This document shows, piece by piece, positions 1 through 40,497 of a stretch of 40,497 nt of DNA. The position numbers and the translations under genes are program-made. The first letter of the stretch is position 1; each line of letters begins with the position of its first letter. The stretch comes from an uncultured Chitinophagales bacterium. Its GTDB lineage: Bacteria; Bacteroidota; Bacteroidia; Chitinophagales; JAHDHT01. Under the pieces are notes generated by a model that saw only the letters and a list, made by a program, of their open reading frames with translations, was not told the DNA's origin and searched no databases. Location: positions 1 through 40,497 of the forward strand of contig CALHDG010000113.1 in NCBI GenBank assembly GCA_938023075.1. Direction: 5' to 3'.

Positions 1-237
1 CTACATTTCTGTCTTTGCCATTTTTCGATATACTTCGTTGAAAAGCCTCGTCTTAGCCCCACTATGACTACGTTTTTCGCCTCGTCTATCAAAAAATGAC
101 TTTGACATAAAAAGTAGATTTATTTTCTCCGCATTACTAAAAACGCAAGGCTCGACATATATCTTGATATACCGAGCCTCGAAACTCTGTCTTCCTATAA
201 TTGTGGCAAGATGAGCATTGCAAAAATATATTTTCAA
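1..237 (-). other. Short ORF or hairpin-rich RNA element of uncertain nature
   Basis: A 78-codon frame is open on the minus strand, but its only upstream start is a TTG at 237-235, which lies upstream of a well-formed -7 promoter box (221-228). A transcript from that promoter would therefore not contain this start. The DNA at 148-179 is a strong inverted repeat (AGGCTCG..., closing with ...CGAGCCT around an AT-rich palindromic centre), and it falls inside the frame. The C-terminal part of the translation is basic (RRGEKRSHSGAK). I recognise no protein domain. The arrangement fits a structured transcript or a dispersed repeat better than a gene, but a small protein starting at an internal methionine cannot be excluded. 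The left end may continue beyond the window. Confidence 0.3.
148..179. repeat. Inverted repeat (hairpin)
   Basis: AGGCTCG at the left and CGAGCCT at the right enclose an AT-rich, nearly self-complementary centre (ATATATC / GATAT). It would form a long hairpin in RNA from either strand. It lies about 35-65 nt downstream of the minus-strand promoter's expected start. There is no U-tract, so it does not look like a terminator. Confidence 0.6.
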
Positions 238-251
238 TTATGAAAAACAAA
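221..251 (-). promoter_or_regulatory. Bacteroidota-type promoter (TTTG / TATTTTTG)
   Basis: On the minus strand there is a TTTG at 251-248, a 19-nt spacer, and TATTTTTG at 228-221, matching the Bacteroidota consensus -33 TTTG and -7 TAnnTTTG. Transcription would start near 214-217 and run leftward into the hairpin-rich element. The spacing and both boxes are seen directly; activity is inferred. Confidence 0.55.
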
Positions 252-363
252 AATTAGTCCAATTTTAATTTTAGTGTTTTAAACATTATAAAAAGTTTAA
301 AAACAGCATATAATACACCAAATTGAATTATAAAACTGATACAAAGCTATTGGAAAAGGGCAT

Positions 364-389
364 AAAAAACCCCGGTTAAATAACCGGGG
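364..389 (-). terminator. Rho-independent terminator, minus strand
   Basis: CCCCGGTTA (370-378), loop AA, TAACCGGGG (381-389). On the minus strand this is followed by TTTTTT (369-364). The U-tract lies on the minus-strand side only, so it works leftward. Confidence 0.75.
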
Positions 390-440
390 AATTTGTTGCG
401 GCCCGGTAAAAACAAGCGGTTTTTATCAAGTCGGCTTACT
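364..440 (-). ncRNA. Candidate small RNA ending in an intrinsic terminator
   Basis: Reading leftward, about 75 nt contain two hairpins. The first is a perfect 7-bp stem TAAAAAC-CGCTT-GTTTTTA. The second is a 9-bp GC-rich stem (CCCCGGTTA / TAACCGGGG, 370-389) followed directly by six U residues (369-364). That second hairpin is an orthodox rho-independent terminator for the minus strand, yet no minus-strand protein gene lies upstream: the next gene, hsdR, starts at 480 and points the other way. A terminator with no gene to terminate suggests a short non-coding transcript. A GTTATTTG at 449-442 is only a weak -7 match, so the 5' end is uncertain. I cannot assign it to a known RNA family. Confidence 0.4.
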
Positions 441-479
441 ACAAATAACACATTTTTTAGTAATAAAGTTTAAAAACAA

Positions 480-3400
480 ATGCACACACCATCATTTTTA
501 GAAGATCATATATCGCAAATACCAGCATTGCAGTTGCTCATTAATATGGGCTATATCTACGTGCCGCCTTCACAAGCATTTGAGTGGCGAGGTGGTAAAC
601 TTTCAACCGTTTTGTTTGAAACGGTGTTGAAACAACAACTCCCAAAAATAAATTCTATCTCCAGGAAAGGGGAAACGTACCAGTTTTCAAATTCAAACAT
701 TGCATCGGCAGTATTGGCTATAAAAGATTTGCCTATGAACGATGGTTTTTTAAATGCTAACGCCGCTTTTTACGAATTACTAACACTAGGTAAATCATTT
801 GAACAAACCATAGATGGCGACAAAAAAAGCCACACCCTTCAATATATAGATTGGAACAATTGGGAAAACAATGTTTTTCATGTTACCGAAGAATTTTCAG
901 TAACCCGTAGCGCAAGAACCGATACTTACCGACCGGATGTGGTGGTGTTTATCAATGGTATTCCAACAGTTATTATTGAATGTAAATCGCCTGCGGTAAA
1001 AAATCCGAAATCACCTACCGAATTAGCTATTGAGCAGCACATCCGCAATTTTAGCAAAACCGGTATTCGATCACTATATGTTTACTCATCTTTACTAATT
1101 GCGGTTGCCAGTAATAGCGGTAAATATGCCACTACCGGAACCAGTAAAGCATTTTGGAGTAAATGGAAAGAGCAACACCTAAGTAGAAAAGCGGAAAGTG
1201 ATTATACAACCTTGTTAGATAAAATAAAGAATCAAACCATTGAACCTAAGGTTAAAACGCAACTATTTGCCGAACGCAATTTTGGCTTTAGTTATACTAA
1301 ACCTTATTTTGACAGACTTGAAGAAGAAAAACGATTACTTACCGAACAAGATAAATTATTGTTTAGCCTTTGCCAACCCCAACGTTTGTTAGATGTTATT
1401 CGCAACTTTACCTTGTATGATGGTGGCCTTAAAAAGGTGGCACGTTACCAGCAATACTTTGCCGTAAACAGAACTATGGAACGGGTTAGTCATTTAGATA
1501 TTACCGGCAAACGACAAGGTGGAGTTATTTGGCATACACAAGGCAGTGGCAAATCATTAACTATGGTTATGCTGGCACAAATGTTGGCATCAACTAAAAG
1601 CATTAGCAATCCTAAAATAGTTTTAGTAACCGATCGCATTGATTTAGACCATCAAATTGCAGGTACTTTTAAAAAGTGCGATCTACCGGTTGTAAAAGCT
1701 ACAACGGGTACTAAATTGTCAGAATTATTACAGCAACCTAACGATGCCATCATCACAACGGTAGTCAATAAGTTTGAGCAAGCGGTAAAAAAATTAAAGC
1801 ATCCACTAAGCTCTCCTAATATTTTTGTATTAATAGATGAAGCCCATCGAACGCAATATGGTACATTTAATGTAAGTATGCAGCGGGTGTTTCCCAATGC
1901 TTGTTTTATTGCTTTTACCGGTACGCCTTTAATGAAAAAAGAAAAAAGTACGGCTCACAAATTTGGTGGGTATATTGGCTTACCCTACACTATTAAAGAT
2001 GCGGTTGCAGATGGCGCCATTGTGCCTTTGTTGTATGAAGGCAGACATAATCATATTACGGTAAACGAAAATCAGATAAATCGCGGCTTCGATAATATTG
2101 CTAAAGCGCTTTCAAAAGAAGGGAAAGTGCGGTTAAAGCGGAAGTTCAACTCCGTAAATGAAATTAACAAAACTGAACAAATTATTGAAGCCAGGGCTTG
2201 GGATATTTGCGAGCATTATACCAAATTTTTTCAAACCTTTGAAGATAAATATAAGCCGAAAGCACAGTTAGTTGCGCCAACTATAAAAGCGGCAATTAAA
2301 TATCGAGATTATTTTGAGGATATTGGCAAGATAAGAGAAGATTTAAAGGTTAGTACATCGGTTATTGTTACCCGGTCTGATCAAAGGGAAGGAGAAGAAG
2401 ATGGTTTTGAGCAGCATAATGAAGACAAGGTAAGAGAAGATGCATATTTCAATTCAATGATTGATAAATATGGAGATTTAAAGAAGTTTGAAGAAAACAT
2501 CATTAGCCAGTTTAAAAATAGAGATCAACCAGAAATAATTATTGTAGTGGCAAAATTGTTAACGGGTTTCGATGCACCTAATAATACGGTATTGTATTTA
2601 TGCCGCTCACTTAAAGAACATACTTTGTTGCAAGCCATTGCAAGAGTTAATCGTGTACATCCCGGAAAAGATTATGGCTATGTAATTGATTATTATGGCA
2701 ATCTTAAAAATTTAGATAACGCTTTAAGTACCTACACCGGCTTAAGTAATTTTGATGAAGCAGATTTAAAAAGTACTATAACCAGTATTCATGAAGAAAT
2801 TGAAAAATTACCTCAGGTACATTCGGAACTTTGGGACATCTTTAAGGAAATAAAGGATAAAAATGTTGAAGCATCCGTTTATGAAGAGAATTTGAAACCG
2901 GAAGATATTCGTTTTAAGTTTTATGAAAAATTGAGTAAGTATTGTCGATTATTGAAGATGGCATTATCAACAGTTCAATTTGTAGAAAATACGGAAGAAG
3001 CAAAAATTAAACAATATAAAGCGGATGCAAAGCTGTTTTTAAAGTTGAGAGTAGATGTAAAAAGAAGATATAACGATGACATGAGCTACAAAGAGTTTGA
3101 ACCACAAATTCAAAAGTTACTGCATAGGCATATTTCAACAGCTGGTGAAATTTATAGCATTACCGATATAGTAAACATTTTTGATAAAGAAGAGCGTGAA
3201 GCTGAAGTTGAAAAAATTAACGGCAAAGCCGCGCAAGCCGATCATATTGCCAGCAGAACGATAAAAGCAATTAGCGTAAAAATGCAGGAAAACCCCATTT
3301 ACTATAAAAAATTGGCAGACTTAATAAAAGAAACTATTGAGGCCTATTATCAAAAACGTATTGATGAAGCCGAGTATTTAAAGCAAATTAAAGAATTGGA

Positions 3401-3761
3401 AGATCAAGCTTTTGGCAGGTTTAAAGATGATATTCCGGAAGAATTAAATAGTAACGAAGTTGCCTTTGCCTTTTACAACCAAAGTAAATTTTTTTTTGAG
3501 GATGCAGCTTTATTAAAAATGCCATTTCATATTGAAGTTGGATTAAACATTGATGAAACGATAAAAAAGTACATTTATGCACAAGACAAAAAAATTATTG
3601 AATGGCATCAAAATGATGATATTCGAGGGCAAATAAACATAGAATTGGGTGACAACATTTACGAATTACATCAAAAGTTTGAATTGGAAACCAACTGGGA
3701 TAAGATAGATAACTTAATTGAAGTTTGTTTAAAAATTGCGACAGAACATTATAAAAAATGA
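480..3761 (+). CDS. hsdR: Type I restriction endonuclease subunit R (HsdR)
   Basis: This 1093-residue protein is the restriction and translocation subunit of a type I restriction-modification enzyme. It would cut foreign DNA after ATP-driven translocation when joined to HsdM and HsdS. The N-terminal nuclease shows the PD-(D/E)xK pattern: D153, then E167-C-K169 in a TVIIECKSP context. A superfamily 2 helicase follows: Walker A GSGKS at 355-359, DEAH box at 453-456 (LIDEAHRTQYG), FTGTP near 478, and LLTGFDAP and QAIARVNR near 690-725. The C-terminal third is charged and helical, as expected for the region that docks on the methylase. All key residues are present and the length is normal. The ATG at 480 is the first good start. 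The next gene overlaps its stop by 4 nt. No HsdM or HsdS gene is seen in the window. Confidence 0.95.
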   Translation: MHTPSFLEDHISQIPALQLLINMGYIYVPPSQAFEWRGGKLSTVLFETVLKQQLPKINSISRKGETYQFSNSNIASAVLAIKDLPMNDGFLNANAAFYELLTLGKSFEQTIDGDKKSHTLQYIDWNNWENNVFHVTEEFSVTRSARTDTYRPDVVVFINGIPTVIIECKSPAVKNPKSPTELAIEQHIRNFSKTGIRSLYVYSSLLIAVASNSGKYATTGTSKAFWSKWKEQHLSRKAESDYTTLLDKIKNQTIEPKVKTQLFAERNFGFSYTKPYFDRLEEEKRLLTEQDKLLFSLCQPQRLLDVIRNFTLYDGGLKKVARYQQYFAVNRTMERVSHLDITGKRQGGVIWHTQGSGKSLTMVMLAQMLASTKSISNPKIVLVTDRIDLDHQIAGTFKKCDLPVVKATTGTKLSELLQQPNDAIITTVVNKFEQAVKKLKHPLSSPNIFVLIDEAHRTQYGTFNVSMQRVFPNACFIAFTGTPLMKKEKSTAHKFGGYIGLPYTIKDAVADGAIVPLLYEGRHNHITVNENQINRGFDNIAKALSKEGKVRLKRKFNSVNEINKTEQIIEARAWDICEHYTKFFQTFEDKYKPKAQLVAPTIKAAIKYRDYFEDIGKIREDLKVSTSVIVTRSDQREGEEDGFEQHNEDKVREDAYFNSMIDKYGDLKKFEENIISQFKNRDQPEIIIVVAKLLTGFDAPNNTVLYLCRSLKEHTLLQAIARVNRVHPGKDYGYVIDYYGNLKNLDNALSTYTGLSNFDEADLKSTITSIHEEIEKLPQVHSELWDIFKEIKDKNVEASVYEENLKPEDIRFKFYEKLSKYCRLLKMALSTVQFVENTEEAKIKQYKADAKLFLKLRVDVKRRYNDDMSYKEFEPQIQKLLHRHISTAGEIYSITDIVNIFDKEEREAEVEKINGKAAQADHIASRTIKAISVKMQENPIYYKKLADLIKETIEAYYQKRIDEAEYLKQIKELEDQAFGRFKDDIPEELNSNEVAFAFYNQSKFFFEDAALLKMPFHIEVGLNIDETIKKYIYAQDKKIIEWHQNDDIRGQINIELGDNIYELHQKFELETNWDKIDNLIEVCLKIATEHYKK

Positions 3762-4462
3762 AGTCTTCCATACAATATGGCAATTCAATAATTAGGTTTA
3801 CGCTGCAGTATGCCGATAGAAAAACTTTGGGCATACAAGTGCATCCCAACCGTAAAGTTTACGTTATTGCCCCAATAGATACTGATCTTAAAAAAATTAA
3901 AGCAAAGCTTAAAAGCAAAGCCAATTGGATATTAAAACAACAGGAATTTTTTCTCTCTTTTCATCCCTTAACACCATCAAGAAAATATGTTAATGGAGAA
4001 ACCCATTTGTACTTGGGTAAGCAGTATCGCTTGAAAATTATCCAATCAAAAAATGAAGATGTAAAACTAAAAAGAGGTTATATTGAAGTACATACAATCG
4101 ATAAAAAAGATACGCTTAAAATAAAATATCAACTGAACATTTGGTACACTAATAAAGCCAATGTTCATTTTACCAATTTGTTTAATAATTTATTGCCGAT
4201 TGCAAAAACTTTCTATCCGCAAAAAGTGGTTTTAAAGCATAGATGGCTAAAGAAAAAATGGGGAAGTTGTTCAACTAAAGGACAGATAACTTTAAACACA
4301 GAATTGATTAAAGCCCCAAAAAAATGCATTGAATATGTTATCATTCACGAGTTTTGCCATTTAGCCTATTTAAATCATAGTAAGTCATTTTATAATTTGT
4401 TAGATAAAAAATTACCAAATTGGAGAGTAATCAAACATCAATTAGAACATTTTATGGTTTAG
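3758..4462 (+). CDS. YgjP/DUF45-type (M48-like) zinc metallopeptidase
   Basis: This 234-residue protein has the zinc motif HEFCH at 197-201 (HExxH type) and a third likely ligand, H207, in NHSKSFY. Upstream comes a KWGSCSTKG segment near 167-175, which is typical of the DUF45/YgjP family (WGSC). The family is annotated as metal-dependent hydrolase or SprT-like peptidase; its substrate is not established. Its ATG overlaps the hsdR stop (ATGA, 3758-3761), so the two are translationally coupled and probably work together. From general knowledge, genes of this family are often found beside type I restriction loci. A role in turnover of the restriction subunit is only a guess. No signal peptide is seen, so it should be cytoplasmic. 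Confidence 0.85.
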   Translation: MKSSIQYGNSIIRFTLQYADRKTLGIQVHPNRKVYVIAPIDTDLKKIKAKLKSKANWILKQQEFFLSFHPLTPSRKYVNGETHLYLGKQYRLKIIQSKNEDVKLKRGYIEVHTIDKKDTLKIKYQLNIWYTNKANVHFTNLFNNLLPIAKTFYPQKVVLKHRWLKKKWGSCSTKGQITLNTELIKAPKKCIEYVIIHEFCHLAYLNHSKSFYNLLDKKLPNWRVIKHQLEHFMV

Positions 4463-4473
4463 ATAGATCAAAT

Positions 4474-4506
4474 TTTGTTTCATATTCCCCACAAACCCTA
4501 TATTTG
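4474..4506 (+). promoter_or_regulatory. folD promoter (TTTG / TATATTTG)
   Basis: TTTG at 4474-4477, a 21-nt spacer, and TATATTTG at 4499-4506 match the Bacteroidota promoter consensus. The ATG at 4511 lies only 4 nt after the -7 box, so transcription is expected to begin at or next to the start codon (leaderless). This also argues against the alternative upstream start at 4475. Confidence 0.65.
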
Positions 4507-4510
4507 CAAC

Positions 4511-5395
4511 ATGCAAATTTTAGACGGTAAATTACTATCGCAAAATATTAAAAAAGAACTGCACTACGAGGTGGAAAACCTAAAATCGGCGGGCAAAAGA
4601 CCGCCGCATTTGGCAGCAATTTTGGTTGGCAATGATGGTGCTAGTGAAACCTATGTAAACCACAAGGTAAAAATGTGTAAAGAGGTTGGTTTTGAATCGA
4701 CTTTGGTGCGTTTAGATGATAATATTTCGGAAGATTTTTTGTTGGAACAGGTGAGCCGTTTAAATACTGATGATGATGTTGACGGCTTTATTGTGCAGTT
4801 GCCCTTGCCGGCGCATATTAATGAGCGTAAAGTTACCTTAGCTATCGATCCAAAGAAAGATGTGGATGGTTTCCATCCGGTGAATATGGGTAGAATGATG
4901 TTGGGCATGTCAGCCTATTTACCGGCTACGCCATATGGTATTGTACAAATGCTAAAAGCTTATGAAGTGCCTACACAAGGGATGCATTGCACCGTGGTTG
5001 GCAGAAGTAATATTGTTGGCAAACCTATGGCAGTCTTAATGTCGCGTAACCACCAATTTGGCAATTGTACGGTTACTTTAGCACATAGCAGAACGCAATG
5101 TTTAAAAGATCATTTATTGCAATCGGATATTGTTATTGCCGCAGTTGGCAGACCTGAAATGATTACTGCCGATATGATAAAAGAAGGTGCTGTGGTGATT
5201 GACGTGGGCATTACCCGCGTAGACGATGCTTCCAAAAAAAGAGGTTACCGTTTAGCGGGAGATGTAAAGTATAAAGAGGTTGCGGAAAAATGTAGTTTTA
5301 TTACACCGGTGCCGGGTGGAGTTGGCCCTATGACGGTTATTTCATTAATGAAAAATACCTTAAAGGCGAACCAGAATTTAGTTTATACCAGTTAA
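4511..5395 (+). CDS. folD: Bifunctional methylenetetrahydrofolate dehydrogenase / cyclohydrolase FolD
   Basis: FolD interconverts 5,10-methylene-, 5,10-methenyl- and 10-formyl-tetrahydrofolate in the cytoplasm, supplying one-carbon units for purine and formyl-methionine synthesis. With the start at 4511 it is 294 residues, the usual length, and begins MQILDGK as family members do. A longer frame starting at 4475 would add 12 unlikely residues. Visible motifs are TYVNHK (Y48 and K52, the catalytic pair), VQLPLP near 95-100, KDVDG near 116-120, the NADP-binding GRSNIVGKP, and the C-terminal TPVPGGVGPMT. It appears to be a single-gene unit with its own promoter immediately upstream. Confidence 0.96.
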   Translation: MQILDGKLLSQNIKKELHYEVENLKSAGKRPPHLAAILVGNDGASETYVNHKVKMCKEVGFESTLVRLDDNISEDFLLEQVSRLNTDDDVDGFIVQLPLPAHINERKVTLAIDPKKDVDGFHPVNMGRMMLGMSAYLPATPYGIVQMLKAYEVPTQGMHCTVVGRSNIVGKPMAVLMSRNHQFGNCTVTLAHSRTQCLKDHLLQSDIVIAAVGRPEMITADMIKEGAVVIDVGITRVDDASKKRGYRLAGDVKYKEVAEKCSFITPVPGGVGPMTVISLMKNTLKANQNLVYTS

Positions 5396-5468
5396 TTTTT
5401 TTTCAGATGAAGACCTTTAAAATACTACACTTGTAATTAGAATTAACCGGCAATAAAGAAAAAACAGC

Positions 5469-5476
5469 TATTTTTG
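5469..5476 (+). promoter_or_regulatory. -7 box TATTTTTG before the Rpn-family gene
   Basis: A perfect TAnnTTTG box lies 24 nt before the ATG at 5501. I see no clear -33 TTG at the right distance. The box overlaps the alternative TTG start at 5474, which supports the ATG at 5501. Confidence 0.4.
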
Positions 5477-5500
5477 TTGACAGAAACGGATAGCCATAGA

Positions 5501-6334
5501 ATGACTGAGCAAAAAGCAAAATATATCAATCCTTTAACTGATTTTGGTTTCAAAAAATTATTTGGCAGCGAACCCAATAAAGTGTTGTTAATTGACTTTC
5601 TCAATGAAATATTACCGGAAAGAAAAATAAAAGATTTAACCTATTCGTCAGGTGAAAAACAAGGATTGACCGCATTGGATAGAAAAGCCATTTTTGACTT
5701 ATACTGCATAGGAGAAAATGGAGAACACTTTATTGTTGAAATGCAAAAAGCCAAACAAAATTATTTTAAAGACCGTAGTGTTTTTTATGCCTCTTTTCCG
5801 ATACAACAACAAGGCAAAAAAAACCAATGGGATTATAAATTAGAGCCCGTATATTCGGTAGGAATTTTAGATTTTATTTTTGATGATCATAAAAACGAGA
5901 AAGAACTGATGCATATTGTAGAATTAAAGAATCAACATTGTGAAGTGTTTTACGACAAATTGAAATTCGTTTATCTGGAACTTCCAAAGTTTACAAAAGA
6001 AGAAGAAGAATTAGAAACCCGTTTTGATAAATGGATGTATGTTTTTACGCACTTATCGCAATTGCAAAACCGTCCTAAAAAACTGCAGGAACGAATTTTT
6101 ACCAAATTATTTGAAGCTGCCGAAATCGCCAAATTCACACCCAAAGAACGAGCAGCCTACGAAGAAAGTTTAAAATATTACCGAGACATAAAAAATGTAG
6201 TCGATACCTCAAAAGAGGAAGGCAAAGAAGAAAGAAATTTTGAAATTGCTAAAAACATGAAGAAGGAAGGCTATACTAACAATCAGATAAAAAAAATAAC
6301 CGGATTAACAGAATATGAAATCGAAAATCTGTAA
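5501..6334 (+). CDS. Rpn family / PD-(D/E)XK nuclease family transposase-like protein
   Basis: The 277-residue protein (ATG at 5501; an upstream TTG would add 9 residues) starts with the family hallmark INPLTDFGFKKLFG. The nuclease core is D66 (AIFDLYC) followed by E80-M-Q82 (FIVEMQ), the PD-(D/E)xQ version of the fold, and then RSVFYASFPIQQQG. The C-terminus is a charged helix with a short Lys/Glu-rich stretch and a small helix-turn-helix-like end (GYTNNQIKKITGLTEYEIENL pattern). Family members, named Rpn for recombination-promoting nuclease, are DNA endonucleases related to the transposase_31 group. They spread among bacteria, and some act in phage defence or gene transfer. I see no flanking inverted repeats, so it is probably a stand-alone gene rather than an insertion sequence. 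Confidence 0.85.
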   Translation: MTEQKAKYINPLTDFGFKKLFGSEPNKVLLIDFLNEILPERKIKDLTYSSGEKQGLTALDRKAIFDLYCIGENGEHFIVEMQKAKQNYFKDRSVFYASFPIQQQGKKNQWDYKLEPVYSVGILDFIFDDHKNEKELMHIVELKNQHCEVFYDKLKFVYLELPKFTKEEEELETRFDKWMYVFTHLSQLQNRPKKLQERIFTKLFEAAEIAKFTPKERAAYEESLKYYRDIKNVVDTSKEEGKEERNFEIAKNMKKEGYTNNQIKKITGLTEYEIENL

Positions 6335-6413
6335 AAAGTAAACCACACTTTTTTTTTGAAGTCTTGATGCTAATCTCACATAATAAATAATAAAATAATT
6401 CTAATTAGATCAA

Positions 6414-7526
6414 ATGAAATACAAATTCAATCCCCCTAAACGAATTTTAATGGGACCAGGTCCATCTGACGCCCACCCAAAAGTTTTAAAAGCGATGGCA
6501 ACGCCACTCATCGGGCATTTAGATCCGCATTTTGTGATGATGATGGATGAAGTCAAAGCGATGGTGCAACAAACCTTCTTAACCAAAAACAAACTCACCT
6601 TTGTAGTTTCGGCACCCGGCAGTGCAGGTATGGAAACTTGCTTAGTTAATTTATTAGAACCCGGCGATGAATGTATCATTTGCGTAAATGGCGTTTTTGG
6701 TGGAAGAATGGTTCAAATTGCCGAACGGATTGGAGCTAGGGTTCATCAAATTGACGTGGAATGGGGCAAGGTTACCACAACCGCCCAAATGAAGAAAGCG
6801 TTAAAACAATGTCCAAAACCAAAGTTAGTGGCTTTGGTGCATGCCGAAACTTCTACCGGTGCTTTACAACCTTTAAAAGAAATAAGCGATTTGGTGCATA
6901 ATGCCAATTCCTTATTAATGGTAGATGCGGTAACTTCTTATTGCGGAGTTGAGCTTAAAGTAGATGAATGGGGGATTGACGCGATTTATACAGGCACTCA
7001 AAAAAATCTGAGCGCACCACCAGGATTGTCGCCCGTTAGTTTTTCCAAACGGGCAGAAAAAGTGTTAGATAAAAGAAAAACACCAGTACAAAGTTGGTTT
7101 TTAGATTTAAGCTTGGTGAAAAATTATTGGCAAGGTGCTAAAAGAGCCTATCACCATACAGCACCCGTTTCGTCAGTCTATGCTTTGCATAAAGCTTTAG
7201 GTTTGGTTTTAGATGAAGGTTTGGAAAATCGTTGGAAACGCCACCAAGAAGTGCATCAATATTTGAAAAAGGGTTTAGAAAAATTGGGCTTTTCTTATTT
7301 GGTAAAACCAACGCATCGATTACCCAATTTAAATTCGGTTTACTTGCCGAAACAAGTAAACAATGAAGCTAAACTACGACGACAATTATTAGATGACTAT
7401 AATATTGAAGTAGGTGGCGGATTGGGAGCTTTTGCCGGTAAAATTTGGCGTATTGGTATTATGGGTGAGAGTTGTACTAAAAATCATGTAAATATGTTGA
7501 TAGGGGCTTTGGAGGATTTGTTGTAA
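6414..7526 (+). CDS. Class V aminotransferase, alanine/serine-glyoxylate (AGXT) type
   Basis: This is a 370-residue fold-type I pyridoxal-phosphate enzyme. Near the N-terminus is ILMGPGPSDAHPKVL, the glycine-rich start characteristic of serine/alanine-glyoxylate aminotransferases. SAPGSAGMET (66-75) would bind the cofactor phosphate, VDAVTSYCG carries the cofactor-binding aspartate D171, and K197 in TGTQKNLSAPPG is the Schiff-base lysine. Likely reactions are amino transfer from alanine or serine to glyoxylate or pyruvate; the sequence alone does not settle the substrate pair. It is cytoplasmic and apparently monocistronic, and it converges on the peptidase gene 39 nt downstream. Confidence 0.9.
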   Translation: MKYKFNPPKRILMGPGPSDAHPKVLKAMATPLIGHLDPHFVMMMDEVKAMVQQTFLTKNKLTFVVSAPGSAGMETCLVNLLEPGDECIICVNGVFGGRMVQIAERIGARVHQIDVEWGKVTTTAQMKKALKQCPKPKLVALVHAETSTGALQPLKEISDLVHNANSLLMVDAVTSYCGVELKVDEWGIDAIYTGTQKNLSAPPGLSPVSFSKRAEKVLDKRKTPVQSWFLDLSLVKNYWQGAKRAYHHTAPVSSVYALHKALGLVLDEGLENRWKRHQEVHQYLKKGLEKLGFSYLVKPTHRLPNLNSVYLPKQVNNEAKLRRQLLDDYNIEVGGGLGAFAGKIWRIGIMGESCTKNHVNMLIGALEDLL

Positions 7527-7565
7527 ATAACTCGATTTTCAATTTGAGGAAAAGAGATTTCTATA

Positions 7566-9578
7566 TCAAATAAAAGCACTAATCGTTTGCATCAATTGTT
7601 GAAGGGTATTTATAAACTGAACAACATATTTTCTAATACCCACACCCTGATGCTCCACTACATAGCTGTTATTTAAAAAATTAATGTCCAAATCAATTTT
7701 CCGGTTTGGATCAATTTCAGCAGATGCAATTTTTGAAGGTCCGGTAAAAGTGAAGTCTATACTTCTGGCTTTGCCATCCCAATATTTTATTTGTTTACTA
7801 CCGTCCTCAAAATGAATCACAACCTCTACAGGAAACTGCATCTCTTCTAAACGATTTAGTATGACGGTACTTTTATATTGTTGCTCTGTTTCTTTTCCTA
7901 CAGGAACGACCCATTCTTTATCAGCCCCAAAAATGCCTACCTTAGGCACAACAGGTTGATTGCGAATAGCAGCCACTTTATAATCACATACTCCCGAACC
8001 ATACAACACTTGTTCAAAAAACCAATTCATATCCGCTCCAAATTTATCTTGATGATACTTCGGTACAAGCTCATTCACCACATCAATAAAATCTTGCCCT
8101 TTCGGGTGTTTAAATTTCCATCGGTTAAAATAGGTTTTCATAATGGTATCCATCACGTTTCTGCCAATTATACCATCCAACGTTTTTAGCCACATGGCAG
8201 TTTTGTTGTACGCTATAGTGCCATAGCCACCATGTTTATACTGCCAGCTTTTTCTATTGCCTTCCGCTATTTTTGGATTATCGGTACTTAAATATTCCGC
8301 ACGGTTAAATTCGCTGCTGCCCATTTTAATGCCCAACCAATCAACCGCAGAAGTATGTTTGCCCTCATATTGATCTAATATCCGCATTTCGTAATACGTG
8401 GTGAAGCCTTCGTCCATCCAAGGCTCTTCTACTTCGTGGGTAGCAACCATCTGCATAAAATATTGATGAATAAATTCATGTGTTGTTAAAGCTTCCGTAA
8501 ACTTTAAGCCTTCTGGTAAAAAACAAGCACTAAGTGAAGTGAGCAGCGTTGGGTACTCCATTCCACCGGTAAAAATGCCGTGTATAGGTGGATCGACAAT
8601 AGTTAAGGTTGAATAAGGATACAAGCCAACATGCTCATCCATATAAGTTAAGGCATTTTTAATATTGTTGAAATACTTACTGGCGCAATACATTTTTTCT
8701 GGGTAAGAAAGTAAGCTGATGTCCACATGTTTCCAGGTGGTTTTTTGTACTTGATAATGTGGTGAAGTTGTCCAGGTAAAATCTATCACATCTTCGGCTC
8801 TAAAATACCAGGTTTGGTTTGCTCCATTAACCGTTTTTTCTTGAAGTGCTCCACTCGCTCCAACCACATAATTTTCAGGAACGGTTAAGTAAACATCATA
8901 GACGCCAAAGTCCGCATAATACTCTCCACTACTGTGGTATTGATGGCAATTCCATTGTCCTTTAATGGCATAACGGGTACCAGCAGGTTCATAAACACCC
9001 ACCTTCGGAAACCATTGAGCGAAAAAATAAAAATCTTTGTTATAACCGGTTCGGGCAGATCGAAACGGAATTTTTGCCGTCCACTCAAATTCTATTTCTA
9101 TGGATTCGCCAGGTAGAAGGAATGTTTTTAAAGGCACATTTAATACGGTTTGATCTTCGTTATTGTCATCATCAGGTTGAATATATTGGATAGTCGAGGT
9201 CAGATTATTTCCTTTATCATCTTTTATGCTATTGATTTCACTCCAACCCCAATGGTTATTTTCTACATCAACCGGACCAAGAAAAGACCTGCCTGATCGT
9301 TCTTTATTAAAAGTGGAGCGCGTATTTTTAAAGGCATTATAATACAAATGAAAAGGCATATTTTTAATGGTATCGTTAGATGGATTGTTCCACAACAACA
9401 CGGTTTTGCCTTGTAGCATTTTGTTTTCTACATCTAATGAAATATGCATGGTGTAATTAGCTGTCCGGTTAGATAAGGGAGCTGATTGGACTATGATAGA
9501 AATCATCATACACCAAATTAAAGTTGTATGTATGATGAAGAATTTTGTATGAACACTTAGGCAACACCTTTTTATCAT
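7566..9578 (-). CDS. Secreted M1-family (gluzincin) zinc metallopeptidase
   Basis: The 670-residue protein has an N-terminal hydrophobic segment (about residues 11-32) that serves as a signal peptide or anchor. It then has an aminopeptidase-N-like beta domain and a catalytic domain with GGMEYP at 338-343 (the GxMEN-equivalent substrate loop), zinc motif HEFIH at 367-371, and the downstream glutamate ligand E390 in WMDEGF. The glycine-rich MEYP instead of MEN is common in the M1-like proteins of Bacteroidota. A C-terminal beta domain follows; I see no T9SS tail. It should cleave peptides in the periplasm or at the surface. A -7 box lies at 9627-9634. It is transcribed alone and converges on the aminotransferase gene. 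Confidence 0.9.
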   Translation of the reverse strand: MIKRCCLSVHTKFFIIHTTLIWCMMISIIVQSAPLSNRTANYTMHISLDVENKMLQGKTVLLWNNPSNDTIKNMPFHLYYNAFKNTRSTFNKERSGRSFLGPVDVENNHWGWSEINSIKDDKGNNLTSTIQYIQPDDDNNEDQTVLNVPLKTFLLPGESIEIEFEWTAKIPFRSARTGYNKDFYFFAQWFPKVGVYEPAGTRYAIKGQWNCHQYHSSGEYYADFGVYDVYLTVPENYVVGASGALQEKTVNGANQTWYFRAEDVIDFTWTTSPHYQVQKTTWKHVDISLLSYPEKMYCASKYFNNIKNALTYMDEHVGLYPYSTLTIVDPPIHGIFTGGMEYPTLLTSLSACFLPEGLKFTEALTTHEFIHQYFMQMVATHEVEEPWMDEGFTTYYEMRILDQYEGKHTSAVDWLGIKMGSSEFNRAEYLSTDNPKIAEGNRKSWQYKHGGYGTIAYNKTAMWLKTLDGIIGRNVMDTIMKTYFNRWKFKHPKGQDFIDVVNELVPKYHQDKFGADMNWFFEQVLYGSGVCDYKVAAIRNQPVVPKVGIFGADKEWVVPVGKETEQQYKSTVILNRLEEMQFPVEVVIHFEDGSKQIKYWDGKARSIDFTFTGPSKIASAEIDPNRKIDLDINFLNNSYVVEHQGVGIRKYVVQFINTLQQLMQTISAFI

Positions 9579-9626
9579 AGCAGCAAGATACGCTTTTTTT
9601 CAAAAAAGAAAAGATTAGGAATAATT

Positions 9627-9634
9627 CAAAAATA
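9627..9634 (-). promoter_or_regulatory. -7 box TATTTTTG before the M1 peptidase
   Basis: A perfect TAnnTTTG match on the minus strand lies about 49 nt before the ATG at 9578. The -33 element is weak: a TTG at 9661-9659 with a 24-nt spacer. It is plausible but unproven. Confidence 0.35.
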
Positions 9635-9819
9635 ACTATCCATTTGTAAGTGTCTAACCAACTACTACTCCTGTTTTAAATAGCTTCATTAAGCTGATGC
9701 TTTTATCATCGAACAACACTTCGGTTCTTCGTACAAAGAAAAACAGTAACAATCCAGAATAAGAAAGTATCAATCACTTTGATAAACTTATTGTACAAGA
9801 TAAGCTTACCCAAATAATA

Positions 9820-9990
9820 AAAGTAGTTGACACTTTTTGATATTTTAGTAGTGGTCGCAATTTTTGCGACCAATTTTTGTGCTTGCACAAAACAAATTTA
9901 TGATTTCTAAAACTACTTTTAGGTTAAAGCCTTTGTGCTATTAAACAGTAATTGAGTCTTTGGCATTTTAGGGTCGCAAAAATGGCGACC
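9820..9990 (+). repeat. Dispersed palindrome-bounded element, copy 1
   Basis: The core (9853-9990) starts with the perfect palindrome GGTCGCAATTTTTGCGACC (9853-9871) and ends with GGTCGCAAAAATGGCGACC (9972-9990), which has one mismatched pair. Just inside the left end is another hairpin, TTTTGTGC-TT-GCACAAAA. The interior of about 100 bp matches the interior at 29744-29843 in opposite orientation with only a few differences. To the left, AAAGTAGTTGACACTTTTT (9820-9838) also occurs at 29614-29632, but in the same orientation. There is no coding potential. It looks like a MITE- or REP-like mobile or invertible element. Confidence 0.8.
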
Positions 9991-10174
9991 TATATGGTCA
10001 AACGTATGGCGTCTGTTAAGCTTACTTTTCTATTGTATGTAAACTAACTTGATAAACTTGTCATTTTTTTATCTTATTATTCCTAAACTTGTCTAAAAAA
10101 TCCAACTTAACCTCAACTCTCTCTCAATAAATTAGTATTTTTCATCAGAACAAACTATTCTTGCAGTATACGTA

Positions 10175-12250
10175 ATGAACAGATTATTTTCATTTTTAGT
10201 AAACCGCTTACAAGATGTAACTAAAATTTTGCTATTTGTACTTGCCGGATTAATTATTAGTTGGTTTTTCCCAAAATCAAAACAGTTTAAATATGAGTAC
10301 AACATTGGGCAACTTTGGGAGTACGATGATTTATATGCAGAAACCGATTATGCCATCTACAAAACAGAAAAAGAAATTAACGATGAGCGTAAAGAGTTAA
10401 AAGCGCAGTTATCTCCCTTTTATAAACGAGATATAAACGTAAGCAAAACGGTATTGAGAAAAGTGAAAGCTGAGATAAATCAGCTGATGAAAACGGATAC
10501 CAATACGGCATTAAAATTTGGTGATCGGGATGAAATTATACAAAAAGTAGAAGAGGTTTACAGCACCGGTATCATTAAATTAGACGCTACTCATCAAAAT
10601 GAAGAATTAGATTACAAAATCTATATTTTAAATAACGATAATAATTCTACACCTTTTAGGTTAAGTGAATTTTATACCTTAACCAATGCCTTTGAAGAAA
10701 TAACCAATAATAATTTACCGGTTGCGATAAAATCTAGAATAATGCGTTGGTTACAGGGCATTTTAAAACCTAATATTATTTATGATGAAAGCACCTCCTT
10801 AAAACGCGAAGAAGAAACTTTAAAACAAATTAGTAAAACTTCTGGTCGTGTACAAAAAGGGCAAAAAATAATTTCACGGGGTGATATTTTAGATGAGCTG
10901 AAATTTAAGCAATTAGAATCATTAAAGCTTAATAAAGCAAGTGAATTAGGAGAATACGATAATAACTTGGTTTACATAGGTTATCTATTAATAACCGCCA
11001 TAGTGCTTAGCTTGTTTTGGGTTTATTTAAGGCAGTTTCACGGTGAAGTATTTTTAAACACGCGTAAATTAGCTTTTGTTTTAATAATAGTAGTATTAAT
11101 TTTATATATAACTTATGCTGCCTTAAGTATGGGTTTGCCTAGTATTTACATAGTACCTTTTTGTGTGGTACCCATAATTTTACAAACCTATTTTGGTAAC
11201 CGCTTAGCTTTTTATACCACTATTATCGTTTTATTTTTGGCTGCCTTTATAACACCCTATGGTAAAGAGTTTATTTTTCTTCACTTTGTAGCATGCTTGG
11301 TTTCTATTTTAGCTAATGTTAATGCACACTATTGGTCCAAGTTTTTCTTAGCTACTTTTTATATATTTTTGGCTTATGTAGTAACCTTTTTTGGCTTCAG
11401 TTTATTTCAAGAAGGCAACTTAGCCAGTATTAACTTTGGCGAATTTAAGTGGTTAGCGCTCAATGTTATTTTAACTTTATTAGCCTATCCGCTCATTCCT
11501 ATTTTTGAAAAAATATTTGGTTTTATATCTGATATTACCTTAGTGGAGTTAAGTGATGTAAACAAACCACTACTCAAAAAATTGCAGTTGGAAGCACCGG
11601 GCACTTTCCAGCATTCAGTACAAGTTGCCAATCTAGCAGAAGCAGCCGCTAACGAAATTGATGCAGACCCGATGTTGGTTAAAGTAGCAGCACTATATCA
11701 CGATGTTGGTAAAATTAATAATCCCTTGTTTTTTATCGAAAACCAAAATACCGGCTTTAACCCGCACGAAAATTTAAGTTATGATGAAAGTGCAGAACTC
11801 ATTATTAAACACGTTTCTGATGGAATAGAAATTGCCAAATCGTATCGCTTACCAGATATTATTATTGATTTTATTCGTACGCATCATGGCAATTCGGTTA
11901 CTCAATATTTTTACCGGAAGTACAGTGAGCAACATCCGGAGGTAGAAGTGGACAAAGATCAGTTTCGATATCCCGGACCATTGCCGTACTCAAAAGAAAC
12001 GGCTATTTTAATGATGGCAGATACGGTGGAGGCAGCTTCAAAAAGTTTAAAAAACCCAACCTCTGATAGCATTGATAAGTTGATCAATAACCTAATTAAA
12101 AGCAAAATGGAAGATGACCAGTTTGTAAATAGCAATATCACTTTTAAAGAGATAAGTCAAATTAAACGCATCTTTAAAAAAATGTTGAAGAGTATTTATC
12201 ATGTTCGAATTGCCTATCCTGAAAAACCTGAAAAAGTAAAAGAAGCATGA
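10175..12250 (+). CDS. PgpH-like 7TM-HD phosphodiesterase (c-di-AMP hydrolase family)
   Basis: This 691-residue membrane enzyme has a short N-terminal membrane segment (about 13-30), an extracytoplasmic helical domain (about 35-260, the 7TMR-HDED type), and seven hydrophobic segments between about 268 and 445. A cytoplasmic HD domain follows, with H480 in FQHSVQVANLAEAA, then H509-D510 in LYHDVGK, and HENLSYDES and RTHHG further on. This is the domain order of PgpH, which in other bacteria breaks down cyclic di-AMP to pApA. The c-di-AMP substrate is inferred from that family. A near-consensus -7 box (TATTCTTG, 10156-10163) lies 11 nt before the ATG. Its stop overlaps the next gene's ATG by 4 nt. 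Confidence 0.9.
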   Translation: MNRLFSFLVNRLQDVTKILLFVLAGLIISWFFPKSKQFKYEYNIGQLWEYDDLYAETDYAIYKTEKEINDERKELKAQLSPFYKRDINVSKTVLRKVKAEINQLMKTDTNTALKFGDRDEIIQKVEEVYSTGIIKLDATHQNEELDYKIYILNNDNNSTPFRLSEFYTLTNAFEEITNNNLPVAIKSRIMRWLQGILKPNIIYDESTSLKREEETLKQISKTSGRVQKGQKIISRGDILDELKFKQLESLKLNKASELGEYDNNLVYIGYLLITAIVLSLFWVYLRQFHGEVFLNTRKLAFVLIIVVLILYITYAALSMGLPSIYIVPFCVVPIILQTYFGNRLAFYTTIIVLFLAAFITPYGKEFIFLHFVACLVSILANVNAHYWSKFFLATFYIFLAYVVTFFGFSLFQEGNLASINFGEFKWLALNVILTLLAYPLIPIFEKIFGFISDITLVELSDVNKPLLKKLQLEAPGTFQHSVQVANLAEAAANEIDADPMLVKVAALYHDVGKINNPLFFIENQNTGFNPHENLSYDESAELIIKHVSDGIEIAKSYRLPDIIIDFIRTHHGNSVTQYFYRKYSEQHPEVEVDKDQFRYPGPLPYSKETAILMMADTVEAASKSLKNPTSDSIDKLINNLIKSKMEDDQFVNSNITFKEISQIKRIFKKMLKSIYHVRIAYPEKPEKVKEA

Positions 12251-13017
12251 ATACCGCTCGTTTAAAAGAGGTTGCCGAAAAAATAGTACCTCGCAAATAT
12301 TTAAGGGTAGGAGGGATGTATTTTTTGCGCTTACAATATCCCTTTTATAAAGGCGATCAAGTAGAATGCCCTTGCTGCGAAAAATCGTTTAAACAATTTT
12401 TGTCGTATGGAGTAAAAGTTAGAGACGAGGTGCTTTGCCCGTGGTGTTTAAGTTTAGAGCGTCATCGATTGTTGTGGAAATATTTGGAAGATCAAACCAA
12501 TCTATACACCGACCAGTTAAAGGTCTTACATTTCGCCCCAGAACATCAATTTCAAGAACGCTTAAAAACTGCACCTAACCTAACCTACCTAAGTTGTGAT
12601 TTGGATATGCCTACCGCGATGGATAAACAAGATATAACTCAACTTACCTATGAAGATAACCGCTTCGATGTAATTTTATGTAACCATGTGTTAGAACATA
12701 TTCCAGATGATAATAAAGCGATGCAGGAATTATACAGGGTTTTAAAACCCAATAGTTGGGCTATTTTGCAAACGCCTATGTTAAATAAAGCAAGCACATT
12801 AGAAGACCTTTCCATTACCGACCCAAAAGAACGGGAACGCGTTTTTGGACAAAATGACCATGTGCGTATTTATGGTTTAGATAAAAAAGACCGTTTAGAA
12901 GCGGTTGGTTTTACCGTACAAGTTGAAAATTATGTGAACGAGCAATTTACCAAAGCAGAACAACAAAAATATGGCTTTGATGTTTCAGAACAAATATGGT
13001 TGTGCAGGAAAAATTGA
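12247..13017 (+). CDS. Class I SAM-dependent methyltransferase with N-terminal zinc-knuckle cysteines
   Basis: This 256-residue protein has two CxxC pairs near the N-terminus (C41-P-C-C44 and C64-P-W-C67) that probably hold a zinc ion. A methyltransferase type-11 core follows: VLHFAPE takes the place of the usual glycine-rich SAM loop, then SCDLD as the acidic ribose-binding end, and FDVILCNHVLEHIPDD near 140-155 as motif IV/post-motif. The C-terminal third carries LYRVLKPNSWAILQTPM. The acceptor is unknown; similar proteins occur in polysaccharide and envelope gene sets. It overlaps the PgpH-like gene by ATGA, so the two are co-translated, which is the only hint to its role. No signal peptide. 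Confidence 0.85.
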   Translation: MNTARLKEVAEKIVPRKYLRVGGMYFLRLQYPFYKGDQVECPCCEKSFKQFLSYGVKVRDEVLCPWCLSLERHRLLWKYLEDQTNLYTDQLKVLHFAPEHQFQERLKTAPNLTYLSCDLDMPTAMDKQDITQLTYEDNRFDVILCNHVLEHIPDDNKAMQELYRVLKPNSWAILQTPMLNKASTLEDLSITDPKERERVFGQNDHVRIYGLDKKDRLEAVGFTVQVENYVNEQFTKAEQQKYGFDVSEQIWLCRKN

Positions 13018-13174
13018 TAGGATGCTCCTGCATCTTTAGTATTTAAATGAATTCAGACTTTGTAAATAGTTTGAAAAAGATTATCATACGAGTTTAAGAA
13101 ATATTCCTTAGGATCTTATTCAATATTAAAGCTGATAAAACTGCTACGAGATTAGAAAAACAAAACCCAACAAA

Positions 13175-15718
13175 TTGCGTTTACAAGGCAACACAAAATC
13201 AAATTTGAAAATAGCATACTTTACCAGCTTCTTTGTTGTTTTATTTTCAATAATAACGCAAACGTGTCTGTCACAATCTCTTCGGGGTACGGTTACTGAT
13301 GAAAACAACCAACCCATTCCCTATGTCAATATTTTTATAAAGGAACTCAACAGTGGAACAATCACCAATGAACAAGGTATTTATTTATATAATATAGTTG
13401 CTGGAAGTTATGAAGTAGCTTATTCTGCGGTAGGTTACGAAAGTCAATTGCTTAGCATTCAAATTACCAAAAGTGATGAAATAGCGAATGTGACCTTAAA
13501 AACATCGAGTATTGAATTGAACCAAATTGTGGTGAAAGCAGGCAAGCGCGACCCGGCTTATGGCATCATACAAAAAGCCATAGAGCATAAAAAGAAGTAT
13601 GCCAAACAATTACATGCTTGTAAAACCGAAGTATATGTAAAAGCCAATGAGGAAATCATTGTACCAAATTCATCTAACAATAAAAAACAAGCAGCAGAAA
13701 AAGATGAACGTCCAACGGCAAGTCATCTTGCTTTGCGAGCACCAGATTTGCCCGATTCTATTGCCCGTTATAACTTTGTAGAAATAAATTTAACCCTCAA
13801 CTATAAGGCACCAAATTTTTATAAAGAGGAGCGAACGGCTTATCAATTGTATGGCGATCAAACGGGTTTGTTTATTCCTAATTTTAGCCAAAACAATTTT
13901 AATTTTTATAAGAATTATGTGGCTTTGCCGGGTATTACAGAATTGCCTTTTATCTCACCTTTAAGCAAAACCGCTATTTTATCCTATAAATTTAAACTAA
14001 TTGAAACTTTAGTAGAGGATGGACAAAGCATCTTTAAAATAAAAATAATACCACGTAAAAAAGGCAATGCGACGTGTAGCGGGTTTATTTACATTAATGA
14101 TAATCTTTGGAATGTTAATCGCTTAGATATTCAATTGCCCAAAGGAGCGTTAAAACTATATGATGCTTTTCATATACAACTCAATTATCAAAAAATTAAC
14201 GATACGTTATGGTTACCCAATCGTCAGCAATTTAACTATAGTACTAAAACAGCCAAGAAGAAAAGTTATGAAGGCAGTACCTTAATTGCGTTTAAACAAC
14301 ATCAACTAAACTGTCAATTTGAAGATGATTTTTTTGGAAATGAAGTTGCTGTAAGCAACAAAGCGGCTTATGAACGAGATACGCTCTACTGGCAACAAGT
14401 GCGCAGCGAACCTTTAAATATCAGGCAAAACCAAGTAGCCAATTACCGGGATAGTGTAGAAACTGTTATCAACAGCAAACCCTATAAAGATTCTGTTGAA
14501 GCCCTTTATAACAAAATTGAACCCTTAGAAATATTGTGGTTTGGTGTAGGTTTGCAAAATCATGAAAAGCAACAAAATTGGTATTTTTCCTCAATCGCCT
14601 CATTAATGGGTTTTAATATTATCGGAGGTTTTCGGTTAGGTCCTTCAGCAGATTTTTCTAAGAAAATGATCGATGGAAAAATAATACGGGCAACGGCTGC
14701 ACCAAGTATTGGCATTATTCATAAAGATTTTCAAGGCTATTTTGCCTCCGATTTTTTATTTGATCCACATCGCCAAGCACGTGCCGGTTTACGTTTTGGT
14801 CGTGATTTTGCAGCCATTAATTTAAATGATGCCTATCTAAACATTATTCAACCATCTAACTTTATATTGGTAGATTACATTAGAACAAGACACCGTATTG
14901 AACTAGTAAATGGTTTGTATTTAAATACGAAATTGGATTATATGTGGCGGCAGGATATACCCGATCATATGACTTATGTTTTTGAAAATTGGTTTCCACC
15001 TGAAGAAATAGAAGAAGTGTTTAACGAACCCTTACAATTTGAACCACATCAATCTTTAATTACCGATATCAAATTAAGTTATACCCCTGCTCAAAAATAT
15101 ATAACCGAACCCGATCGTAAATTAGTTTTAGGCAGTCGATTTCCTACCATTAGTTTGCTATATCAAAAAGGTTGGAACCGGCTCTTGAGTAGCGATGTAA
15201 ACTTTGATTATGTTGAGCTTAGTGTAGAACAAGATGTAGTGCTTGGTCAATTTGGTCAATCAAAATATCGCATTAGTTCAGGGACTTATTTGAATACGAA
15301 AAAACTTCGGCATATTGACTTGAAAAGATTCCGGCAGTCTGACCCATTGCTGTATTTTAACCCCTTACAATCTTTTCAATTATTAGATACGGCTTTAGCG
15401 ATGTCATCAAAGAAAACTTTTGTTGAGGTGCACCACATCCATCATTTCAACGGTGCCTTAATCAATAATATTCCGGTGGTGAAAGAGTTGGGCATTCGTT
15501 TGGTAGTAGGTGGCGGCTTTTTGTGGATGCAGCAAAACAACTACCGTCATGAAGAATTGTTTGCCGGCATAGAACGTACTTTTAAATTAGGTCCACGCCG
15601 CCGGCTTCGTTTAGGGGTTTATGGAGTAGGGGCAAACAACAACCAAACAATGTTTAACAAAGGCATAAAATTTTCATTAGATATTATTGACACTTGGAAG
15701 CGGGATTGGAGTTATTGA
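13175..15718 (+). CDS. DUF5686 outer-membrane protein with carboxypeptidase-regulatory-like domain
   Basis: This 847-residue protein begins with a signal peptide (hydrophobic core about 12-30, cleavage near CLS-QS at 33). A carboxypeptidase-regulatory-like beta domain (about 36-118: RGTVTDENNQPIPYVNIF ... IVVKAG) follows, and then a long DUF5686 region that probably forms an outer-membrane barrel and ends in an aromatic residue (SY). No ATG precedes the signal peptide in frame. The choices are TTG at 13175 or TTG at 13205, directly before KIAYF. This family is widespread in Bacteroidota and resembles TonB-dependent receptors, but I see no plug domain. Its function is not known. It appears monocistronic; the stop codon lies inside a short direct repeat (15714-15728). 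Confidence 0.85.
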   Translation: MRLQGNTKSNLKIAYFTSFFVVLFSIITQTCLSQSLRGTVTDENNQPIPYVNIFIKELNSGTITNEQGIYLYNIVAGSYEVAYSAVGYESQLLSIQITKSDEIANVTLKTSSIELNQIVVKAGKRDPAYGIIQKAIEHKKKYAKQLHACKTEVYVKANEEIIVPNSSNNKKQAAEKDERPTASHLALRAPDLPDSIARYNFVEINLTLNYKAPNFYKEERTAYQLYGDQTGLFIPNFSQNNFNFYKNYVALPGITELPFISPLSKTAILSYKFKLIETLVEDGQSIFKIKIIPRKKGNATCSGFIYINDNLWNVNRLDIQLPKGALKLYDAFHIQLNYQKINDTLWLPNRQQFNYSTKTAKKKSYEGSTLIAFKQHQLNCQFEDDFFGNEVAVSNKAAYERDTLYWQQVRSEPLNIRQNQVANYRDSVETVINSKPYKDSVEALYNKIEPLEILWFGVGLQNHEKQQNWYFSSIASLMGFNIIGGFRLGPSADFSKKMIDGKIIRATAAPSIGIIHKDFQGYFASDFLFDPHRQARAGLRFGRDFAAINLNDAYLNIIQPSNFILVDYIRTRHRIELVNGLYLNTKLDYMWRQDIPDHMTYVFENWFPPEEIEEVFNEPLQFEPHQSLITDIKLSYTPAQKYITEPDRKLVLGSRFPTISLLYQKGWNRLLSSDVNFDYVELSVEQDVVLGQFGQSKYRISSGTYLNTKKLRHIDLKRFRQSDPLLYFNPLQSFQLLDTALAMSSKKTFVEVHHIHHFNGALINNIPVVKELGIRLVVGGGFLWMQQNNYRHEELFAGIERTFKLGPRRRLRLGVYGVGANNNQTMFNKGIKFSLDIIDTWKRDWSY

Positions 15719-15941
15719 CAGTTTTGAAATAACAATAATTTGAAGCGAAAGATTTTGGCTTAAAGCAAAAGTGCAGCCTGCTTTCCGCTCAAATGCTATT
15801 GCAAACGCACAAAGCCAGACTGCAAAATAGCATAACCGCTGCAATCAGGGCTAGCTTTCAAAGTTCGCTGCTTCGATTGACAAGTTTTGAATTACATAAC
15901 ATCTATCATTTCATTTAAGGCAATCGTATAAAAATATTTTG

Positions 15942-16310
15942 TGAAAAGTAATCAAATGTTAAGTATGCTTCAATAAATACAATTGTAAACCGCAGTCTCT
16001 ATTAGGTTAAAATCAACAATTTAAGTTCCAGAGGAACGATATCTTAGTAGCATAAGAATGTAACAAAACTGTAAGCTCCAGAGGAGCGACACACTGCTTA
16101 ATTATAATTAATAGACCAATACATTTTGCCTATGAGGTATCGCTCCGCTGGAGCTTAGCTGTTTCAATTTTTTTTGCTACCAAGGTTTTACTCCGCCGGA
16201 GTAAGGCAATCGCAAAAATTATAGTTATCTTCCAATCAATTTAATTTTAACACAATTAAATATATACAATAGTCAGCGATCCGTTGTTTATGAAAAGTAA
16301 TCAAATGTTA
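15942..16310 (+). repeat. Perfect 20-nt direct repeat flanking a palindromic-unit cluster
   Basis: TGAAAAGTAATCAAATGTTA occurs at 15942-15961 and again at 16291-16310, 349 bp apart. The interval contains the cluster of GGAGC palindromic units. The layout looks like an insertion bounded by a duplicated target, or a partial duplication. Confidence 0.65.
16021..16204. repeat. Cluster of four short palindromic (REP-like) units
   Basis: The units are TTAAGTTCCAGAGGAACGAT (16021-16040), TAAGCTCCAGAGGAGCGA (16072-16089), TCGCTCCGCTGGAGCTTA (16140-16157, the inverse of the second with one mismatch) and TTACTCCGCCGGAGTAA (16188-16204). Each is palindromic around GGAGC/GCTCC or GGAAC/GTTCC. Units two and three can pair into an 18-bp stem with a 50-nt loop. 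Such sequences resemble the repetitive intergenic palindromes of many bacteria. Confidence 0.7.
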
Positions 16311-16462
16311 TAGCCAATGGAACTTATACCGCAGGCAAACAACACTTTAGTTGGCAACATACTGACGAAATAGCTGCTTTGCCTTCGAGGCAATATTGGT
16401 GTACTTTTTCCAGTGCTGGTCATACTTTGAGTGGTTTTAGTGTTCCTGTGCAAAAGCAATAG
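16301..16462 (+). pseudogene. Decayed tail of a T9SS-type C-terminal domain
   Basis: A start-less frame of 53 codons, open from the TAA inside the direct repeat, ends at TAG 16460-16462. The translation carries NGTYTAGKQHFSW, then ALPSRQYWCTFSSAG, and ends SVPVQKQ. This follows the order of the T9SS C-terminal domain (NGxYxAGxHxxxW, LPSGxYxxxxxxxG, KxVxxK), with the usual SG changed to SR. It has no start codon and no upstream domain. I read it as the remnant of a lost secreted protein gene; its first codons overlap the copy of the 20-nt direct repeat. Confidence 0.4.
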
Positions 16463-16485
16463 GCAAACAACAGTTCAATATTCAT

Positions 16486-17166
16486 CTACAACCAACTTTT
16501 AAACTGTTCCACTTTATCGTTTAAAAAATTTTGTGACATCTGTTGCTCAATCTGCTTAAAATCACCTCGAGTGGCAGTATTGGCAATGTATCCATTTTGT
16601 ATGAAGTGCAATACATCACATAAGGCATTTAACGAAGCAAAAATATGCGAGGCAATTAATATAATTTTTCCTTGATTTTTTAAATGTTTAATAATTTCTT
16701 GAATCAACATATTACTTTGAATATCCACACCATTAAAGGGTTCATCTAAAATAAACACTTGGTTTTGTTGCAATAACATACCGGTTAATGCCAACTTTTT
16801 TTTCATACCGGTTGAATAGGTTTCGGCATATCGGTGGAGTGGCAAATTGAACATATTTTTTTCTGCTACCGCTTCTAATTTTATTTTTCGGGCATTACAT
16901 AGTAATTGTAAATATTCCTGACCGGTAATTTTAGAAAAGAAAAATGGATTGGTTGGTAAAAAGCCACATACATCTTTTAAAACTTCAGGATAGTTGATTG
17001 CTCCCTGAAAAGGTTCTAAACCACTAATGCATTTAAATAAAGTAGTTTTTCCAGCTCCGTTTTCACCAACAATACCGTAAATTTTACCAGGTTCAAAAGT
17101 TAAGTTGATCCCATTTAAAACAGCTTGTTTGCCATAGCTTTTATGTAGAGAGTTTATACTAATCAT
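16486..17166 (-). CDS. ABC transporter ATP-binding protein
   Basis: This 226-residue ATPase has Walker A GENGAGKTT at 34-42, an ABC signature YSTGMKKKL at 117-125 (a variant of LSGGQ, common in ABC-2-type exporters), Walker B VFILDEP at 137-143 and a downstream switch histidine in IASH. It powers an exporter formed with the membrane protein encoded immediately upstream. Its ATG (17166-17164) overlaps the upstream stop by 4 nt, so the two are translated together. The substrate is unknown. Confidence 0.92.
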   Translation of the reverse strand: MISINSLHKSYGKQAVLNGINLTFEPGKIYGIVGENGAGKTTLFKCISGLEPFQGAINYPEVLKDVCGFLPTNPFFFSKITGQEYLQLLCNARKIKLEAVAEKNMFNLPLHRYAETYSTGMKKKLALTGMLLQQNQVFILDEPFNGVDIQSNMLIQEIIKHLKNQGKIILIASHIFASLNALCDVLHFIQNGYIANTATRGDFKQIEQQMSQNFLNDKVEQFKSWL

Positions 17167-18080
17167 AATACCCTTAAGGATAAGTTTTGTTTAGCTTTCA
17201 TATAAAAGTAGGATAGGCTAATCAGCAAAAATGGTGGAAACATGATACTAAAGGCAACTGCCAACACTTGAATTAAATTGACTTCGGCAGGATAGTAAGC
17301 ATATTTGCCAAGTAGCATTAGCATAATATAAAAAATGCTTAGTATGATGATTAAGCCTATAATATACCAATATTGCCCATAAAAAAATAACAAGGCGATA
17401 CCAATCGGTAAACTAATTATTAAACTTTGCAGCGTGGCTGTTTGTATTTTGTAGTTTAAAAATTTAGATGCTTTAAATGCATGAGTCCAAACATAAAATA
17501 AGGGTTCAGGTTTGGTATAAAAGTTTAGGCAAGTCAATTGGCTAAGCACTAGAGCAAAAATGGCAAGATTAAAATTATCTACATAAATTGCAATAGAAGC
17601 TAAGGCAACATATCCTATAAAAAGAAAATAATTTTTTCGAAAGCCCACTATAAATTCAAAGGGTTTTTTATAAAATGGTGTGGGTATAATCAATCTGTTG
17701 ATAACTGTAAACCGAAAAAAAGAAAGTATAATAGCCCCTGAAAAAACGATTACCGCTAAAGTATATTGATTTTGAAAAAGCAGCAATACAAAAAAGGGTA
17801 AAGCCAATAAGCCGTTTTCGATAAGCCGAATAAGCTGATACTCTTTTTTATGAAACAGCAATTGTAAATAGGTATTCCGGTTGGGTTCGCTTAAAGTATA
17901 GCAAACCATTAATGCTAACACCGCATATATATATTCGGCAAATTTTACCTTTTCGAAAAGTAACTGAGAAGTTCCGGCAAAAACGAGAGCTGTCAAAATG
18001 TAGGCGATCACCACATTGAAACCAAGGGCTTCCAAATGCCGGTTTATTCTTTTTAGCTGCAAATTAAAATAGTATGCCAT
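17163..18080 (-). CDS. ABC transporter membrane subunit
   Basis: A 305-residue protein made almost entirely of hydrophobic helices, about eight or nine, separated by short basic loops. It has no signal peptide and no recognised catalytic motif. It is judged the permease because it directly precedes and overlaps the ATPase gene. The sequence does not resemble a permease family I can name. The start ATG at 18080-18078 sits 13 nt after a consensus -7 box (18094-18101). Confidence 0.75.
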   Translation of the reverse strand: MAYYFNLQLKRINRHLEALGFNVVIAYILTALVFAGTSQLLFEKVKFAEYIYAVLALMVCYTLSEPNRNTYLQLLFHKKEYQLIRLIENGLLALPFFVLLLFQNQYTLAVIVFSGAIILSFFRFTVINRLIIPTPFYKKPFEFIVGFRKNYFLFIGYVALASIAIYVDNFNLAIFALVLSQLTCLNFYTKPEPLFYVWTHAFKASKFLNYKIQTATLQSLIISLPIGIALLFFYGQYWYIIGLIIILSIFYIMLMLLGKYAYYPAEVNLIQVLAVAFSIMFPPFLLISLSYFYMKAKQNLSLRVL

Positions 18081-18093
18081 TTGTTAAAGGTGG

Positions 18094-18101
18094 CAAAACT
18101 A
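18094..18101 (-). promoter_or_regulatory. -7 box TAGTTTTG of the ABC exporter operon
   Basis: A perfect TAnnTTTG match on the minus strand, 13 nt before the permease ATG. It predicts a 5' leader of only a few bases. A TTTG upstream (18119-18116) has a spacer of 14 nt, which is too short to be convincing. Confidence 0.45.
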
Positions 18102-18209
18102 TCTCTTTTTTATAACAAAAAAAGTTAATTGGAATTAAGTTTAGAATAGAAATCCTGTTTCATAAATTCAATTTGTGAATTGCTACTCACAAACATTATA
18201 AACGCTTAT

Positions 18210-19688
18210 TTATAATTCTTTTCGCAAGCGGGCTACTGGAATATTTAATTGTTCCCTGTATTTGGCTACCGTTCTCCGGGCAATGTTGTAGCCTTTTTCT
18301 TTTAAGGCTTCTGTTAGTTTCTGATCAGATAATGGTTTACGTTTATCTTCATTGCTAATTTGATTAGACAATATTTTTTTAACTTCTCTGGTTGAAACTT
18401 CTTCCCCTGAATCGGTTGTTAATGATTCACTGAAAAAATCTTTTAATTTAAATGTACCAAATTCGGTTTGTACATATTTGCTGTTGGATACTCTTGAAAT
18501 AGTAGAAATATCTAAGTGGGTTAATTCGGCAATGTCTTTTAGTATCATAGGTTTTAATTTAATTTCATCGCCCGTTAAAAAGTAATCGTATTGATATCTT
18601 AAAATAGTGCCCATTGTTTTTAGCATGGTTTGTTGGCGTTGTTTGATCGCATCAATAAACCACTTAGCGCTATCTATTTTTTGTTTAATGAACATCATGG
18701 TATCTTTTTGTCGTTTATCTTTTTTCTTACTCTTATTAAAATCTTTAATCATATTCATATAAGAGTTGTTAATTTTTAGATCGGGCGCATTTCTTGAGTT
18801 TAAACTTAATTCTAAGCGTCCATCTTCGTTCACTACAATAAAATCTGGAATAATATACTGATCATTTTTAGATTTGCTAGAGAAGGCACTGCCTGGTTTC
18901 GGATTTAGTTTTAAAATTTCGTCTACCACAACTTTCAATTCTTCTGAACTTAAGCCTAACTGACGATGTAATTTTTCGTAATGTTTCTTCGAAAACGATT
19001 CAAAATGTTTAAAGAGTGTTTTTCTTGCTAGTAATAGAGTTTCATTTTTAGCATCTTGTTTTAACTTACTGTCTATTTGAATTAGTAAACACTCTTGTAA
19101 TGACCGTGCCCCAACACCCGTTGGCTCAAAGGTTTGTATTACTTTTAATAAAGATTCTAGCTTATCGGTAGTAGTTTCTATGTTTTGAGTAAAAGCTAAA
19201 TCATCAATAATAGAATCTAACGGTCTTCGTAAATAACCATCCTCATCTATGCTGCCAATTAATTGTTGTGCAATTTCCTGATCGGCATCATCCAAAATTA
19301 CCATACCCAATTGTTGATCTAAAAAATCTTGAAAGGTATCTATAACTGGTATAGGGATACTTACTTTATCTTCATTATCTGAATAGTTGGTATCTTTGGT
19401 TTTGTAGTCCGGTTGTTCATATTCATTTCCAAGGTATTCGCTCAAGTCCACATCATTTTGATCGCCTTCATATTCATCAAATTCGTCATCTGCAGTCGAT
19501 TCTCCGGTTAAGTCAAATTTTTCATCGGGTGTTGCATTTTCACCTTCATCTAATGCCGGATTTGCCTCTAACTCTTCCTTAATACGTTGTTCTAACGAAG
19601 CGGTGGGTACTTGAAGTAGCTTCATTAATTGTATCTGCTGTGGTGATAGTTTTTGGAGCTGTTTCTGGGATAAGTTTTGCTTAAGCAT
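18210..19688 (-). CDS. rpoN: RNA polymerase sigma-54 factor RpoN
   Basis: This 492-residue protein directs RNA polymerase to -24/-12 promoters that need an enhancer-binding ATPase. Region I is the Gln/Leu-rich N-terminus (QNLSQKQLQKLSPQQIQLMK). Region II, about 45-100, is strongly acidic. The core-binding and helix-turn-helix domains follow, and the diagnostic RpoN box ARRTVAKYRE stands at 470-479 near the C-terminus. The length is typical. No activator or sigma-54 promoter was identified nearby. It is transcribed toward the ABC exporter, with 129 bp between. Confidence 0.97.
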   Translation of the reverse strand: MLKQNLSQKQLQKLSPQQIQLMKLLQVPTASLEQRIKEELEANPALDEGENATPDEKFDLTGESTADDEFDEYEGDQNDVDLSEYLGNEYEQPDYKTKDTNYSDNEDKVSIPIPVIDTFQDFLDQQLGMVILDDADQEIAQQLIGSIDEDGYLRRPLDSIIDDLAFTQNIETTTDKLESLLKVIQTFEPTGVGARSLQECLLIQIDSKLKQDAKNETLLLARKTLFKHFESFSKKHYEKLHRQLGLSSEELKVVVDEILKLNPKPGSAFSSKSKNDQYIIPDFIVVNEDGRLELSLNSRNAPDLKINNSYMNMIKDFNKSKKKDKRQKDTMMFIKQKIDSAKWFIDAIKQRQQTMLKTMGTILRYQYDYFLTGDEIKLKPMILKDIAELTHLDISTISRVSNSKYVQTEFGTFKLKDFFSESLTTDSGEEVSTREVKKILSNQISNEDKRKPLSDQKLTEALKEKGYNIARRTVAKYREQLNIPVARLRKEL

Positions 19689-20009
19689 TATATTTTTTTC
19701 GTTTTATCTTTACTAAGTTATTCCTTTTGTAGACTATAAAAACACGATTAAGTCTTTATCTTTTAAAAAAAATAAAAATTATTTTAAGAAAAAGGAATAC
19801 TCGTAAGTGGTTGGGTAAACTATGTATATTATTAATTATCTTTGAAAAACAATAATAATCAATTATTTAAAAAGATGAAATTTGCTAAAATGTTACATTT
19901 AATGACCTGTGTGAATATACGATAAATAACTAAAATCCTTAGTGTCTAATTTTGCAAATTAAGGCACGATTTATGTGGTAATATGTGAAACTTTGTTAAT
20001 GTCCTCTTC
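19689..20009. other. 321-bp intergenic region with a plus-strand -7 box
   Basis: It lies between rpoN and the next minus-strand gene. TATCTTTG at 19837-19844 on the plus strand is a perfect -7 box, with a TTG at 19811-19813 (23-nt spacer). It is followed by a 16-codon frame (19875-19925) that begins MKFAKMLHLM. No gene continues from it. Nothing else is recognised. Confidence 0.5.
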
Positions 20010-21821
20010 TTATCGAATAATTTTTTTGAGTGTTTTGCCTTGATTCGTTTCTACTTCTAATAAATAAAAACCAGTAGAAACATCATTTATGTTCATTTGA
20101 TTACCTTGAGTTTCATTTAGCAATAAACCACTTGCATTATATAAACGTAAACTCTTAATCAATGTTACAGCTTGCACTTCTAACCAATCGCCTTTTATCG
20201 GATTAGGATAAACTTCAATAGTTTGGTCAATAATATAATTGGGAACTGATGGTCTACTTGTAATAAATATGTCGTCCAAATCAAACGGAAATAATTGGTA
20301 ACCTGAGGTGTAAGGTTCGGAGTTGTCGAATTGTCCAACTATGCCAGTTATAAACCATATGCCTTGATAGTAGTTTCCGCTCGCAGTTATGTCAGATAGT
20401 GGTAATGATGCCAAAGGAGTATCATTATCAATTCTAACAATCACCGTATCTATATCCGAAGAACCATCTACCGTAAAAAGCACATTAAAACTACCACCGT
20501 CGCCTACCCATTCGGTTGGGTCAATAATAGTTAGCTCTTCCATTCTTACATACTCTGATTCCTGAGTTTCTGATAAACCAGTATCTCTAATCTCGATGGG
20601 TTCTCCTAAATCATTCCCTTCTGAAACTAATGTAATATTCTCTGCTACGATTTGAGTTAAACCGTTAAACTGCCCAATGGTTCCTTGTACTTTTATTTCA
20701 TCCCCTTCGGTAACCGTGTAACCTAAATCGTCGTTTAAGCTAAAAATACTGATACCACCAGTACCATCACGAATGGTAAACAATAAGCCATTACCTTCTC
20801 TTAAATTAATACCATGTACTACACCGCTTAATTCACACAACACATCTAGCGAGTCGGCTACACCATTTTCATTTTCGGTGTGTACTTCGGCAATCGTATA
20901 CATGTTTAAAGTTGGTGGTGGCGCATCATCATCTTCAATAGTTAAGGTAAATACACCATTAGCTATGGTAACCTCTTCGCCTTCTACAGTAATTTGAAAT
21001 TCAACACTTTCGGTTGCTTCTTCTTCTTCATCGTTAATTATATACATTACGATATCAATGGTTTGGTTAGCTCCATTGGCAGCATCAATACTTAATTCAC
21101 TATTACCAATTGTATAATCTTCGTTTAAAATAGCCGTTGTCTCTTCATTTACATTAATATTTATTATATGAGTTCCGGTTAAGTTGGTTGCCTGCAAAGT
21201 GTAGGTAACAGAATCGGTACTTTCATTAATCGTGCGCTCTGCAGGTGAAATGTTAAAGGTAGGCGTACCGCCTGTACCTTCTCCAAACGATTGATTGTTA
21301 TTGATTTCTCCATATGTAGCAGCCGCCGCTTCTGCCCATATAAAATCGGTGTAAACCATGCCACTTCCTGTTAGTTGTAATGAATTGCCTGATTCAGTGC
21401 CAATTTCAGCTACCCCAATATCTTCAGAAATCATATCTTTTGCCACCCCTTCAATGGCTGACATAGTGCCTTCGTAACTAATAAAAAGTTCAACCGTTTC
21501 GGTGCAACTATTGTACAACGCAATGGCATCATTTTCTCCATTTTGGATCCCTTCAATGGCTACCCAATGTGTACCGAAACCATTATTTTGATCTTCTAAT
21601 GTGCCTTGTAGAGTTATTGAATTATAAACGGAGCTATTGCTACCATTGTACAAATAAATTTCATAACAACTTAAATCGGTACCTGCCGGTCCAGCTATTT
21701 CAAGTCCTTCATTGTCGTCGGTTCCTACATTATCATAATGCAGTTCATTAATAAATACGGTTTGTGCAAAACAAATGGAAACAAAATAAATTAAAGACAA
21801 GCATAAGCTTAAACGTTTCAT
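20010..21821 (-). CDS. Secreted lamin-tail / Calx-beta / OB-fold protein with T9SS signal
   Basis: This 603-residue protein has a signal peptide (about 1-19, ICFA-Q). A lamin-tail domain follows (about 20-170; VFINELHYDN and WVAIEG are characteristic), then a Calx-beta domain (about 190-300, with EDYTI and DDDAPP), an OB-fold-like domain (about 305-410; SGVVHG, FTIRDGTGGI, VQGTIGQFNG), and a C-terminal T9SS sorting domain (VYPNPIKGDWLEVQ ... GFYLLEVETN ... KKIIR). Lamin-tail plus OB domains commonly accompany extracellular ExeM-type nucleases, but no endonuclease/exonuclease/phosphatase core is present here. It should be exported and attached to the cell surface. Its role is unknown. Confidence 0.85.
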   Translation of the reverse strand: MKRLSLCLSLIYFVSICFAQTVFINELHYDNVGTDDNEGLEIAGPAGTDLSCYEIYLYNGSNSSVYNSITLQGTLEDQNNGFGTHWVAIEGIQNGENDAIALYNSCTETVELFISYEGTMSAIEGVAKDMISEDIGVAEIGTESGNSLQLTGSGMVYTDFIWAEAAAATYGEINNNQSFGEGTGGTPTFNISPAERTINESTDSVTYTLQATNLTGTHIININVNEETTAILNEDYTIGNSELSIDAANGANQTIDIVMYIINDEEEEATESVEFQITVEGEEVTIANGVFTLTIEDDDAPPPTLNMYTIAEVHTENENGVADSLDVLCELSGVVHGINLREGNGLLFTIRDGTGGISIFSLNDDLGYTVTEGDEIKVQGTIGQFNGLTQIVAENITLVSEGNDLGEPIEIRDTGLSETQESEYVRMEELTIIDPTEWVGDGGSFNVLFTVDGSSDIDTVIVRIDNDTPLASLPLSDITASGNYYQGIWFITGIVGQFDNSEPYTSGYQLFPFDLDDIFITSRPSVPNYIIDQTIEVYPNPIKGDWLEVQAVTLIKSLRLYNASGLLLNETQGNQMNINDVSTGFYLLEVETNQGKTLKKIIR

Positions 21822-21901
21822 AACTGATTAATTTTTTAAAAATTTTACCCAAGATAAGGTTAAATTGTTTTAATATTGCATTAGAGGAATAGAATTAACA
21901 A

Positions 21902-22483
21902 TTGTTTCAAAAAGAAAATATATTTAGCAAAAACGATAAACCTTCCAAAGGAAAAATATTGTTGTCAGAGCCTTTTATGTTGGATCCCAATTTTAAAAGA
22001 TCGGTGATACTATTATGTGAACATACCAATGAAGGTTCTTTTGGTTTCATTCTTAACCGTCGGTTAGATTTGAGTTTTTCAGATGCTTTACCAGAGTTTG
22101 CTTATTTAAAAGTACCTGTTTATTTTGGCGGTCCGGTTGAGCCAGATACTTTACATTATTTGCATGTGTTGGGTGACGAGTTAAGTGGCAGTGAAGAAAT
22201 TGCTGATGGGGTGTTTTGGGGCGGGTCGTTTGAAACCTTAAAAATATTACTATCTCAAGAAAGGGTTAAAAGTAATCAAATTCGTTTTTTTCTTGGATAT
22301 TCAGGCTGGGGAGCAAAGCAAATTGAAGAAGAATTGTCGCAAAATTCGTGGATTGTTACCAACGCACAATGCTCTGATATTTTTAATAACGATCAAGAAA
22401 AACTATGGGCAAATATTTTAAAAGATATGGGTGGAGATTACAAATCAATAGCCGGCTATCCGGAAAATCCAAATTGGAACTGA
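21902..22483 (+). CDS. yqgE: YqgE/AlgH family protein
   Basis: A 193-residue cytoplasmic protein of the UPF0301 (YqgE/AlgH) family, whose biochemical role is not established. Diagnostic stretches are KGKILLSEPFMLDPNFKRSV near the N-terminus, GSFGFILNR, YFGGPVEPDTLHYLH and FFLGYSGWGAKQ. The frame begins at TTG 21902. The first ATG (M27, in FMLDPNF) would remove the conserved KGKLLLSEP segment, so the TTG is preferred. A near-consensus -7 box TAATATTG lies at 21871-21878. Confidence 0.92.
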   Translation: MFQKENIFSKNDKPSKGKILLSEPFMLDPNFKRSVILLCEHTNEGSFGFILNRRLDLSFSDALPEFAYLKVPVYFGGPVEPDTLHYLHVLGDELSGSEEIADGVFWGGSFETLKILLSQERVKSNQIRFFLGYSGWGAKQIEEELSQNSWIVTNAQCSDIFNNDQEKLWANILKDMGGDYKSIAGYPENPNWN

Positions 22484-22495
22484 ATGTATAAACTT

Positions 22496-22547
22496 CAAAT
22501 TCCAAAATACAAATTCCAAGTTCCAAATTCCAAAATACAAATTCCAA
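22496..22547. repeat. Short tandem repeat, 24-nt unit with 28-nt period
   Basis: Two identical 24-nt units (22496-22519 and 22524-22547) built from CAAATTCCAAAATA and CAAATTCCAA segments are separated by GTTC. The repeat lies between the yqgE stop and lolD and is not coding. Confidence 0.8.
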
Positions 22548-22641
22548 ATATTTAAACTTGTGGCATCAAACTAATGAGCACACAAAAAAATAAGATAGTT
22601 ACAACAATGGTTTAGTATAAAATGTTGTTATTTGTGCAGCC

Positions 22642-23292
22642 ATGATAAAAGCAACAAGTATTGAAAAATCATATGAAAATCTAAAAGTCTTAAAAGGAGT
22701 AAATGTGTCCATTAATCCTGGTGAAATCGTATCGATAGTGGGAGCTTCTGGTGCTGGAAAAAGTACTTTACTGCATATACTTGGAACAATTGATAATCCA
22801 GATTCAGGTAATTTAAGTATCAACAATACCGAAATAACCCGTTTAAAAGCCAAAGAACTTTCTGCTTTTAGAAATAAACATATTGGTTTCGTTTTTCAGT
22901 TTCATCATTTATTACCAGAATTTAGTGCCTTAGAAAATGTTTTGATACCTACGATGATCTCAGGGTTTAAAACAAAAGACAGCAAAGATAGAGCTAAAGA
23001 ATTATTAAACTATTTAGGTTTATCTAAAAGAATACAACATAAACCCAATGAATTATCTGGTGGAGAACAGCAACGGGTGGCAATAGCCCGTGCTATAATT
23101 AACCAACCTAAAGTTATTTTTGCTGATGAACCAACCGGTAATTTAGATTCTGAAAACTCCAACGACATCCATCAATTGTTTTTTGACTTACGTAAGCAGT
23201 TTAATCATACCTTTATAATTGTAACCCATAACAATAAATTGGCAGATATGGCAGACCGTAAACTACATATGAAAGACGGAGTTATCATATAA
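22642..23292 (+). CDS. lolD: LolD-like ABC transporter ATP-binding protein
   Basis: This 216-residue ATPase belongs to the MacB/LolD group. It has Walker [10 protein letters not shown] at 34-42, LSGGEQ at 138-143, Walker [13 protein letters not shown] with D162-E163, and the switch histidine in [23 protein letters not shown] is the LolD hallmark. In the Lol system it powers release of outer-membrane lipoproteins from the inner membrane to LolA. The LolC/E permeases are not adjacent here, as is common in Bacteroidota. A weak promoter-like TTTG (22631-22634) lies 7 nt before the ATG. Confidence 0.9.
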
Positions 23293-23538
23293 ATATTTCT
23301 GGAATTGTTTTTTTTCTTAAATTTGTTTAATAAAACATTAACTTTATTTGGCGTGTTGCGTATATATAGTTGCAAGCTTAAATTTTGAAAGCTAATAAGT
23401 TCGTTTAAATACATAATCTTCTATTATGCTTATTAAGTTTTTTGCAATAACTCCCACTAAGTATTTCTTAGCATTTGTTAATATCTCCACGTTTTACAAG
23501 TTAATTTTTTTTTTGAATTCAACCTTATTGAAACTATT

Positions 23539-24249
23539 ATGGTACTAAATACAGTAAAAGTGAACGAAAATAAACAAAATGTAGATTTATTAAGTCTTGT
23601 TTTTAAAGCTTCTCATGATTTAAAGGGGCCACTCAGAACGATAAAAAGTTTTGCTCAAATTTTAAATAAAAGTTTAAAAGATAGGATAAAAGATAATGAA
23701 CAGGAAATGTTCCACTTTATTTTTGAAGCAACCGATGACTTAGAAAATTTAATTATTCAGTTAGTTACTTTTAGCAAGATGGGGCAAACTCCCTTAACCT
23801 TTGTTGAAATTGACTTTGGCAATTTTGTCGAACTAATGAAATTAAATTTACAAAAGCAAATACAAGCTAAAGATGCTATTATAAATTTAAAATACGGTAC
23901 AGAAAAAATTAGAGGAGACCGGGAAAAGTTGAGCTTGGTCATCAAAAATTTAACCTTAAATGCAATAGAATTTCAACCGAAAAACCAGAAACCGGTTGTT
24001 GACATTGAAATAGCCGATAAAAATGAATATTGGGAAATATCTTTTAAAGATAATGGAATAGGTATTGATCCTGAACATTTTGAAACTATATTTCTTCCCT
24101 TCGAAAAATTACATGGCAATTCTGCTTACAAAGGTTCCGGTATTGGCTTAGCCATTTGTGATCGCATTGTTAAAGATCATAAAGGAACCATTAAAGTTAC
24201 CTCCGAATTAAACAAAGGAAGTACCTTTACTGTTACGCTTCCAAAATAA
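23539..24249 (+). CDS. Sensor-less histidine kinase (HisKA + HATPase_c)
   Basis: A 236-residue kinase with only the catalytic parts. The dimerisation/phosphoacceptor helix has H26 in SHDLKGPLRT. The ATPase domain has an N-box (NLTLNAIEF), G1 DNGIGI (171-176), F-box (FLPFEKLHG) and G2 GSGIGLAI (199-206). There is no membrane segment, PAS or GAF domain. It could be a cytoplasmic relay kinase or the C-terminal half of a protein that has lost its sensor. No response regulator is within the window, so its partner is unknown. Upstream, 246 bp show no clear coding frame. Confidence 0.88.
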   Translation: MVLNTVKVNENKQNVDLLSLVFKASHDLKGPLRTIKSFAQILNKSLKDRIKDNEQEMFHFIFEATDDLENLIIQLVTFSKMGQTPLTFVEIDFGNFVELMKLNLQKQIQAKDAIINLKYGTEKIRGDREKLSLVIKNLTLNAIEFQPKNQKPVVDIEIADKNEYWEISFKDNGIGIDPEHFETIFLPFEKLHGNSAYKGSGIGLAICDRIVKDHKGTIKVTSELNKGSTFTVTLPK

Positions 24250-24518
24250 AGTAAATTTACTGCCAACAATTCAGACTGCTGTCCATCGAATAGTTCGTAG
24301 GATTATGGGCAATTATGATTTGTTGAACTACCAATTTCAGATTATAAACATCAATTTTATGATTGGTTGATACATTAACTTGTTTGGTCAAAGAAGCGGC
24401 TTTTTCAGCAAAATATGTAATCCCTTCTTAAAAAGTCAACCATCCGAAAATAAATTCAAAAAAAAATTAGGATAATTACTATGTAATTTACTATTTTTAT
24501 AAAACAAAATTAGTTTTT

Positions 24519-27500
24519 ATGATCAAAATATTTTTCAAGTATTTGATAGTCATCGTATTATCAATTTTTGTGAGTGCTGCTTGTATAGCTCAAGTAAGTG
24601 GGGTGGTGTATGATGCTACTGAAAACTCACCGTTAATTGGAGCCACTATTGTGGTAAAGAGTACTCAAACAGGAGTTACATCAGATATTGATGGAAAGTA
24701 TACCATAGATGCTAACAATGGCGATGTTTTAATCTTTTCCTATTTAGGTTACGACTCTAAAGAGTTTACCGTAGATGCAAATAACACGATTGATGCCAAA
24801 TTAACGCAAGGTGTAATATTAGATCAGGTAGTAGTAACCGGTTATTCAGTGGATACAAGAAGAAACACACCAGGTTCGGTTTCCACTTTAGAGGCAGCTG
24901 CCGTTCAAGCGATACCCTCTGGTAATGTAGAGCAGCAATTGCAAGGTAGAGTGGCTGGCGTTACCGTTATTTCTAACGGGCAACCAGGTACAACCAGTCA
25001 GGTACGTGTGCGTGGTTATGGTGCATTAGGTGGTAATGAACCTTTGTATGTGGTAGATGGTGTGGCAACTAATAATATTGAATTTTTAGCTCCAGATGAT
25101 ATTGAAAGCATTACCGTTTTAAAAGATGCAACATCAGCATCAATATATGGTGCGAGGGCAGCTGGTGGGGTAATCGTTTACACCACCAAAAAATCAAAAA
25201 AAGCACAACCATTAAAAGTATTTTATAACGGTTTAGTAGGGGTTACTACACCTGGTCAAAGTCCGGCAATTATGAACCCTCAAGACCACGCCGATTGGAC
25301 CTGGAAAGCCATACAAAACAGTGCCATACAATCAAGGGATACTACTGTATTTAATCATCCTCAGTTTGGTAGCGTAACTTTTGATGGAAGTGGAAACATT
25401 GTTGACGGCGGTCAACCAACTTTACCAGATTATTTATTGTCAAGTTCTGGTGCAGGTTTATCATCTTCCGATGTTGACCGCGCAGCAGAAGAAGCTGCCT
25501 ATAATGTAAACCCTGAACTTGGTGGCATATCGCAATTAATTGCTGCAAATAAACAAGGTACCGATTGGTATGATGCCATAACAGCAAATGCAATGTTACA
25601 TCGCCATAATGTTGGCTTTAAAGGAAGTTCTGAAAAAGCGCGTTACTATGTGGGCTTAAATTTACAAGAACAAGAAGGCATTATAATTAACCAAAAATTT
25701 AACCGGAATTCATTTAGAATAAATTCTGAGTTTGATGTATTACCATGGTTACGTATAGGAGAAAATATTCAAGCTACACATCGTTCTGCAAGGTTGTTAC
25801 TTGGTGATAGCGGTGGAGCCGGTTCTTCTGATGATGAGAACATTATTCTTGATGCATCGCGTATGGCTTCAATTATACCAGTAAATGATGAGTTTGGAGG
25901 CTGGGCAGGTACAACCGCACCTGGTTTTAATAACCCAAGAAATCCTGTTGCCAATTTAGATGGAGCTAAAAATAACAGAGGTTTTTCAACAGGTTTATTT
26001 GGTAATGTTTATTTAGAGTTAGAACCAATTGAAAATCTTGTTTTACGCTCCAGTTTTGGAGGTAGTTATACTGCTTTTAATTCCAGGTCTTACACTAGAA
26101 GACAATATGAAAACTCTGAGAATAATTCATCTTTTGGATTTGGCGAAAATTATGGATGGGTAAGAGATTGGGTACTGACCAATACGGCAAGATACCAATT
26201 TAATGTTGGTAATTTTGCTGATTTTAATGTGTTGCTTGGGCAAGAAGCCTTAAATATTGGCTCTCTCAGAAATATTGCTGGCTTTGGAATCAACCCATTT
26301 TCACAAGAAGTTGATTTTGTCAATCTATCTACTGTTAACGATCCTATTGTTAACAGCTTTCACACCAATGGCTCCAACTATTCTTCTTATTTCGGAAGGT
26401 TAAATTTTGATATTTTCAATAAATATATTATTTCTGCCATTGTTCGTAGAGATGGTTCTTCTCGTTTTGGTTCAGATAATCGCTATGGTACTTTTCCCGC
26501 AATTTCTGCTGCTTGGCGTTTATCAGACGAAGAGTTTCTTAATGGTATAGATTTTATTGAAGATTTGAAACTTAGAGTAGGTTACGGTATTATGGGTAAC
26601 TCAAACAATGTTAATCCTAACAACCAATTTAATTTATTTGCCACCAGTTTAGATGCTTCCAGTTATGATATTTCAGGTTCTAATGGTGGTGCAGCTCAAG
26701 GTTTCTTTCGCAATAGAATTGGTAATCCTTCAGCCAGATGGGAGCGTGCCATCACCTCTAACATTGGTTTAGATGCTTTGTTTTTTAATGGTAGATTAGA
26801 TGTAGGCGTAGAATTTTGGCAAAAAAATACAGAAGATCTGTTGTTTCAACAACCAATTACTGTAATGAATGGTTTTAATGCCAACGCGCCATTTGTTAAT
26901 GTTGGTAAAATGAAAAATACGGGAGTCGATCTATCGATTATTACCAAAGGGAAACAAAATGACTTCAGATATGAAGTAAATTTTAATGGAGGTTTTTTAA
27001 ATAATGAAATTGTTGAGTTAGCCGATGATATTGAAAATTTACCGAACAGAAGTGCCAGCTACCGGGGAGTAACACCGGTATTAAATCAATTGGGGCAACC
27101 CCTTTCAGCATTTTATGGTTTCCAGGTAGAAGGCTTATTTTCCAGTATGGATGCAGTAAACAATTCACCAGAACAGGATGGTGCTGCACCAGGTAGATTT
27201 AAGTTTGCGGATATAGATAGCTACGATGAAAATGGAGACCTGACCGGTATACCAGATGGTATGATTGATTTGGCAGATAGAACAGTAATCGGTAATCCAA
27301 TACCAGATTTTACAGGCGGTATTATAGTTGATTTAGATTATAAAAATTTTGGATTAGAGTTGTATACTTTTGCTTCTATTGGTAATGAAATTTATAATAT
27401 GTCGAAATTGTTTACTGATTTTTATCCTTTGTTTCCAGGTGCTGCTATTAGTGAGCGTGTGAAAGATTCATGGAGTTTTGATAACCCAAATGGTGAGATA

Positions 27501-27806
27501 CCTATTTTTGAAAATACATCTAACTTTAGCACCAATACACAGTCGAATTCATTTTATGTTGAAGATGGTTCTTATTTTAGATTGCAGAACATTACTTTAT
27601 CTTATAATTTGCCAACAAGTATAATTGAGCGTGTCAACATGAGCAATTTAAAGTTGTTTGTAAGTGCCAATAACCTGTTGACCATAACGGGCTATAGTGG
27701 TTTCGATCCAAGTGTAGGTGGTTCTGCGGATACTAATTTTGGTATCGATCTGGGTAATTATCCAATTACAAAAAGTTTCCAATTTGGAGTAAATGTTGAA
27801 TTTTAA
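24519..27806 (+). CDS. SusC/RagA-family TonB-dependent outer-membrane transporter
   Basis: This 1095-residue protein has a signal peptide (about 1-24, CIA-QVSG) and a carboxypeptidase-regulatory-like domain (26-105). The SusC signature VVVTGYS comes near 105-111, followed by a TonB plug (about 113-230: RVRGYGALGGNEPLYVVDGV, LKDATSASIYGARAAGGV). The 22-strand barrel follows and ends in an aromatic F (GVNVEF). It imports a bulky nutrient across the outer membrane, using energy from TonB-ExbBD, with the SusD lipoprotein as lid. The gene is followed 27 nt later by susD. A -7-like TATTTTTA (24490-24497) precedes it. Substrate unknown: no degradative enzymes or regulators are adjacent. Confidence 0.95.
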   Translation: MIKIFFKYLIVIVLSIFVSAACIAQVSGVVYDATENSPLIGATIVVKSTQTGVTSDIDGKYTIDANNGDVLIFSYLGYDSKEFTVDANNTIDAKLTQGVILDQVVVTGYSVDTRRNTPGSVSTLEAAAVQAIPSGNVEQQLQGRVAGVTVISNGQPGTTSQVRVRGYGALGGNEPLYVVDGVATNNIEFLAPDDIESITVLKDATSASIYGARAAGGVIVYTTKKSKKAQPLKVFYNGLVGVTTPGQSPAIMNPQDHADWTWKAIQNSAIQSRDTTVFNHPQFGSVTFDGSGNIVDGGQPTLPDYLLSSSGAGLSSSDVDRAAEEAAYNVNPELGGISQLIAANKQGTDWYDAITANAMLHRHNVGFKGSSEKARYYVGLNLQEQEGIIINQKFNRNSFRINSEFDVLPWLRIGENIQATHRSARLLLGDSGGAGSSDDENIILDASRMASIIPVNDEFGGWAGTTAPGFNNPRNPVANLDGAKNNRGFSTGLFGNVYLELEPIENLVLRSSFGGSYTAFNSRSYTRRQYENSENNSSFGFGENYGWVRDWVLTNTARYQFNVGNFADFNVLLGQEALNIGSLRNIAGFGINPFSQEVDFVNLSTVNDPIVNSFHTNGSNYSSYFGRLNFDIFNKYIISAIVRRDGSSRFGSDNRYGTFPAISAAWRLSDEEFLNGIDFIEDLKLRVGYGIMGNSNNVNPNNQFNLFATSLDASSYDISGSNGGAAQGFFRNRIGNPSARWERAITSNIGLDALFFNGRLDVGVEFWQKNTEDLLFQQPITVMNGFNANAPFVNVGKMKNTGVDLSIITKGKQNDFRYEVNFNGGFLNNEIVELADDIENLPNRSASYRGVTPVLNQLGQPLSAFYGFQVEGLFSSMDAVNNSPEQDGAAPGRFKFADIDSYDENGDLTGIPDGMIDLADRTVIGNPIPDFTGGIIVDLDYKNFGLELYTFASIGNEIYNMSKLFTDFYPLFPGAAISERVKDSWSFDNPNGEIPIFENTSNFSTNTQSNSFYVEDGSYFRLQNITLSYNLPTSIIERVNMSNLKLFVSANNLLTITGYSGFDPSVGGSADTNFGIDLGNYPITKSFQFGVNVEF

Positions 27807-27833
27807 AAACTAATAATTAAACCGAATATTAAA

Positions 27834-29543
27834 ATGAAAAAATTAATTTATATATCGTTAATCGCATTATTTTCAATAGGTTTTATTACTTCTTGTTCCG
27901 ATGAATTTTTAGAAGTAGCTCCAACAGGAGCTTTGAGTTCCGAATCTTTAGCTACACAAGGAGGTATGGAAGCCTCTTTAATTGCTTCCTACTCTATGCT
28001 ATTGGGTAGAGGTGGTTTTTTTGCCGATGCCAGTAACTGGTTTTGGGGTAGTGTGCTTGGTGGTGATGCCAATAAAGGAACAAATGCCGGTGATCAATCT
28101 CAAGTAAACGAAATTCAAATCTATTCTCCACAAACCAACAATGGATCAATTCTTGAAAAATATAGTACAACTTATGAAGGTATCGCAAGAGCTAATAATA
28201 CTTTAAAACTTGTAGCCATTGCAGAAGGCATTTCTGATGATGTTAAAAACAGGATAACAGGAGAAGCGCGTTTTTTGAGAGCCCATTACTATTTTGATTT
28301 AAAAAAGAATTTCAACAATACACCTTATGTAGATGAAAATTGGGACGGCGTTACTCCTGTTGGTAATAATACAGATCTATGGGAACCCATAACTGCCGAT
28401 TTTCAATATGCTTACGACAATCTGCCAGGTACTATGAGTGATGCAGGAAGAGCTAACAAATGGGCTGCCGGTGCTTACTTAGGTAAAGCCTTACTATTTC
28501 AAGGTAACTATGCAGAGGCAAAAGCTGTGTTTGATGAAGTAATTGCAAGCGGTACTACCGCCAGCGGAGAACCTTATGGTTTAAATGAGAATTATGCCGA
28601 TTGTTTCCGCTCACCAACGGACAATAGTAAAGAATCTGTTTTTGCATCCCAGGCTGCCGCAGGTACTGGTTCTATTAATAATGCCAATCCAGGTATGGTT
28701 TTAAATTTCCCACACGGTGGAAGTGATCGTCCGGGCGGTTGTTGCGGCTTCTTTCAGCCAAGTAGTGAATTAGTCAATTCTTTTAGAACAAATGATGACG
28801 GTTTACCATTATTAGATGGGTCATATAACGATAATAGTAACAGAATAAAGAGTGATCTTGGCTTAACTGGTTCTGATGAGTTTACAACCGATGCTGGTAA
28901 TATTGATGCACGATTGGATCATTCAGTTGGTAGAAGAGGTATACCTTATTTAGATTGGGGTCTGTATCCTGGTTTTGATTGGGTTCGTGACCAAGCCTAT
29001 GGAGGTCCTTATGCCCCTAAAAAATTTATTTACTATCAAAACGGTAGTGGTGAAAATGATGCGACCAGTTGGACACCCGGCTACACCGCTGTTAATTATA
29101 ACATCATTCGCTTTGCCGATGTGTTGTTAATGGCAGCAGAATGCGAAATTGAATTAGGCAATTTAGATGCTGGTAAAGATTTAATTAATCAGGTAAGGGA
29201 GCGCGCTAAAAATTCTCCTGTTAAAATGGATGATGGTAGCAATGCAGCAAATTATAATATTGAGCCGTACGAATCATTTGCAGATCAGGAAGAAGCGCGC
29301 CAAGCAGTTCGAATGGAACGCAAGTTAGAACTTTCCGGTGAAGGACATCGTTTTTATGATTTGGTAAGATGGGGTGTGGCTGCCGAAACTTTAAATGCCT
29401 ATCTCGCACACGAAGATGCTTTATTGAGTTCACCTTTTGCCGGTGCCAGTTTTACCGCCAATAGAAATGAGTATCTACCCATTCCTCAAAACGAAATTGA
29501 TTTACTTGGACCAGATGTGTTAAAGCAAAATCCAGGGTATTAA
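27834..29543 (+). CDS. SusD/RagB-family substrate-binding lipoprotein
   Basis: A 569-residue lipoprotein with a lipobox ending in C21 (GFITSC), then the SusD helical (TPR-like) fold. Recognisable segments are RFLRAHYYFDL, YLGKALLFQGNYAEAKAVF, YNIIRFADVLLMAAECEIELGN and RKLELSGEGHRFYDLVRWG near the C-terminus, ending with PIPQNEIDLLGPDVLKQNPGY. This last segment is highly characteristic of the family. It sits on the cell surface over the SusC barrel and captures the nutrient. A terminator follows at 29568-29593. Confidence 0.95.
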   Translation: MKKLIYISLIALFSIGFITSCSDEFLEVAPTGALSSESLATQGGMEASLIASYSMLLGRGGFFADASNWFWGSVLGGDANKGTNAGDQSQVNEIQIYSPQTNNGSILEKYSTTYEGIARANNTLKLVAIAEGISDDVKNRITGEARFLRAHYYFDLKKNFNNTPYVDENWDGVTPVGNNTDLWEPITADFQYAYDNLPGTMSDAGRANKWAAGAYLGKALLFQGNYAEAKAVFDEVIASGTTASGEPYGLNENYADCFRSPTDNSKESVFASQAAAGTGSINNANPGMVLNFPHGGSDRPGGCCGFFQPSSELVNSFRTNDDGLPLLDGSYNDNSNRIKSDLGLTGSDEFTTDAGNIDARLDHSVGRRGIPYLDWGLYPGFDWVRDQAYGGPYAPKKFIYYQNGSGENDATSWTPGYTAVNYNIIRFADVLLMAAECEIELGNLDAGKDLINQVRERAKNSPVKMDDGSNAANYNIEPYESFADQEEARQAVRMERKLELSGEGHRFYDLVRWGVAAETLNAYLAHEDALLSSPFAGASFTANRNEYLPIPQNEIDLLGPDVLKQNPGY

Positions 29544-29567
29544 AAGAAGAACAATTTTACATAGTAA

Positions 29568-29593
29568 GGCGAGCATTTATGTTCGCCTTTTTT
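29568..29593 (+). terminator. Terminator of the susCD operon
   Basis: GGCGAGCAT / ATGTTCGCC forms a 9-bp stem (one G-U pair) with a TT loop, 29568-29587, followed by six T residues (29588-29593). It lies 25 nt after the susD stop. Confidence 0.85.
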
Positions 29594-29696
29594 GACAAGT
29601 TTATCTAAACAATAAAGTAGTTGACACTTTTTATTCAATATTTTCAGCATTTGTTTTAAGAGTATATAACAGTAAACAAAGCAGTTTAACCGAAGT

Positions 29697-29852
29697 GGTG
29701 GCAATTTTTGCGACCTAACGTAGAGGTCGCAATTTTTGCGACCCTAAAATGCCTAAGACTCAATTACTGTTTAATAGCACACAGGCTTTAACTTAAAAGT
29801 AGTTTTAGACATCATGAATTTGTTTTGTGCAAGCACAAAAATTGGTCGCAAC
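29697..29852 (-). repeat. Dispersed palindrome-bounded element, copy 2 (inverted core)
   Basis: From left: GGTGGCAATTTTTGCGACC (29697-29715, one base off the palindrome), spacer TAACGTAGA, then the perfect GGTCGCAATTTTTGCGACC (29725-29743). The ~100-bp core follows in reverse orientation relative to copy 1, ending in a half palindrome GGTCGCAAC (29844-29852). The internal TTTTGTGC-TT-GCACAAAA hairpin is kept. Compared with copy 1, one extra palindrome is present at one end and the other end is truncated. Confidence 0.8.
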
Positions 29853-30023
29853 AAGACTGTGCAATCCGCTTTGTTACCCTACACAGATTCGCAACAAGAT
29901 GGTTTAACCTACAGTTTTCAGTGAGCATTCTTTGTTGCAATAACGGCTTCAAGTCGTTTTCCTGCAAACCACCTACTTCGTAGTAGATGTGGTTGTTGGG
30001 TATAGTAATTTGAAATTAGCCAA

Positions 30024-32189
30024 CTATTTGGTTTCACTAGCTTTTTGAACCAAAGCCATATCTATGGTTTGTTTTTCCATATCGGCGCGTGTAATTTTTA
30101 CTTGTAAAACATCGCCAATTTTATAAAGGCTGTCGTTTAGTAAACCTACTATGGCTTGCTTAGCTTCTTTGTATACATATTGATCGTAAGGCAAGGTTTC
30201 AATAGGTATTAAACCTTCACATTTATTTTCGGTTAGTTCTACAAATAAGCCATAATGTTTTACACCAGAAACCATGCCCTCGAAGGTTTGCCCTATTTTA
30301 TCTAACATAAATTCTACTTGTTTGTATTTAGTAGCCGCTCGTTCAGCTTTTACGGCTTTCCGCTCTTGGTTAGAACAATGTACTAAGGTTTTTTCTAATT
30401 CGCCTTTGCGTATGTTATAATTGCCCTTTAGCACTTTGGTTAAATTACGGTGAGCCAATACATCGGGATAACGCCTGATGGGTGAGGTAAAATGAGTGTA
30501 ATGTTCAAAAGCCAATCCATAATGCCCAATGTTATCGGTAGTATAAATAGCTTTCGACATAGAACGAACTGCCATATAACTTAACAGATGTTGCATCGGT
30601 TGCCCTTTTACCGATTCCATTAAACGGTTTAAAGAATGTGCAATGCTTTTTGGCGAACTTAAATCTAACTGTTGCCCCATCGACTCTGCATAAAAATTGA
30701 AGGTGATGAGTCGCTCCATATCAGGCACATCATGCACCCTGTAAACAAATGGAATGTTCGCTTTGCTTTGTTGTTTTTTTTGGTGGATGAATTCGGCAAC
30801 TGACCGGTTAGCCAACAACATAAAATCTTCTACCAACATATGAGCCGCTTTGCGCTCTTTGGTATATACCGAAATCGGTTTGCCATCTTCATCAAATTTA
30901 AATTTAACTTCTTCAGTTTCAAAAGAGATCGCCCCATTGTTAAAACGTTGTTTTCTAAGCAGTTCTGCTAAGCGATTTAAAGTTGCAATTTCATGAGCAT
31001 AATCTCCTTCGCCAGTTTCTATTATGCTTTGCGCTTCTTCATAAGTAAATCGTCTATCAGAATGAATAACCGTTCGTCCAAACCAATTTTTAAGTACTTC
31101 GCCTTGGCTGTTTATTTCAAAAACGGCAGCATAACATAATTTGGTTTCCTTAGGTCGGAGGGAGCAAATTACATTGGAAATTTGTTCGGGAAGCATTGGT
31201 AAAACACGATCTACTAAATAGACAGAGGTTGCCCGTTTAATGGCTTCCTCATCTAAAGCAGAACCTGGTTTTACATAATGACTCACATCGGCAATATGAA
31301 CGCCCACTTCAAAATTACCATTGTCAAGGGTTTCAAATGAAATGGCGTCATCAAAGTCTTTAGCATCTTCCGGATCTATGGTAAAAGTGGTAATTTCCCT
31401 AAAATCACGTCTGCCTTTAAGGTCTTTTTCACTAACCGTTTCACTCAATTGTTTAGTTTCATTAATCACTGCTTTTGGAAAAACCAATGGAAAACCTTTG
31501 GCAACTAAAATGGATTGCATTTCAACATCGTTCAAACCCGGCTTGCCGAGTATTTGAATCACTTTTCCGGTCGGGCTTTTTTTGCGTTCTTCCCATTCCA
31601 TCATTTGTACAATCACCTTGTCTTTATTTTTAGCCTTATTAATATAATTAGGTGGAATAAAAAAATCAACTTGCAAGGCAGGATTATCAGGAATTACAAA
31701 GGCATATTGTTTATTGATTTTTATAACGCCCACAAATTCGGTTTGACTGCGCTTTATTACTTTTACAATTTTGCCTTCTTGTTTGCTTGATTTTCGTTTC
31801 AGAAACAACTCTACTTCAACAGTGTCTCCATCTAAAGCTCTATTCAGGTTTGCTGCTTTTACATAGATATCTTTAGATTGTGTATCAATAATTACATAAG
31901 CATTACCACTTTTGCTCATATCTACTACACCAGTTAATGGCTTTACTTTTTTAGATTTTTCCTGGTTAAACTTAAACTGCTTTGCCTTATTCTTCTCCAA
32001 TTTCCCCTGCTGTTCCAGGCGATCGATTGCATCTACAATTTGCTCTTTCAACATTTTCTTTTTGGTAAAATGATCAATTAACACTTGGTAAGGCATCCAT
32101 TTTTGATGATTACTAATGAAGTAGCGGAGTACTTTTTGCATGACTACATCTGTAGCGTAGGCTTTTACTTTCTTTTTTCTTTTTGCCAT
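30024..32189 (-). CDS. rnr: Ribonuclease R
   Basis: A 3'-5' exoribonuclease of the RNase II family that degrades structured RNA. Starting at ATG 32189 it is 721 residues. A start 24 nt upstream (32213) would place the -7 box inside the gene and is rejected. An N-terminal basic helix-turn-helix-like region and cold-shock OB folds are followed by the RNB catalytic domain. DPEDAKDFDD at 272-281 supplies the four metal-binding aspartates (D272, D278, D280, D281). HFTSPIRRYPD follows, and a C-terminal S1 domain (FEGMVSGVKHYGLFVEL) precedes a charged tail. It is a single-gene unit with a promoter box immediately upstream. Confidence 0.96.
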   Translation of the reverse strand: MAKRKKKVKAYATDVVMQKVLRYFISNHQKWMPYQVLIDHFTKKKMLKEQIVDAIDRLEQQGKLEKNKAKQFKFNQEKSKKVKPLTGVVDMSKSGNAYVIIDTQSKDIYVKAANLNRALDGDTVEVELFLKRKSSKQEGKIVKVIKRSQTEFVGVIKINKQYAFVIPDNPALQVDFFIPPNYINKAKNKDKVIVQMMEWEERKKSPTGKVIQILGKPGLNDVEMQSILVAKGFPLVFPKAVINETKQLSETVSEKDLKGRRDFREITTFTIDPEDAKDFDDAISFETLDNGNFEVGVHIADVSHYVKPGSALDEEAIKRATSVYLVDRVLPMLPEQISNVICSLRPKETKLCYAAVFEINSQGEVLKNWFGRTVIHSDRRFTYEEAQSIIETGEGDYAHEIATLNRLAELLRKQRFNNGAISFETEEVKFKFDEDGKPISVYTKERKAAHMLVEDFMLLANRSVAEFIHQKKQQSKANIPFVYRVHDVPDMERLITFNFYAESMGQQLDLSSPKSIAHSLNRLMESVKGQPMQHLLSYMAVRSMSKAIYTTDNIGHYGLAFEHYTHFTSPIRRYPDVLAHRNLTKVLKGNYNIRKGELEKTLVHCSNQERKAVKAERAATKYKQVEFMLDKIGQTFEGMVSGVKHYGLFVELTENKCEGLIPIETLPYDQYVYKEAKQAIVGLLNDSLYKIGDVLQVKITRADMEKQTIDMALVQKASETK

Positions 32190-32196
32190 GAGTTGA

Positions 32197-32204
32197 CAAA
32201 GATA
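32197..32204 (-). promoter_or_regulatory. -7 box TATCTTTG of rnr
   Basis: A perfect TAnnTTTG match on the minus strand ends 7 nt before the ATG at 32189, predicting a leader of zero to a few bases. No clear -33 TTG is seen at normal spacing. It supports the shorter start choice for rnr. Confidence 0.5.
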
Positions 32205-32357
32205 GGCATACATGTTGAGTTTGTTGAGGATGTTTTTTTTTAGAATGGATTTTATTTACAGAGGATAAAATGAATCAATCAAGTTTGGTTTTCATTTTTT
32301 TTAGATTCTGGATAATTTGTTTTATTTGCTTTAAACAATTTTCAACGAGATGTGTTT

Positions 32358-32383
32358 TAAAAAAGAGCCCTTTCGCTGCTCTC
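32358..32383 (-). terminator. Terminator behind the remnant surface-protein tail
   Basis: On the minus strand AGAGC (32382-32378) pairs with GCTCT (32368-32364), with a 9-nt loop, followed by a run of U residues (32363-32358). It begins just after the TAA of the remnant frame. Confidence 0.5.
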
Positions 32384-32384
32384 T

Positions 32385-32615
32385 TTAATTACAACTCCCA
32401 TACCCCGCCCGAAAATGCATATTGTTACCAACAGCACTTTCATATAGTCGAATGCTAAAACCGGTATTCAACTTAACTTTATTCGCTCGGTATTCTATTT
32501 GCTGATCATTACCAACCAACACAAAACCATCCGTTTCAATAGTGCTGTTGCTTTTATACACATTGTAAAAAGGGCTTTCTTCAATACGGATTGATTTATG
32601 AAAATGGGTAAGGCG
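32385..32615 (-). pseudogene. Remnant C-terminus of a 3-coathanger-stack surface protein
   Basis: A 76-residue frame on the minus strand, ending at TAA 32387-32385, is preceded directly by a TAA and has no start codon. The last 50 residues read TIETDGFVLVGNDQQIEYRA, then a KVKLNTGFSI segment and MHFRAGYGSC near the end. This follows the pattern of the 3-coathanger stack domain at the C-termini of Bacteroidota surface proteins (GxVxVGxxxxVxYxAxxxIxLxxGFxxxxGxxFxA). It is followed by a terminator. This looks like the 3' end of a deleted gene whose tail and terminator survive. Confidence 0.55.
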
Positions 32616-32624
32616 TTATGAAAT

Positions 32625-32652
32625 AAAAAACCCGGCAAAGTTGCCGGGTTTT
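32625..32652. terminator. Bidirectional terminator after the giant adhesin
   Basis: AAAACCCGGCAA (32627-32638), AG, TTGCCGGGTTTT (32641-32652): a perfect 12-bp stem. On the minus strand it ends in six U residues (to 32625) and terminates the adhesin gene; it also has a shorter T-run in the other direction. Confidence 0.85.
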
Positions 32653-32702
32653 ATCCTTTGTAAATGTAGATCATTCAATCTACTATGAAATTTATATACA
32701 AT

Positions 32703-35700
32703 TTATTCTTTTATCAATTTAAAATGTTGATAAGTACCATCTTTAACTTGAACTTTTACTAAGTAAATGCCAACCGGTTGTTTGCTAATATCAAATGCTG
32801 TCATGTATAATTCAAAATCATTTTCGAACTTAGTGATAATGGGTTGACCATTTGAATTATATACAATGGCTGAAATTGGCGTATCAGTGCAATCAAAACA
32901 GCTAATTGTAAATATACCGGCAGTTGGGTTTGGATATACTTCAATTAGTGGTTTCGGGTTAACCGGTTCTGTTTTAAATGATACTCCACCGCAAGAATAA
33001 CTATTGGTTAAACCGCCTTGACAACCCTTTACATCTAGCACTTCAATTTCATATTCCCCACTTCCAACATAAGGTCCAAATGTTACCGTTTCATCAGCAG
33101 AAATATTGGTAAAAGTTTGGTTACCATCGGAAACAGTTAAATATGCCGCATGCGGTGCTACTACACCTACACCGCCATTAACCGATACAGTTACAAAATA
33201 TTGATTACCCATACAATTTTCATCTACAAGGGTAACATCAATCGCATCAAAGAATAAGGCATAGGCTCCATAAGGTGCCCAAACGGTACACTCATGATCA
33301 AACATTGGGAAACCATCATCACCAGGATAGCCAATAACGGCAGTTATATAAAGTGGTATATTATTATATACTGCTCCGGCACTATTGAATTGACCATTGT
33401 TGCTTGTATCAATGATATTTGAGGTATCAGGATCAAACTCTTCTCCTTCGTGTAATACATAAGCAACTACACTATTTTCATCTACTACCGAAAACGCAAC
33501 TGCCATATTCACCACATCACCATCACAAATATAGGTTTGCGAAGTCTGCATTAAACCAGGATCGTTTCCACACTCAGCCGGTGGCGGAGGAGGTGGCGGT
33601 GGTGGAGGAGTTGTACACGTATGTCCAAAATTAACAGTACCTGTATTTTGGAAACAACCAATTGAGTTAACGCTGCTACTAAAATAAACATAATCAAAAT
33701 TAGAACTTGTTTTATCACCTGGCGCTATTGTATTCGTCCAGTTACCAACCGGCATAATATATGGTTCGCACTCTGGCAATACGGTAGCTGTTGCGGTACA
33801 ACCATCTTCGGTAATACTCACATTTATAAATGGTTCAATGGTATTTGGATATACAATGAGATCTTCTGTAAACTGACCAATTGGTGTTCCATCGGTGCAG
33901 TATGCGGTAATCGTATAAGTCTCCATTTCGGGAGCACAGAAACCGTTACTTAATATTAAAGACGTTTCATATTGTCCGTTTCCAACAGAGCCCATGGTTA
34001 CTTCCTCATTATTTGGTGTTTCTAAAATCACTATTTGATCATTAGCATCTCCATCAGTTAAACTTAAGGTAAACGTGGCTTCATCACCTGAACAAGCGAA
34101 ATTCACATTCACATCAGAAGAATAAATTGGTGAACAAGTGTTACAATCAATTACCTCAACAAATATTTCGGTTAATTGTTCACTCACACAACCATCTGGA
34201 CTAACCGCTTCTACTAAGAAAGTATACGAGCCTTCATCGCTTGGTGCCGGTATTAATATTTCGCTTCCGTCGCCCATTACGGTGCTTCCATCGCCACTAT
34301 ACCAATTGTAGGTAAATGGAGCGATATTTTCTACAGCTAAAGCTATTAAAGTGGCATCTGAACAAACTACTTGGTCTGGTATGGTGCCAACCGGTGGCTC
34401 AACTTTAGTTACTGTAACCATAATGGTAAATTCAGAAGTACAACCTCCTGATGTAACGGAATAGGTAATAGCAGCCTCACTACCTTCAACCGCTCCAGGG
34501 AAAAACATATTACCCGTAACTCCATCACCGCTGAAACTTCCTCCGGCATCACCAGTTAATAAGCTCATTAAATCTAAGGCATCATCATCTGCACAAACGC
34601 TACTAACCATTTCGAATGAGGCATCTGGTATATCATTTACTACAATCTCTCTGGTTTGAACATTGTCACAAACTGCTGGATCATCGGCAACAAAGGTAAC
34701 CGTATACGTACCCGGACCATAAGCGGCATTAAACATACCTGCCGACGATACGCCGTCTCCAACCCATTCTCCACTCATTCCACCGTTAACAAATTCGCCT
34801 AAATTAAGCATAGCCGAACCGAAACATACTTCCCCTGGATTATTCCAGAAATTATTTGGCGTTTCGTCTACATCAACCGTAAGTAAATAACTTTGTTCGC
34901 ACATGCCATTACTAATAGTATAATATAATTTAACCGGGCTTTGAGCACCAAGCCCCATACCGTTAAACATGTAGAAAACCTCTCCATTATTATCCATGAT
35001 TGATGATACCCCAGGACCAGACCAGAAACCACCTTGATTTGTAGCGACTACATCTGCCAACATTAAGTTTTCACCAAAACAAACACCAGCAACATTAGTA
35101 GTTAAGGTAGCCTCTGGTAAAGGCATTACTTCAAAAATCATTGGTACTGCGGGTCCTTCGCAAGCAGTACCATAAGCATTGCCTGCAAACTCGGTTACCC
35201 AAATGGTATACAAGCCGGCTTCATTAGTATTAACCGAAAAGCCTTCTGTAGAACAAATGGTTCCGCCATAATCACAAGAACTTAATAAGTCACCCGGTCT
35301 GCCATCATCATCAGCATAGAAATTATAGGTACCCGCACCTATCTTTATACCACTTAACAAATCACCAACACAAATTGCTTCCGGTTGAACTATTTCCGGT
35401 TCCGCAATAAATTCTGATGTAGTATTAAAAACTAATTCGCAATTAGTAACACTTCCAGTTGGATCTGTAATAGTATAAGTTTGGATATATGAAATAGATA
35501 CACCTTGAGTTTCAGTAGTTTCAACTACTTCAAATTCGAAATCAGCACTGCTAATACATGGACTTAAGCCAAAATCATTAATATTTAATGGTGGTGGCGG
35601 AGAAACTGGTGCACAAATATTCATTACCGTTTCTGAGGGACAAGTAATACTTACTGGAGCGCCGGTAAATTCTTCTGGCGCACGCACGGTTAAAATTGAA

Positions 35701-38700
35701 CCTTCAAACGTACAAGTACCATCAACATATTGAACCAATACTTGATATTCACCTGCCGGTAAGCTAGAGAATACTCCTGATGATTGCCATGTGTTGCCAC
35801 CATCAATGCTGTACTGCACCGGACCAGCATTATTGCCATCTACAGCTACACTAATAATTCCATCTGGAATTCCATCACAATTTTTGATATCAATGGCTTG
35901 CTCACTTCCAAATGATGGTACCGGAGTATTAACTACAACTTCACCACCTTCTACTATACAAATACCCGAAGTATTTTGAACCATTACCGTATAGGTTCCA
36001 GCTTCTAATCCTGCAAAAGTATTATTACTTTGGTAAGATGCGCCTCCATCAATACTATATTCCATACTGCCACCTATTGAGCCATTAATGCTTATGGAGC
36101 CATCAACCACATCACAAGCGGTAACATCGGTAGCTGAAATGCTAATGGCATCCGCGCTACAATCGCCACAACCGGCAGGGTCTGGTACGCTAACCGGATC
36201 AACCACTATCGTACAAGTTCCTTCTGTATTTTGAACTACCACATTGAAAGTGCCTGCTGAAAGATTATTAAAAGTATTTGATGATTGGAATGATGCTCCA
36301 CCGTCTATACTGTATTCTACTGTACCAAAAATACTTGCATTAATACTTATTGAACCATCCGTTCCACCACAAACAGCAGCACTAGAAAGTACCACATCTA
36401 CTGAACCGGCATTACATAAATCACAGCCTTCTGGTTCTGATAAATCAGCGGGATCTATAGTTAAAGAGCATAAACCATTCGTGTTTTGAACTACAATATT
36501 ATACGAACCAGCGGCTAAACCTTCGAAAGTGCTGGAAGATTGGAAAGTTACTCCTCCGTCAATACTATATTCAACCGTACCACCAATTGGTGCCGAAATA
36601 GAAATTGTTCCATCCGGATTATTACAATTGTTCGAGTTAGTGGTAGCAACTTCTACAATTGACGCATTGCAACTACCACAACCAAATGGTTTAACAATAC
36701 TTGCTTCTATTGCATCAACATTACAAGTTCCTTCTTGATTTTGAACTACAATAGTATATGTACCTACAGCCAAACCAGTAAAGGTATTAGAGGATTGGAA
36801 GCTAAGTCCACCATCAATACTATATTCTACCGTACCAATAATAGAAGCTGCAATGGTAATTGTGCCATCTGCAGCTTCACAAGTAGTTGCATTGGTTGCT
36901 GCTACATCAACAGCATTTACATTACAGGTATCACATCCGTTAGGTTCTGTAATGGTAACTGTGCCTCCATCAATAGTACAGAAACCCTCTTCATTGCTTA
37001 CTACTATAGTATAATTTCCAGCAAATAAATTCTTAAATATGCCGGAACTTTGGAAAGTTGCTCCATCATCAATACTGTAAAGAATAGTTCCACTAACACC
37101 ATTAGATGATATTACTATTGAACCATTATCATCACCACAAGACGAAATATCAGTAAATGTTATATCTAAAGAGTTGGCATCACAATTTCCACATTCTGGC
37201 AATTCGTTTAAGCTAACCGAGCCACCATCAATAACACAAGAACCCGACGGTGTTTGTGCTACTATGGTATACGTTCCCGGGCTTAAATTTTCAAATGTAC
37301 CATCACTTTGGAAAGTTGTTCCACCATCTATACTGTATTCAAATGTACCGGATACTGTTGGAGTAATGGTTATACTTCCATCAGAATCTGGCGCACATTG
37401 GAATGGATCATTAAATTCTATTTGTATGGCAGATGCATCACAAGGACCTGATGGACAATCACCCGGTAAACCAATAGTAAGCACACTGCCACTTAAAGTA
37501 CAATTAGTATCGTTGGTTTGTACTACTATAGCATAATCGCCCGGCATTAAACCGGTAAATAAGCCTGAACCCTGGAAGTTGGTTCCATTATCTATACTGT
37601 ATTCCACGCTACCAGCTATGTCAGCTTCAATGGTTATCGTTCCATCGCCATTAGGAGCACATAAAGTTGATTCTGTTGATTGAATGGAAATATTATCTGT
37701 AGTACAATCTGCTGACGGGCAATTGGCTGGTTCTGCAATCGTAACCTGTCCGCCATCAATTGCACAAGTTAAATCAGCTGTTTGAACTGCAATAGTATAA
37801 TTACCAGCAGTTAAACCTGTAAATGAACCTGAACTTGAAAATGGTGCGCCTCCAGAAATGCTGTATTCAACTGTACCACCAATTGAGGTAGATATGGTTA
37901 TTGTACCATCTGCAGTTGGAGCACAGCCTGTTAAATCTGTTGAAGCTATGGTTACATTATCAGCCGAGCAAACACAACCGTCAGGATCACTTAAGCTTAC
38001 TGAACCACCATCTATCATACAACTACCATCAGAAGTTTGAACTGCTATAGTATAAGTACCCGCTGCTAATCCTGCAAAGCTTCCATTATTTTGGTAAGAT
38101 GTTCCACCATCTATACTGTATTGAACTGTTCCTCCAATTGAAGTTGTGATAGTTATTGTACCATCAGAACTTGGAGCACAAGCTGTTGAATTGCTCGAAT
38201 CAATAGTTATGTTATCCGCAGAACAAGCGCAAGAAGCTGGATCGGTTAAGGTTATTGTTCCACCATCTATTACACAATCATTATCTGATGCTTGAACTAT
38301 AATGGCATATGTGCCAGCATCTAAACCCGTAAATGAACCATTGCTTTGGAAAGTAGATCCACCATCTATACTGTAAGATACATTACCTGCAGTAGAAGTA
38401 GTTATGGTAATTGACCCGTCTCCACCTGGAGCGCAAGCTGTTGAATTATTGGAAGCAATACTGATATTGTCAGAAGAGCAATCGCAACTTGCCGGATCGG
38501 CTAAGTCAACAGTTCCACCATCAATTACACAGCCTCCATTAGTTGTTTGAACTACAATTGTATAAGTACCTGCATTTAAGGTTGTAAATGTTCCACTACT
38601 TTGGAAAGTTGAACCACCATCGATACTGTATTCCACTGCATCGGTTAAAGTAGTTGTAATGGTAATGGTTCCATCAAATTCTCCACAATCACTTGGATCA

Positions 38701-40497
38701 GTTGAGCTAATGTCAATAGCATCTACATTACAATCTCCGCAAACAGCAGGTTCTGTTATTGTTATTGGATCAGCTGTTAAACTACAACCATCTGCTCCGT
38801 TAATTTCAACTGTGTAAGTGCCTGGAGCAAGACCGGTATAGGTTCCTGCACCAATAATATCTACACCGTTTAAAGTAAAGGTTAATGGACCTGGCGTGAT
38901 TGAGGTTGATACTGAAATAGTACCATCTCCTTCTGCACCACATAAGGTTGAATCTGTGAAATCTATTGTCACATTTTCTAAGTCACAAACGGAGTCCGGA
39001 TTAACCACTACTAATGAAGCCGGATCATGATCATCTTCATCTGTGTTCGGATCGCCTCCTCCTGGTGTTCCTGTTCCATCTCCACCAATAGTATTATCAG
39101 CAGGTGAATCTGGATCACCATCACCATCATTGCCATCATTACCATCTGGCGTGCTATCTACATCTGCAAGACCTAATGTATTTTCGGCATTGCTTATCTC
39201 ACCATAGTTTACTAAGCTGCCTATAAATGAAGCATCTATTGTTAGTGCAATATCAATTGTAGTACTGCTACCGGCTGCTAATGCGCCACCAGTGTTGGTA
39301 ACCGGACCTGTTGCCGGACCTGACCAACCGTTACTATCATTAGTACTTAAGGTTAAGCCTGTTGGTATGTAGTCAGTCACTTCAAATGAAGTTGCATCTA
39401 CATTACCTTGATTGGTTACGGTTATTGTAAAAGTAACCTCGTCACCCGGACTGAATGGTCCTGCACTGCTTAATTCTTTAATTAAGGCTAAATCGAACAT
39501 AGCACCATCGCATCCTGCTGGTTCACCGATGGTTACCGGATCTAAACTTAAGCTACAACCATCTGGTCCGCTTACGGTTATTGTGTAATCGCCTGCGCCT
39601 AAATCGGTAAAGGTACCTGCATCTATTATATCTACTCCATTTAAAGTAAACGTTACAGGACCAGGTAAAATGGTTGAGGATACGGTAATTGTTCCATTTC
39701 CATTTTCACCACATATGTTTGAATCTGTAAATTCTACAGTGACACTATCTGTTATACATGATGTATCAGGACAATCGGCTGGTTCTCCAATCGTTACCGG
39801 ATCTAAAGTTAAACTACATCCATCCGGACCAGTTAGGGAGATTGTATAATCGCCTTCGCCGAGATCGGTAAACGTTCCGGCATCTACTATATCTACTCCG
39901 TTTAAGCTAAAGGTTACCGGACTTGGTATGGTTGTCGATACTGCTATGCTCCCATTAGAATTTGGCGCACATTCGGTTGCATCGGTTGGCGTTGCGGTTA
40001 CATTGGCTAAATCACAGTCCGTTGGATCAACTACATCCGGGCAATCCGAAGGTTGACCAATCGTGATCGTTTCGGAAGTCAAATCACAACCATCTGCTGT
40101 TGTGATATTGATTGTATAGTCGCCTGCTGGTAAATCACTAAAGGTTCCGCCATCTGTTAAGGTCTGTCCATCGCTTAAAGTGAAGGTTACCGGACCTGGT
40201 GCTATAGTGGTCGATACCGTAATACTGCCGTCGCCTTCTGGTGCACATTCTACTGAATCGGTTGAGTCAATAGTTACATTCGCTAAATCACAGTCCGTTG
40301 GATCTACCACATCCGGGCAATCCGAAGGTTGACCAATCGTGATCGTTTCGGAAGTCAAATCACAACCATCTGCTGTTGTGATATTGATTGTATAATCGCC
40401 TGCTGGTAAATCACTAAAGGTTCCGCCATCTGTTAAGGTCTGTCCATCGCTTAAAGTGAAGGTTACCGGACCTGGTGCTATAGTGGTCGATACCGTA
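32703..40497 (-). CDS. Giant T9SS-secreted repeat adhesin (SprB-repeat type), 5' end beyond window
   Basis: The frame is open from the right edge, so at least 2,597 residues are seen and the start is outside. An apparent start at 40358 is only a TTG codon inside a repeat. From the visible N-terminal side: about four and a half type-A repeats of ~90 residues (CDLANV ... PVTFTL ... GDYTI), three of them before and one after a DUF11-like domain (SPGDEVTFTITVTNQGN) with an Asp/Gly-rich, probably calcium-binding, linker. Twelve type-B repeats of ~85 residues follow (GTVEYSIDGG ... FQSSGTF ... AGTYTIVVQ ... C), SprB-like and rich in conserved cysteines. Next come HYR/PKD-like domains, a ten-proline run (about 33578-33610), and a T9SS sorting domain (VYPNPTAGIF ... 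VGIYLVKVQV ... KLIKE). It should be a long surface filament for adhesion or gliding. Confidence 0.9.
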   Translation of the reverse strand, partial: TVSTTIAPGPVTFTLSDGQTLTDGGTFSDLPAGDYTINITTADGCDLTSETITIGQPSDCPDVVDPTDCDLANVTIDSTDSVECAPEGDGSITVSTTIAPGPVTFTLSDGQTLTDGGTFSDLPAGDYTINITTADGCDLTSETITIGQPSDCPDVVDPTDCDLANVTATPTDATECAPNSNGSIAVSTTIPSPVTFSLNGVDIVDAGTFTDLGEGDYTISLTGPDGCSLTLDPVTIGEPADCPDTSCITDSVTVEFTDSNICGENGNGTITVSSTILPGPVTFTLNGVDIIDAGTFTDLGAGDYTITVSGPDGCSLSLDPVTIGEPAGCDGAMFDLALIKELSSAGPFSPGDEVTFTITVTNQGNVDATSFEVTDYIPTGLTLSTNDSNGWSGPATGPVTNTGGALAAGSSTTIDIALTIDASFIGSLVNYGEISNAENTLGLADVDSTPDGNDGNDGDGDPDSPADNTIGGDGTGTPGGGDPNTDEDDHDPASLVVVNPDSVCDLENVTIDFTDSTLCGAEGDGTISVSTSITPGPLTFTLNGVDIIGAGTYTGLAPGTYTVEINGADGCSLTADPITITEPAVCGDCNVDAIDISSTDPSDCGEFDGTITITTTLTDAVEYSIDGGSTFQSSGTFTTLNAGTYTIVVQTTNGGCVIDGGTVDLADPASCDCSSDNISIASNNSTACAPGGDGSITITTSTAGNVSYSIDGGSTFQSNGSFTGLDAGTYAIIVQASDNDCVIDGGTITLTDPASCACSADNITIDSSNSTACAPSSDGTITITTSIGGTVQYSIDGGTSYQNNGSFAGLAAGTYTIAVQTSDGSCMIDGGSVSLSDPDGCVCSADNVTIASTDLTGCAPTADGTITISTSIGGTVEYSISGGAPFSSSGSFTGLTAGNYTIAVQTADLTCAIDGGQVTIAEPANCPSADCTTDNISIQSTESTLCAPNGDGTITIEADIAGSVEYSIDNGTNFQGSGLFTGLMPGDYAIVVQTNDTNCTLSGSVLTIGLPGDCPSGPCDASAIQIEFNDPFQCAPDSDGSITITPTVSGTFEYSIDGGTTFQSDGTFENLSPGTYTIVAQTPSGSCVIDGGSVSLNELPECGNCDANSLDITFTDISSCGDDNGSIVISSNGVSGTILYSIDDGATFQSSGIFKNLFAGNYTIVVSNEEGFCTIDGGTVTITEPNGCDTCNVNAVDVAATNATTCEAADGTITIAASIIGTVEYSIDGGLSFQSSNTFTGLAVGTYTIVVQNQEGTCNVDAIEASIVKPFGCGSCNASIVEVATTNSNNCNNPDGTISISAPIGGTVEYSIDGGVTFQSSSTFEGLAAGSYNIVVQNTNGLCSLTIDPADLSEPEGCDLCNAGSVDVVLSSAAVCGGTDGSISINASIFGTVEYSIDGGASFQSSNTFNNLSAGTFNVVVQNTEGTCTIVVDPVSVPDPAGCGDCSADAISISATDVTACDVVDGSISINGSIGGSMEYSIDGGASYQSNNTFAGLEAGTYTVMVQNTSGICIVEGGEVVVNTPVPSFGSEQAIDIKNCDGIPDGIISVAVDGNNAGPVQYSIDGGNTWQSSGVFSSLPAGEYQVLVQYVDGTCTFEGSILTVRAPEEFTGAPVSITCPSETVMNICAPVSPPPPLNINDFGLSPCISSADFEFEVVETTETQGVSISYIQTYTITDPTGSVTNCELVFNTTSEFIAEPEIVQPEAICVGDLLSGIKIGAGTYNFYADDDGRPGDLLSSCDYGGTICSTEGFSVNTNEAGLYTIWVTEFAGNAYGTACEGPAVPMIFEVMPLPEATLTTNVAGVCFGENLMLADVVATNQGGFWSGPGVSSIMDNNGEVFYMFNGMGLGAQSPVKLYYTISNGMCEQSYLLTVDVDETPNNFWNNPGEVCFGSAMLNLGEFVNGGMSGEWVGDGVSSAGMFNAAYGPGTYTVTFVADDPAVCDNVQTREIVVNDIPDASFEMVSSVCADDDALDLMSLLTGDAGGSFSGDGVTGNMFFPGAVEGSEAAITYSVTSGGCTSEFTIMVTVTKVEPPVGTIPDQVVCSDATLIALAVENIAPFTYNWYSGDGSTVMGDGSEILIPAPSDEGSYTFLVEAVSPDGCVSEQLTEIFVEVIDCNTCSPIYSSDVNVNFACSGDEATFTLSLTDGDANDQIVILETPNNEEVTMGSVGNGQYETSLILSNGFCAPEMETYTITAYCTDGTPIGQFTEDLIVYPNTIEPFINVSITEDGCTATATVLPECEPYIMPVGNWTNTIAPGDKTSSNFDYVYFSSSVNSIGCFQNTGTVNFGHTCTTPPPPPPPPPPAECGNDPGLMQTSQTYICDGDVVNMAVAFSVVDENSVVAYVLHEGEEFDPDTSNIIDTSNNGQFNSAGAVYNNIPLYITAVIGYPGDDGFPMFDHECTVWAPYGAYALFFDAIDVTLVDENCMGNQYFVTVSVNGGVGVVAPHAAYLTVSDGNQTFTNISADETVTFGPYVGSGEYEIEVLDVKGCQGGLTNSYSCGGVSFKTEPVNPKPLIEVYPNPTAGIFTISCFDCTDTPISAIVYNSNGQPIITKFENDFELYMTAFDISKQPVGIYLVKVQVKDGTYQHFKLIKE
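35660..38735 (-). repeat. Twelve tandem type-B SprB-like repeats within the adhesin
   Basis: Each unit of roughly 85 codons carries a cysteine near its start, a mid-unit cysteine after TxxxC, YSIDGG, an aromatic-Q-S motif (TFQSS or similar), GTYTIVVQ, a C about nine residues later, and a C near its end. Units are similar in protein but diverged in DNA. The last unit lacks some cysteines. Confidence 0.8.
39000..39505 (-). other. DUF11-like domain and Asp/Gly-rich linker in the adhesin
   Basis: A single DUF11-like beta domain (VTFTITVTNQGNVDATSFEV, DYIPTGL) is followed by a linker dense in D, G, P and N (DGNDGNDGDGDPDSPAD type), likely calcium-binding. It separates the type-A repeats before it from one type-A and all type-B repeats after it. 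Confidence 0.7.
40021..40497 (-). repeat. Nearly identical 276-bp tandem repeats at the right edge
   Basis: Positions 40021-40221 and 40297-40497 align over 201 bp with three mismatches by eye. The unit is 276 bp, 92 codons, in frame, and continues past the window. Confidence 0.85.

Follow-up and report, generated by a model that had tools for sequence, protein, structure and literature searches.

Probable non-autonomous transposons carrying GTAG-tagged palindromes at a locus resembling an inversion in an uncultured Chitinophagales bacterium

Two copies of a palindrome-bounded repeat are encountered in the 40,497-nt stretch of an uncultured Chitinophagales genome that was analysed here (the window), and they raise the question how a core of about 100 bp can be flipped between the copies while the sequence flanking it is not. 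The sequence facts given in the preliminary description of this locus largely hold: the 19-nt flank AAAGTAGTTGACACTTTTT is matched exactly on the plus strand at both copies (9820-9838 and 29614-29632), the core of copy 1 (9861-9994) returns on the minus strand in copy 2 (29721-29854) with 94% identity over 134 bp, and GATAAACTTGTC occurs in opposite orientations at 10051-10062 (+) and 29594-29605 (-). The palindromes said to bound both cores are intact on one side of each, as GGTCGCAATTTTTGCGACC at 9853-9871 and 29725-29743, and defective on the other, where copy 1 has the imperfect GGTCGCAAAAATGGCGACC (9972-9990) and copy 2 retains the half GGTCGCAA followed by unrelated sequence; copy 2 moreover contains an extra degenerate palindrome (Table 1).

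In this genome of 6.1 Mb, the whole-genome search that had been proposed for the core detected seven further copies of 87-94% identity, as well as many fragments. The terminal pattern GACAAGTTTATCNA was found 122 times compared to 0-1 times for its reversed control. Both results place the repeat far beyond chance. A known RNA family was considered and rejected, as no Rfam match reached the gathering score in the window, and 9700-10150 yielded sub-threshold matches only.

Table 1. Annotated parts of the two copies in the window and of the element remnant beside copy 1
Feature	Positions	Strand	Remark
Family-B MITE R-end remnant, directly beside copy 1	9716-9792	-	reads AAGTTTATCAAAGTGATTGATACTTTC...CGAAGAACCGAAGT on the minus strand, like family-B R-ends
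Copy 1, degenerate L-type transposon end, containing the 19-nt flank	9799-9847	+	14-15 nt between boxes; best match is the L-end of another interior type
Copy 1, GTAG tag and palindrome GGTCGCAATTTTTGCGACC, REP-like	9848-9871	+
Copy 1, inter-palindrome core	9872-9971	+	inverted with respect to the L-end
Copy 1, second palindrome, imperfect, tag decayed, inverse REP	9972-9995	-
Copy 1, R-type end, family C, tip GATAAACTTGTC	10001-10062	-	score of 76 to family-C R-ends, next family 55
Copy 2, intact L-end, containing the 19-nt flank	29594-29632	+
Copy 2, family-A spacer from L-end to palindromes	29633-29697	+	same stretch in loci L002, L003, L005-L008
Copy 2, extra degenerate palindrome GGTGGCAATTTTTGCGACC	29698-29716	+
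Copy 2, GTAG tag and palindrome	29720-29743	+
Copy 2, core	29744-29843	+	usual orientation relative to the L-end
Copy 2, half of a palindrome; the element breaks off here and has lost its R-end	29844-29851	-	compared with loci L002, L003, L008

Transposon ends and target duplication

Comparison of 84 complete elements, 37 from the same genome and 47 from other, mostly Saprospiraceae, genomes, revealed that the repeat is framed by an imperfect and asymmetric pair of inverted repeats. The L-end consists of an outer and an inner box, GACAAGTTTATC-N14/15-GTTKACACTTT, and the R-end has the same two boxes separated by a spacer of 6 nt; the terminal pattern counted above is the outer box with the bases that follow it. 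One L-end and one R-end were present in 83 of the 84 elements, and complete copies of the interior type shared by the two window copies, designated family A, start with GACAAGTTTATCTAAACAATAAAGTAGTTGACACTTTTT and finish with ...AAAGTGTCAACCACCTTGATAAACTTGTC.

A direct repeat of 8 bp matching at 7 or more positions flanks 56 of the 84 elements, compared to 0.67 expected (23 of 37 versus 0.2 in the same genome, and 33 of 47 versus 0.4 in the others), the expected counts being averages after swapping of flank partners between elements. The duplication was seen at this length only, with a mean flank identity of 0.81 at 8 bp versus 0.30-0.46 at other lengths in the same genome, and of 0.85 versus 0.32-0.48 in the other genomes. 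The duplicated target is AT-rich and mostly intergenic: long reading frames make up 61-73% of the flanks, and yet only 4 of the 84 empty sites fell inside one. The elements fold more strongly than shuffled sequence (median z of -4.1 in the same genome and -9.0 in the others). Short size (109-420 bp), hairpin interiors, lack of a transposase gene of their own, terminal inverted repeats common to many copies, and a target site duplication of fixed length across the family together characterize these elements as MITEs.

The inner portion of the L-end corresponds to the 19-nt flank, and both ends have GATAAACTTGTC as their tip. As the ends face inward from both sides of a complete element, a flank in the same orientation beside a flipped core needs no special mechanism, which dissolves most of the paradox posed by the orientations. 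Both window copies are very probably decayed members of a family-A MITE of approximately 275 bp, a non-autonomous transposon with these ends and 8-bp duplication and with a cargo of GTAG-tagged palindromes, of which copy 1 would be a mosaic. Neither window copy has an 8-bp duplication of its own.

In the same genome, these ends surround several interiors, including families A, B (CCCGCTTTCCGC...GCAATCGGGGCTA), and C (beginning with GTCATGCCGGAAA), as well as others. Eight additional MAGs, of which seven bear the title Saprospiraceae and one Bacteroidetes, have the same ends with yet other interiors, and among a sample of 398 genomes of the order the ends were found in G158 and G370; a third match in that sample, G366, appears to be one of the eight MAGs. 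The single match to the end pattern in G370 is a MITE with a perfect 8-bp duplication and a long CCCCTAACCCCTAAAGGGG hairpin as interior (L187, 1501-1676). The strict end pattern had no match in viral contigs, where two matches to a looser pattern stood without a partner end and look like chance, and plasmids matched either end at chance level only. The end sequence had no match in the literature searched.

Several variants were encountered along the way. A family-A MITE of 181 bp without core has its two palindromes directly adjacent (L087, approximately 4440-4590, contig C106). Family-C interiors, for example in L032 (1501-1794), carry CGTC at both outer hairpin ends (CGTCATGCCGGA..., CGTCATCGCAGA...), reminiscent of the CGTC-tagged REP pairs reported for Bacteroidetes. 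A second composite repeat of the same genome starts with GAGTGTGTGACATATCTGGTGCA, finishes with ...GTTGCACCTAATTTGTCACGCACTC, has inverted ends of its own and holds a family-C R-end inside (loci L015, L018-L021, L029, L059, and L104); it looks like a further type of MITE in which a second MITE is nested.

Palindrome cargo and candidate enzymes

The cargo of family A is a head-to-head pair of palindromes of the form GTAG-W-GGTCGCAATTTTTGCGACC with GTAG on the outside, an arrangement that has been described for REP dimers (PMC3733652), and the GTAG tag is needed by characterised TnpA-REP proteins (PMC8266576). GTAG stands one base from the palindrome at exactly one side in 41 of the 55 palindromes and at both sides in one, adding up to 42 short palindromes flanked by the tag, against a background of 0.27% of nearby positions. 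The palindromes are dispersed over approximately 35 places of the genome, and 31 of the 55 are not near a MITE end; singles as well as pairs occur away from MITEs. Related genomes that were tested contained no or almost no GGTCGCAA palindromes, so that this REP is specific to the lineage of the window. A corresponding generalisation, that interiors in other genomes are free-standing REPs as well, was evaluated for the TTCACGGATT hairpin in one MAG (G061) and found no support there, because hairpin copies outside the main family also adjoin MITE ends, some of which are degenerate or one-sided. In two loci, family-B MITEs lie inside or right beside a GGTCGCAA palindrome (L014, 1240-1540; L013, 1500-1960) and the target sequence is repeated on both sides of them, indicating that the palindromes can serve as insertion targets.

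A REP-associated transposase was among the enzymes for which, according to the preliminary description, the palindromes could be sites, and the genome does encode such enzymes. Nine Y1-transposase matches were detected in the genome, two of which exceed the NCBIfam cut-off for REP-associated tyrosine transposases (RAYTs), and neither of these genes is flanked by the palindromes, none of which lies within approximately 1.5 kb of them; the same absence of nearby palindromes applies to all nine matches. Because the anatomy is that of REPs and a RAYT gene flanked by matching palindromes was not found, the palindromes are designated REP-like and their mobiliser putative. A Y1-transposase domain (L247, C148:1552-1740) lies within an open frame of more than 1000 residues with a restriction/methylase-type look, possibly representing a domain insertion or fusion.

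Fixed-length target duplications combined with terminal inverted repeats are typical of DDE-type transposases and not of Y1 enzymes, which points to a DDE-type enzyme for the MITE ends. Genes of five DDE families (IS1595, IS256, DDE_Tnp_1 including IS4, IS5 and others, ISL3, and IS66) were retrieved from the same genome, and those of four of these families also from up to eight other MITE-bearing genomes. Among the retrieved genes none lay between ends of the L and R type or formed an autonomous insertion sequence with matching ends, repeated copies of which may drop from draft genomes, and the loci examined contained no two MITE-type ends that form a pair at a distance of 0.6-5 kb and show a good duplication. 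Insertion sequences with many copies frequently go missing from draft metagenome bins, which makes the absence of the transposase weak evidence. In the window, an Rpn family recombination-promoting nuclease/putative transposase (PDDEXK_2; TIGR01784) is encoded at 5474-6334 (+), approximately 3.5 kb from copy 1 and with no sign of a link to it.

The flipped core of copy 1

Core orientation relative to the ends is identical in the eight other family-A copies with at least one readable end (L002-L009, copy 2 included). It had been reasoned beforehand that the idea of an inversion would fail if the core always kept one orientation relative to the flank; this uniformity is seen in those eight, and copy 1 alone departs from it, with an L-type end on the opposite side and hence a core that is flipped with respect to end type. 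The left end of copy 1 is L-type, as its boxes are spaced 14-15 nt apart, and it scores best (71) with the L-end of another interior type compared to 65 for the best family-A end; it thus does not appear family-A-like, its type being fixed and its family only weakly resolved. The right end clearly belongs to family C. Copy 1 moreover carries many private substitutions and adjoins the family-B remnant. These sequence comparisons argue that copy 1 is a mosaic of related MITE families, rather than a plain inversion or evidence of a genetic switch.

According to the preferred reading, a DDE-type transposase supplied in trans would act at the L- and R-ends, and a REP/RAYT-type activity would spread, or would once have spread, the palindromes. 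Copy 1 may then have arisen by exchange between MITEs, with recombination or a template switch occurring at palindromes or in AT-rich stretches, or by entry of the palindrome pair into another MITE. Either route would leave a family-A core, flipped, between an R-end of family C and an L-end that probably does not belong to family A, and copy 2 would be an ordinary family-A insertion that later lost its right end.

The second of these routes, which concerns copy 1 only and is a variant of the same explanation, would have a RAYT mobilise both palindromes together and bring them as one unit into a MITE that was already in place. We regard this as possible: the part shared by copy 1 starts and stops near the tagged palindromes while its flanks differ, single and paired palindromes exist away from MITEs and the genome encodes RAYTs, but besides the missing palindrome-flanked RAYT gene, the family-A core lies outside MITE ends in damaged copies only, and an acceptor MITE without the insert was not found. 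Either exchange between MITEs or entry of a palindrome pair fits copy 1 better than a simple inversion.

It is unlikely that the palindromes are kept as transcription terminators or mRNA-stability hairpins, with the repeat pattern as a by-product. Such a role would suit the strong folding, the position of copy 1 in an intergenic gap, and the resemblance of 9852-9872 to an intrinsic terminator (two found in 9579-10174 versus 0.2 in shuffled sequence), but it leaves the conserved ends and the 8-bp duplications unexplained.

Somewhat less likely still is an in-place inversion, originally proposed to run across the palindromic ends, in which the 100-bp core would flip between the inverted palindromes, whether through a recombinase or through template switching, and whether as a phase switch or once only. 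The palindromes are indeed mutual inverted repeats, and the core of copy 1 does lie flipped relative to the end type, but this holds for one of nine readable copies, and the most decayed one, and no recombinase gene was seen beside copy 1 or copy 2. A plain inversion would have kept sequence of family A on both sides of the core, but in copy 1 the right side is clearly family C and the left side resembles the L-ends of other families more than those of family A, which makes such an inversion improbable. Misassembly of repeats, conceivable for a genome in 288 contigs of which several end inside MITEs, is very improbable, as copy 1 has private substitutions throughout (five transitions in the first 17 L-end bases, and an altered palindrome and tag) and so cannot have been stitched together from identical repeats.

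Relation to known mobile repeats and significance

Bacterial MITEs include NEMIS, RUP, ERIC, and Nezha (PMC3733652), and examples in Bacteroidota are known from Porphyromonas gingivalis (PMC4596501) and Cardinium (PMC9769881). The elements described here resemble these in being short, non-coding, intergenic and present in many copies, with inverted terminal repeats, a target duplication and a structured interior; they differ in that no parental insertion sequence was identified, the ends are markedly asymmetric, and the same ends surround unrelated interiors within and between genomes. The cargo likewise resembles GTAG REPs and their head-to-head dimers or BIMEs (PMC3733652, PMC8266576), given its dispersed 19-bp palindrome with GTAG one base to one side, occurring singly or in pairs with GTAG outside, whereas the approximately 55 copies found are fewer than in classical families, part of them lie inside MITE ends, and no RAYT gene is flanked by them. 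REP dimers within longer palindromes have been reported as GTAG-15 of Anabaena variabilis and CGTC-1 of Halothiobacillus neapolitanus (PMC3733652), which have in common with family A that a second inverted repeat encloses the REP pair; in those cases the enclosing repeat has been interpreted as a target palindrome, whereas here it is a transposon end pair with an 8-bp target duplication.

The elements are of an ordinary kind, and their assignment to a MITE family with REP-like cargo is well supported. Mildly new are the GTAG-tagged REP-like pairs in Bacteroidota and the asymmetric pair of ends, which occurs lineage-wide and for which no transposase is known. A far-reaching and rather doubtful extension is that a single transposase, not known to date, moves the conserved asymmetric ends lineage-wide in Saprospiraceae-related bacteria, with the interior repeatedly replaced by hairpin repeats of the genome itself, including GTAG-tagged REP pairs in either orientation.

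The locus illustrates that a mosaic of transposon parts can imitate an inversion. Moreover, its GTAG-tagged REP-like pairs belong to a phylum for which a 2013 survey listed CGTC repeats only, with GTAG repeats in Proteobacteria, Cyanobacteria, Chloroflexi, and PVC (PMC3733652). Finally, the conserved end signature and the 8-bp duplication rule provide a handle for hunting the missing transposase of a widespread group of Saprospiraceae MITEs.
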